Assembly: GCF_018143015.1 (NCBI RefSeq)
Contig: NC_054740.1
Coordinates: 68,612,356 to 68,676,355 of the forward strand
Origin: Lytechinus variegatus
Taxonomy: Eukaryota; Echinodermata; Echinoidea; Temnopleuroida; Toxopneustidae
Direction: 5' to 3'
DNA: 64,000 nt
The notes under the pieces are model-generated. The model saw only the letters and a list, made by a program, of their open reading frames with translations, did not search any database and was not told where the DNA came from. Below are positions 1-64,000 of the stretch, in pieces. Position 1 is the first letter of the stretch. Every line of letters begins with the position of its first letter. Both the position numbers and the translations under genes were made by a program.

Positions 1-34
1 CATCCTGGCATTGAAGGGGGCCACCGCTGTCACC
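1..34 (-). CDS. Protease exon 11 (partial): active-site serine
   Basis: After the acceptor TTACTACCAG the minus strand reads [11 protein letters not shown], the trypsin active-site serine motif. It starts in phase 0, matching the phase-0 end of the exon at 1072-1214, which stops at D-S-C-S just before this motif. The exon runs off the window. Confidence 0.88.
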
Positions 35-3000
35 CTGGTAGTAAAAAGAAAAATAAGGAAACAAGTTTTTTGTTGTCAAATCATGATATTTATTAAGGTC
101 ATTCTAACAATGTCACCATTCCTTAAAATCTGTACCTTCGGATCGCTTACTCAGTTTTCGATATCCTTAAATGGTTATTTGAAGATAGCGGAGTATAATC
201 GCAAATGTAGACAAAGAACGACAATACTCTAGGCCCTAAGTGGAATATATCTTTATATGATTATGTGTTGATATGGAACATGACCACGATGAATAACAAA
301 AAACAACTTTTTGTTGGAATTGAATAAATTGCCTCGGGGAAAAAAAACATTTTTCTCTTTCAGGAGTATGACCAAATTCATACCTTTTCATCGTACAAAC
401 TTAATTTAAATTAAAGAGTATACAAGTAAGTTTAATAACATGTCTTCCTGTTAAATGTAAATCTTTTGAGAAAAAGGGGATGGGGATAGAGAGAGGAGAA
501 AGGAAATCATAATTGTTGTGTTTCGAAGCTCATGACATAGCAAGAAACATAATCAGTATACTACCAGGTACTTAATGAAATTTATCTGAACTTATTTGGC
601 CTTGCAGTGCTTTTTCCAGTGTTGTGGGTCTCAAGGCCGGCCTCGAGACCGCAAAATCGACCTCGGCCTCCAGGACACGACTTAATCCTCGGCCTCGGAC
701 GCAATTCTCTGGTCAAGGTCGGTCGATGCCTGGTCGAGGCCGGGAGGTCGAGGCCGTAACGGAGACTCGACTTTGCAACGCACGTGTGCATGCATATACT
801 GTTCGTATCGCTCTGGCCTCGACCATTCCAGCCTTGGCCTTGTCCTTGGCTTGGGCAATCCCGCCTTGGCCTTGTCCTCGGGTAATCCGGCCTTGGCCTC
901 GGACACAACACTGGCCTTTGGCACATTCCGTTCTACAACCCTCATGATGGCAGGAACTGAAAATGCAGTTTAGATTTAGAGAATGTAAATCACATCTCAA
1001 CTTTATCACTTTTAAGTGACATCACTTTAAACCTGTGTTATTTTAAAGAAGTCAAATTAAATGCCCCTTACCGAACAAGAGTCCCTACGACCGTTTTCTT
1101 CTCCTGCACATATATGTTGATTAGTAATGGCGTGGATATCAGTGTACCACTGGCTACAAATACTCCTGTTAAACATCTGAATATTGGCGTCCATTAGATA
1201 TCTCATTGATGCTTCTGAAAGATAATCAATTGTAGATATGAACAATTATAGTAGACATAATCATCTTTCAAAGTCGATTGGATCAGGATATTGGTAAGGA
1301 CTGAAAATAAAATGTGGAAGAAATGGAAATTAGCAGGTGCACACAGTTATGAATCACCAAAAAAAAAATCCGATGAGTTAGTTTGCTTTTATTTTCTTGT
1401 GTTTGACTCGGTAGGATCTCTGCCTCGAGAAATGCAGCCATAAATCGCTATTGCAATGAGTATCAAGGTTCTTTTTCACACATTAAGACTTGAATGAAAG
1501 TTTAGCCAGTGAACCGCTTGAAACTTACGAACATCGATGTCATCAGTGCCCCATCCGCTGACGAAGCAGTTATTGAATGACGTCATTTCCGTCGTCAACG
1601 TATTGATGCAGAGAGGTTGGACGTAATCGTTGAACTCCACGGGTTCCGTAAGGCGGACTAGGGCAATGTCACCGTCATCGTTTACGGGGTTGAAGTCTGG
1701 ATTTGAAAAATGTTGGATGTTTCGCTCAACCCGGTATGGCGAGGTGTCTGTGGTGCCAGCGAGATCATTGTCCCCAAGAACGATGTTATCAAAGAATCCT
1801 CTGTTTTCGAATGAACATAATAGACAAATGTCACTTATGGAAGGAATCATGATTTCAAATTTATACGTTATAGCAATCCGCTATGGAATAACTTCCTAAA
1901 TCTAAATGCGTCTTCGATCCAAACCTCAGTTCGAACTTGGAACATTTTTCGCCGATTTGTTTCACTGAATTCAACGAAAGGCTACTCCTCGACTTTAGAA
2001 GCTCCTAGTGAGATTTGGGGTAATCTCATTTTAACCGTTTTCCAATTGCATTTTAGACAGTAATTAGTTCAGAGTTATCTAATGTAAATTTATTTTATTA
2101 ATCCTATTATACCGAAAGATTTACCCTTGTGCCATGATTGGCATCAGGATTTTGAATCATTTTGCCAACTGCCGCAGTAACATTTCCAACAGAGACCAAC
2201 TTCCAGTAGGCTGCTCTAATTATTATCAGAGTGATTCTTCCTGCTGTTGTCTCTAGATGGATGTTGCAAAAAATTATTTGAAATAAACTGGAAATTTCAA
2301 ATGCTGCTTTACAATTGATATACCAGCTGTAGCAATATCATTTTTCGCTTCTTGCTCCAAGAAGCATATCAGCAATCAAGAATAAATTTGCAATTAATAA
2401 TCATTTGCAGACCGAATAAATCGACTTGCAATTGATTGCAAGTGTCTTGCAACACCCCATAACCTATTGTAGATGCATGTCTTGGATTTTACTAGGTAGG
2501 TGTTTTTACAAGGTATATAATTATAAATGTCGTGGTACTTACACACAATGAGCAGCCGTAATGGCCCATTCTTGATGTATCAAGACGGCGCCACACTGGT
2601 GTGATCTTCCGCTCCGAAGCGAACCCATCCACGGCCACTTCCCGTTTGGTGCTAGAGTCCCACCAACGATTCGGGCTGTACCACCGGTAGTGCTATCATT
2701 CAGTGCTGATGGAGCACCACACGTATCTATCGATTGAGAGAGGGATAAACGTGGTTGATGACCAAAAACAAGAAAGGTTAACGAAACAACCAACGAGGAT
2801 GTTACCCATGACTGGTAAGCTGATTTCTTTTCGAAAAGACCACCCATGTCCCTCCATCTGTCTTTATTTGGTACCCAAGCCACATCCCACCCATGTCTTT
2901 GTTTCGACTTGGCACCATCAGTTACATTATTAGACAATCAAATACGTAAACTGTGTAGATTGTCCATTAAAAACACTTTACTAGTCAGGTCCAGATTTTC

Positions 3001-6000
3001 AAAGTGTGCTCAGAAAAAGTTCTTGAGGCATTTTGTGTTAATGTTGATTTATCAATAGTTTTGAGGTAATTCAGGGGTGCTGAATCCAAAAATGTTGTTT
3101 GCCAAACTTCATTCCGACGTTTTCATCAAAAAATCGGTAAAAAAAATGGCGATATCTAGAATGCGGTTTCCCCTATTAAATCATTTCTATGGGTGATTAT
3201 GTTCCAGAAATTATGGTCTATGCTATATTTTTTATATCCAGGGATGCAGACCTCAAACTTCCGATTGATTCGTCAGCCATCTTTAATTCCGAGATGGCTG
3301 CCATGATTCACGGTTGTTGATTAATGAATGAAATGGACAAATATTTGATATTTTGAGGGGGAAGTTGGCAAAACCATATTGTGATAACTTCAAATTGTTC
3401 GCCGTTTTTTCCTCACCAGCATAACAGACGGCAGCAATCACTTTGGCGGCGGCAAAGTCAACATAAAATCTTATCGAATGTTAAGTTTTTGAATTGTCAA
3501 AACTCCTTCTTAATAGGTATCTATTTGATGAAACTATGGGTTAAACAAAATCTATTGAGACAGGTTATAGTATGAAGAAAATGTCATCCGGGATACCTGG
3601 AAATCCAAGATGGCGTCCAGAACAGTATTCGTAGTACTATCAACCCCAAAATTTAAAGTAAATCATCTATTGCTTACTCTAGCGTCAAAAAATTAGACAA
3701 AAATCTGTTTACAAGATTGACAGTGAGTGTGCCAGAGAATCCAATGACCTTTTAAAATGGCGTCTATAATGGCGTCAACAAAAAAGAACATCATGGTTCA
3801 AAGGGAAAAATGTACATTGAAAAACTGTCAAGGTTTGTCAGTGGTGCCGATTGTCAAAAAAATCACGATGGGTTAAAAAAAATGGTTGCTGTTTCTTAAA
3901 AATTTGATGCAACGTGCATAAATAAAATGTGTAGCAGTGACATTTTTGTGTCTTTCCCTAGCATGATTTCAAGGGTCAAATTATAAAGTTTGTGACTAAT
4001 TACAAGGATATGCTGCTGTCCATTTTATCAAAACATTGAAGGCTCGCAAATTTGCATTCAAGTTGGCCCCCATTGATACAAAAATGGCACAACTTCATTA
4101 TTATCCCATGTATAGACATTATTTTGGTGTATCTGTTATTTTTAAGGCTCATAAAACAAGTGTTACAAGTTACAAAATTAGACCATGGTGCAACAATACG
4201 TAAAAACCGACCGAAAAACATAATTGGGTACACTTTCACCTAAAAAGTACTATAACTCACTGATAAATAATTCAAGACAAGACACTTAAGTGCTGCTGAC
4301 TGTCCTAAGGTTTCATGAGTCAGGAACAGCAGTCACTTTTACGTAATTTTAGAAGTCATTACTGATTTTTTAGACATAAAATTAAACTGACTATTCTTGT
4401 TACTTGCGCAGATGGCGCGTTTCCGTTTTACACCCTGGCGAAGGCATTTTCCGGAAAAGTAGCCAAAAAGCGACTAGTGAAGAGTCTACACACGTCGCTG
4501 GTTGCATGCAGCGTGCGACACAGGCGAGTCCACCACCGCATGCAATTTGCACAGTTACTGATCAGAGCACAGAGTTCCTCGGCACTTCATGTACAGAGAG
4601 AGCGGCAGTCAGGAGTCAAATCCGAACATGCTTTTGCAGTCGCGTTGTTTATGATAGTTTTTTTTCTAAAAATAAATTATTAACTAAATGAATAGAATGA
4701 CAGACAAAATAAAATAAAACCCAGATACTTATAATGGAAAGACAAATAGAAGTTTGATGGATTGATACACTTAGAAGCTGCCGAAAGATAGATATAGAAG
4801 ACTGATAAATAGACAGAGACAAGATATACAGATATACAGTGCGTATCAAAAAAAAGTTTACACTTTGAAAAAATCCTGTAAAATTATGCGTTAGTAATTT
4901 CTCGAAGATTTTGCCACAGTTTAACATTGGTACAGGTCCATTAAAGCAAATAACGATATAACTGTCGAAAAATATTTCTGCTTGAGTGAGCACCACTTAA
5001 TTTTGAATAGTGAAAAATGATTTGCGCAGAACATTGAAATAGTAATGCGAATAAAAGTAGACCGTAATCATGAAGAACACATGGAATTTAGCTAGTAAAA
5101 TTAATTTGAAGATATCTTCTACCTTGTTAGACTTGTTTCCTTGCCCAAAACACTTCGAAGAGTGCATTTCACCCCACCCCACTACCCCATACACCGAGCC
5201 CATCGTGACGATATTTGCTTTACACTGAGGTGTGATTTACATGGAATGGCTTAAGCTTGATTTCCATTATGTTTATCATTGGTAAACTCGAGAATAGTTT
5301 GGAGAAACAAGTATTAAATGAAAAATGAAATGTAATCCCACTTTCAATTATAAAAACTTAGTGAAAAAATGCTGGAGATGTCTGATATAAACTTTTCTTC
5401 AGATTCAGTTATGTCCTCAGATCCAGCTGGCGCAAATAGGGTAAAGGTTGTGCTTAATAAGAGTTGAAATTTCACTATGAGTGGCAAACTTGTTACAAAA
5501 TGCTGGAATGTATCCGTTTTATTTCAAATGACTTAAAGTGCAAGGGAAATGTATGATAAATCTTTTGTAGGGTAAGTTTGATTTCGTCCTTTCCCCTTGA
5601 CACAGCATGAAAACGAGCATTTCTGCGCGAACAGATTTCTGCGAGCTTTACAGAAATGGACAGTGCTCACTAAAGAGTAACATTCTGACAAAATTTTTAC
5701 TTTCATTGGATAGATGAGACCAAAACCTAAGATTATATGTGCAAAAATTACCCACATGTTGTATGCTTTTAAATTCCCCAGACTTTTTCACACTGTAAAC
5801 TTTTTTTTGATACGCACTGTATAGATAGATAGATAGATAGAAATAGAGAGAGAGGAAGAGAGAGAGAGGTGGATAGATAGATAGAAAGAGAGAGAAAGCG
5901 GGAGAGATGGATGGATAGAAAGATAAATAGAGAGAGAGGGGGAGAGACAGAGAGGTCGATATATAGAGGGAGCGAGAGGGGGAGAGAGAGAAAGAGAGAG

Positions 6001-9000
6001 AGAAGGATAGATAGATAGAGAGAGGGAGAGATGTTGTAGATAAAAATATGGACGGACAAAGAGAAAGCGAGAAAAAAAGACAGACAGAATGATGCTAGAG
6101 AATTAAGGAGATAGATAGATAGATAGAAAGATAAAGAATGAGAGAGACAGAGAAGGTAGACAAATTAACAGATAGATATATAGATATAGAGAAAGACAGA
6201 CAGATGGATAGATAGATGAGAGATAGAGAGAGATATTTTATAATTAAAGAATGAGAGAGACAGAGAAGATTATTAACAGATAGATCGATACTCTAGTTAA
6301 AAAATAGATAGAGAGAAATAGAGAAAGACAGACAGATGGATGGATAGATAGAGATAGAGAATTTGAGATAGATAGATGTTAGATAAAGAATGAGAGAGAC
6401 AGAGAAGATTATTAGATAGATAGATACTGCAGTTATAGAGATAGAATTTGAGAGATAGATATATAGACAGATAGAGAGAAAGACAGACATCAGCAAATCG
6501 GCAAGGCAAATGATCAAGGCAGACATTCGTATTGAACCTGGAGAGTATAAGCTCAGTTGCATTTGCAAGTACGGTATGTTCTGTTCGGTGCGGACTTTGG
6601 ATCGCGCGCCCAGCTGATTCTTCACTAGTCGCTTTTTGGCTACTTTTCCGGAAAATGCCTTCGCCAGGGTGTAAAACGGAAACGCGCGTCCAGATGTATT
6701 ATTTGATCCTTCGAACCACAATAGCGTAGACATCAAATATTTTTTCATATTACTATGTGATGGGACTCATTGAGTCGCAATTTGGAAGCCATTTTGAGGT
6801 TTTAGGCAAAATGGACTACTTCATACCATTGAAACTGATACAAGATTATTATTTAACCCTTTAAATCATAATGTAGACGTAAAAAATCATATCAACTAGG
6901 TGGATTATAAATGAACTATGTCAAATTTGAAGTAAAAGCAGTCATCTTTGACTCCTCCTCTTGGAATTCTGGACATACAGGACCATTGATTGTCCTTGTA
7001 ACTTATTCTCATGTAATACTTGACCCTTTAAATCAAGGGTTAGACAACATCATCATATATCCCAGGTGGATATTGAACAAACTATGTCAGATTTTTGTTA
7101 ACAACAACCATTTTAGACTCCATTTTGGAAGCCATCTTGGATTTTTGAACATGGTGAAACACTGAATATCCTTGTAGCTTGTCTTAATGTATTACTTAAC
7201 CCTTTAAACCATGGGTTAAAGACCAAAATCATATACCCCAGGCGGATATTAAACAAACTATGTCATTTTTGGCTAAAAACAATTATTGTAAACTCCAATT
7301 TTGGAAGCCATCTTTATTTTGTTTTGACATACTGGAACCACTAAGTGTCATTGTAACTAATCCCAATGTAATATTCGACCCTTTGAACCATGGGTTATAC
7401 ACGATAATCATATTCTCCAGGCGGTTATTGAACAAACTGTGTCGGTTTGTAATTGATGACAGACATTTTAAACTCCATTTTTGCAAACCAACTTGGATTT
7501 TTGGACATACAGGACCAATGACTGTGTCCTTGTAACTTTTCCTGACGTATTACTTGACCCTTTAAACCATTGATTAGACACCAAAATCATATTTCCCAGC
7601 CGGATATTAAACAAATTATGTCTGTTTTTAGGGGTTTTAGATAACAACTGCAATTTAAGACTCAAATTTTGACAGCTATCTTGGATTTTTTACATATATT
7701 GGATCGCTGACTGCCCTTGTTACCTACCCCAAATTACTTCTTGGGCTTTAATACAACCATTGAATAAAACCAGAATTAAAGACACCAAAATAGGAAATAG
7801 ATGAATTGTGAATATTTAGGCTATGGGGCCATTTTACACGCCATCTTGAATTTCGAAGTAACCTGGAGTGTTAGTGTTCACTCTACCTGTATCAGTAGAC
7901 ATTTTACCCCTTATACCATTGAATAAGCATCGGAAAGGGATGCCTAGGTTGAAAAAAGAGTTTGGTTATGTTACTTTTCAGTGAATGGCGGTCATCTTAG
8001 ATGCCATCCTGAAAATACCACTTTCCCGGATGCGGATTCTGGTAGATTTTTAATATGTTATTCCTGACATCAAATAGTACCAGAAAAAGTTGACAAACAT
8101 TTTTGTTGCAGGTTTTGGGGGGTTAAAGAGAGAAAAAATGCTTCAAAATGGCAGCCATATTGTTTTGCAATTTTGAGGATTTTAACATAAACTTCAACGT
8201 TGGCAAACAGCATATTTGGACTCAGCGCCTTCATATTATGTTAAAACACTTCTTAATTCAGCATTAACACGATTTGCCCACGGCAGCCTACTTTTCTCAA
8301 ATCCGGACTTGACTATACAAGTTTAGGCTATTCATCCGATGAAAAAGAAGAATCCTCTTATTTTAAATCACCATCACTTTATGATATGCATCATTAAGAC
8401 AATGACCCTCGCCTATTTCGGATGGAAACTTAAACCATCACCCGCTGTTTCTTAGTCGTTCCCAGGCCCCTGATTTAGACCCATCACCATCACCCATCAC
8501 AAAGGGGATCTGAAAGTCAAATGAAATTCAAAGATACCTGGTAAAGCCGGATGAATCTTTGGTTGTCTTGTAACATTCGCTTCCATTCCTGAGGTTGTCG
8601 ATGACGATGACCTCGTGTTTGTATTTGAGGATGTGGAGCCGTCTGCGGTCGTTTGTGTGGCGGGATCGGTTGACCGTTGGGAAGCTGTTGTCAGAGTAGT
8701 AAGTGAACTGTTAGTAGGAGATACAGTAGCTGTTGTAGCTTCTGTTGTTAACATTGATGATACTGTCCTAGTGATTGAAGGGCTGGTAGTGTCTGATGAT
8801 ACCGGAAGTGAAGTCAACGTTGACGTACCATTAAAAGTACGTGTTGAATGGTCTGCTTCCGTTGAAGATGTTGTAGATTGAATCACAGGTGATGTAATGG
8901 TAGCATCGACTGTGGACGGTGGAATGCTTAAGTTGTTTACGGTCGTGGGTGATACTGAAGTCAGATTTGCTAAATTGGTACCTACAGTCTGTGAATCAGT

Positions 9001-12000
9001 TGGAAATGATTGAGCTGTCCGATGATCCGTGCCGGTTGTGTCATCAATCATTGTTGATGCTGTGGCTGCTACCTCGCTTGTTGAGGGAGGTGGGGATGAA
9101 GTGATCGATTGGGGAGACATTGTAATTACTTTGGTAGTTGGAAATGCTGGTGCTTGTGAGGAAAAACCTCGAGTTGTGATCGGTATAGTTGTTGGTGCTA
9201 CTGTTCCTACAGATGTTATGGGTGTTGAGAACAATGTACTTAATGACGATATGACCTGACTAGTTACAGAATGAATTGCAGTTGTTTCTGGCGTCGATTC
9301 GACGAAGGCCGTTATCGGAGGCCTGACAGTCGTCTGACTTTGTTGATTTACTGGGGAGAAATTAGATGATTGTTACCGTATGAATAATAATAATAATAAT
9401 CTTTATAATAATAATATATATATCTATTTACGCAGGGAAGCCACGTACTTTAGTTCTGAAAACTGTTCTCCCAGCGGGCCCTGCTATTATTAGAATGATT
9501 CATTTGATAGTAACAAATACATAACACTGATGATGTTAATAATGATAAAAATGATGATAATAATAATAAGAATGATAATAATAGAAACAATGTTTCTTTC
9601 TTATATAAGCATATTATGTACCGTTTAACATCTCTTGCTACTTCCAAAGTACTTAAAAATTACCCCAGCTTTATCCCGGCAAGCCTTTTTTTACAAGCGC
9701 ACAAGCATTCAATTATGGATTTGATTCCTGCCAATTTCCCATTTACCTCATCTGGGGCGAGTAGAGGACAACGTGAATCAAATTCTTGCTGAGGGAAATT
9801 ATGCCTATAGATGGGATTCGAACCATTGACCTTTATTTCAAAGTCATGAGAACCACTGGGTCACAACGTTCCACAAATTAATTCCAGGCAATTCCAATAT
9901 AATTTGGCTTGCTTTTGGTTTCCCCATTGTCGTTTAATGAAAGACACGTAACATGATTTAATACTATGAAAGATCTGAGATATAGACATTGGCTTACCAG
10001 ATGTAAATTCTAGGGAGTCTTCTAAAATTTCAAAAGCGTCGAAGAAGCCAGAAGAAATGCCATTGCCGACTGTGACCTGCACGTCGACAATGACTTCCAT
10101 TTCCGAGACAGCATCATTCGGTGCCGAGGAAAGAAAAACTGTGAAAATTATTCGTATGCTTCCTTGTCTGATTGGTGAAAAAATAAAACAAACAGTTAAG
10201 AGTTTCTCAGCGTGGAACACATTATATTACGACTGGATAACCATGGTACAAAAGAAAATATTCACGTTCGGATAAAGTTAGGAGTTACGTAAATCGATTA
10301 GGTCAGGCGTACATGACCTTTAAAATACCAGAAAGGAACTCGATGACTGTTTACAACCTTCATCCCAGTGGTACATTCCAAAATTAATATTATCATAGAC
10401 ATTATGGTTCACAAACATAATTAGAATGAATGAAGGTGTGCAACTTTTTCTTGTTTTCAAACAAAAAGGATTAATATTCTTAGGTTGCTCTGGTTTCTGA
10501 GTCCGATGTGTTAACATTGGTGAATTTCCTATTCTCATCCATACCTTGAGGTTCTATGAGTGACACTAGTTAGGTTTTTAAAAATGCCGCAAAGTTATCT
10601 ACATCATCTATTTATTTTTTAATCCCCACGCAGTGACTATGAATGGATTATATATAAGGCTTTACAGATGTATCTCTACATGAATAATCATGGAATAGCA
10701 AACTTACTCGAAGCGCTCAACTCTCGTCCTGTCATAAATGTCTGCTAGGGAACTATTTCCAAACGATCCACTCATCTGTAAAAGAGACACAGTATTATCC
10801 ATATTAATTCATGTTGATAACATGATTGTATTTCATAGCCGTGATATTTTAAGGCAATTTCTTTGTCTATCGTAATCTTTTTCCTTCATTTTTCAAATTT
10901 TAAGTGTTTCTTGCATGCATGGTCTGCTATATCATCAAAGAGATACAGATATGTTAATATTTGGGACACAGATTCATGCAGATGCTGGAGCAGGGGCTCA
11001 TCTCACAGCTTCCGTTTAACGTTTGTACCACAGGCTTCAATGTCAGAGACACTGAATATATTCTTTAAATATATTCGGGAATTAAGAAGTTTATTACTTT
11101 ATTGATGCACAATCAATTCATCCCTCCCTATTATTGTACACGGCGAAAATAGTTGATTACATAGAAGGACACACCACTCCGGTGTTAAATTTTTGGAGTT
11201 TATATAGTTCAACACGTATGGCTCTTATACAACAGACTTGCTTTACACCTTTACACTCTTTGGTGTTATGTTCAATATCTAGGAGGTAATCTGAACACCA
11301 AATGGTGTGGTCTTTTAGGGACACCAACTAGTGTCAGTTTTAATACACTGCAAAAATATTAGTGTTAATTTCAACACCGGCCCAGTAACTACATCGGGAA
11401 ATCAAGCAAAGTGGAATGAAACATGATGTTTCAACACTAACCGGTGTTATTTAAATGCCTATCTGGTGTAAGCCCAAAGCCAAACTTGTGCTGTTTCAAG
11501 ACCTCTCTGGTATTTTCTTTGACAGGCACCGGGCTGGTGTTAAATTAACTCTGGCGTTTTGGCAGTACACCCCAGGTTTTTCAGTGTGGACATCAATTCT
11601 GGAATGGACTACCGAGCCCGGATAACGCCGTGATTTTTCATTATCACGCTGCTTGCTGATCAAAAATAAATCTTTTCCAGAATCGCCTCTCAACTTTAAT
11701 TGGGAATCTTTGGCTCGTAACTTACCGCACTAGTAAATTCATTTTCCATTTCTCTGTAAGCCGTTGATTCTGGATCGGCCAAATCTGGATGATAAGTCTC
11801 GTTCAAGAGTAAGGATCCTTCTACTGTCAACGGACCTGTGCATAAGTTTAACGGAACACACATGAAAAAAGATTAGATGTATTGAATTGTTGGCCACCTG
11901 TCCGAGGCCCTGCAGAGGCCATCGGTTGTTTATTTTGTCAAAAAGTTGTATGATATCGATATATAAAAACTCTTGAAACTGATCATCGAGTCAGCATTAT

Positions 12001-15000
12001 AGGCCTAGTGTTAGATTGGTCTGTTAGAGCAACTACGGCAGTCTAGATACCAAGACAATGCACCAAGTGCATAAGTATCAAATGATTTTTCTAATCATTT
12101 TGGCTAATCAGTTTGGAAAAAAAGTAAGCAATTGGTTGAAAGATTAACTTTTGATATATCTCAGCCACATATTCATACGATTCCTGTTAGTTTTCTACGC
12201 ACCACCTTGAGCGTTGTTTTTTTTTAAATCAAAAGCAGCTAGTGCCACAGGCGAATAAAAAGATGACAGTGAGAAATATATTTCCTTTAAGCATACATGG
12301 CATAAGAATCTATACATATGCTCATAGATTTTGCTCAATTTGCATGCGTGAGCAGGGGAGAGTTTATGAAAGGACCTGTCAAAAAATTTTATCCGATAGT
12401 TGCCATAGGAATTGTGCTTCTTAGCCAATCTAAATCAAGGAATGTTGTCAGGTCTGAGTCAGATCATCTGACAACTTGGCGCCCCAGTAAATGCTAATGC
12501 AAATGCTCTTCGGATTTCAGTTGCGATTGCTTATGGTTGCACACGTGGCTGAAGCATGTATTCGTCTGCTTAATTGTCACCAATACCAAACAATTTTTTG
12601 GGAGCTCTTCTGTTCAGGAATATATATTTTGTTTTCAAATCACTGTTCTAGTATTTTTTCTGATATTTTACTGTTTTACAGGATTCATTTTTTTTCTCAA
12701 GTTTAATGCGTCTTTCATATATATACAATTAGAAATATGGGTTCAAATTTGAGCCAAGGGGGTTGGTAAAAGAGCATCTTTAAGGATGCAGACAGGTACA
12801 CTGAGCACCCTAAAGTTTACAGAGAAGAGCTATTTACCTCTTAACGTAAAATATCATGCACCCTAAAAAGTGCAAAGTTGTATCTATCGGGTGCAAACGA
12901 GCATTTCTGAGTGCAAAAATAGTCAGATGGTATTTTGTTAGTCTTTTTTAAATTAAGATGCAAGGTTGATGAGGTTGACTAGTGTTTCATTAAAAGTGCA
13001 AACCTAAAACTCAAAATTCATAGCAAACTCAAGTTCAAAACACCTAACTTGAAAAGTTATAAGGAAATATTTTTTAAGCAATTGCTTTATTCCAGACAAT
13101 TACCTATTGCTTGTAAGAAAATTGCTTGTAAGCATATGTTTTTTTTTTTCTTTCAGTTTAACAAATTTATGTAACGCTTACCTGTGAGGGTCCGGCTGTC
13201 ACTATCAACGAATACTGTACAAAGAGATGAGGTAAGAAACAAAAGCGGTCAATACCCTACAGAGTGCTGCTAGCTAGAAACTTTAGCTAGCGACAAGCTG
13301 GTGACTCACATAATGTTCGATTGTAGGCTAGCAAACAATTCATGTTCTCTATAAAAGATTCCTTATTTCTCTGTATGCCTACACTCTAAAAAACAGTCTC
13401 CCCAATATTGGGAAAAATGGGAATACATGTAAGCTTGGTGGGTAAAATGATACCAAATACTTTGTAAATTTTACGCAATGTTGCGTTGAAATTTACCCTT
13501 TAAACTTGCATTTTGTCCATGGGGGAAAATTACACAGTAAGCACGCTTGTCCCCTTTCTAATATTGGGTAAATTTTAATCATTTTATTAGAGAGTATGAC
13601 AAGCTTGTCAAGCTTTCCACAAGTTTTAGCTACAATCTTTAGTTAGACCGCTTGCTTGAAATTTCTGTGAAGGTTCTGGGTGCATAGAGATTGATATTTT
13701 ATCAGTTTAATAGCTGCATCAACTATGTAAAGTCTGCAGAACAATAAATGATCATAAACCTGACAAGTGCAAATATTTAATGAACCATTCTTATCCTAAG
13801 GCCATAGATCACAAGAGAAGAAAATAATTCCTGTATTAGGCTAACACGATTACTGTCAACATACAAAGAATGCAAAGAGGAAATTGAAATTGCAAATTCC
13901 CACAAAGGCATAATGCATATGGGGGAAAGGCGCTTTTAACCTTAATCTTCTTTAACTTGTTTCTAAAGAAGAGTTGGTTATCCAGAGGAATTATGTCTTT
14001 TTTCTGGATAAAAAGTCGAATGCTTGCAGAAGGGGACACATTGTGAATTCATATTTCTTTGTTAAACATGGTACAAAGTCTTTTTCTTTTGCATATTAAG
14101 CAAGTAAACAAAGGCTTCAGTTCAGAGATCGCGACTTGGCTCAAAGAATGAAGTATCACATGCCTAAAGGAGTTTTACACACAAGTCATGTGTAAGGGAG
14201 ATCATCAGCACTTAAATTGTCTTTCTTTTCTTAGTCTTCCTTTTTTCTATTTTCCTAAACTTATCTCCCTCTTCTCTGTCGTTGTTGCAGACCACTTCCT
14301 CTTCTCTTACTTATTCTTATTAAAATTTTGTTGATTTTTTTTCTCTATCTCTTCTTACAGACCCCCTCTCCATCTCTCTTTCTTTCTTGCTTTCATCCTC
14401 CATACCTGGATAATCATTATATATGAAGGGGAAGTTCACCCTCGATGACAAAGAATTTGTTGTAAAAACAGCAGAAAAAATATTAGCAAATATCGCCGAA
14501 GGTTTGAGAAAAATCCACCGAAGTATAAAAAAGTTATGAGAAGTTTAATAATTTGATTTGTGACTTAATATGCGAGCAGCTTTCCTGCTAAATAATCAAT
14601 GAAATGTCATTTTCTCAGAAAATTGAAAATGGTTTTTATTGTATATCAATAGACAAATCTTTTCACAGCCGTTCCTAAAAAGAAAACAAAATTAAGTCAT
14701 CAGAGACCATTAAAATGAATGGTATGCTTCTTATAACTTATGGGGCAGCTGCTCGTTTATGACGTCACAAATCCAAATTTCATTCATCTTTAATGAATTT
14801 TCCTCAAACCTTCATGAATACGTTTTACCTGTTTTTCAGCTTTTTTTTTACAACAAAGCTTTCTTTCAGAGTGAACTTCCCCTATTATACATTAATAGCA
14901 TCATGATGTCACACCGATGAAACGTTATTTCCATTGACATAACATGAAAATGAAAATCCATTATTTATTGTTCGAAATAGACATGAAATGAAATACTCCG

Positions 15001-16455
15001 AAAATTTGCTTTGCCCAATTGATCGTGGGCCCGGCAGCCACCGTGCAGCACCACATCGACGAGGCTTTATTCCTTTAATTGTTGAACGCCAAAGCAGCAA
15101 CTCCCATCTTTTAACGTCTTTTGGTCTGACGCGGCCGGGGTTTGAACCCCCAACCTCCCGGTTGTGAGACGGACGCTCTACCAACTGAGCCAACACACCG
15201 GTTACCAACTGAGCCAACACATCGGTGCCTTTGGAGTCGGTGTCGTTGGTGTGACTGTCTCTCATGCTCACTACAAGAGTCACGTGATCGCTTACCTGTG
15301 TTAATCAGAATAAAGTAGAGAAGAATCCCCACACAGGTCATCATGGCCAGCACGACAAAGACGACGAAGCATCCCATGAAACAATTCCGCAGTGGCTTCC
15401 CGCCGTCGACATCATCGTCCACTCCGAAGTCGATGCTTGCGGCTTTGGTAGGTAACCCCCTCGGGTTGGCCACGGGCCCATCGTCCTCGACACTCGACAA
15501 CGACTCCGACCTCTCTTTGATGGTTTCCTCATGCTTTCCTTTTTGAATAGTCTCGCCAAGCACGAAGGCTTCGTTGAAGTTGTAGCTTCCAGAAGTTCGC
15601 TTCCACTGAGTAAAAAAGTAAAAGTAAAACAGAGTAAAAAAAGAGTCTATTATCTTATTCACTTTTTTAATTGAGATTAATCCTAAATGAGAAACCCATT
15701 TATCCTTTTCAGATTTTATGAACGTATTATTTACATACATATATATATATTACTCATTAATTTGTATAATGAAACATATCTACATGCAATATTGGTGATA
15801 TAATACGCTTCTTCACACTGATGCTGTACTGTAGAAGAAGTTGAGCCGGAGGTAGAAATTGTAGATGTGTAAGGGACGAAATTCCAAACATTCTTTGACA
15901 TTTCATATTTTGTCATATAAAAACTAAGCGTTCATAGGATTAAAGAGGGTATTGATACAAAACAGCAAGATTTTTACTTTTCAAGTGCTTTCTATATTTT
16001 GAAATGAATTTCTCTATCTTTCCCAACCTCTTTTTATGATAACCTCTTAATTTGTCGGAGTAAAATAGTAACTTGGCTCATCATTCGTACATATAGCACA
16101 ATCGAGATCTTGTTTGTACCACATTGAAATATTAGGCGATGTCCTGGGCATTATTAAATGATCTTGTCTGAGTAAAGACTTCCTAGCTAAGGAAATATAC
16201 ACGGAGGCTTAACATGCTATACAACTATTATAAATATGCCTATAATATTCAAACTTATGCTTATAATACTCTAAACTAATATATTGAGGTTTATAATTGA
16301 TATATCAGGAGAACAAAGTTCTTCTGAGATATGTAAAAGTATAAGATTGTAAACTTTAAAGATTTTGATTTTATCGTGTTTAAAATCAAGATTATACTTA
16401 ACAACTAATTACAGATACATACGATTCTAGTCATTTAATTTGTACTTACATTCAT
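1..16455 (-). CDS. Type II transmembrane serine protease: TM, SEA, mucin stalk, trypsin domain (gene span; 3' end off window)
   Basis: Predicted cell-surface trypsin-like protease, N-terminus inside. Joining eleven exons gives 714 residues before the window edge. Order: cytoplasmic tail (1-76), hydrophobic helix (about 77-103), SEA domain (about 117-232) with the G178-S179 autocleavage-type site, Ser/Thr-rich mucin stalk (234-503), then a trypsin domain from about 505. Activation site is R522-IVGG; the triad is H563 (AAHC), D609 (DIAL) and S706 (GDSGGP). D700, six residues before the serine, predicts cleavage after Arg/Lys. C506 and C629 are placed to tether the pro-region to the catalytic domain, as in matriptase/HAT-type proteases. 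Every exon junction has matching phase and canonical GT/AG ends. The tiny first exon is the least certain piece. Exons between 2727 and 8537 could have been missed; none was seen. Family assignment is firm, orthology is not claimed. Confidence 0.85.
617..914. repeat. GC-rich foldback repeat of GGCCTCGG/CCTTGGCC units
   Basis: A block far richer in G+C than its surroundings, made of many irregular GGCCTCG and CCTTGGCC copies. It is bounded by an inverted pair: CCAGTGTTGTG near 617 and CACAACACTGG near 905. It lies in the intron between protease exons 10 and 11. The apparent ORFs on both strands are products of the repeat. Confidence 0.55.
1072..1214 (-). CDS. Protease exon 10: region before the active-site serine
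   Basis: Encodes 47 residues including NRSIC, HICAG and GRRDSC. These are the conserved trypsin segment holding two cysteines and the specificity-pocket aspartate. Acceptor TTATCTTTCAG, donor GTAAGG; starts with two bases completing a Gln codon and ends in phase 0. Confidence 0.88.
1529..1800 (-). CDS. Protease exon 9: catalytic aspartate
   Basis: Encodes about 90 residues with DIALVRL (catalytic Asp), VQPLC (cysteine linked to the pro-region in this family) and CFVSGWG. Acceptor CGAAAACAG, donor GTAAGT. One base at the start completes a Val codon and one base is left at the end. Confidence 0.92.
2543..2726 (-). CDS. Protease exon 8: activation site and catalytic histidine
   Basis: Starts after a pyrimidine-rich acceptor ending in AATCGATAG and reads TCGAPS, then ARIVGG (zymogen cleavage), CGAVLI and WAITAAHC (catalytic His). 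The donor is GTAAGT. Its two leading bases complete the Asp codon begun by the mucin exon at 8538-9350. An open frame continues upstream to 2937 with a hydrophobic stretch, but the splice site and phase favour that being intron. Confidence 0.88.
3075..4240 (-). repeat. Diverged repeat block, inverted relative to 6780-8260
   Basis: Holds repeated phrases such as AAGATGGCG and the complement of GACCCTTTAAA. The start (GCTGAATCCAAAAATG... TTGCCAA) resembles the reverse complement of bases around 8195-8235. Heavily diverged; boundaries approximate. Confidence 0.45.
4837..5819. mobile_element. Tc1/mariner-like MITE, 983 bp
   Basis: Begins CAGTGCGTATCAAAAAAAAG and ends with its reverse complement; about 26 bases of each end match before the arms diverge. 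It is flanked by TA on both sides, the target duplication of this superfamily. No transposase is encoded. It sits inside the GATA-rich interior of the foldback element, so it is the younger insertion. Confidence 0.8.
5821..6490. repeat. GATA / GAGA / GACAGA microsatellite tract
   Basis: About 670 bases of GATA, GAGA and GACAGA units interrupted by short unique words such as AAAGAATGAGAGAGAC that recur three times. Related sequence lies left of the MITE (about 4690-4836). Minus-strand frames here give only Ser/Leu/Ile low-complexity peptides. Confidence 0.9.
6780..7730 (+). repeat. Tandem repeat of about 177 bp, five recognisable copies
   Basis: The phrase (G/A)ACCCTTTAAAC/T recurs at about 6855, 7022, 7198, 7377 and 7556, spacings 167, 176, 179 and 179. 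Each unit also carries TTTTGGAAGCCATCTTGG, CCTTGTAACT and AACAAACTATGTC. Copies are diverged. More decayed related sequence continues to about 8260. Confidence 0.75.
8538..9350 (-). CDS. Protease exon 7: mucin-like Ser/Thr stalk
   Basis: A single 813-base exon encoding about 270 residues dominated by Ser, Thr, Pro and Val (for example [15 protein letters not shown]), with several N-x-S/T sites. It should form a heavily O-glycosylated stalk between SEA and protease domains. Acceptor TTCTCCCCAG, donor GTATCT. Phase 1 on both sides, so the exon could be gained, lost or expanded without breaking frame. The long plus-strand frames over it are shadows of the low-complexity code. Confidence 0.88.
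9383..9868 (-). mobile_element. tRNA-derived SINE, split by about 170 bp of other DNA
   Basis: The right part holds a box-B-like GGATTCGAACC (plus-strand strand sense; tRNA head on the minus strand). The left part has GAAAACTGTTCTCCCAGCGG and a TAATAATAAT tail. The uninterrupted copy at 31063-31285 shows the two parts are normally contiguous; here about 9484-9653 is inserted between them. Confidence 0.6.
9998..10167 (-). CDS. Protease exon 6: C-terminal half of SEA domain
   Basis: Reads [10 protein letters not shown], then a helix-like segment and [15 protein letters not shown], the second half of a SEA domain. The G-S step matches the site where SEA domains self-cleave (consensus G-S-V/I). 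Acceptor ACCAATCAG, donor GTAAGC; one base at each end is shared with neighbouring codons. Confidence 0.88.
10708..10775 (-). CDS. Protease exon 5: central SEA segment
   Basis: Short 68-base exon reading [19 protein letters not shown] then ERF, between acceptor TCTTTTACAG and donor GTAAGT. It starts in phase 0 and leaves two bases. The pattern (small residues, L..IY, V..F before G-S) is typical of SEA domains, and a homologous exon of the same phase lies at 22028-22101. Confidence 0.85.
11139..11587. repeat. Palindrome-rich MITE-like element (ACACC..GGTGT)
   Basis: Within about 450 bases ACACC and GGTGT recur many times in inverted pairs (ACCGGTGTTA, ACACCAAATGGTGT, ACACCAACTAGTGT). It resembles small palindromic transposon derivatives. 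It lies in a protease intron; ends approximate. Confidence 0.5.
11726..11835 (-). CDS. Protease exon 4: N-terminal half of SEA domain
   Basis: Encodes 36 residues beginning [14 protein letters not shown] and ending ENEFTSA. Acceptor CTTATGCACAG, donor GTAAGT; two leading bases complete a Gly codon and it ends in phase 0. It aligns with the exon at 23795-23907 of the neighbouring SEA gene. Confidence 0.85.
13182..13214 (-). CDS. Protease exon 3: 33-base linker microexon
   Basis: Reads [10 protein letters not shown] between acceptor CTCTTTGTACAG and donor GTAAGC, joining the membrane helix to the SEA domain. Phase 1 on both sides, so skipping it would keep frame. Support is the paired splice sites and exact phase fit; it is too short for homology alone. 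Confidence 0.75.
13379..13597. repeat. Possible small MITE
   Basis: Starts ACACTCTAAAAAAC and ends near TTTTATTAGAGAGT, a weak inverted pair. The interior repeats AATATTGGG(A/T)AAA near both ends. No clear target duplication was identified. Confidence 0.35.
14427..14883. mobile_element. Palindromic MITE (AGGGGAAGTTCACCCT ends)
   Basis: Begins AGGGGAAGTTCACCCT and ends AGAGTGAACTTCCCCT. The interior is roughly self-complementary, with GAGCAGCTTTCC on the left against GGGCAGCTGCTCG on the right. A partial copy of the same family lies at about 30800-31066. It sits in the intron between protease exons 2 and 3. Confidence 0.7.
14980..15232 (-). mobile_element. tRNA-Val-like SINE beside the protease exon 2 donor
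   Basis: The minus strand reads GGCTCAGTTGGTAGAGC (box A), a CAC anticodon loop and GGGTTCAAACCCC (box B), followed by a non-tRNA body. The acceptor stem does not pair, so it is a SINE and not a tRNA gene. The box-A end is tandemly duplicated (about 24 bp). Confidence 0.75.
15296..15605 (-). CDS. Protease exon 2: cytoplasmic tail and membrane helix
   Basis: Encodes 103 residues: a charged tail with Ser/Thr clusters and an acidic patch ([11 protein letters not shown]), a basic residue near the membrane, then the hydrophobic run [19 protein letters not shown]. Acceptor TTTTTTACTCAG, donor GTAAGC; starts in phase 0 and leaves one base. The open frame runs past the donor into a tRNA-derived SINE. 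Confidence 0.88.
16450..16455 (-). CDS. Protease exon 1: candidate start codon exon
   Basis: ATG AAT followed directly by the donor GTAAGTACA. It ends in phase 0 as the next exon requires, giving a protein that begins MNWKRTSG. A TTTTACAG just upstream could make this an 8-base microexon, or the upstream bases may simply be 5' UTR. No competing ATG exon was found nearby, but a transcript is needed. Confidence 0.5.
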
Positions 16456-19400
16456 ATCTGTAAAAGAGTGTTATATTGTACTTTTCAGCAAATATGTCAG
16501 GCACATTCCCGTTCTTGGCCCATGCCTCGTTCAACCATCAGTCTCATTTCTGGGTAAAAGACGATACGAATAATGTAACTTAGTCGTCTAATCAATACAA
16601 TACTGCAATGATCACAACAAGAAGATCACCATGTTAAGCTGTTGGCTACACCATGTCATTTCCTTTCTTCTCGAGCAACTTTGAGAAGTTTGTCTTGACA
16701 TCAATGTCATGAGCTACATTTTTTTCTCCATAAGTAAGTCTTAGAGCTTTTGAGTCAACATTTGCAATGCTTTTGTTAAATTCCCCTTTCTTTTGGAGAG
16801 ATTAAAGTCCTTGTTGACAAAATCAGAGCATTACTCAGACTTTTCAGAAGTAGACACACATAATAACACTACGACATTATCGTCACCTACCTACATGTGT
16901 TATACTCCAAGGCAATTTCCACAACTGATCAAGACCATTAAGACAGAGTCGATATAGAATGTACAAAAGTCTTTAATACAAGGTCGATGACTCATCGGCT
17001 ATGTTTCTTTCAACTTTATTTATGAAAAAAAAACTTCTGAGAAAGTCAACTACTCGTATAATTCCATACGAAATACACTCCAAAACACAAAAGATGAAAG
17101 GGGTGGTGGAAAAGTCGCCAAGGGTAACTGCGTTTTCCACCCTCATGAAAGCTGTGCCTCCTTGGCCCCTTTTAACATGTTCAAAAAGGTGATTTAACCC
17201 TTTCTATCCTTTCTTTTTTAAGAGTGTATATTGGTCACGCAACATCCGAACAATTTGAATTCCCATTTTATGGACAAATTAATATTTATACTATATAGGC
17301 CCTACAGTAGAAAAACGAAGGTGTGCCAGTTACTGAAATCGATATATTATGATCAAAGAAATAAAATGTATGAAAATAAGCATTTACGAAAACTTACCCA
17401 GCAGAAGTCTTATTCTGTCATGTCTGTCGCATATAGATATTTCAACTTCATGTATGATGGTTGTTATTCCCTCGCCTCAGCATAGTTTGCATAGTTTTCT
17501 ATCAATATTCCAAATAATCACTTTTTGTCATGGACAATCGGATAGTAAAGTATAATGAATGCTACAAATCACAGCGATTTACTCTTGGCTTATTGTAAGA
17601 TGAATATCATGTATGTGGCATCGACAGAAAATTCCCTACACACGCCCACCCGTTAACCCCTTTTTAAAAAGTTCTAATTGGGAATAATGTGTAGTATATT
17701 TTGGAATGTCGGTGCCTCTTGTACCAAACATACACACGAAAGGGGTTCTTTCGGTTTGCACAGGAGTTTCAATGAAGTTGGGCGTGACTAAAACCCCAGA
17801 AGCTTTTTTTACATTCTGTGTGTAAATGCGCCGACAGAATCTCATTGTTACGATGCACCAAACCGTGTCCCCCTTGCCTGGACTAAAAACAATGACGTCA
17901 CAATAACTTTACGACTCTGTGATCTAGTGGGATCATCGGACGGATGACTGCAACAAAACCGAACCGGTCTGACAGGCCACGCAACTCTGACGTGACGAGA
18001 AAAAGTGGGTCCGGCTCGGTTGACAGTCGGTTTGTGGTAAAAATATCAAAGTAGGACGTCACGCAAAAAAATGACGGCATACATCAACAAACGAATGAAA
18101 ACAGATTCACAGAGATTCATAAGTTGGAAAGAGTGGACAATAATTAATTTCAGAATTATACTCCAAATTAAGGGTATTGATAACCAGAAGTTGTGGGGTT
18201 TTGACTACTCATTGTAATATAGTCAAAAAATCGCAAAAAATTCTTAAAGCGGTACGTACTCCAGGCTGAAAAATGATGCGACTTGAGTAGATAAAGAAAA
18301 TCAAACAAACAAAACAGAGAAAATTTAACAAAATCCGATGAGGAATAATAAATGACATTTAAAGATTTGCATTGATTTGGTGAAACATTCATGAATATTC
18401 AATGAGCAAACCAATGTCATATCCCCTCTTGGTCTTTTATGTATTATTAGCGGGTCACAATTTGGACTCTGTAAAAAAAGAAAAAAGAAACAAAACAATG
18501 TTCGCTCAATCATGAACAAACATTATATGTATATTTTGAAATTTAATTGATTTTGACAGACTTTCAAAAGCGCTTCGTTTTGATAAGCTCAGGGCAACGC
18601 CTATAATTGAATTATGATCTGCTCCACGATGACTATGATAATTGTTCTGTTAAGTGCAGTCAGACGGTAGCTTATTAATTTTTGTTTGTCTTTTGATGTT
18701 TGTTCTACACATATTTAGTCATGTAGGCGTATCATACCTCGCTGTTCAAAGTTCATTCCCAATATAATCGTTTTCCGTATTCGCATGTGACCGTGATACC
18801 CGAATATTCTTTCATATTATTCATTATCCATTATTATTTCAAAACAGGAAAATGTGACAAAACATTTTGAAGGTCAGATCCACCCTATAAAATCATCGTG
18901 TTGACTCAAAAGAGAGAGGGAAACGAGCATAACACCGATGAAAAGCATCAAAGTCATATGTAAAATAAGTTAGTTATAACATTTAAAAATTTCTCTTTTT
19001 ATTTCACAAAAAATTATGAAATGTTTTGATTTTTACAAATTAACAATTAAGATTGACAATTAAAGAGCCTTTTGATGACTTAGAAGCACAAAAGGTTAAA
19101 ATAGCGGTAATTCCACTTGTTCGGGGGAAAGGAGTATGTAGATTAAACATTGAAATATACATAATATTAACATACAACAGAAATTGTGAGTGGGTGATGG
19201 GATCGGTACCTCATTTGAATACCGACCTGGATGTGCATAGAACTGTTTTGTAATGTTGAAACGCAATAACTTTTTTTACTTTGCTTTTTTGGATCCGACA
19301 CGAATACCCCAGATAAGAGGGCATGTGACGAAAGAAATTGACGAAAATGTTTCTCAGTTGAATTATATAATATGCTAATAACACAGACTACAATACTGAG

Positions 19401-20308
19401 ACAACAATGACAGACAAAAAATACACTTGTAGGATTTCAGACTGTGAGTGCATTTAATGCAACAAATTATTGACAAAGCGTTTTCCATAAATAAATCATA
19501 AGAAATAACTTATAACATGAATTAAGGATTTGTTTCTTCGAACATTCCACATTCAAATTCCTTACTCCATACTCATGATACATTTTAAGACTTCTATATC
19601 GAATGTTCTTCTTTGTAAGTCTTTATAACATTTATGTATACACCAAATACCAGTGTTTCCTGAAAGATTAAATCAACTTGCCGACTTTTCTATCAGAAGA
19701 TAATTGAGGATAATATTGATGTATAGCTTTTAAAGGCGAAATTTCTATTTGTTATAGCATCTGTTATAAAGAATTTGGTAAAGGTTATAGTCACTTTTCT
19801 ACATTTTTACAACATAATATATTAATTGGTGTGTCTTTAAACTGTTCTAGAATTCTAGTGTGGATGGAATTGAATAAAAAAAAATTAGGGTGAATGTATT
19901 TTGCAAATTTATTTTGAAATCTATGTAGTCGCAAGTAATCAAAATTTAAATAGCGGCGTGGGCCTATTTTTGTGTCATTTCACAAATATGCAATCAGCTA
20001 AACTTGAAATTCAGGGTATTCTTTATCGCTTGATATGCCGTGATCACTATTTCGTAAGAGAGTTGTGCGAATAACCTTTTAATGTAAAGCGAAACACACA
20101 ATATCCCAAATGTGACATTAATTTTTATCTTCAAAGAATCATCATTAGAAAAAAAAAACAGGTCATTCCACTTTTGAAAGATTGAAATGGGAGATACTCA
20201 AGTGCAATTAACATTAGCGAACGTTCTCTGAAGCTAAGATATTGTTTGAGATTATTTACAATAAGATTTATTTTGATTTTTTTTCATTTCCTAAGTAATG
20301 TAATTTAA

Positions 20309-20907
20309 AGGACAAGTCCACCCCAACAAAAACTTGATTTGAATAAACAGAGAAAAATTCAACAAGCATAACACTGAAAATTTCATCAAAATCGGATGTA
20401 AAATAAGAAAGTTATGGCATTTTAAAATTTCGCTTATTTTCAACAAAATAATTATATGAACGAGCCAGTTACATCCAAATGAGAGAGTTGATGACATCAC
20501 TCACTCACTATTTCTTTTGTATTTTATTATATGAAATATGAAATATTTTATTTTCTCGTCATTGTCATGTGAAATGAAGTTTCATTCCTCCCTGAACACG
20601 TGGAATTCCATTATTTTAACATTTTGTGCTTCAAGCAAGGAGGTCCTAATCGCCAAATTGGTAAAAATTGACATATTGTATAATTCAAACAATAAAAAAC
20701 AAAAGAAATAGTGAGTGAGTGACATCATCGACTCTCATTTGGATTTAACTGGCTCGTTCATATAACTATTTTGTTGAAAATAAGCGAAACTTTGAAATGT
20801 CATAACTTTCCTATTTTACATCCGATTTTGATGAAATTTTCAGCATTGTGCTTGTCTGATTTTCTATATTGATTCAAATCAACATTTTTCTGAGGTGGAC
20901 TTAACCT
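20309..20907. mobile_element. TTAA-flanked palindromic MITE, copy 1
   Basis: Begins AGGACAAGTCCACCCC, ends GGTGGACTTAACCT, and is flanked on both sides by TTAA, the duplication made by piggyBac-type transposases. The halves are near mirror images (CATCACTCACTCACTATTTC against its complement). Same family as 45440-46040 and 51678-52230. No coding capacity. Confidence 0.8.
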
Positions 20908-21138
20908 TTAAATATACCATGCCTTATAAACGGAAAGCTATAGCTAACAGGTCCTGTTCAGGTAAACGTGTAAACGATTTTTGCTTGGTGTGTGTGTGTG
21001 TGTGTTGGGGGTGCGGAGTGTGTGTCAGAGTGCAACCGGAAAAGTTTATTATGTGTGCACGAGTTCCTTCTGGCAACAGAGTATTCGATAATATAATAAA
21101 GGCATAATCATTGAACTCAAGCTAAACCATCATTACAG

Positions 21139-21144
21139 TTTATT
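21139..21144 (-). promoter_or_regulatory. Candidate polyadenylation signal of the SEA gene
   Basis: AATAAA on the minus strand about 135 bases past the stop codon of the SEA gene. Position fits a 3' end there and supports the gene ending after its SEA domain. The hexamer is common in AT-rich DNA, so it is only suggestive. Confidence 0.4.
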
Positions 21145-21276
21145 TCATTTTTTTAAATAGAAATGAAGCATTACAGTACCGATCGATTTTTATGGAGAAG
21201 CTTTTACACCACAGAATGCTTAAGTTAAGAAGTGGCGCGAAAAGCAGTGTTTCAAAGACACGCGGATTGCATAGGA

Positions 21277-21472
21277 TCATAATTTTATGAATCGGAAAAC
21301 ATCCACCGATTCGTCCGCACTTAACTCGAGGTCGAAAAAGTTTTCGTCATCGAATCCGTCTTCCAACTCGGCAATGAAAAGTTCGGTGAAGGCATGTCTG
21401 GTCGAGATGTCCTCTGACGGAGAACCACCGAAGATACACTGAAACGATGTTCGAATGCCACCGTCGTCATTC
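21277..21472 (-). CDS. SEA gene terminal exon
   Basis: After acceptor TTGATCATTGAAG it reads NDDGGIRTSFQCIFGG, then HAFTELFIAELEDGF and a short acidic tail ending FRFIKL-stop. One leading base completes a Ser codon. Alignment with protease exon 6 is clear in length and hydrophobic pattern. Confidence 0.7.
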
Positions 21473-23907
21473 CTTCAATGATCAACAAAATGAAAATGAG
21501 CTTTAAATAATTTTTAAAAAGTGGGACAGTGGTGGCACCAAGGTGGGGCCCATCAGTTGCCCCCCCCGCAAAAAAAGTTGTGTATCCGCCCTTGTCTGAA
21601 ACATTTTCTTTTCCCCTCCACTTGCCTCTACCCCACCCCCTGAAAATACTGTTACCGGATCGACTGAACGCCAGAACAAATGTATTAAAATTTAATATCA
21701 GATACACGGTTGATTTTCTAACAGTCGGATATCCTCATTCCATATTATGAGGCTATTCATGATTGTAAATTATTTGTATAATTCAAAAACAAAATATGTA
21801 TAGTTGAAAAACAATATGTTTATATTTTAAAGAAAAATAGTTCAAAGTATATTTACTACTAGGGGTTTTTCTGTGAGAAGAGGACTTCACATCATTCGTA
21901 ATTAATGCTAATTTCATTACTTTAACTCAACGAATTAGTTGATTGATATAAACACTGATAAATGCAATTCACTCAATTTAGAATGACTTGGCATATGTTT
22001 GTAGGTAAAGTTTGCTATGCTACTCACGAAAATGAAAACATATCTACTCCGAGGAAGATGTCTCTGAACGTGGAACTCTGATCAGTAAACGTTGAATTTA
22101 TCTGAGGAGGAGAAAAAGAGATATTTCTATTTTAAGTGTTGCCTTTTATACAAGACTCGCATGGGACGAAAGTAGGTCACGATCCCTTTTTCACATGGGC
22201 AATGCCAAAGAAAAACGATGTTTGATCTAGACCGTAATAAATTTTGAAAATCATATTTGGTAAAATTCAATAGGTAACGCATTGATATATCCGGCAACCC
22301 TACCGGAAAGAATGCAGTCGCCATACTGGTGTATAATGTGGCCACAATTTCTTCACTTATTTCACTCCGATAAATTGAAGTACATTTTCACACGTGGTAA
22401 AATGCAGTGCGTCAACACTTAATAATTTACACATGGATTAAAAAACAATATTCATTTTTTTATCTCACACATGTCTACTCTCACTCCACTGCGATAATCC
22501 ATTTTCGCACTGTGGTTAAGTCACCATTTGTAATTGACACAGTATGCATCACAGTGTGAAAGCGTGTTCCCATTTATCGCAGTGGAACAACACCCTTGCC
22601 GGAAGAAACACAGTCGCCACACTGTGGTTTACACTGTGGCAACCCTGTAGTCACTCATTTCACCGCGAAAAATGGAATTTATTTTCACACTGTCGTACAC
22701 ATTACGTTCAATACACACAGAATGAAAATATATGTTCATCACACTGGGTACACATCTCCATTCCAGTGCAATAAAGTTGGACACATTTTTCACCCTGTGG
22801 TTAAGTCATTATTTGTAGTTGACACACTGTGTATCTCGGTGTGCACCGCAGTGTGAAAGCATGTTCCCATTTATCACAGTGGAATGGTTCTATGAACACA
22901 GCGTTAACACAGTGTGACTACAGTGAAACTCAGTGTTGCCAAACTGTAAATCACTGTGTGTTATAGAAGGCCACCCCTGGACCTGTACATTCACTTATAT
23001 TGTTTTTTGACAGTTTTGGTAGGAGACGTCTCGATGGAACGTTTGAAAGATCATACACCTGACTTGGAGCAGGGGGAGGGATATCAGCACGCGTTCAGTC
23101 ACGTGGTTTCTGAAGTGGGTCAAACAGTGTGAAGAAGTGTCGCGGAGACGTCTCCGCAATGTATTATAATTTTTGTTGGTCTCCAGCAGGTCTTCGCGAT
23201 GTCTCTAAGACGTCTCTGAGACATCGCGAAGACGTCTCTGAGACATCGCGGAGACATCGCGGCGACGTCTCAGCAGTCGCGGATATCATTAGTCTCCGAG
23301 ACGTCGCAGCAACTGATAGAGACTTCTCGGAGACGTCGCGGAGACTAGAAACAGTCTCCAAAAATATTAAACATGTTTAATCTTCTTGCGACTCCTCGGA
23401 GACTCTGTAATTTTCATGAGACGTCTCAGAGATGTCGCGGAGACGTCTCTGCAACTAGCAAAATTTGTAGTCGCGAACTAGTTTCAAGCCCAGTGAGATA
23501 CCCCCTTTAGTAAATTACTCAATTGTCACAAAATTTGGATGTGATAATACACTTTGTATCCCAATTGTCGCTAGAACTTATTCTTCCCATTGATACTGAT
23601 TTCTATTTTTGGATTTCTGATTTGTAGTTGAAAATTGATAAGAAATGATATTAACTAATAAAATTGAAAAGAAAAAATAGAATTCGTGGTCAGGGTCGAG
23701 TTCGAATGAATAAATGTAAGTTGGCAGGGTTATCATGGTTATGGCAAACTTCTTTTTTCTTATCTAAAAATGGCTACAAGTACAAAATACTCACGCCGTA
23801 TGTGATATTATTGGCTAATTCTTTGCTTTCTACAGTCGATGAAGTCGCTAAAGTTTCTTCCCAAGGGTGGTCTAGAAGCATTCCAGCACGAACTCTGAAT
23901 TGTCCAT
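21277..23907 (-). CDS. Second SEA-domain protein, 3' part of gene (span)
   Basis: Three exons on the minus strand encode one SEA domain that then stops (about 126 residues visible). It aligns exon for exon with the protease SEA domain: first half (phase 1 in, phase 0 out), short middle exon (phase 0 in, two bases out), second half (one base in). Matching phrases include a hydrophobic L/M-L-L turn, F-x-D-I, and G-I-R in place of G-S-I-R. The glycine-serine cleavage step is thus G-G here, so autocleavage is doubtful. The last exon ends FRFIKL then stop, so no protease domain follows. Upstream exons (membrane helix, start) were not found. A diverged duplicate of the neighbouring gene's 5' half is the simplest reading; a decaying copy cannot be excluded. 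Confidence 0.7.
22028..22101 (-). CDS. SEA gene middle exon
   Basis: Reads INSTFTDQSSTFRDIFLGVD then MFSF between acceptor TTTCTCCTCCTCAG and donor GTGAGT. Phase 0 in, two bases out, exactly as protease exon 5 ([17 protein letters not shown]). Confidence 0.72.
22285..22965. repeat. Tandem repeat of about 300 bp rich in CACTGTG
   Basis: About 2.3 copies: GTGTGAAAGC(G/A)TGTTCCC recurs at about 22554 and 22851, and CCGGAA..AGTCGCCA recurs at about 22301 and 22607. Each unit is dense in CACTGTG/CACAGTG words that can pair with each other. It lies in the SEA gene intron. Confidence 0.7.
23020..23470. repeat. AGACGTCTC / GACATCGCGGA repeat array
   Basis: A short-period array of palindromic GAGACGTCTC-like words and GA(C/G)(A/G)TCGCGGAGAC words on both strands, GC-rich against an AT-rich background. 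Frames through it give Asp-Val-Ser-Glu-Thr-Ser-Arg low-complexity peptides, not a gene. Intronic in the SEA gene. Confidence 0.7.
23795..23907 (-). CDS. SEA gene exon for N-terminal SEA half
   Basis: Reads GQFRVRAGMLLDHPWEETLA and ends NNITYG between acceptor TTTTTGTTTACAG and donor GTGAGT. Two leading bases (AT) complete an upstream codon and it ends in phase 0, as in protease exon 4. Confidence 0.72.
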
Positions 23908-24040
23908 CTGTAAACAAAAATTTTGAAAATGTAAAGAAACGAGGTTCTGATTCTAATTCTAACAAAATCATCCCACACATTATGGGTAGCACTTCCAATA
24001 CGCATGGAGAAGAGCGATCTTATCTGAAAGAAAAAGTGAA

Positions 24041-24496
24041 ATAAGAGGAACAGTTTCCAACAAGTTTCATCAAAACCGGCTATAAAAAAAGCAAGTTATC
24101 ATGGTTATGGACGTTCAAAAAGTCTGATCGTACTTTCTATGAGGATCCTCCAACTGGCCACCATGCTTCAGAAATGGACAACTCTCCATTTCTTTTGTAC
24201 TATTCAGATTTTCCCCATTATTTTTCGCATTGCATCTAGCCTCCTTCTTAGCAAAACTTATGTCATGGAAAATTAAAATTCACATATGTCAAGGTCAGGA
24301 GGAGATGATGTGAAATATGTAAAATAAAGTGGAAATGGAGAGTTGTCCACAAAATCAACAATTTTGAAGCACGTTGCTAATTTGAGGATCCCCATATACA
24401 GTACAACAAGACTTTTCAAACTTCCATAACCATGATAACTCGCTTATTCTACAACTGAGTTTAATGAAACAAGACTTATATTATTGATCCTCTTAT
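24041..24496. mobile_element. Palindromic MITE (AAGAGGA ends)
   Basis: The left half (ATAAGAGGAACAG, GAGGATCCTC, GACAACTCTCCATTTC) is mirrored on the right (GAAATGGAGAGTTGTC, GAGGATCCCC, GATCCTCTTAT). About 455 bases, no coding capacity. Confidence 0.65.
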
Positions 24497-24534
24497 ATTA
24501 TTATTTCTGATAAGATGGATCCTCTCCTTGTATT

Positions 24535-25330
24535 TCGGCTTCCTTTAACCATTCCTTATTTAGTCAGAGAGTGGTCTAAGCTAAATGGTTTTAAACTAAA
24601 CAATGTCAAGACTGAATTTCTTCCCTGGATTTCTTCATGTTTCTTTTTGATATACATGTAGAATATAATCAAACACTGACACTTGATCTTGATGGCACTA
24701 ACGTTTATGTAAGCAGAACAAGTAGAAACTAAGGGGTTGCTTTTGACGATAAATTTACGTTTGAACATTTTTTTCATGAAAATGTCCGTCAGCATATTTC
24801 GGACTACATAATTATAAAATACGTAAAATTCGCACTTTTTTTGGACAAGACAATTACTGGACGCTTGCTTAATTCATGCTTTCGTCGTGTGCCAGTTTGA
24901 TTTTAATAATAATTTGCTTATTAGTCTTCCGTCTCGTCTAGATTAAAGATTTCAGCTAGACAAAGTACAAAATTCAGCAGCACGACGTGTTAAAAAGAAC
25001 AAGGAAACATAAACCAATCCCTTCAGTCTTAAAAACTTACATTGGCTTCCTATTCAATCCAGTATACATTACAAAGTATAGCCCACCAATGTTATCAGTA
25101 TGTATTGTATCACAATGAATTGTTTATACCATGTAAACCAGAAAGAATACTTCGTTCAAGTAAAAAAAAAAAACACTTGTACAAACCCACATACAATGGC
25201 AAAGTCGTATGGGGAAAGATCATTCTCATAATTACGCACCCACTGTTTCATGGAATAATCTGCCAGAAAATCTAAAGAATATAACGTAAGAAAAGTTCAC
25301 ACATTGTTTCAAAACATAATTTATCTACTA
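24535..25330 (+). pseudogene. LINE fragment, 3' part of a reverse transcriptase ORF
   Basis: Broken plus-strand frames give the order typical of non-LTR retrotransposon C-termini: a KTEFL-like segment, LGV-like GVAFDDKFTF, VQNSAARRV, LHWLPIQ, then a SYG..SFSY.APTVSWNNLPENLKN block. Several stops and frame changes interrupt it. An inactive, diverged copy. Confidence 0.65.
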
Positions 25331-26404
25331 TTTGGCATTTTGAAGACAAATACCTACCCAGTGCTCTCCACTCCATCTCCATTTAGAAAAATCACTAAGA
25401 GACATGCAATTTAGCCTATGTATTTTTCGCTCTACATAAACATTTCGAAATTAGCAGTATTATAAGAGATAGGTGGCAAAGTGCTAGTATTGAGTAAATT
25501 GGAATAGTTCGTGAAGGTGATTGTTAAATAATGTGTAAGGATATGTGCGTTAGGATGTGCGGCTGTGTGTGTTGATGTGTGTGCGAGAGAGAGAGAGTGC
25601 GTATTTCCTGTGGGTATACTGCATCCCATTCTGGCTTAGCTTTTTCACATAATACAAGTTTCATTCATAGCCTTTAAACCCCTTTAAAACGGTTAAATGT
25701 TACATTTCCAATTGAGATAATTATATTCGCACGCCATGCCAGAGCCCCCAAATGATAAAATTGCATATTATTTTTTCATCTAATTTATACCCCCCCCTCA
25801 CCCCATCCGCCTTGTGTGTATGCTAAAGGGGCGGAGCCACATTTTGCCCTTTACTTTTTGGCACCGAGAGTCAATCGACCTAGCACTCCTCCTCTTCTCC
25901 CTCCCGCCTATCGTAGCCATCAACATGCCAAGCATGCCATATTTTCTCATAAACCCAAAAATAAAATTACAAAGAAAAAAATTGTCGGTCAAACACGATT
26001 CCATGATTTCGATAATTTTCGACATTGTAGCAGTTTCCAAGGATACGCTTGCTCATTGTCCATCACATGTTCATGAAGGGGGACCAATGACTCTTCACAC
26101 AATGGTAAAATTCGTGACTTCTGAAAGCAAATCTGATTTGAAGAGACATGCATGAAATATATTATGCAGAAGCATGCAAGAAAATAGAACAAAGTGGAGA
26201 ACCGAAACATGCATAAATCATGCACACGAAAAAAAAAGAAGAAAAACTTGAGAAAATCTCTAGGTAATCTTTTGGCTAAAAAGTAGCTTTCGTCAGGCTT
26301 ACATGCAACTATGGTAACCTGGCCCATGCTCAAAACAAAGCGAGGAACAGTTGCCTTCCTATATTTCTAATAGTTCTATGAAAATGCAGCGTTACCTTCA
26401 CAAA

Positions 26405-26530
26405 GCCCCTTGCACTTTCGCTGTCACCTCATTATCTTCTTAGACGCATTTACAAACAATGCAAATAATGGACCTAGGACCGAGCCTTGTGAAATACAAA
26501 TGAGTATTTCTAAAACACCGAATTGTTTCA
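26405..26530 (-). pseudogene. Short LINE reverse-transcriptase fragment
   Basis: The minus strand reads ISQGSVLGPLFALFVNA, the conserved (P/S)QGSVLGPLLF..ND segment of non-LTR reverse transcriptases, followed shortly by a stop. Nothing else of the element is clear. Confidence 0.6.
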
Positions 26531-26666
26531 AAAGGATCACATTGTACTTAAATTCAGTTGGACAGGGGAGGTACAAGGAAATTAAAAATAATTTCACAAC
26601 AGTTTCATTTTTATATGAATAGTAAATCCCTTTTGTACGATATTACAGCTAGTAAAAATTCATTAA

Positions 26667-27010
26667 AGGGATGGTCCGGGCTGAAAATTTTTATATTTTA
26701 ATAGAGTAGAATTCACTGAGCAAAATGCCGAAAATCAGATAACAAATAACAAAGTTATTGAATTTTTTAGTTTAGCAATATTTTGTGCAAACAGTCGACA
26801 TGAATATTCATTAGGTGGGCTGATGATGTCACATCTCCACTTGTTCTTTTGTATTTTATTATATGAAATTAGGTTTATTCAATTTATTTCCTCCAAGAAC
26901 TAGAAAAATTGGATTGACAACTGATTTAGTGCATTAGATATTTATTGCTGCAACTCATTTCATTATAAAGGAGACATAATATTCACTTAAGTATGAAATA
27001 ATGAAAAAAA
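26667..27010 (+). repeat. MITE left part (AGGGATGGTCCGGGCTG)
   Basis: Begins AGGGATGGTCCGGGCTGAAA directly after TTAA and shares internal phrases (AAAATGCCGAAAATCAGATA, GATGATGTCACATC) with the TTAA MITE families. The right end was not found, so it is truncated or diverged. Confidence 0.45.
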
Positions 27011-27311
27011 AAAATTCTCAGCAATTACAAAATTTCTTCCAGAATCCTTGGGCACATATTTTTATTCATACAGACACTTGGGTGGTCATTATATTAGATT
27101 CTGTAAAAAGTCATTTTGAGATCGTTACCAGAACTGGAATTTATCTTTAAGCATTAGCTCATGAAATCTGGTATGAACCAGAGTTTTTTTTTTACTACCA
27201 ACCATATCATGTCGATGGCCTTGGATTGACGCGGTTGTCTTTGAACGAATTAGTCCTTGATGTGAAGGTGTATCACGACAAGTCCTTATTCACTAGTTCA
27301 CAGTCAGAACA

Positions 27312-27372
27312 ATGGAACAAATTTTTAAAACTTCAAATACGCATATTATTATCTACATCTGGGCATTCATTG
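27312..27372 (+). CDS. EGF/CUB gene exon 1: signal peptide
   Basis: ATG opens MEQIFKTSNTHIIIYIWAFI, ending with one base before donor GTAAGT. The split Gly codon joins to TIHA-Q in exon 2, completing a plausible signal peptide. This ATG is the only one seen with the right phase. Confidence 0.72.
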
Positions 27373-27653
27373 GTAAGTCTAGTAGTGTAAAATATTGTAT
27401 TTTTCTAAGGCCAAGTCCATCCAAAAAACAATTTTAATTTGAAGACATTAGAGAAAATCAAGCAAGTTTATAACCGACGCTTCTTCGATTCTAAATTGGA
27501 TAGGCTCAAGTGATGATACTTTTGGGTTTCTTATTATTAAAAAAAAATGGTTATTTAATAGTATCGTTTTACTAGTATAATTTACTCCACAATATCCTAT
27601 TTTTTTATAAACGTGATAAATGACGTAAATCATTGTTATTAGCAGTAGTTGTT

Positions 27654-27689
<36 letters not shown>

Positions 27690-30600
27690 GTAGCATCAGT
27701 AGCAGCATCATTAGAATTAGTATGAGTTGGTGACGTTGCTCTATTCCTTCTCAGGCGAAAGGGCATAGAAAACGTTCGTGAGGGGCACTTTTCTTTGGTA
27801 AAAAGGGGCACTGATTCGAGAAAGGGCACCTAGGGTCGGATGAGCTCAAAATGTTTTTTTTCAAAGGGGTACTCGTTCACACATAAAACGGGTCCTTCAC
27901 AGGTGAAAGGACACAGGAAACGTTCGTGAGGGGCAGGGGCGGATCCAGCCTTCGCCAATAGGGGGGCCCATAATTTTTTCCAGCCACATTTTCCCCGATC
28001 GGCCGCTCGAAGTTAATTTTTGTTTGTTTCTTTGAAGGGGTAGTCCTAATAGTGACTTCTAAGCTTTATATATATATATATATATTAGTTACTTATTCAT
28101 AAGCCTTGTTCAAAAAGTGCGAGCGCAAAGCGCGAGCAGAATTTTTTTAATGTGCGTTTTGATCTGATAAAAAAGGATCTGTTAACGGCAGCTTCTTAGC
28201 CATAAAGACGTTACATATTTCAACTATCAAATAATGCGAGTGTGAAGCGCGAGCTGAATTTTTTTTTTTTTTTTACTTGAAGAATGGAAAACGATAAGTA
28301 CATAACTAAATAATTGATGCGCGCGAGCTGAAAAATTCAAAATTTAAACCTAAAAAAGGGATACTCTATATTCATATTTGTAAATCATGAAAAGGAAGAG
28401 TAATTGGAAATCTTCCTATATTAATAATGCGAGCGCGAAGCGCGAGCAGAATTTTTTTTATTTATTTTTTGATCTGATCAAAAAAAGGGTCTGTTAACGG
28501 CTGCTTGTTAGCCATAAAGACGTTACATATTTTAACTAGCAAATAATGCGAGCGCGAAGCGCGAGCTGAAAATTTTGACATTTCTACCTGAAGAATGGAA
28601 ATTCTAAGCAAGTTTTTTTTAACGTAAAAAGGATATGTAACTAAACAATTGATGCGAGCGCGAAGCGCGAGCAGAAAAATCCAATTTCAATGCTGAAATA
28701 TGTTTTGTATATTGACTTCAAAATTTGAAATTTTAAGCTCCATATTGAGCAAGATATGTAAATCACCTAAAAGGAAATGCGAGCGCGAAGCGCGAGCGAA
28801 AATTTTATATCCCGACATGAGAGATTTTTTACAATTATTTTCCAAGTCTTCCCCTCATCTTATTTTATTCACTCGTCTTCCTCCTATGTTTGCCCTTCTT
28901 TTTTCTCCTCTCTTTTCCCTTCTTTTTCTTTTTTTTTCTTTCTTAACCCCTTTCTCTTTTTTTTTGCTCCGCCAATGGGGGGGGGGCGGCCCCCTGGATC
29001 CACCTATGGTGAGGGGCACTTTTCTTGGGTAAAAAGGGGCACTGATTCGAGAAAGGGCACCTATATGAGAAGACAAGGGGCACTTGCTCACTCATAAAAC
29101 GGGTCCTTCTCAGATGATAAGGGCACACACGAGACTTTGTTCCTGTCTTAAGGTTTTTAAAGTTGTTTAGGTGATTTTATTTCATGATCATGAATCATTA
29201 ATGGAGATCTAAAGTTCGAGTAGGCCTATATAAGTATATAGATAGGCCTACTGCTAAAAATATGAAAAATATGAAATAAAAAGCTAAAACGTGAAATCTT
29301 CAAAATCTGAATTAGGAATCAAGACTGAAGTGAAGGGCATGCCAATCTAAGATGATTTGTGTGTGTGTGTGTGTTTTTTTTTTAGGAACAATCCATGCCC
29401 AGACAAACACCAACAATACCATATGCCAAAGTCAAACGCTAATGTGCCCAATGCTACAAAACCCCAGCGGAGACACGATCCGACTGGTGTTGAAATACTT
29501 GGGGTTTCCGTATACAGATGGAGCTATAGTTCTACATTGCACGATTCCAGGTGAGTGTTAAATGCCCAGTTTCCAAGGCAGGGGGAGGGATTGGAGGACA
29601 TGGGTACCTTATTTAGTGGGGTAACTACGGGGGCACCCCCCCCCCCATCGGCAGGCCAAAACAAAAACGGGGGAAAGGAGAAAAAAGGGAGGAAGAAAGG
29701 GAAACATAGTGGGGAATAAGAAGAAATTATACTAAATTATATTACATATCTTTATAAAACATATTTTGCGTAGGCCTATGTGTGTATCACTAATGGTGCT
29801 TGCATATTGTCTGTTTAATGAGAAAAATGATCCTTCTATGTAGTGACATGATTATTTTTTTATGACTACTTAAAGTGATTCTTTAAGGTCTGAATATAAA
29901 ACATTTCCAGTCGGTGTTTACGTTCGCATTAGTGGATTAGTGAGCTATGTCTGTTCTTCATTAATTTCTAAAATCAGTCCTTAAAGTGTTCCTTTCTTCT
30001 GGTCTGAATATCAAATATTTCAGCTTGCACTTCGCTGTCGCTATATTTAAATAGTGAGATACGTATCAAGTTCACGATTGCAACGACAACAAAAAATTAT
30101 TAATGTGTTTAGCTGTACTTCTCAAACACAAAATCTGCGCGCGCTTGGCGCTCGCATTAGATGACTATGCCCTTAAAATCTCCATGGTTGGGGTCAATAT
30201 AGGGCAATATACGCAAACAATTTTAGCTCAGGCTTCGCGCTTGCATTGTTTGTTTAGTGAGACAGGTATGTGTAATTACAAAATAAAAAAATGCTTATGT
30301 CAAATTTTTAGGTCAGAATATCAAGATTTCAGCCCGCGCTTCGCGCTCGCGTTATTTGATCAGTGAGATATATATCTTTTTAACGACACAGCCCTTAAAA
30401 TATCTCTATTGGGTCAGTACACCTGGCCATTGGGCGCGCTCCGCGCGCCTACTAAGTGACTCAATTTTGTTTGCTGGTGCCCCCCCCCCCCCATGCGGTG
30501 AGCCACGGTGCGGCACTGATCTTATTTGTGGAGCGCCTACTAGTTCCCCCTGTACTCTTCCATACTGCTCCCCAATAAGAGATGACGAAATAAAATTACC

Positions 30601-33545
30601 AAGTATTTGATTTGCGATTGTACAATTGAAATATTGATGATAAAAGTGGTGAACATCCCACCAACACAATAAATGCTTTCTTTCACTAAGTTTGGGATTC
30701 GTGACCTTCCCTCGCCCCGATCGATGAATAAAGACAAAAAATAGCCTTATTCACTTTGATGGGAATTTAAACCTAAAAAAACGATATTGTAGATATTTAA
30801 AACAAAATGACAATTGACGCTAAGGGTTTAAGAAAAATCTATTCAAGATTTGAAAAGTTTTTAGATGTTTTTTATTTGTTATATGCGAGCAGCTTCCCAT
30901 ATAATTATCGTGAATTAAAAAAAAATGAAAAGTGTTTTAATATACCTTCAGTATACCAATCGACAAATTATTCAAACCCGATCCTGAAATTTCTAGTCAT
31001 CATGATTCATTTAAAAATTGAAACATAAAATATGGGGCAGCTGCTCGTATATCTTGACGTCATAAATAAATAATAATAATGATAATAATATAGGTATATT
31101 TACCCAGGGAAGCCACATCAGTTCCGAAAACTGTTCTCCCCAGTGGCCCTGCTATTATTATTACCCCGGCTTTAGCTGGGCTGCCTAAGCGCTCAAAGCA
31201 TTCAAGGAATTTCTTCCTACCGGGTACCCATTCACCTCACCCGGGTCGAGTGCAGCACAGTAAATCAATGGTGACATGTAGTGCGTCATTAAAGAAGCAA
31301 ATCGATGACATGAAATCTATCATTGTCAATTACTATTAGCATTTTATTTCATTTTCAGCATGCCTTTCCTCGCCGTGTTTAAACGGAGGAAGCTGCAGAG
31401 AAAGTCTTGGCGGATTTACGTGTGACTGTTTGGAAAACTACGTAGGAAACACTTGCCAACTTTCCAGTAAGTATTACGATTAGAATAGATCAAAGTTACT
31501 GTTCGTCAGGACAAATCCTAATTGACACTTTCTTTACCACAATCTTCATTAAAAAAAATATACAAATCATTTCAAACCCGATCCATATCTGCATGAAATG
31601 GCGATCCAATAATTTGATTTTGCTGTCATTTGTGATCCCTGATTTGGGGAGTTCTGTGAACAGAGGTAAACAGTGCTCCGTCTTACAAAGAGTTGAGATG
31701 ATCCGATCAGCCACAGCTATGGAAGGCCAGCAACGCCAATTTCTAAAACCTATATTTTTTCAAAAATGTTTTCTAGTTATGATTTATATTCATCCATTCA
31801 TCGTTTTCTCGACGATTCACTTCGCTTCATTTTGTTTACTAAAAACATTGTGCAAATTTCCAGTAGGAAAACAAATATGAAACTGATGGATTTCCACCTA
31901 GTTGAAGTTGATTGAATCAAAATCATAATTCTAAAATGGAACTCGGGGCTCTGAATAATGGGCTTTTCTTTTACAATCCCTTATACAGGTTCGATGTGCC
32001 ATTTGAATCCGTGTGTCAACGGAGGAACTTGTCATGATGATCCAACAATAAGGTTCTATTGTCTTTGCGATCCCTGCTACTTTGGGGAGTTCTGCGAAGA
32101 AGGTATGTCTTGTAAAATGTGGGAATAGTGTTGGCATTTGATTAAAGCTTACAGAAATTTTCATCCTTTCGTGATGGATCGTCTTTGAATATAAATTCGA
32201 ACTGCATATACTCAGTTGAATGAGCAGGTTATGGTTACTGGCAACGTTCAGTGCAGTATTTCTTATGAGCCATCTCCCAAGGTTTATCCCCAGAAATTCT
32301 ATTCTTGAAAATTATGTAGGTGAAAAACAATTTTCAACCTTGCACCAAATTATAGTAAACATTTAGGACTTCCCAAACACAGTAAACACAATAAACAGAA
32401 GTAAAGTTTGCAACTTATATATACAGGTAGTACTTTCTTGGATAGGGTGCTGTACTGTGATGAAAAATAAATGTGAAAACATAAATGTATATAAATGTCG
32501 TTTTGGTTGCCCCTGGAAATAACCGTTTTCGCCATAAAAAGAGCAGCTTCCCATATATTAGGGTTCATGTCGATTTCTTCTTTGTTTTTGCTTTCAAAGG
32601 GTAACCTATTCCTAAAGGGGTAAATAAAAATAGCTAACTCCGCCCTTTATGGCTGTGTTGAAATCTAATCATTGCGCAAAGATGGCCCTCCTGGAAGATC
32701 TGTGTTGCTTTTGAAATGTGCAAATTACACCTTTTCTTGGTATTCTTAGTAGGGTCCATGATATAACCAACAATTAGAACTACTCAAATGAAATCTGGAT
32801 CAACTCTAATTCTCTATTGTAGGAAAAAATGACTATGTATACCTAAAAAAAAACATGATATACTAGAATACTACAGGTCTACTTAGCCATATTACCTGAA
32901 ATAAAAACAAAGTAACGCAATAAAGGACCGTTATCCATGTTTTCAGATACCTTTTTTTAATTGCCAGAATATGATGTTTACTACGATAATGGTTCGTTAA
33001 CATCAATGCCTTTACATGGGAATGATGAAGTTGATGGGAATGATGAAGTTGTTGTGAACGAGACGGTCCTAGACAAGTTCTATCTCGGTCCATATCAACG
33101 GGTCTACACGACTAGTTGTGAACTTCGCCAAAGCAATTATGCTCTCACCAAGTGGTATATCACCACGCCCAAAGGAACCAGCCCTTCGTTGACCATCTAC
33201 CAGTTTGACATCTCCCCAGACGCGCTTGGAGAGCAGGATGGTATGGAGATCTTCTTTGTTACCAGCTCACCCTTAATCACCGAAGACGGCGTGAATACAC
33301 ACGAGTTTCGCGTCGCCAATAATCTCTTTCAGCCATACCAGGACTTGGCCCTGTGGGTGCCCCGGGAACGAGCAGACCCACAGGAGAAACATCTGCTGAT
33401 GACTGCCCAAGGGAATCTAAGTAGTATTCTTCCCTATACAGTCAGGGTGCACTCCAATCAAATGATTTGCAACTTTATCAGCTTATTGAAGGCATACAAC
33501 ATCGAGAGGTATACGACGTTGATGGCCAAGATAGTAGCTGTTTAA
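27312..33545 (+). CDS. Secreted protein: signal peptide, Cys module, two EGF domains, CUB-like domain (gene span)
   Basis: Five exons (27312-27372, 29386-29550, 31359-31466, 31989-32102, 32968-33545) join in phase 1 throughout to give 341 residues. Residues 1-25 form a signal peptide (hydrophobic IIIYIWAFIG, cleavage likely after IHA). 26-75 is an unrecognised module with three cysteines. 77-110 and 114-148 are EGF domains (CLNGGSC, FTCDC; CVNGGTC, FYCLC). 151-341 is a beta-rich region whose centre (KWYITTPKGTSPSLTIYQFD) resembles CUB domains; no transmembrane helix follows. An extracellular adhesion or matrix-type protein is inferred. The first exon rests on phase plus signal peptide; the rest is strong. 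The stop at 33543-33545 assumes no further intron near the end. Confidence 0.82.
27652..27710 (+). repeat. AGT trinucleotide repeat
   Basis: About 60 bases of AGT/AGC units inside intron 1 of the EGF/CUB gene; the frames through it are homopolymer-like and not coding. Confidence 0.9.
27720..29125. repeat. Tandem repeat of about 170 bp, interrupted by a hAT-like element
   Basis: Phrases GGTAAAAAGGGGCACTGATT, GAGAAAGGGCACCTA and CATAAAACGGGTCCTTC recur at 27720-27933 and 29009-29125. Together they form about three units cut by the 1075-bp insertion at 27934-29008. Confidence 0.7.
27934..29008. mobile_element. hAT-like non-autonomous element with internal GC motif array
   Basis: Starts CAGGGGCGGATCCAG, ends CTGGATCCACCTATG, and is flanked by a perfect 8-bp duplication GTGAGGGG (27926-27933 and 29009-29016), diagnostic of hAT-type insertion. 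The interior holds about seven copies of GCGAGCGCGAAGCGCGAGC at about 28119, 28235, 28320 (partial), 28429, 28547, 28653 and 28778, in AT-rich spacers. No transposase. Confidence 0.82.
29386..29550 (+). CDS. EGF/CUB gene exon 2: N-terminal Cys module
   Basis: Acceptor is a long T run ending TTTAG; donor GTGAGT. Encodes 54 residues with CQSQTLMC and HCTIP around a hydrophobic core (IRLVLKYLGF). No known domain was recognised. Confidence 0.8.
29615..30520. mobile_element. Second element with the GC motif array, opposite orientation
   Basis: Carries the reverse complement of the same motif (GCGCTTCGCGCTCGC and variants at about 29909, 30021, 30130, 30231, 30331 and 30433). Poly-C/G runs lie near both ends and CTTATTT on both flanks (29608-29614, 30521-30527). 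Ends are less clear than in the first element. Intron 2 of the EGF/CUB gene. Confidence 0.6.
30800..31062. repeat. Partial copy of the AGGGGAAGTTCACC MITE
   Basis: Shares ATATGCGAGCAGCTTCCC, GGGGCAGCTGCTCGTAT and TTGACGTCATAAAT with the element at 14427-14883; both outer ends are lost. Confidence 0.6.
31063..31285 (-). mobile_element. tRNA-derived SINE, 3' part
   Basis: TAATAATAATGATAATAATA followed by CCAGGGAAGCCACATCAG, GAAAACTGTTCTCCCC and CCGGCTTTAGCTGGGCTGCC. It is the least interrupted copy of the family also seen at 9383, 63140 and 63893. The tRNA-like head is missing or decayed. Confidence 0.6.
31359..31466 (+). CDS. EGF/CUB gene exon 3: EGF domain 1
   Basis: Acceptor CATTTTCAG, donor GTAAGT. 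Reads CLSSPCLNGGSC, then GGFTCDCLENYVGNTC: six cysteines in EGF spacing. Phase 1 on both sides, the usual EGF module phase. Confidence 0.93.
31989..32102 (+). CDS. EGF/CUB gene exon 4: EGF domain 2
   Basis: Acceptor CCCTTATACAG, donor GTATGT. Reads CHLNPCVNGGTC, then YCLCDPCYFGEFC. It has the six EGF cysteines plus one extra (CDPC), an odd number that may leave a free or inter-domain cysteine. Confidence 0.9.
32968..33545 (+). CDS. EGF/CUB gene exon 5: CUB-like C-terminal domain
   Basis: Acceptor TTTTTTTAATTGCCAG. Encodes 191 residues to TAA: a short acidic linker with a GNDEVDGNDEV duplication, then C-x(11)-KWYITTPKG, LTIYQFDIS, a D-G-M-E-I strand and LALWVPRE, in CUB-like order. A second open frame overlaps the last 80 bases. 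Confidence 0.85.
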
Positions 33546-36500
33546 TGTGGACCAAATCAAGGAAAAATGATTTTTGGTTATCAAGTAGGCCTTACTTCCC
33601 TGTACTAAGAAGCCTGGATTATTCAACCTTTCACCAAAATTGTATCCTGATGGTATTTCTAGATATCTACTGTCAATGATGTGGTGCCAATGCCTCTAAA
33701 CATTGAACTATTTGGCAAATATTGATGGAGCGACATCCATCTACCAGTCTGTGGCAGATGTTCTCACATGGCGTTACGCAGTGGGGGGGGGGGGGCTAGG
33801 TGACAGTTGCCCACTGCCCCCCATAACGGTTGAATACTAACATTTAGTAAACTGAAAATTGAACAATATAACTTGAACCACTAAAAATGTGCATGAAATA
33901 CTTCAATTTCACTTTTATTACTAAATGCAAAAGCGCCCCATGTCAAGCTCGGTCGCTAAGCTCATTCGCTTTTGAGTTTCTTTTAAAAATGTTAACTCTT
34001 TTTGCCCCCCCCCCCCGAAAAATATTTCCGCGTTGGGCCATGTGTTTATATTCAACGCTACTAGTAATATTTCAAGGTTGCACTACGTGTTTAAACATCT
34101 ACTCACTCGGCAGCCCCAGTGTTATCAAATTGAAGAAAATAATACAGAAGGCAGTGACAGGGTCACAGGAACATGCTTGCCTTGAACCCCTTGCTTTAAA
34201 ATTTCATTCATTTGCATTATAAGGGTTACCAAATCTGAAACTCAGCCTACATGCGTATTACTACAAACTGAAAACAGAAAGGAGCAAACAGGGGGTGGAA
34301 ACTCCGCTTCTGCATCCGGTCAGACATGGGGAAATTTTGGAAGGTCAAAAGTGCACACTGCTCCCATTTTTCGCGTACAAGGCCATGGACACCGCAACTT
34401 CATGGCACACAAGCGAAACAGAGGCGTGGTCATAAATTGGCCTGCGCGCACAGCGTAAAAATATGCAAACAAGCAAATTGTCACAAATTAGCATAATACG
34501 CGAGGTGATTGAATATGAAATGTACCGGTATTCATAGAGCTGCGCGTCTTTGGTAAATTCATATCATTGATCATTCCCCCGTTCACCCCCCCCCCCCTCA
34601 AGGTATTCAGTTGTTTATTCATCTTATATTTTTAATTCTTTCGCGCTTATTACTACATCAATTAATTCACTTATTTATTTGCTAGATATTTCCCTGGAAG
34701 ACATTTTGGAAGCTTATAAGAGATTCATTAGTAGGATTGAACTTAGGGATCTGCTTGCTCTATTCATCAGGTGTTCATCACTGTCCATTATTTTCATTAC
34801 ACATCATGAATAGCCACAAATATTTGTTTATTTTGGGGGGTGGTGTAAATACTTAAAATGATTAGAAAAATCTGAGCAAGAGAGCAATCAGGTCATTTTG
34901 TCTTTATTTTGAAATTGAAATGAACAATCTGGTGCAAATCTTATGAAGATTTTTTTTTTTAAAGTCTGAGTTTGGGATGGGAGCAAAAGAGAGCCCAGTA
35001 TCCCCCCCATGTATTTGCTCTCATCAAGGCTATCTTAAAGGTCACTTCCAAATAAAATAAAAATTTTGTACCTGCCCACCCCCTATATTTCTCTATCGAT
35101 TCCACCCCCCCCCCCCCCCCCTCTCTTCCACACACACACATTCCACATAATCATGCGAGCAAACAATCATTCTCATTTCATTTTTATTTCTATCCCACTT
35201 TTAAATCAAACTCATTCATGTCTTTAATTCGGCTGCACCTGAATGTCACAGTATGCCATGTTGCAATGGCTTTTATGGGCTATCTTGCCACGCATGTTAT
35301 TTTGATACTAAATACCTGTTGTACTAGTATTATACCCATGGATACCCGACATACAGAATCAATCAATCAGTAGCACCATCATATTCCAGTCATATAGAAG
35401 TAATCTTCAGTGCCATTTCATCACAACACAGTTTGGTAGCAATAACATCATCACCACATATCTTTCACGCAATATAAACTGGTGGATTAAGTAAATCACG
35501 AATATCAAGATTAGAAAGTAATATTTCAAATTAAAATGTTTATTAGTTAATAAATTTTTGAATACATGATAAAAATATTTTTTTCTCACCAAAGCATCAA
35601 ATTACATCAGCAAAATGCCTATAATGAGTGCAACAGAAATTGCAAGGATATTACAAGAGAGGGGATGTATTTTTTTGATAAAATCTAGAGAAAAAAATAT
35701 GAAAAAAATAAGTATGTATATTCACTTACATAGTTATTGATAAGCCTTACATAGTCAATATAAGGGGGGCATCAAGGATGCCATTAATAAAAAGATTATC
35801 AATATACCTCTCCCTCAAAGTCAGTTACTAAAATATCAAATTATTTTTTCAGCATTTGCTGACAAGAAATAGCATGCTAATCTAATCGGTGACACTTCAT
35901 AAAAAAAGGGGAGCACATTTCTCTAAAGAGTGCCTTCCCAAATCTGCACATTGGTAAATCAGTAACAAAGTTGCTTATTGTCTATTGTTGTGAAGTGCTG
36001 CTAGAGCTGTGTTCTATTTCCAACAAATTCTTTTATTTGCAGAGCTAATCTAGTTCATTATACGGGACATCGACAATACAGTGTTACAAAAACAAAGAGA
36101 TTAAAAAAAAAATAGTGCAACTTTTCACTTCCCCCAGAAAATGAATTCAACAGCTTAATGTCCAGCAATACATACAGGTTCTTGTTTCATAAGGACTTCA
36201 ATTATGGTAAATTGGCCCCAAATGTAACTAGCAACTAGCATGGGAACCCCAATGTTGATCTGTTGCTTTAATGTTTGGTAATTACCAGAATGGCAAAGCT
36301 AGATTAGTGGTTGGTCTTAATGAATTGGGGTCCAGGACTGAGAGTGATTTCTTCGCCCTCTGTTCTGTCACCTTGTTTTTATTATGCACATTTTTTCAAT
36401 GAAAATCCATTATTTCTTATCACCTTTTATATGTCTGTAGGCATGTATGTTACATAGCCCAGACCTCAGTAAAGGCCCATTCTGCATTGTTTAGATTACC

Positions 36501-36740
36501 AGAATACAACCTATCCCTTTCAAACTACTAATATTATTCAAAGTGCTTTCACTACTATAAGTACTACATGTAGATGATTAGAACATTAATAAAGGGGGGG
36601 GGGGATAAGTGTGCCCTTTCGAAAAATATTTTAATCTTGTGTGAAACCTATGGACCTAAATATCTATACTCCAAATAATCTTTTTTTGTTCAACAGATGT
36701 GTAGTTTAAGCAACATTCAATATGTATCGACACATTTATT
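33546..36740. other. Intergenic, no gene recognised
   Basis: AT-rich DNA with several poly-C/poly-G runs (about 33782, 34006, 34577, 35104) that look like remnants of GC-ended MITEs. The 3' UTR of the EGF/CUB gene must start here, but no nearby AATAAA was seen. Confidence 0.5.
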
Positions 36741-37468
36741 TAAATTCATTAAATTTTTAAATCTGTAATTGCAATAAAGCAACTGCTTGTTATGAACCTG
36801 GCCTTCATATTTCTTCTTGATCTGCCCTGGTGATACTCAAACAGCCTGTGAAACCTGCATAGTAAACAAAAAGAAAAGGGAACAAAATGAGCTGCTGATA
36901 TGAATTATTCTTACTCATCTAGTCGAGTTTATTTAGAAGTTTTAAACTTTCTATGAGCCCTTACTCTTCCATGCAATATTATTTTAAAAATGCACATGTA
37001 GTAACTTATGTTGCCAGATAAAAATCATAGATCACTATTATAGATCATTATTCATATAACTTTTTTTTATTAAGTGTGAAAACCCATTCAAATATATATC
37101 GAAAGATTAATCTCAATATTTTGTCCTTTTTTATTTCTGTCTTCAGAGTAACTGAGTTTTAAAGTGATTTTATGTATGATTAATATAGCTAAGATACATG
37201 GACAATAAGTATGCAATGATGATAATGGAAATACTGGTGAATCTGAATCCAAAGAATATTGTCTCATCATGGAGCTTTACTTTATGGGATATAACATGAT
37301 TCAGAAAAATAGGTTTTTTATATTTTTATGAAAACAAGCATACCTGGCAAGCTTTTAGATCAGATATCCTGTTACTCATCAGATTGTACCTCTTGGTGAT
37401 GTGCAAATGGTATTTGACTTTGTACTTCTGAATAGGCTGGGACTGCTAAGAACTGGATCCCATTGGAT
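36740..37468 (-). ncRNA. Possible spliced transcript without a long frame
   Basis: Minus-strand segment 37344-37468 has acceptor TGAATTGCAG and donor GTATGC. A second acceptor TTTACTATGCAG lies at 36855, with AATAAA near 36739. All frames through the first segment contain stops. It could be a noncoding RNA, UTR exons of an unseen gene, or chance. Confidence 0.25.
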
Positions 37469-40400
37469 CTGCAATTCAATATACATACAATACTTTACAG
37501 TTAAAAATTTCAAAAGTGATAAACAAAATTCCTCTCTAAAAACAATTTTTCAGAGTTTCCAGCTTTCACAATTCCCAACTAGAAAAAAGCAGGTCTTGAC
37601 CAAAAACTAAATGGTTCAAGCATACGTGGCCTACTCTAGTGAGGTCTTTTGTCAATCTTCAATATATATACACACCAAGCCAGCTTTGACAGATGTAAGA
37701 TAATTATCATTTGTGTGATAATATGGCTCTCGCTCATTCATCAGTGCGAGTCAATCATTAAATTTGTTGCACTCGTCAATAAACATGTCTGATTTGAATC
37801 TCTACGTTAAGTGAGTTCCTCTTTAAGTTTAAGTTTGATTTTTATTTCAAAAAAGGGTTAGCTCACTTGCTGCCAGGTTTAAATGACCCTTTGCCTTTCA
37901 CCACAAATAACATCAAGTGAGGACAATAAAGATAAATCAATCGGATCAGCCGCTCTCTCTGCTTAGCCTTATACTTAAACAATTCAAAATAGGGCACTAT
38001 GAATTTTCTCAACCCTTCCAAAAAAACAATTGAGCAGTTTGAACCCTGACATAGAAATGTTGCCCCCCCCCCGAAAAAAAAAGAATCATTAAACTCCTTT
38101 GCTAGGCTAATCATATTTTAGTCCAACGGTCCAGCCAGGAACTAAAATGAAATTAAATTTAACTTAAAAAATCTTTGTAGAAAAAAAAGTCAAACCAGAC
38201 AGATCTAGATTTTTTTTTAAAATCTATATCTACGATAGACCTATCCTAGGGGCTTACTTTTATTTAAAAAAAAGAAAAACGTTAACATCTGTCTCAAATC
38301 ATTCCACGAGTGACCATGGCCATGGGCATGGCAAAATCTACCAATATCATTCCAAACAGATTCATCATTCAGTTCATTTAGATTTAATTTCATTTCATTT
38401 TAAATGCAGATAATTATATTGAAATAGCGGTGTCGAAAAATCAGTACTCGGCCCATGGCCTATAACTTCAAATTTCAACTCGAGCTTGTTTGACACTTAA
38501 TTTCCAAAACCTAATGACCTAGCCTACATCGGCAATTTCGCAGCCGGCTGGCACCGGCGATATCAAAGTCCGCATCCCGCTCTGGCTATATATTTGGCTT
38601 AATTTTGATGCAGCTTTGCCGTTAAACAAGTCCACATCTAACCCTGATATTTGACAATAAGAACTGAAATACAGATTTAATAAGGGCGGACATGAAGCAT
38701 CCCGATTAACCAACTTAGTTCTACGAAAAACTATATTATTTTCTGACAAAATATGTCAGTCAGATTTCAGACTTATTTGGGATCAGGACAGGAAAAAGAA
38801 ATGGAAATATGGAAATTGTGGTTCGCGTTGTAAACTGCACATAAAGCCATGCATGCGACGCCGAACCCCAGCAAACACATCTACAATTTCAACTAAGATC
38901 AAAGTAAGGAATTGAACTTAACTTACTTTAATTCCTATGGAATGTCATTAGATTGATATCAATGTTTCCTCCAAGATTTTCTGCTCCATTGAAGTTCACT
39001 CAGAAATCATGATTTCGAACACCAATTCTAAAAACAGATAATTAGACTTGCTATTGTATTTCAAAAAGTTGAATTTCGCAGAATCAAAAAGAACGACACT
39101 TCGCACAGATATCGTAGGGAATTGTGGGACGGAAAAAAATGTTTAATGCATGACGACATGAATAAAACATTAGCATTTTATCCAATCATACAACTGCATT
39201 ATGCGTATTTTGACGTCATTACTCATGAATTAAACATTGACCTTCCAAAATCAACCTTCAAATTGGACAAATGGCAGCCATGTTTGTTATGTACAAAACC
39301 TATGGAAAATCAAAAACGCGCGAAAAGAGTTGCCTCTCTAGCTCCCTTCGGGAGCTTACGTATACGTAAGATCGTATCTCTGTGAGCAATTTGATGAAGT
39401 CCGCCCTCTAGTGTCAATAATATACATCTCTATGATATGGTCCAAAACAAAACCCAGCGCGCTGCGCTGCATATCATAGCGCATTTGACTGCACTCACGA
39501 TCACCTGCAATCAAAGTGGGCGTGGTCGTTGTATCGAATTGCATTCATCTTATCAATTTTACGTCGTAGGTCTGCCTACTATGTTTTATCTTTCCATCTC
39601 ATTTCTCCATACCAAAAATAAACCTCATGTTCGTTGAATTCTCTCTTACCCGACCATCCTCCAGAAACAAAATTAAACAGACAAAACATAGCGCCGGCAG
39701 GCCTCATAACCGGGCCTCATAATTATCCTAACCAGATCCATGATTCCACGGGGGGGGGTATAGGTGGCAGTCAAATGCGTGACCAAATTATTTTAATGAC
39801 AAAAATAATTTTTTTTGTGATAGATTTTGACATAATTTGTTTGCTTCTTCTTCGTCATTTCAAGTCCGATTTCAATTTTTGTTTGCTTTATATTACAGCA
39901 CTGTACGCCACTGAATTAGAATGTGACTGTCACTCTGACTGCTCAAAACGTTGTCGGAAAAGTCCCCAAATTAGCGATAAAATCTCATTTAACCAAAAAA
40001 TAATGCTAATGTGAAAGTTGAGGATGTATTCATGTTTCTTTAAATAGTTTTTGTACTCGAATCTCTTCGATTAAAACTGTCAACATATCTTTCAACTCAG
40101 TTGCAATGAGTAGCATTTACTCGGGCATTTACTTTAACTAAAAATGTGAAAATAATCCAAATATCATGACTTGCACAATAATTAGAAAGTTATATGGGTA
40201 CATACGTGGAAGCCTGAGTGGAAAAACATTGATTTCAGCCGAGAAGATTGATTTCAAGATGTATTTTTCCTTTATCCTTATCCAACACACTCCTTCGAGT
40301 GGCACTAGACGCAGCATGCACAAATAAATTATCAGAATCTTCTGTTGATTCTGAATCTTATGGGGATTTTGAAAGCTCATTCACTGTCACAATCTTCGTA

Positions 40401-41817
40401 CCAATCGTAGTAAACAGTGCTTGGCAGTCCCATGGGGGAGGGGGGGGGTGCAAGCAGCTGTATGACACATGGCGGGCCCTTGAAGGTTTTTTCAGACAAA
40501 TGGCATTATCACCATCATTATTATCATGACAATCATCATTGCCATCACCTTATCATTACCATCATCCTCACCACCACCAAAATCATTATCATCACCATCA
40601 CATTATCATCACCACCACCACCACCACCTCATCACCATCATTCATCAACTACATTACTGAAGGACTTCAATGTGACGGAAGTCAAAAGGACCTAATACAA
40701 AAGATTACAATGATTATAACTTAATTACTAATTAAGAACATTATTAAAAGTATTTTCTTTAGGGGCTTGAATAACTGATTTTGCAACTCGTCGCAACAAC
40801 TGCAAATTGTGTGAACAATGTATTGTTACTGAATGGAACATGACTAGTTGTGAAAGTCCCTCACTACTCGTCTGGGCTAGGGACAGGTCTACTTTGTAGC
40901 AAAAAAGCACACAGAAATACAGTACTAGTAACATCAAAGCTGCCAATTTAAATAATCCAGTATTTTTAAAGCTGAAAATCTGTGTTTTGGAGAGGAAATC
41001 AATATTTTCAAACCAATACCATAGGATAACACATAAAACTGAAACTTTAGAAATCAGTATTTTGCATGAAACCATTAGTATTCTATTTTTCAGTACTAAA
41101 TATAGAAAATCTGTACTACTTGGCAGCTCTGTGATAGCAAATATAACAGAACAAAAAAAGTAAAATAAAACAAATCATACTTCCATCTATTAAAACCAGT
41201 TGGTATTTCGACTTTCGTATTGGCATTTATACCTCTGCCTAAACACCATCTCTGAGTACAACAGTAAAAAAGTATATTCTTTACAAACAAACAGCTAAAA
41301 CCCATATTTTTTTTCAGTTTTGACTTTTTATTAATATTACATCTGAATAATTAACACAGATAAATGCATCACACCTTAAATCCTGGTATTCATGGCACAT
41401 GGTAAGCATATATATATAATGCCAAATAAGAGCAAACTTTCAATGACAGAAAATTCAGTAGTTTCTTCAGAGGGGAAAACACAAGATGTTGATGTGTACA
41501 TTGGGATTCCAAGTGTAGTTGCAATGTTATACATTTCTACTTTTAAGTACTCCTACACATATGGACTAATAAAAGTGGACTGTGCTTTGAGCATACAATG
41601 TAATTTAAGGCAATCAAGATCATTTTACACAAAAATAATAAAGAGTATCTAATACTAAAACTAATTTCAGATTGATTTGTGACAGAATTGATAAAATAAA
41701 ATCTTCACCTTATAAGTTGGATGGGCTGGCATGAACCAAACCTTTACAAAGTTCGAAAATCTCTTTAAGATCAGTGTATCTCACCATTGGTTTCTGAATG
41801 AAATACTGACCTTAGGA
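37469..41817. other. Intergenic, no gene recognised
   Basis: No supported coding exon. Contains a CAT/CAC-rich microsatellite near 40500-40660, poly-G runs near 39751 and 40436, and a region around 38500-39500 less AT-rich than its surroundings that could be a promoter area, without clear motifs. Confidence 0.45.
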
Positions 41818-41823
41818 TTTATT
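41818..41823 (-). promoter_or_regulatory. Candidate polyadenylation signal of IF1
   Basis: AATAAA on the minus strand about 100 bases after the IF1 stop codon. Position is typical, but the region is AT-rich. Confidence 0.45.
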
Positions 41824-41921
41824 CTGAAGCAAAATGCTCTTAATATCTGAGAAAATATCATCTTGCAATACATTATGCTTCACACATCTTGTCATATACA
41901 ACTGGATAACAACAATTTCAA

Positions 41922-42065
41922 TTAATCACTATCGCTGCTATGGTCAATTTCTCCCTTTCGTTTCTTTAGCCTATGAATTGCTTCTTCGTGTCTGCGGATC
42001 TCTCTCTCGTGTGCCTCGATTTCCTCGTCATGATGTTTCTTTAGTGCTTTGAGCTGTTCCGCTTG
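41922..42065 (-). CDS. ATP5IF1: IF1 exon 4: coiled coil and C-terminus
   Basis: Starts after acceptor TTTTTATGCAG and reads QAEQLKALKKHHDEE through KKRKGEIDHSSDSD-stop, the dimerising helix. Phase 0 start. Confidence 0.96.
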   Translation of the reverse strand, partial: QAEQLKALKKHHDEEIEAHEREIRRHEEAIHRLKKRKGEIDHSSDSD

Positions 42066-45000
42066 CTGCATAAAAAGAAAACAAACACGAACAAAAAATG
42101 AAGGAATTACATTACACTTGCAGACTGTATTTTTTGTTACTGTAACTCCTGGGGGGGGGGGGCCACTTCCATTCACGAGTGGATACCATGCGCGACCATT
42201 GGGTCTCGAAAAGCACCCTAAACACGTAATTTCCATATTCTGAAAATGCGCCCCTTACCAAGTATTGGCGTGTGAAACCCTACCCTAAACAAGTATTGGA
42301 AACAAAACTATACTCTTGGCAAATATTCCCTGAAATGAACCCCGAAACAAGTACAGGAATGTTTTATTGTTACGGGTCCTAATTCGGTCGTCGGCTATAC
42401 CTTTTTTGGTTTAGTACAACCCCACCTTCTACAACTCGCGCAAATCGGACTCTAAACACGAAGTGCTGGGGCAAAAATGACATCCTTTATGAAACATTTT
42501 AATTTTGCTTTATTATCCCCGCAAATTCGACCCTAAACACGTAATCTTCCTAGCGAAATAGATACCCTTTTTTCATTATTTTTGTGTTTTTGACACCCTT
42601 ATCATGTTACGTACGTAACGTGCCCTATCGTGAAAAAGACATCCTTTTTACGTGTTTTTTTGGTCGCGCATAGTATCCACTCGTCAATGTAAGTGGCCCC
42701 CCCCCCCCAGGCTGTAACTACAGCTTTAAAAGTAGAACTTATTACAAGGTGGTATGAATCCTAAGAATAAAAGGACTAGCTGAAATTTATTATTCATTGA
42801 ATGTCCAGACATTTATTTTTGCTGACTGGTACTATTGACTGGTTAAATTGATTGGTCTTTGCTAGTGATAAGGATGGCTTATCAAATAACAAGAATCAAC
42901 ACAAATATTTTATAAAACATATAATACGCATCATTCTACTTGGGTATAACTATTACCCACATTTGCTACGTTTGAAACAGTGCAAACACACTTGGCTATA
43001 CATTAAGTATGTTAGGATTGTTCTAAAAGAAACTGTATAAAGTCTTACTACTATGCTCTCGATACTGTGTATCGTTTGTAAACTTTTTACTCAATCTAAA
43101 TTCTTTGGGGGTGCTTTGAAGCATAATGTATGCATTGCAGGCATTTTTTTAAATTTATTTTTATTTTCGGGGCTACCATTCACAGCTTAATGCCTAAATC
43201 TGCAACATTGGAAAAGCTTTAACATTGCAATGAATGGGGATTTCCATGGCTCCTTTTGATCATGGGGGGGGGGGGGTAATTTGCCCCAAGCCCATGTTAT
43301 TTCCCCCCCCCCTAATACATTGTATATAAATCATACCATTAATTAAATAGTCACTTTTCTATTACCCTCTTTCAAACTACAACAAGTATCTACGGTACTT
43401 CCTTTCATAAATATCTCATAAACTTCTTTTTCTATAAAATGGTTGCACTGTCATGTTGCACCAATGTAAATGTATTTGAAAAGAAAGATATGACAGGGAG
43501 GGTGGATTGAATATGATACAACTTTGATTTTTTATCTAGGTTTGAAATATGCAGAGTAAACTGTAATTTATATGGTTCAATCACATTTCATTATTGTAAG
43601 AGTAACTGCATTGTAGAAATTTAAGAATTGATCACCATAATAGGCGGTGCTGATTTTCACCTAATTGCTAAGAAAGCATAAATGCTTGTAAGCAAGCAAG
43701 CAAGCAAGCAACCAACCAACCAGACGAGCAAAGGCCTAAGATCCTCTCTGAGAGACCTGGTAAATTGAGGATGCTTTACCAAAGGGCACTAGCGTACCAA
43801 GTGGGAATCGAGCCAAGGTCAATGGAATCAAGAACGCCTCCTTCTACTCACCAATTGCCTGAAATACTGTTCCTCGTGTGCAGCTTCCATTTTACCAAAG
43901 GCACCTCCAGCATCACGGATAGATCCTCCAGTTCCACCACCCTAGCAACCAAAAGAAACAATGATAGTAAATACAACATCAATCAATGACATTGATATCA
44001 ATGTCTGAATCAATACAATTAGGTATGCCAACCCCTTAAAAAAGAATAAGAGTATTTTAATAGATTTTTAGAGGATTTAGAAAATTAGGTGCAAAAAGGT
44101 ATTTTCATCTTTTTACATAAGGCAAATTGTGTACTATTAAAAGACTGAGAATATATTTTTTTTATAAAACCTGCAGAATTAAAAAAATATAAATTGAAGA
44201 CTGGTGGCATATCAAATGTCAAGACTAAAACAAAATTACCTAACAAACATCCCTTACTATCAACTTGGAAACCAAGAAAATTGACACATGCACATCCTAC
44301 TTTGAAGGCTGAATAGCAACATCTTTATATTAATGAGACTTGACATAGTTACTTACACTTCCGGATCCAGATCCGTATTCACCTGCCATTCTGACTTGAC
44401 TGAAATAGAAAATAAAATAGACAGCATGTTTGGTATCAATTTGTAAATAATATATCAAACCAGTTCTCAATTCTTAAAATCAGTTTACTAGATAACAATG
44501 TAATGATACATTCTTGGATGATATTACATCATAAGTAGCTAGTATTGTTGGTAGTGACTTTGAAAATACAGTTGAAATTCATGGAAAAACAAACTGGTAA
44601 ATTTTCTTACATCATACAGCATTAAATTGTGTTCACATCAACTTCTTTCAATTATTTGTCATTTCAATACTAAACCATGTGACTTTAAGCTGATAATTCA
44701 AAGTTATATTTGCGATCTGCTTTCAGCTAAATTTGATTGAAGTCAACGCCATATATCATTTGACTTTGAAATTCTTAAGAAATAGCTATAATGCCCCAAA
44801 GTAGCATATATAACAGACAAGAGCCATGCAGCACATTTCAATTTCAGGCCAAAGCGGAATAGCCAGACCTAATAATTAATCTTTATTTTGGTTCAGTTCT
44901 TTTTATATATTTTTATGAAATAAAGACCAAAATCAATAAGCCCAGTCTGGAGGATTTTGCATTGTTAACCCCCTAATGGCGGCTGCACGATCGTGAGCTG

Positions 45001-46589
45001 TCTGTGACTGTGTATGGTAGGGGGTCCTAAAGCTGCACGGGTCCCAAAGCTACGCATCACTCATCGCGCATGCAGTTTTATGGCAAATGCGCACTCTGTG
45101 TGTGGAACTGTGACTGCAGAGTGACGAACGATTCCCATTCAATTTTTTCTACAGAGGCTGAAGTAAATCTCTAAATGCAGAGAAACAAACGACTGTTTGG
45201 AATTTTGGAGTTATATTCGCTTTAATTTCATTTTATCCCATAATAATTTGAATATATTTTAGAAATTGAGGTAGGCCTACAGGAAACACTATTTCATTTT
45301 GCATGATAAATCAAGTGCGTAGCTTTAGGACCCCTTCTATTCTACATCGGGCGGCGAAATCAAGAGGTGCTCAGAAAACATGGCGGGATTTTCGTATTAG
45401 GGGGCCTAGTGAGTTTTGCGATATTTTCTTCTTGGTTAAAGGTCAAGTCCACCTCAGAAAAATGTTGATTTGAATCAATAGAGAAAAATCAGACAAGCAC
45501 AATGCTGAAAATTTCATCAAAATCGGATGTAAAATAAGAAAGTTATGACATTTCAAAGTTTCGCTTATTTTTAACAAAATAGTTATATGAACGAGCCAGT
45601 TACATCCAAATGAGAGAGTCGATGATGTCACTCACTATTTCTTTTGTTTTTAATTGTTGGAATTATACAATATTTCAATTTTTACGAATTTGACGATTAG
45701 GACCTCCTTGCCTGTATCACAAAATCTTAAAATAATGGAATTCCACGTGTTCAGGGAGGAATGAAACTTCATTTCACATGACAATAACGAGAAAATCAAA
45801 ATATTTCATACTTAAAACAATCAAAAACAAAATAGTGAGTGAATTACATCATCGACTCTCTCATTTGGATGTAGCTGGCTCGTTCATATAACTGTTTTTG
45901 TGAAATGAAGCGAAACTTTGAAATGTCATAACTTTATGTTACATCCGATTTTGATGAAATTTTCAGTGTTATTGTTATAATGCTTGTTGAATTTTTCTCT
46001 TTTTATTCAAATCAAGTTTTTGTTGGGGTGGACTTGTCCTTTAATGATCTTTAGAATGTTTGCCACAAATTAGTGAAAGATGATTTGTAGAAATATTAAA
46101 ATCAGGATAGTTTTCATCATTTGAAAACAAAGTGCGTAACTTTAGGTCCCCCATCATACGAGAATTAAAAAAATTGAAATTAAAAATGCTATAAAAAAAC
46201 CTTGAAACAGATGGCTGCCAGCTGTCTATGCCATTCATGATGCTCTAGATAATCATTATAATTTATAGACTTCCCAATCACCAAGTTTGAATAAATAAAA
46301 TACATGCAATATGCTGGCATTCTGTTCGATAAATGTTACACTTTTTTTCGGAAAAAAAGTAGAACCAAACATTACACAGATATCAGCACATGGGACAAGA
46401 CCTAAGCAATTAACATGACGGCATCGTGATCATCATGATCATCCAAGACACACGCACGAAAACATTGCCAGGGAGGCTAATTCTTGGCTGAAATTGCAAA
46501 TACCTTTACATCTTAACTACAATAGATACAAACCTGACTGCTATTACTGGTCGCCAAGCTTTTAGGAGAGATGTACGAGCTAGAGCCAT
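41922..46589 (-). CDS. ATP5IF1: Mitochondrial ATP synthase inhibitor IF1 (complete, four exons)
   Basis: Small matrix protein that blocks ATP hydrolysis by F1Fo-ATP synthase when the membrane potential falls, binding at a catalytic interface of F1. Exons 46534-46589, 44357-44399, 43852-43941 and 41922-42065 join in frame to 110 residues, close to the 106 of mammals. Residues 1-22 are a basic, hydrophobic import sequence (MALARTSLLKAW). A Gly/Ser-rich linker follows, then IRDAGGAFGKMEAAHEEQYF, the conserved inhibitory segment, and a charged coiled coil with ALKKHHDEEI. The two histidines (74-75) match the pH-sensing pair of bovine IF1. The tail is acidic (DHSSDSD). All junctions have GT/AG ends and matching phases. 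An in-frame ATG also lies at residue 23. Confidence 0.95.
42148..42711. mobile_element. hAT-like MITE in IF1 intron 3
   Basis: About 50-bp inverted ends: CCTGGGGG..CCACTTCCATT..CACGAGTGGATACCATGCGCGACCA pattern on the left and its complement on the right, flanked by a perfect 8-bp duplication CTGTAACT (42140-42147, 42712-42719). The interior repeats CCCTAAACACGTAAT-like words. No coding capacity. Confidence 0.85.
43735..43830 (-). repeat. Possible tRNA-like SINE fragment
   Basis: The minus strand has GGCTCGATTCCCACTTGG (box-B-like), then TTTGGTAAAGCATCC. A GCAA/CCAA simple repeat adjoins at 43695-43720. Only part of a SINE can be argued. Confidence 0.3.
43852..43941 (-). CDS. ATP5IF1: IF1 exon 3: inhibitory segment
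   Basis: Thirty codons between acceptor TTGGTTGCTAG and donor GTGAGT reading GGGTGGSIRDAGGAFGKMEA and ending EEQYFRQL. This is the most conserved IF1 sequence. Phase 0 on both sides. Confidence 0.96.
44357..44399 (-). CDS. ATP5IF1: IF1 exon 2: end of presequence and Gly/Ser linker
   Basis: Acceptor TTCTATTTCAG, donor GTAAGT. Its first base completes a Ser codon, then QVRMAGEYGSGSGS. The presequence cleavage site probably lies in this exon. Confidence 0.88.
45440..46040. mobile_element. TTAA-flanked palindromic MITE, copy 2
   Basis: Begins AGGTCAAGTCCACCTCAG, ends GTGGACTTGTCCT, with TTAA on both sides (45436-45439, 46041-46044). 601 bases, same family as 20309-20907 but inserted in the opposite orientation. 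Lies in IF1 intron 1. Confidence 0.85.
46534..46589 (-). CDS. ATP5IF1: IF1 exon 1: mitochondrial presequence
   Basis: ATG begins MALARTSLLKAWRPVIAV with two bases left before donor GTTTGT. Basic and hydrophobic residues without acids, typical of matrix import signals. Confidence 0.9.
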
Positions 46590-46715
46590 TGCAGTTTACA
46601 AAATAGTCTAACTAAAAGAAAATGGTCGAATAATTTTCTTTCTCATTAATTCTCTATTCGATCTTTTCCGTTTTAAGCTGAAGATGGCGCTATACCAGAC
46701 AAAACAAGGCGCTAT

Positions 46716-46846
46716 GTAGAGATATATACTTAATATACTTAATTAGTATACATCTCTGTGTTTTAATTTGTCTCAAGGCCCTATATAGGGCCTTGAGACA
46801 AAACACAGAGATGTATATTAAGTATATATCTCTGAGACAAAACATC
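46716..46846. repeat. Large imperfect palindrome upstream of IF1
   Basis: Arms of about 55-65 bases centred near 46785 (GGCCCTATATAGGGCC). The left arm has a few extra bases (AATT and about ten near 46741). It lies 130-260 bases upstream of the IF1 start codon, so it could be in or near the promoter or 5' UTR. Confidence 0.85.
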
Positions 46847-47316
46847 GTGTCTCTGTGATAAAAGCGTTGAACGAAGATGTTATATTATTATTTTTTTTGT
46901 ATTTATATGAAGATGCAAAGTTATTATGGCTCACATGTTGTTCCAAATTACAGAAGTTGCTTTTCCCCGGAAAAATATTTTGAAGACCATTATAAATATA
47001 ATTCGTGAATTTTAGAATATATTCCACACAGTCACTGATTCGAGGCTCCAGTTAAATCCTATATAAAATTAAAAAAGTTGTACGCTTGGAGGGCCTCAGT
47101 GCGGGAGTTTAAAACAAATCCTAAAACAATGTCACAAATGAGAGCATCAGAATAAGTTCAGAAACTAATGATATTCAATAATATCCTTGATAATGTTAAA
47201 TGTTTTACTGAACAGGGGGTCGGGTAATTTTAGTTTGCATCCAAACGCAATAACTGCCTTCTTGTAACCTGCTCAAAAATCAATAATGAATATAAAAACG
47301 ATTATTTTTCGTTGTT

Positions 47317-47364
47317 GTTGGTGCAGTATATAGGGGTATATATATATACCCCTATATACTGCAC

Positions 47365-47368
<4 letters not shown>
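47317..47368. repeat. Perfect 26-bp-arm palindrome
   Basis: GTTGGTGCAGTATATAGGGG is followed by TATA steps and its exact reverse complement, with no spacer. It directly adjoins a long TA run. Confidence 0.9.

Positions 47369-47450
<82 letters not shown>
47369..47450. repeat. TA dinucleotide microsatellite
   Basis: About 80 bases of uninterrupted TA. The Tyr-Ile frame through it is an artefact. Confidence 0.95.
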
Positions 47451-47452
<2 letters not shown>

Positions 47453-47622
47453 AAATGCGAATTGGGCATGGAGATCTAGATTCTTATTTTGCTTCACTAA
47501 TCACAGTTAACCAATAGATAACTTAAAAAAAAAAAAAAATTAAGGGTCATCGGCAGGAATACGAGTCTAGCGACAAGGCCCTCATAGATCAGGCTGGGAA
47601 AAGGGTGCTGCTGAAGCATTCC

Positions 47623-47694
47623 CCAAGATTTTCCTAGGGGGTGCTGCATGTATTATATATTTTCCATATGCAGCACCCCTGGAATTTCTTGGAG
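47623..47694. repeat. Inverted repeat (AGGGGGTGCTGCAT)
   Basis: CCAAGATTTTCC then AGGGGGTGCTGCATG pairs with CATATGCAGCACCCCT then GGAATTTCTTGG, with a short AT spacer. The upstream AGGGTGCTGCTG suggests a small MITE. Confidence 0.65.
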
Positions 47695-47943
47695 ATGTAT
47701 AAAATAGGAGGAATGTATGGAAAATGACCGAACATTTTTGCTGACACAAAGACCGAGTAAGAACAAGGTACATGGAACACTTTGAATAGCCCTGCGCTGC
47801 GTATGTGACCCGACAATTTGTCATTTTCCCGACAAGTGTTAGTCCAACAGTCCCCTGCGCTTGTATGCATGACTAAATCATGAGCACTCTGTCGAGTATT
47901 TACATTATGAACTAAAGAGATTTCTTTGAAAACATTATTAAAC

Positions 47944-47980
47944 AATCTGCTGATAAGTCATTAAGACTTATCAGCAGATT
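47944..47980. repeat. Perfect 16-bp hairpin with 5-base loop
   Basis: AATCTGCTGATAAGTC, loop ATTAA, then GACTTATCAGCAGATT. No mismatch. No T-run or other signal marks it as a known RNA element. Confidence 0.9.
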
Positions 47981-48176
47981 CACCTACTCTTTTCTTAAAA
48001 GGCACATTAATCTTTATAAATGAGCAAATAATTAATTAGAGGGGTATATATATTACAGTTTAAAATGAGTCTTGCGCTGCCCTCTTTTGCAACTTAGTTA
48101 ACTTATCAATTTGACCTAAATATCTATTCCCCCAAATTTCACAACAGTGATCCAATTTGTGTTTGAATGAGTCATA

Positions 48177-48702
48177 CTATAATTTCATTGAAGCTTCATA
48201 AACATATGGTTCGACTCTTCTGAGCATGGAAAGTCCTGAAAATACCTTTCTACATAATGTATGTAGTCTACATAATTGCACCATAACAAATTATCATCAA
48301 TAATTCCACCAATACAACTTTTATAACTATTTATAACACTTTTCAATCTCTATCTATCTATCTATCTATCAATCAATCAATCTATCTATCTTTCTTTCTT
48401 TCTTTCTCTCTTTCTCCCTCTCGCTTTCATAATTTAGAAAAAAAACTTCACAAACATTGCATTGACCCCTGCATAATATAATTTCATTGAAGCTTCATAA
48501 ACATATGGTTCGACTCTTCTGAGCATGGAAAGTCCTGAAAATACATTTCTACATAATGTATGTAGTCTACATAATTGCACCATAACAAATTATCATCAAT
48601 AATTCCACCAATACAACTTTTATAACTATTTATTACACTTTTCAATCTCTATCTATCTATCTATCTATCTATCTCTCTATCTATCTATCTATCAATCAAT
48701 CA

Positions 48703-48738
<36 letters not shown>

Positions 48739-48835
48739 CTCTCTCTCTCTCTCTCCCTCTCTCTTTTTTTTTTTTTTTTCTTTCTTTCTTTCATAATTTA
48801 GAAAAAAAACTTCACAAACATTGCATTGACCCCAG
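48177..48835. repeat. Recent tandem duplication, period about 299 bp
   Basis: The block beginning TATAATTTCATTGAAGCTTC at 48178 is repeated from 48477 with very few differences. Each copy ends in a TATC/TTTC microsatellite of different length, then CATAATTTAGAAAAAAAACT. Confidence 0.93.
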
Positions 48836-51677
48836 CACCCTTTCCTTCAAAATACACATAATAATTGACAACAGAAGGATATAGATATACATTATAATAT
48901 CAACAATTTATTACATATATCCTACATATCTGATATAAATACTACATTTTGTACACGTTTTTTCCTGGATTTCTTGGCAATGCTGGTCTTTTTTTTTTAC
49001 AATCAATAACACACAAAATATCCTATCATTATCTGCCTTATAACAAAATTAATCGCCGGCTTATTTGAAAGGTACTCTTGCCATTTGCAAGTTAGTTTTA
49101 GCCTATCTTCATTTATCAGGAGTATCAGTCCTTGTGTAAAGCCTGCCACACACTATTATATGACTCTGTTACAATGCAATGTTTGCATTACATGTGAACT
49201 TTCCTGAACTTTCCAAATATATTATTTTATTTCAAATTTGGTATAATGCTGGGTAACTGAAATTAGAACTTTGCGTTGCTTTAAGCCTTGTGGTGAAATC
49301 CATATTGGCTTCAACTCTCAGTTGATGTCGTCATTACAATATGTAAAATTAAAGTGAATTTGATTTTATTCCTACTGGGAGGCTAGAAATGTACACTGGA
49401 ATGTTCATTGCAGTATTTAAACCACTATTTGTAATTAATAATTACATGCTGGAATGTTAATATCAAATTACAATTTATTTGAGAATCGTATGTCAATAGA
49501 TCATGTCGTGTGTGCCAGGCTTAAGTACAGTGCATGGATATACTTCTAACTCTCAAAAGCATGCATGCTAGCAAAAATGCATACCTTGATTTAACAACAT
49601 TCACATATAACATTTTGAAGGCTTTCAGGCAAGCTATGTACGGTATAAATGCAAAATATACAAAACAGGGCAATATAAATATCAAATTAGTACAAAAAAT
49701 GTGAGCACAAATGACAGTTTAGTCACTTATTTCAATGTTATTCATCTGTCTTACTTATATTTTCAGCATCCCTGTTCTCTCACTCAATATCAATTTTTAA
49801 GCAATACCTTCTTTAAGAAAAAATGCAATTTGTATAAAGCACATTCAATGTTCATATATCAAAATATAAAAATAAGATATTTATATACCAAGTATGTCTA
49901 CACTCAGAATATTGTTGTAAAATCTTTATTCAACATACAAAAATGTACAAGATATATTTTTATTTTTTTTGCTAACCATTTCTTAAAGAAAAAGTCATCT
50001 GACTTGTCATGGGAGAGGAGGGGGGGGGCATTATCTAAATGGCAACGCAATCTTAACACATATTTCAATTTCTTATCTTGAAAAATATTTGTAAATTATA
50101 CAACTGCATCTTAACAAAAAGCCAAAAATCCCTTAGAAATTCTGCCTACATTGGCAATATGAGACATAAGGATGAATTTTGTTCAAATTGATAAGTCATA
50201 AGAATAGAAAGAATTTTGATTACGATTGTTGTTCGCCACAGCAAAAGTTGACTATAAAAGAGTGACATGAGTCTTTTCACTTTGATCCCAGGGAAATAAA
50301 AATTGAAGAAGATATGTTTGATCAAGTCTCTTGATAATTTTGTGTGTTTGTCAATAATGCGCAAAATGTTTGTTACAAATATAAATGCACTGCATCAGTA
50401 TCACAGCTATAAGATGCACGTTATAATTGTTTTTGTTTCTTTTTTAGCCTTTATAACACCAAAAAGTGATACATAGAATTCATTTTCAATGCAAGCAGGA
50501 AAAAACATGAAAATTGAATAACAAGCAAATGAAATAGGAGTAAGTATGTACAGAGTTAGCTCACTGCCATAATTCTTTCAAGATTTTCTTAAATTTCTCA
50601 GGACCGTCTTACAGATGACGTACAAAAGGGGTGAAAATCCAAAACAAAAAAGCTAAAATCAGCTTAAGAGCTGAACTCTGACACCCATACTACAGCTTAA
50701 TTTTGACAAATTCTGGCCCTAGTTTCTCTGTTTTCATTCCGGCTAGTACTTCACTGCTTATGCCAAACTTTCATATATTTTCACTGTTTCTACATATTCT
50801 ACAGAAATGACAAGGGAATGTTTCATGAAGATCATTGTCAGTGATTTTCATTAACAGATTTGCTTTCAACCAATCAGGAACACAGATTTCAATAGCTTAT
50901 AACATTTGTTGGTGAAAATCACTTGCAACATTGCATCATGAAATTCTCCTCTGATCTTTTCAATTTGATCTTTCTTCTCGCTATATGATTAATTTTATCC
51001 CTGTCATTGTGCACTTGTTCTGATTTCCTATATATGGGTGCCTGATTAACACAGTAAATAATAAAAATAACTTGTATCAAACTTTTGTTACCATTCTGAT
51101 TTGTTCTTTCAAAACCCTCATGCGTCATGAATGTTATATTCAGTTTCTCCCTGAATGAAAATACAAGAGAACGTTCTTTGAAAGACCCCAAACATAATAT
51201 GTGCATGTGAGACAATAGAATAAAAGTAATTTACCTCAGTCAATAACTCCAATTAAACAAAAGCAAAATGATAAATGCTGTGAAATTCATCATCTAACAA
51301 GTATAATTAATGATCATTTGATATTGGCTAGTATGAAACAAAATACCCACCTACATTACCCGAGCGGGCACCAATATTGCTCAAGCAGTAAGCAAGGGCA
51401 ATATTGGATTTCAGAGCGGAACAGTCTGAGTAGATAAAATATTGGAGGAATAGGCCATTGTGCATTACAAACATATCCCATGTCTGATCAGGACAGTGAT
51501 ATAAAGTTTTGTGATTGATCACTGGGGGCTAATTGTTATGAAATATCACACAATGAGCAATGCAATCAATCACAGAAATCAACCTCATTATTAATCACCA
51601 AGCTTTAAGTTACCAGGCCAAGATCATTCTCATGTTATTGATCTAAAGATAACGAAATCCCATTACTGCATTATTAA

Positions 51678-52230
51678 AGGACAAGTCTACCCCAACAAAA
51701 AGATGATTTGAATAAAAAGAGAAATATCCAACAAGCATAGCACTGAAAATTTCATCAAAATCGGTTGGAAAATAAAGAGTTATAACATTTCAAATGCACA
51801 TCCTGGTCGGTATGCAGATGAGGGTACTGATGACATCACTCACTAACTAGATCCTTTGTATTTTATAATATGAAATATTCTAATGTTCTCCTTATAGTTC
51901 TGTGAAACAGAGTTTTATTTCTCCCTCAACATATGGAATTACCTGATTGTTTACAATGGTTGAGCCAAGTCAATATTTATTTTCATACCTGTAGAAATTG
52001 AGATATTGCATAATTTAAACAAACACAAAAAAGTGAGTGGGGACATAATCAATTCTCTCATTTACATGTAATTAAATTATGCACATAACTATTTTGTCAA
52101 AAACAAGCAAAACTTCAAAATGTCATAATTTCTTATTTTAAATCAGATTTTGATGAAATTTTCAGCATTTAGCTTACATGATTTTTATCTATTGATTCAA
52201 ATCAATATTTTTCTCAGGTGGACTTGACCT
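51678..52230. mobile_element. TTAA-flanked palindromic MITE, copy 3 (older)
   Basis: Begins AGGACAAGTCTACCCC after TTAA and ends GGTGGACTTGACCT before TTGA, a mutated TTAA. More diverged and shorter (553 bases) than the other two copies. Confidence 0.75.
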
Positions 52231-53184
52231 TTGATGCATGGAGCACTGCGGATAAAAGGTGACATCAAGCAGGTTTCTAGAAGAAAATTTAAACCCAAGC
52301 TAGAAAGATTTGTAGAATTTCTAGCAATACAATATATTTCATGAGAATAGATATATGTGACAAAATTGTCAGGCATATCTTTCAGACAAGTCTTATTCCT
52401 ACAAAAATTATTTAAAAAACAAGAGGTTTACCAGGCATAGCAACAAGCAGTGGGGGATACTCAAAGGATTTGAAAAGCCGGGCAAGTGCTTTTCATATCA
52501 AGACTTTAATCAGATGCAAAGTTATTGACTTCTAAATGATGGAATTACATAAAGTGACACAGCTTCTACACAAGAATTCTAAATATACATAAGTTATGAA
52601 AATGTACAAAGTGATTTATTATATATTGGATAGATGATTCTGCAGGAAATGTACATTAAAGTATTTGTACAGAGGCTTACATGTATGAATTATTCCCATG
52701 AATAACAACTAAATCAATTCAATAAATAGTAGGTAGAAAATGATATACATCTTATCCAACACAAGTATATTGTAGGTTATAAATGAGCAGAGTGAATACA
52801 GAATTTGGAGAATAGGTGATTAACACTTCCTTTGAATACATCTTCCATAGAGAAGGCGTGTTTTATGAGGTATATACATTATGGAATGATGAGAAAGGAT
52901 TATAGGTGGGATGGCTGTCAATCTAAAAATGTCATAGAATAGTACAGAGCCATAAAAGTACACAATGAAGTTTGGAATGTATGGAAAAAAAGACGTTGGA
53001 AATAGCAGCAAGTTGTGCTGGAATCGAAGGTGAAGATGAATGCGGTGGGGAGTTGTAGAGGAAGCGGAGGGAGTGGAAAAAATAGATTATCGCCGAGATA
53101 GATCAAGATTAACAGGTGTCATATAATTGCATGGTTTATCTTTATGAAGAGTCTTTTGGAAGGTCTTGTGAACCTGAATGACTA

Positions 53185-54708
53185 TCATGCAGCCACCTCT
53201 CCTTCTCTGGCCTCAGGGTCTGCGGCATTGTCAGCATCCTTCTGAGGCACAGATTGTTCATTGTCTCTGGATTCTGAGGGATCATTAGGCTGCTCATCCT
53301 TGCTTTCAAGTGGAGTGTTCCTGTCAACAGGTGACTGGGATGGTTCAGTATCACCTATAGGAGAGGCAGGCTTGTTAGCTTCCGATGCTGGTTCAGGGCC
53401 TGTAGGGGCACCTTCCGCAGCTGATGCTGGAGGGTTGGGGCTTGCGGTGGCACCTTCCGCAGCATTGTCCTCTGGAGGAGCAGAAGCACCTTGTGGCCTG
53501 GATTCAGAGTCTTTGTTAGGAGATTGGGCTGATTCAATATTGTCAGGGAGTGTGGGGTCACTCTGGGGTGCAGGTGAGTGGGGACTTGGTATTGGTTGAT
53601 CAGCAAGTTGATCATCCCCACTTTCAGATGGAACGTCCTTACTGGCAGGTCTTGGGCTAACATTTTGAGTGGGTGATTGGGCTTGGGCATTGCTCGCTGC
53701 AGGAGAAGGTGGCAAATCTTGCTTCGAGGGTGGAGGTTGAGGAGTTGATGGACCTTCTACATTCTGACCACCCCCACTGACCGGTCTTGGACTAGCATTC
53801 TGAACAGGTGATTGGGTTTGTCTGTTTTCAACAGGTGGCGAAGATGGTGCATTCTGCTCCAAAGTGGTTTCTACATTTTGACCATCCACACTGCTCGGTC
53901 TAGAGGTTTCACCCTGAATAGGTGACCTTGTTTGTCCATTTTCAACAGCTGGAGATGATGGTACATTCTGCTCTGACTCTACAGGTTTGGGAGTTTCAGT
54001 GGCTTCTACATTTTGTTTATCTTCGATGGGAGGTTGACCATCCCCAGTGACCGGTTGCAGGTTATTGTTCTCAACGGGTGACTGCGAGTCTCCATTGTCT
54101 ACAACTGGAGAGGCTGGAGCTTGCTGAGGATGAGGCGTGAGTGAGGATTCTACATTTTGACCATTTCCACTAACTGGCCTTGGGCTATTGTTTTCAACTG
54201 GTGACTGAACCTTTCCACTTTGCACAGCGGGGGAGGGTGACGCTTGGGGACTTGGAGCCGAACCTACCACCTCCCCACTCTGACTCTGAGGCCTGCTTTC
54301 TACATCGTTGCTCACAATCTCCTTAGGAGTTACACTTCTTCTGTGGCTCCCTGCAGGAGAAGGCGGCATGCTTCGTTTGGATGCTGGTGGGTGAGGGCTC
54401 ATTCTCGACTGACCCTCCCTGCTATGTAATGAACTCTTCCGACTCGATGTCCTTTCATTGTTCACAATAGGAGTATCGACTCTTCCATTGGACTTGGCGG
54501 GGGATGCAGGGGGTAAACTCTCTTGTTTAAGAGAAGGGGCAGGGCTCTCTCTTGGTTGATCTTGTGGTAATTCCCTGCTCTCTGCATTGTTGCTATTGTT
54601 CTCATTGGGTGATTGTGCTCCTTTGTTGCTGGAGGGACGGGACACTGGTAGGTCATCATCGGCTCCATTCATGATAGGGGATATCTTGCCACCGATTTGG
54701 TCTTCATT
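53185..54708 (-). CDS. Repeat-rich protein, terminal exon
   Basis: Acceptor TTCTATTTTGTAG; reads NEDQIGGKISPIMNGADDD and stays open for 507 residues to the stop. Internal repeats span about 53620-54215. The ATG at 54672 could be misread as a gene start, but the frame runs on to a good acceptor whose phase fits the exon at 59492-59751. Confidence 0.88.
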   Translation of the reverse strand, partial: NEDQIGGKISPIMNGADDDLPVSRPSSNKGAQSPNENNSNNAESRELPQDQPRESPAPSLKQESLPPASPAKSNGRVDTPIVNNERTSSRKSSLHSREGQSRMSPHPPASKRSMPPSPAGSHRRSVTPKEIVSNDVESRPQSQSGEVVGSAPSPQASPSPAVQSGKVQSPVENNSPRPVSGNGQNVESSLTPHPQQAPASPVVDNGDSQSPVENNNLQPVTGDGQPPIEDKQNVEATETPKPVESEQNVPSSPAVENGQTRSPIQGETSRPSSVDGQNVETTLEQNAPSSPPVENRQTQSPVQNASPRPVSGGGQNVEGPSTPQPPPSKQDLPPSPAASNAQAQSPTQNVSPRPASKDVPSESGDDQLADQPIPSPHSPAPQSDPTLPDNIESAQSPNKDSESRPQGASAPPEDNAAEGATASPNPPASAAEGAPTGPEPASEANKPASPIGDTEPSQSPVDRNTPLESKDEQPNDPSESRDNEQSVPQKDADNAADPEAREGEVAA

Positions 54709-57700
54709 CTACAAAATAGAACGAAATGATGAAAGAAGCCTTGAATGAAAAGTTCACTGAATATCTCAAAATAAGCATGGCAATCAAAATCAACATGTTG
54801 CATGGCCATTACAGATGTCTATATGAAATGTTTTTATTTGAATCATGAATTGGAAAAAAAAATCAATACCAATTCCAATTTGCAAATAATTTCACCTGTA
54901 GTTTCAAATCAAATCAAACTAAACAAAGCCATGACAAAAAAGGGGTTAACTCATTTTGGTGCTGACAACACAATGATAATTTTAAGAACATGCATTTGAC
55001 AAAATTCATAGCTGTGAAATCATTTTGACCAATTTATATAGTTTAAAGGATAATACACAATGCCAATCATATTTTCTTTCATAGAATATGTAAACAAAAT
55101 GGGGGAAATTATGGCATTTTTAATAGTTTGTGCATGAAGCAATGCAAAACACAGAATGATGAATTATAATGGTTAATGATGCATACTCACATTAAGATGA
55201 TTTGGACAAAATATGGTTTAGTTTAAGATAATATCATTCAAGTAAAAATAAAATAATAAGTAATTAGCATCACAGATTAAAACAAAAAGGAAAGAAGAAA
55301 TGTTAATCAAGCAAAGGAATACAGCATGAAGCAACCTAATACTAGTAAAAAAGAGAAATATGTCTCCTAAGAAGAAAATCATGTTCATTCCAAAAGATCT
55401 ATTTTGTAAATGTACGAATACAAATTTATTGAAAAGATAAAGTACAACAGAGATTCCAAGTTCAAAGACCAGCTATGCGTGAGATTTTCTGTGAATCTGA
55501 GTGAGATCACAGACATTGTGTACAATGTATATGGGGATAGGCTGTGATAGTTGCGTGAGACAGAGATTTGAGGGGATGAACAAGAGTCCAAAATGCTTGA
55601 GTCTCACGCATAATGCGTGAGACTTGGTAGCTCTGGTACAACAGTTTTAAAATCAATAAATTTTAATTCCAAATTTTTCTATGTAGGTAGAGATACCATA
55701 GAATAAATAGAATAATATATATATTTTTAAATCTGCTTCTTCTTTATGAATCATGTAATAATTCAATACTCAAATTGCTATACATGTATTAGGATTTGGC
55801 AAAACTTGTGTTTTGAAACTACATACATGTATGTAATTGAATAGGTAAAATCCACAGCAATAACCCCAAACTAGTCTACATGTATAGCTGGCCAGATACA
55901 TAGCATATTTGAACCCTCTTCTAAAATCTCAATACCAAAGACTAATATTAAGAGTATCAATTGTTAAAGAGTATCAGAATTTTAAAGACTACACTGTATT
56001 ATGAATCAGTCTAACACATTGAAAATATCCACCCTAAAAATCAGTGGCTATGTAGACTACAGGAAACATGAAACTCAATGAAAAAAAAAAGATGTAGCCA
56101 TAAAAAACAAGTTCGAAAGAATAGGCAATAAGCTGCGCAAAGAAGCTTTCATACATGAAATTTTAGAAAAATTTGAGCATTAGACTGACTTTTCTGAACA
56201 AACAGTTCAGATTTATCATGCAATTAGGAACCAATCTTTACTTTGTTTCCCATTTCTTCCTCCTTTCACTTGGTACACAACTGCACGTACAAAGCAACGA
56301 GTGGTTCCCAAAACCAAGATTCGGCCAGCAATTATAAACATAGCAGCGCAGAAAATTTGATATAGAGAGCAATAGGTTAAGAAAAGACAAAACAATCTGT
56401 CAAATATCGATTTCTGTAAATTTGATTGCGTAAAAGAATTGAACTTTCTGGACATTAATTAAGATTCAACATAAAAATATATACTTAGTGATCTCCAATA
56501 ACAGCTAATAATTATTCTTTGTGACCGAAGCCTTATCTGTATACAATATTTCTTACACGAGCAAAGTCCAAGATAATTGATGATTTTGACAGATTATTGC
56601 TTGAATAGAACATTTCAACCCATGCTCTTAACACCAGTTAAATCTTGGCCTTCATCTGTGCTTGTGGCATGGGTAACCTACAATATCGCAACATTGTTTA
56701 CTTAATGTCCTTTAGGTTTCCGGTTTAATGTTTTTAAGTGACAATGAAATAAAACAACAACTATGGTATAGTCAAACATAATGGGCCGTCTGACTACAAA
56801 GACCTCAAATCTGGTTTCCCTAGCTTTATATTTCGTACAATAGCCTTAAAAACAGACATACTGAAGCTATTCTACATGCACTCATCGGAGTAAAATCGTA
56901 AGCACTCATCAGAGTAAAATCATGCAATTTTACTCCGACAAGGCATGTCGAAAAACCCCAATATGTTGGTTTTTACGGCCATTTTACGATTTTGTGGTAC
57001 CAAGCACTTGTTTATTTAGCTTTATATTTGAAACATGCATGACAAGAACCTGTCCATAAAGACCACTTTTCTTGTATAAATTTTCGGGATCTTTAAAAAC
57101 AGGTTTCACAATACAGGATCATTGTGTTTTCAAATATCTTTTCAAATATAGTTTCAGTACGAAAAATGCACATGAAATGTGACCATGAAATTAAGTCTGG
57201 GAAGCTTTCAGTCCGACATGTTGTCGATTCTGACAATTTTCACTGATTTTTTAAATATTTTCTGACAACAACAGTACCTACGGTAACTGTCAAAATAAAA
57301 AATAATTTGTTGGATAAAACATTTCACAAGCCCTTCCATGAAATACTCACATGGATACCCATAATCAAAACACAGATTTAGACCATGATTTTTAGTTACA
57401 AACAAGTTCAGAATAAGGACCTCAGAGGTAAGGGTTAGTCATTCAGTCACCCACCACACGGCAAATCAACATCAAAACCAACAAACCACCGAGTCACACC
57501 TGTTAGGAGGTTAAAAGCCAGTAAAATGTTTAAGCGTGGCGTGGCGTCATCATACCGTATTCTCACCTAGGTCATCAGTCAGGAAAGCATTAGGCTGCTT
57601 GGAGGGATCGATTGGCCAGGGAAGAAGGAAAATATCGGCTTTAGTTTAAGACTCATGACAGATGATGATAATAATAATATGCAACATCTATATAGTGCTT

Positions 57701-60433
57701 TAATAACCCAAAGAGGTAAAACATGCTTTTGCAGTTTCTGATTATTCTGAATGCCAGCAATCACATGTATAATATGGTTAGAGAGAGAAAAATGTACTGA
57801 AAATGGATACCATTCCAAGTGCAGTGCATGGTGCTGTTCCTTTCATAATACAAGCCATTTAACTTTTAGAAGATCATCATTGCACACTTTAAATTGGCAA
57901 TGTGATGAAAAAGAAATCACTTTATAAATGCAAATTGGCAATATTTCGGTAGTTATTCTTCTATATTAAATCTACGTCATGTATTTATTTTCAAAATGTG
58001 AAAATGAATAGAAAAATCAATCATTATTATTGCCAATTTGAGGAGTACAATATGATTAATTTTGAACTTGTGAAAGCTGTCTACCTCTTTAGGGTTAATA
58101 CAGATGTTTCTAGATCATAATAAACTTGAGAGTGGACTTAAAGGGCAATGTACCATGCAGAAGTGATTTTTGTTAAAAATGCATTTGAGGATAATCAAAG
58201 TGCTGATGTATGACAAGAGCAAAATCTTTTCTTTGCATGATGGAAAGTTGAATAACATGGGCTGCTGCTGAAATGAATACTCCATGCAATGTTCCTGCAT
58301 TTGACCAAAGTAGGCATTGAGTTTGAACTTAAAAGATAATTGTAACTTTATGAAGGCTCACTGAAATCTGAGCTGTGTTATCCTTTAACATAATCATGGA
58401 AATACAACTTTGAATCATTGAACCCAGAAAAATGCAATTATTTTCGAATCCATATAATTCTGATATATTTCATCAAGCCTCCATAAAATTTCCATTTGAA
58501 TTGAATAAATCAATGCAAATTTTGTTTAGCTAATTTTTTGCAATGGAAAAATGTTGCCTGCAAATAACTGATATTAAAAAAAAATACGAAGATGATTTAA
58601 TTTCAAAGTGAAATAATGAAATAACAATTAATGCATGCAGTAATGGATGCGTGTAGGACATGCAGGAATAGGACAAAATGGTGCAAAGTGGATAACTTGA
58701 AAATGAATTTTTGTTTCTCCTTCACATGGAATATATGGTTCAGTTAGGTTATCAAATAATATTCGGATGAAATTTGTATATTTTTTTTTCTTTCATGCAT
58801 GTTAACAGGTATGATAATGGGATGAAGAAAGACTAAAGTGATTGAATACCTTCGCTGGGTGGAGGAAGGGGGCCATAACGGGGGTCTGTTGCACCCCTAG
58901 ACCTTTGTTACCTAACAGGATGGTTACAAAGGAACAATTATTATGAGGTTGCCAAGACAACTAATCTGTTAGATTCACTAAAAGGGCAAGGGGGTCTACA
59001 GTATAGTACCTTATCATTTGAAATAATGAAAAAAATTCTGTTAATTTATCAGAGGATAAGGATGAAGCTACGAGCTTTAATACTTTGAATATACTATAGT
59101 CATTTACATCCATGACATAATTACAGTGGGTACTACCATCAAATAAAAGACCTTTTCTTCCAGGACTTGAATTTTTTTTCATATCTTAAATCAAAACAAA
59201 CTTTTTTCAACCTCTTAAGTTGACTGGTCAATGCGCATAAATTTTGAAGAGATTGTGGAGTTGTTGGCCATATAATTCCATGAGTGAATTTGAATGAATG
59301 ATTATTTGATTATATTTAATCGGTGAAGTGACTGGCAAACTGTTCCCAAACTGTATATTAAAAGCGAAGAAGATGGAAAGGGTACTGTTCCCAGGGTATT
59401 TAGAAATGGCAGATGGTGGAAAGGGATAATGGTTGACAATAGGACGGGGAGGAGGAATGAAGATGCCTTAAGAACTGTCCAAAGCACCCACCTGGTCCTC
59501 CTCCTTTTTCTCCTCCTGGGCTCCTCCTCTCTCCTGTGCTCCACCTACATTATCATCACCACCACCACGCTCATCATCACCACCATTGACCACCACATCA
59601 TCTTCATTCACAGCGGGCGGGGCATCGTCTGGGATGGCTTCAGGTACCTCATCATCTTCCAGCATCCTCCCGACCATGTCCTCCTTCTCCTCCGGTGGCT
59701 TGGGACTGTCATTTGACTGCTGCTGTGCGGTGTCCTCATTTGCTCCTGGTTCTAGACAGGACAAATAAAAAAAATGGTGGATGTTACTCAAGCCACATGG
59801 GGAAGATTAGGTAAAGAAGAAAAAGAACATAGCGTATACCCATTGGGAATATGCCAGGCTAATAATATCCAAGTCCTTTAGAAGTGCATAGGGATGTTAT
59901 GACATACTAGTACATGTATGTGATATGCGCTATACAAGAACTGCGTTATTAATGTTATTATCATTATGATTGAGGTAAGAATGACAAGGGTGCTCTGAGC
60001 TAACTTGCACCCGAAATGCTCCCCAATACCTGAATCCAGAGGATACACAACACAACTCTTATCCTGGTTGCTCAATTATCAATTTGATTCAATTTTATTT
60101 TATTTCCATTCCACTCCATATAAAAATAGTAACATCAAAATAACACAGATATGATTATAAAAGTATATATCACTACAATGATACAGATACAATTTCATGA
60201 TAGAAAATGGAAATCGTCTGCTGTATAAAGTCACTATAAAACCCTTTCTTTTATTTGAAAAGCAAAAATGAAAAATTGACTAAAATATTTACCAAGGTCA
60301 TCTTCTTCCTCTACTTCTTCAGCGGCGACCTGGTCAATGGGGAGGTCGATTGCGGTCTCACCGGTCTCTTGGACCTCAGCTGCTCCCTTGGTTTCATTCC
60401 GCTCTTCCTTGGCCTTGAAAACACCATCTGGAT
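53185..60433 (-). CDS. Acidic Pro/Ser-rich protein with internal repeats, 3' part of gene (span)
   Basis: Three exons (60293-60433, 59492-59751, 53185-54708) join with matching phases to about 640 residues ending GEVAA-stop. The first two are strongly acidic (VEEEDDL, KEEDQ). The large last exon is Pro/Ser/Asn/Gln-rich with five diverged repeats of about 40-50 residues headed by QSPVENN or similar, followed by SPRPVSG and GQNVE. It has many S-P steps (possible proline-directed kinase sites) and almost no aromatic or long hydrophobic stretches, so it is probably disordered. No cysteine, transmembrane segment or known domain was seen. The 5' end is missing: the first exon needs a preceding exon ending in one base, and no upstream start was confirmed. 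Function unknown. Further exons in the 4.8 kb intron are possible. Confidence 0.75.
54709..59491 (-). other. Large intron of the repeat-rich protein gene
   Basis: No exon of fitting phase was found. Holds a short palindrome at about 55600-55624 (GTCTCACGCAT, one base, ATGCGTGAGAC) and AT-rich DNA. A short open segment at 57575-57637 ends in a good donor but has the wrong phase for the flanking exons. Confidence 0.5.
59492..59751 (-). CDS. Repeat-rich protein, acidic exon
   Basis: Acceptor TTTGTCCTGTCTAG, donor GTGGGT. Reads PGANEDTAQQQSNDSPKPPE, then MVGRMLEDDEVPEAIPDD and a Gly/Asp/Glu-rich tail ending KKEEDQ. Two leading bases complete a Glu codon; ends in phase 0. Confidence 0.85.
60293..60433 (-). 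CDS. Repeat-rich protein, upstream acidic exon
   Basis: Acceptor TCTTGCCCTTGTAG, donor GTAAAT. Reads PDGVFKAKEERNETKGAAE, then DLPIDQVAAEEVEEEDDL. Two leading bases complete a codon begun upstream and one base is left at the end, matching the next exon. Confidence 0.83.
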
Positions 60434-60731
60434 CTACAAGGGCAAGAAGAGTCAAATTAAAATAGTTGTAAATTAAGGGATCTGGTGCTTGGCCCCTTAC
60501 CTGCAAAACTAACATGTATAGCAAGTCTTGGGGGATTATGTTAGATACTTTAAATCACAAAGACAGAAAAAAATCTATACATGCATATGGGAGGTATATC
60601 AGCTGAGCTAATAATAAGCTGACACTCAAGGATTCAATTTTCAACATATAGTGGATGCAACACATATCATGAAGAGCCTTGAGTTTGTACATAATGGATA
60701 TAAATGCACTCGTAGTCATTTACGTATCATT

Positions 60732-60774
60732 GCACATTCTCCTTCAAAATGTGCAATTTTGAAGGAGAATGTGC
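60732..60774. repeat. Perfect 19-bp hairpin with 5-base loop
   Basis: GCACATTCTCCTTCAAAAT, loop GTGCA, then the exact reverse complement. No mismatches, and an architecture like that at 47944-47980. Confidence 0.92.
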
Positions 60775-62689
60775 CAACATCCGCCAGAGATGAAATTAAC
60801 TATGTGTAAGAACAATAAACATGCACATTCTCAAGGCCATGTGATTAACAGTACTTGCTCGGTAATTTGTCTGAAAGTCAATTGCTTTCTATCCATTCAT
60901 TAAACATCTATGATCTAAGAGCATGTCTTGCCACTCAGGGATGACTGATTAATGATAACGAAGGAGTGACATCTATTGAAATGTTTCCGAACAAACAATG
61001 CATCTCCAAGCAATTAGCGGGACAGACAAAGGGCACATCTAGGGAAGCGTATCATGAAAGTTGCCAGCACTGACTACATTTGTCAGCTTCGACAATTTAG
61101 AGAAATCCTTGATATGATTGGCTGAGAAGCATTGGTGTCTGACCGTTACCATGGTAACCTGGTAACTGCATCTATACACAAAGTGCTGCAAACAGGATCA
61201 TCACAGGAAACATGATTAGCATACAATCTAAATATTTTCACAGTGAAGTAGTATAACCGTTTAATGTAAGCATGCTCTATTAATGATTTGAAGTTTTGCC
61301 AACACATGGACACAAATCACACAAGGAAATTCTGCAATTTAGCCCCACAAAATAAAAGAACTGGTCATGTGACACCATTCACAAGGCACAATCTATTCTG
61401 GAATACATGAAGCAACCTACTGACCATGATCATATAAGTAGTTGAACAAATAGTGATCTGCCATCTCCAATAAACACCTCCTACAGCTAAAGAATTCACA
61501 AATATTTACATGTGCTTTTACAAAATGACAAAAGAAATCATACTGTTGATGTTTAAATAAAAAATTCTCCATAGATAAGTCAGGAATCACATTCTAATCA
61601 AAGGAGAGATGTACTGAATGATAACTTTTTTGTCGATTAATTTCAAATGAGATTTTATTGAGTGAAACTGGGGATTTGTTTTGAGTATTTGCAAGACACG
61701 ACCTTGAGTGCCATTATCACCCTTGTTTACATAATTAATAAACAATGGAGAATGAAATGATGTGATCAACCCAATACCATTTCCATCATCTCCACTTCCA
61801 CAAGGGCAATGTCGATTGAACTTCCTACTCGGAAAAACGTCATCTGTTTAATGAAACGTTTGAGATTTGCAGGACATGCCTAATTATTATGATTGAAAGT
61901 GTGAATGGTGGGCGGTGGGAAGCAATAACTCTAAAATGAGGAGATGATCGTCAAGCAGCAGGGGTGATAAATGTCATAGCAATAACACCTCCACAAATTA
62001 CAAGGAAAGGGTAAACAGAGCTGTATCAATTACCCACTGATGTGACAAATGGGACAGAAATACAAAACAATAGAAAGCACATATATGCGAAGCTCAGCAA
62101 GGTCATTCACATTAGGCAAAATAGGCCACTAATCAGCTTAGGACTACGTTTCTAATACATGCAATTTCAACAAACGATCTACATAGCAACAAGGCTGGAC
62201 AGAGAATATGACTTGGCAACAGAAACGCGCATCTAACAGAGCAATAACTATCATTCTCCATGTCGGCATCTACCTTGGACTAAATGATCGATCTAACAAT
62301 AAAAAGACGACATGGCAGCAGCAGTCATTCAACTCGAAAAAAAAAATATTGTAAAACTTACCAGTTATTGAATTGGATTCTGATTTAGAGGGAATTTTAA
62401 ATACGATTGAAGAATATTTACAACACTTATCATTCAATAGATATCAGAGGGAAATATTACACGGGGGCTCCTGGCAATTTCGCCCTCCAAAATAATTACT
62501 GTAAAAGAAAATAAAAAAAAACAAGAAAATCCCCATTCATTGCAATATCAAAACTTCTCCAATTTTGGCAGATTTTGGGAGTAGATTGTGAAAGTAGCCC
62601 CCCCCCCTCTCCAAAAAAGAGAGAAGATTTTTTGCCTGATAGATATATAGAATAAAAGGTCTTAAATTGTTACCCCCAAAGTTTCCAAA

Positions 62690-62912
62690 ACCTGGGGGGA
62701 AAGATCATTTGTTCACTCATCCTCCAAGTTATGGAATAGCCTCCCCGAAAACATTAAACAGTGCTTGACCTCTGAAACTTTCAAACAATACCTTATTACA
62801 TTTCTCTTCAATTCTTCTTAATTTCCTTCCTAATTTCTTAAAAAGCGCCTTGAGCACTCCACAGAGTGGATTTGGCGATTTTGGCGCAATATAAGTATAA
62901 TTACTATTAGAT
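62690..62912 (+). pseudogene. LINE 3' end fragment
   Basis: The plus strand reads RSFVHSSSKLWNSLPENIKQ, then a TFKQYLITFLF-like end and stop, the C-terminus typical of CR1/L2-type elements. A tail follows with GCGCCTTGAGCACTCC and GGCGCAATATAAGTATAATT. Strongly 5'-truncated. Confidence 0.7.
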
Positions 62913-63139
62913 GCCCTGTGGCCTGTTTCACAAAGAGTCACAACTATGGTTCATGCAACTTTGCCATTACAGCAACTACCATGGTAACAGGACTCGGCAG
63001 CCAATCGAAATGAGTGATTCCACGGTAGTTACAATAGTGGGAAAGTTACAATCGCTTTAAGTCTTCATGAAATGGGTCAAAGATGTCTATTTCCACATCT
63101 ACTGTAGATGTACATCTATCAAATTGTTAATCTATAATA

Positions 63140-63372
63140 ATAAATCTTATTTACCTAGGGTAGCAACTCTCAGCTGTAAGCTGTTCTTCCAGCGGGCTCT
63201 GCATAACATTTCATGTTATTATTACCCTTCCCAATTCTCATACATTGAGTGCCTGACAAGAAGGCAGAAGGTCCCATTTTAATACATGTAAGTCTTTGGT
63301 ATGACTATGTCAGGGATCGAACCCACGACGTCCCGTTCATGAGGCAGGCGCTCTACCACAGAGCCATCATGT
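63140..63372 (-). mobile_element. tRNA-derived SINE
   Basis: The minus strand begins GGCTCTGTGGTAGAGCGCC (box A), then GTGGGTTCGATCCC (box B), then a body related to the other SINE copies and a TAATAATAA tail. The acceptor stem does not close, so it is not a tRNA gene. Confidence 0.75.
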
Positions 63373-63892
63373 AAATATTAGTCACAAACCACTGATACTC
63401 ACAATTTCAACCAGTTCTTTTCTACTCGCAAAGACAGCAGCATACATTATGACATTAATCAATCTACATTCATGGAGCACTTGATATCCCATACGCACAT
63501 TCATTGAAAGCACCATGGACATGATGTTTGATGATGTAAATGCTCCCATCTTATGCAAGTCTATTCATTCCTCATCATATTTCTTATTTCCTATATTTAT
63601 CTCTCACGGACTTCAACCATTCATATGTTTGAGGTGGATTTACTCCCACATAAACATGTGGCAAGAGCAAGACAGACTTGGGGGCGTTGCAAGAAAATAT
63701 TTGCCATCAATAGCAAAATTTCAGTTGCATATTTACAAGTGATAGATCAAGTATGATTAAAGAAAATGACTTCATTCTTGATGATGCCAAAAGCAGACCC
63801 TGTGACCAATAGTAAATTTTGCAATTAATTGCATTACTTATGACTGATTCTGGGAACTAAAATTGGCTTGCAATCGATTACAAGTTTCTTGC

Positions 63893-64000
63893 AACACTCT
63901 CTTGATAATTATTATAATTACATATTTTACCCCGGGTACCCACTTCAGTTCCGAAAACTGTTCTCCCAGCAGGCCCTGCTTAACATGATTATGTTATTAT
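63893..64000 (-). mobile_element. SINE 3' part, cut by the window end
   Basis: ACTTCAGTTCCGAAAACTG and TTCTCCCAGCAGGCCCTGCT match the body of the SINE at 31063-31285. It continues beyond the window. Confidence 0.65.

Follow-up and report, generated by a model that had tools for sequence, protein, structure and literature searches.

Does the long mucin-like exon that lies between SEA and trypsin exons on one strand of sea urchin DNA join the two into a single membrane protease, or do two genes meet here? The locus lies at the start of the window, a 64,000-nucleotide stretch of Lytechinus variegatus DNA (NC_054740.1, positions 68,612,356 to 68,676,355), and runs a short way over its edge. As judged from the sequence, it is quite probable that this 16.5-kb stretch, together with 140 bases beyond it, forms a single gene whose product, a type II transmembrane serine protease (TTSP) of 760 residues, would work by the mechanism proposed below. 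Within a well-known protease family, the product appears to be an uncommon form.

Results

Exon joining in the window, in which no N was counted, gave 11 exons on the minus strand with GT-AG borders and matching phases throughout. Coordinates, borders and phases agree with those of an earlier sequence-only reading, which had already assembled 11 exons in exact phase. Along the encoded protein, a cytosolic tail is followed by a membrane segment, a SEA domain, a Ser/Thr-rich stalk and a complete trypsin domain, and the 760 residues end at a stop in the last exon, beyond the window edge. In the adjoining 10 kb the stop codon lies 140 bases past the edge and an AATAAA starts 302 bases past it. A tRNA scan of the window found no tRNA, and five further open frames from the window, searched against Pfam, gave matches below threshold only.

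The least certain exon is exon 1 (16450-16455), which is separated from exon 2 by a gap of 844 bases. Its GT donor and phase fit, but since it consists of ATG-AAT (Met-Asn) alone, the N terminus is uncertain. Exon 2 (15296-15605, ending in phase 1) encodes the tail and the membrane segment in residues 3-106, the latter as a hydrophobic 21-mer from residue 83 with a mean Kyte-Doolittle value of 2.9. The predicted cytosolic tail and signal anchor, without a signal peptide, are those of a TTSP, with an N terminus that hangs on the 6-base exon 1. Exon 3 (13182-13214, 33 bases, phase 1-1) adds a short linker and is placed by its GT-AG borders and phase.

The first part, middle and end of the SEA domain are encoded by exon 4 (11726-11835, 110 bases, phase 1-0), exon 5 (10708-10775, 68 bases, phase 0-2) and exon 6 (9998-10167, 170 bases, phase 2-1), respectively. 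Pfam recognized SEA across these exons in the joined protein (1.5e-10), which provides a stem module of the TTSP kind. A search of NCBIfam with the part from tail to SEA returned no match, and a PDB sequence search with the same part returned two matches, neither of them significant (E 0.18 and 0.98). Exon 6 places Gly178 and Ser179 at the self-cleavage position, and the sequence FEQG-SIRI has hydrophobic residues after the Gly-Ser, as in the motif of self-cleaving SEA domains described in an excerpt of PMC6954182. All four additional SEA exons detected in this genome likewise contain GSI. From this motif we infer that the domain probably cleaves itself between Gly178 and Ser179.

Trypsin matches in Pfam cover exon 8 (2543-2726, 184 bases, phase 1-2), exon 9 (1529-1800, 272 bases, phase 2-1) and exon 10 (1072-1214, 143 bases, phase 1-0), and the domain continues in exon 11, whose start occupies positions 1-34 and which runs on for 140 bases outside the window to the stop codon. 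The match was 2.3e-42 in the joined partial protein and rose to 1.2e-53 once the domain was completed beyond the window. Exon 8 holds the stem cysteine, the activation site at Arg522 (R-IVGG) and the catalytic His563, exon 9 the catalytic Asp609, exon 10 the specificity residue Asp700 and exon 11 the catalytic Ser706. The protein has, as TTSPs do, a C-terminal S1 domain and a stem cysteine, Cys506, ahead of the activation site; Cys629 is its presumed partner, a pairing that we take from the rules of the family. The Arg/Lys specificity claimed earlier would fit the Asp at what we take to be position 189 and the Gly at positions 216 and 226, all read by eye. In the PDB sequence search the best match of the protease domain was enteropeptidase (5.2e-35), which together with TMPRSS13 and plasma kallikrein outscored TMPRSS11E and 11D.

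A second gene of related order lies at C1:87.53-87.55 Mb, 19 Mb from the window gene. On one strand, its membrane exon is followed successively by SEA exons, Ser/Thr-rich exons, modules of the LDLa, CUB and Fz-like types, and a trypsin domain. Its SEA exons measure 110, 71 and 191 bases against 110, 68 and 170 for exons 4, 5 and 6, and their phases are identical; the 71-base counterpart of exon 5 was chosen by eye among 23 candidates. The membrane exons of both genes end in phase 1. SEA searches were reciprocal: leaving the query gene aside, each search had the other gene as its top location, albeit weakly (E 2.35 and 0.22). For a third related gene, the upstream search gave no SEA match; this, like the additional modules of the second gene, speaks against the reading proposed here.

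Exon 7 (8538-9350) encodes the Ser/Thr-rich, mucin-like stalk, and the mucin exon reported earlier reappears here with its 813 bases, its phase 1-1 and its place between SEA and trypsin. Its residues 233-503, 271 in number, include 117 Ser/Thr, 24 Pro, ten Arg/Lys and no Cys; no tandem repeats are listed within the exon, and the Ser/Thr/Pro content is of the mucin type. To judge from this composition, the stalk is probably O-glycosylated. The open run containing it extends over 291 codons, against a longest stop-free run of 206 codons (mean 123) in 300 simulated strands of 16.5 kb, generated by an order-2 Markov model from introns 2-7 of the window gene. The excess over all 300 simulations, in a run that is Ser/Thr-rich throughout, suggests that exon 7 has been kept by selection. 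Both features argue against a main product with a shorter stalk or none. Such a product could arise by skipping of exon 7, which would keep the frame and yield a 489-residue SEA-trypsin protein of the HAT type, or from the donors at 8829 and 9261, which are in phase and outscore 8538. Ser/Thr-rich exons also stand at this place in the second gene, and we regard a stalk-less or short-stalked main product as quite improbable.

Where the window gene has one long stalk exon, the second gene has three short Ser/Thr-rich exons of phase 1-1. The stalk of about 270 residues had been called unusual; the stalk itself stands, but it is less unusual than first claimed because Ser/Thr-rich exons follow the SEA in the second gene as well. 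Such exons may be a trait of this genome's SEA proteases (n = 2 genes).

The critical join, from donor 8538 to acceptor 2726, crosses 5.8 kb. The intron concerned, intron 7 (2727-8537, 5811 bases), is the longest of the ten and contains nested inverted-repeat pairs and a 179-base tandem array. Its two sites have the lowest scores among the ten donors and ten acceptors of the gene. In the mucin frame, 4 of 36 other GT sites outscore 8538, two of them (8829 and 9261) in the same phase; near exon 8, 2 of 18 AG sites (2826 and 2705) outscore 2726, and a small matrix rates 36% of 244 intronic AG sites at least as high as this acceptor. Low scores at this join would suit two genes. The first would encode a SEA-mucin membrane protein of type II with an in-frame stop directly behind 8538, and the second, for trypsin, would begin inside the 5.8-kb interval, for example at ATG 2847. 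An ATTAAA at 8054 is a possible end of the first transcript, and the frame from ATG 2847 is open into exon 8 and begins with a hydrophobic, signal-like N terminus. Among 237 other ATG-initiated frames in the window, however, 42 have a hydrophobic stretch that equals this one, and of 18 related trypsin loci (nine from one tandem cluster) all 16 that are readable have an acceptor where exon 8 begins, again in phase 1. Because the related loci share this acceptor and its phase, the 2847 frame is most likely intron read-through. On these two grounds, the shared acceptor and a hydrophobic stretch common by chance, a single-exon secreted trypsin from ATG 2847 was rejected as the main reading; a trypsin domain starting independently near 2937 is likewise disfavoured. 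Membrane, SEA, Ser/Thr-rich and trypsin exons are moreover consecutive in the second gene, and two separate genes seem unlikely here.

The rough chance that the two parts would come to lie adjacent on the same strand and in phase is 9.5e-5 with 85 trypsin matches and 1.1e-3 with 1000. This low chance, the acceptor shared by related loci and the second gene of related order lead us to favor a single gene. The membrane-SEA-mucin-trypsin order proposed earlier for such a gene is backed by the 3' end, the homologous intron positions and the second gene, and would hold for the product predicted here.

A single gene could contain a further stem module, missed in the 5.8-kb intron, and would then read SEA-mucin-X-trypsin. 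In the second gene, LDLa, CUB and Fz-like modules stand between stalk and trypsin, where the window gene has none, and the length of intron 7, exceeding that of the nine others, points the same way. Nevertheless, LDLa, CUB and Fz were not detected in intron 7 or elsewhere in the window by eight queries from related genes (E 0.87 or worse), two LDLa patterns gave zero matches in the window, and inverted or tandem repeats make up much of the intron. A missed module is very improbable, though one of a small and unusual kind may exist, and we retain the order SEA-mucin-trypsin.

Discussion

As the product of one gene, the protease would be anchored at its N terminus by the cytosolic tail and the single membrane segment, and matriptase and TMPRSS11D provide precedents for it. 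By its motif and by analogy with matriptase, the SEA domain would cut itself between Gly178 and Ser179 during folding, its halves staying associated. The probably O-glycosylated stalk of about 270 residues, presumably rod-like given its composition, would keep the trypsin domain off the membrane. Following the rules of the family, a trypsin-like enzyme, perhaps the protease itself, would activate the zymogen by a cut after Arg522, with Cys506-Cys629 keeping the catalytic chain tethered. The protease might be released when the SEA halves come apart or through a tryptic cut at one of the ten Arg/Lys residues of the stalk.

Enteropeptidase, the top PDB match of the protease domain, has a SEA near the membrane and a long stem with LDLa, CUB, MAM and SRCR modules; of its stem modules only the SEA is found in the window gene. 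MUC1 and MUC16 resemble the window protein in a membrane-proximal SEA and a distal mucin region, and possibly in the same self-cut SEA joint. Their chain, however, runs from mucin through SEA to membrane, opposite to that of the window protein, and they have no protease head. The HAT/DESC proteases (TMPRSS11 family) share with it a type II membrane segment, one SEA and a C-terminal S1 protease. Their stem is a single SEA according to an excerpt of PMC3154331, whereas the window gene interposes a 271-residue mucin-like stalk between SEA and protease, and TMPRSS11E and 11D are not its top PDB sequence matches. The likeness to matriptase lies in the type II orientation, the Arg-activated S1 domain and a SEA with a Gly-Ser cleavage position, as noted for matriptase in part of PMC5567652. 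The matriptase stem continues with CUB and LDLa modules (excerpt of PMC6331135), but neither was found after the SEA in the window with the eight queries and two patterns, which sets the protein apart from that subfamily.

In TTSPs such as TMPRSS2 the protease domain is supported from behind by the stem domain, and a like role has been proposed for the SEA of TMPRSS11D (excerpt of PMC12065894). A protease some 270 presumably glycosylated residues away from its SEA could hardly be supported in this manner, and the window protein would test whether the role of SEA lies in activation or in anchorage and release only. No description of a SEA-mucin-trypsin protein appeared in titles and abstract openings of the open-licence literature, among the matches listed. 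We suggest, with more doubt than confidence, that the window gene and the second gene may form a SEA-mucin branch of their own among membrane proteases, reversed membrane mucins with a trypsin head. How far the protease reaches and when it is released would then depend on the SEA joint and the glycan stalk instead of a docked stem domain, and phase 1-1 stalk exons would allow lengthening, duplication and skipping of the stalk. The symmetric phase of the stalk exon in itself suggests a simple route to forms with short and long stalks, by evolution or by splicing.

Exon structure and protease domain

The eleven exons proposed in the sequence-only reading all lie on the minus strand of the window (C1:68612356-68676355, in a genome of 869.6 Mb and 33 contigs) and held up on inspection, with GT-AG borders and consistent phases. 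They are exon 1 (16455-16450), exon 2 (15605-15296), exon 3 (13214-13182), exon 4 (11835-11726), exon 5 (10775-10708), exon 6 (10167-9998), exon 7 (9350-8538), exon 8 (2726-2543), exon 9 (1800-1529), exon 10 (1214-1072) and the in-window part of exon 11 (34-1). In the adjoining 10 kb, exon 11 was found to reach a stop 140 bases beyond the window edge and an AATAAA starts 302 bases beyond that edge. The product has 760 residues once exon 11 is completed.

On the joined partial protein, the trypsin domain gave a Pfam match at 2.3e-42, with one sub-threshold match inside the trypsin part; the completed domain gave 1.2e-53. The catalytic His563, Asp609 and Ser706 are all in place, and the specificity residue Asp700 and activation residue Arg522 were found as well. 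Of the 13 cysteines, ten belong to the protease exons and fit five S1 disulfides including Cys506-Cys629, which we take to be the S1 tether; the other three lie within or close to the membrane segment. Among the best 60 of 538 PDB sequence matches of the protease, enteropeptidase came first (5.2e-35), followed by TMPRSS13 and plasma kallikrein.

SEA domain and stalk

The SEA domain (Pfam 1.5e-10, residues 126-198 of the joined partial protein) carries FEQG-SIRI at the place where the SEA domains of matriptase and MUC1 are cut. All four other SEA exons detected genome-wide have GSI at the candidate cleavage position. Three closely similar ones lie at C14:13.8-14.1 Mb (L001, L002, L003), and none of the motifs AAHC, IVGG and GDSGGP occurred in the 3 kb surrounding each of them.

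The stalk, earlier put at roughly 270 residues, measured 271, with 117 Ser/Thr, 24 Pro, ten Arg/Lys and no Cys. Its open run spans 291 codons, against a longest run of 206 in 300 simulated strands, and the repeat scan listed no tandem repeat inside exon 7. The Ser/Thr-rich stretches of this gene had no Pfam match, so that similar stalks may go unreported in other annotations.

The join between stalk and protease

The single-gene model depends on the join of exon 7 (8538) to exon 8 (2726) over 5811 bases, and the main evidence against it is the weakness of these two splice sites. With matrices built from a very small sample, the nine remaining sites of this gene, donor 8538 (3.5) and acceptor 2726 (-0.3) each scored lowest of ten. 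As good a score was reached by 7% of 326 intronic GT and by 36% of 244 intronic AG. The stalk frame contains 37 GT sites, of which four outscored 8538, among them 8829 and 9261, which keep the phase and whose use would shorten the stalk. From 2937 to 2560 there are 18 AG sites, and two of these outscored 2726.

Alternatively, a separate trypsin gene could begin at ATG 2847, whose open frame runs into exon 8. Its hydrophobic stretch was equalled in 42 of 237 other ATG frames. Genome-wide, the trypsin query gave 85 matches at exon level, three of which fall in the window itself, and the start of the exon 8 equivalent was inspected by eye at 18 related loci. In all 16 readable ones (L033 is truncated, and in L027 the place falls beyond the locus) a phase 1 acceptor stands at the matching place, in the form AG|AT in 15 (L020 being ambiguous) and AG|GC in L035; the GATAG|AT form of the window acceptor recurs in L012. 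These loci are not independent, since nine of the 16 come from a single tandem cluster, in which many similar trypsin-domain exons share, for the most part, one strand (C1:76544364-76684243; L013, L014, L017-L019, L021-L028 and others). The shared acceptor indicates a probably ancient intron before exon 8, and the open frame that leads back from there to ATG 2847 is therefore most likely intronic.

For exons scattered at random, the rough chance of a same-strand, in-phase trypsin exon within 5.8 kb is 9.5e-5 with 85 matches and 1.1e-3 with 1000. Together with the homologous acceptors and, as a third line, the second gene described below, this estimate favors the join, whereas the lowest-scoring donor and acceptor count against it.

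Intron 7 contains nested inverted repeats, an outer pair (4415-4486 with 6616-6687, 99% complementary) and an inner pair (4833-4886 with 5770-5823, 85%), and a diverged tandem array at 6959-7629 (period 179, 3.8 copies, 74% matches). Its length plausibly results from insertions. With simple repeats between the pairs, 4415-6687 resembles non-autonomous DNA transposons.

Related genes on the same contig

When the tail and SEA of the window gene were used as query, the genome returned four of that gene's own exons and two weak matches elsewhere, on C17 (E 7.6) and at C1:87530868 (E 2.35). The latter shares its strand with an independently found trypsin gene (C1:87550973) and lies 20 kb upstream of it. 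Examined over C1:87521400-87550990 (L045, L042, L044, L037), this appeared to be a large TTSP-like gene on the plus strand (C1:87528705-87551100; also L031). Its membrane exon has a phase 1 donor, and its predicted SEA exons of 110, 71 and 191 bases (phases 1-0, 0-2, 2-1) correspond to 110, 68 and 170 bases in identical phases in the window gene. The SEA reached 7.6e-10 in Pfam, a score partly selected because the middle exon was picked by eye among 23 candidates, and carries GSV rather than GSI at the candidate cleavage position. In a single pairwise comparison the two SEA domains were 33% identical over 61 residues (E 2e-10). The reciprocal search found four of the second gene's own exons and only one other place, overlapping window exon 4 (E 0.22). 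The E-values alone are weak; it is the reciprocal matches, exon lengths and phases that carry the argument for relatedness.

Three Ser/Thr-rich exons follow the SEA (129, 171 and 198 bases, each phase 1-1, 62-68% Ser/Thr/Pro), and their near-identical starts suggest that they are probably duplicates. Of ten open frames downstream, Pfam gave LDLa for six, CUB for two, Fz for one, the last slightly below the curated cut-off, and no match for one; the trypsin exons come after these. The stem thus mixes matriptase-like and corin-like parts, the Fz-like module being the corin-like one. Upstream of a third related trypsin gene (C1:88158010-88177900, plus strand; L046, L036) no convincing SEA match was found (best E 0.25); by eye, its product seems to have an N-terminal signal peptide, and the gene has apparent CUB, LDLa and Fz-like exons. 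One of the two close trypsin relatives checked upstream hence has SEA and Ser/Thr-rich exons.

Relation to known proteases and proposed working

TTSPs are synthesized as single-chain zymogens, activated by a cut between stem and protease, whose catalytic chain stays attached by a disulfide (PMC6331135). The sequence features that define them were found in the window gene product. The HAT/DESC stem, described as a single SEA (PMC3154331), does not cover it, and the CUB and LDLa modules of the matriptase stem (PMC6331135) are lacking: no such module turned up when the window was searched with eight module queries and two LDLa patterns. Among the listed titles and abstract openings from a mostly open-licence literature, none describes a SEA-mucin-trypsin architecture.

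Matriptase SEA is cut at Gly149-Ser150 and the halves remain together; for shedding an additional cut is required, whose main site is Arg186 in the SEA-CUB interval and in which matriptase's own activity is probably involved (PMC5567652). TMPRSS11D is self-activating and can be shed (PMC12065894). For the window gene product we infer every functional step by analogy: it would sit on its stalk as a zymogen, held via a self-cut SEA and activated after Arg522, and could be released by a cut within the stalk or by the SEA halves being pulled apart.

Other features of the window

In intron 2, 15130-15226 (minus) looks tRNA-like by eye, as tRNA-derived short repeats do, and includes a 24-base direct repeat; a scan of the whole window found no tRNA gene. 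A Ser- and Pro-rich open frame of 507 codons (53188-54708, minus) had no Pfam match. Another frame (41928-42254, minus) gave a sub-threshold match to the mitochondrial ATPase inhibitor IATP (7.6e-4, 20.3 bits against a cut-off of 25).
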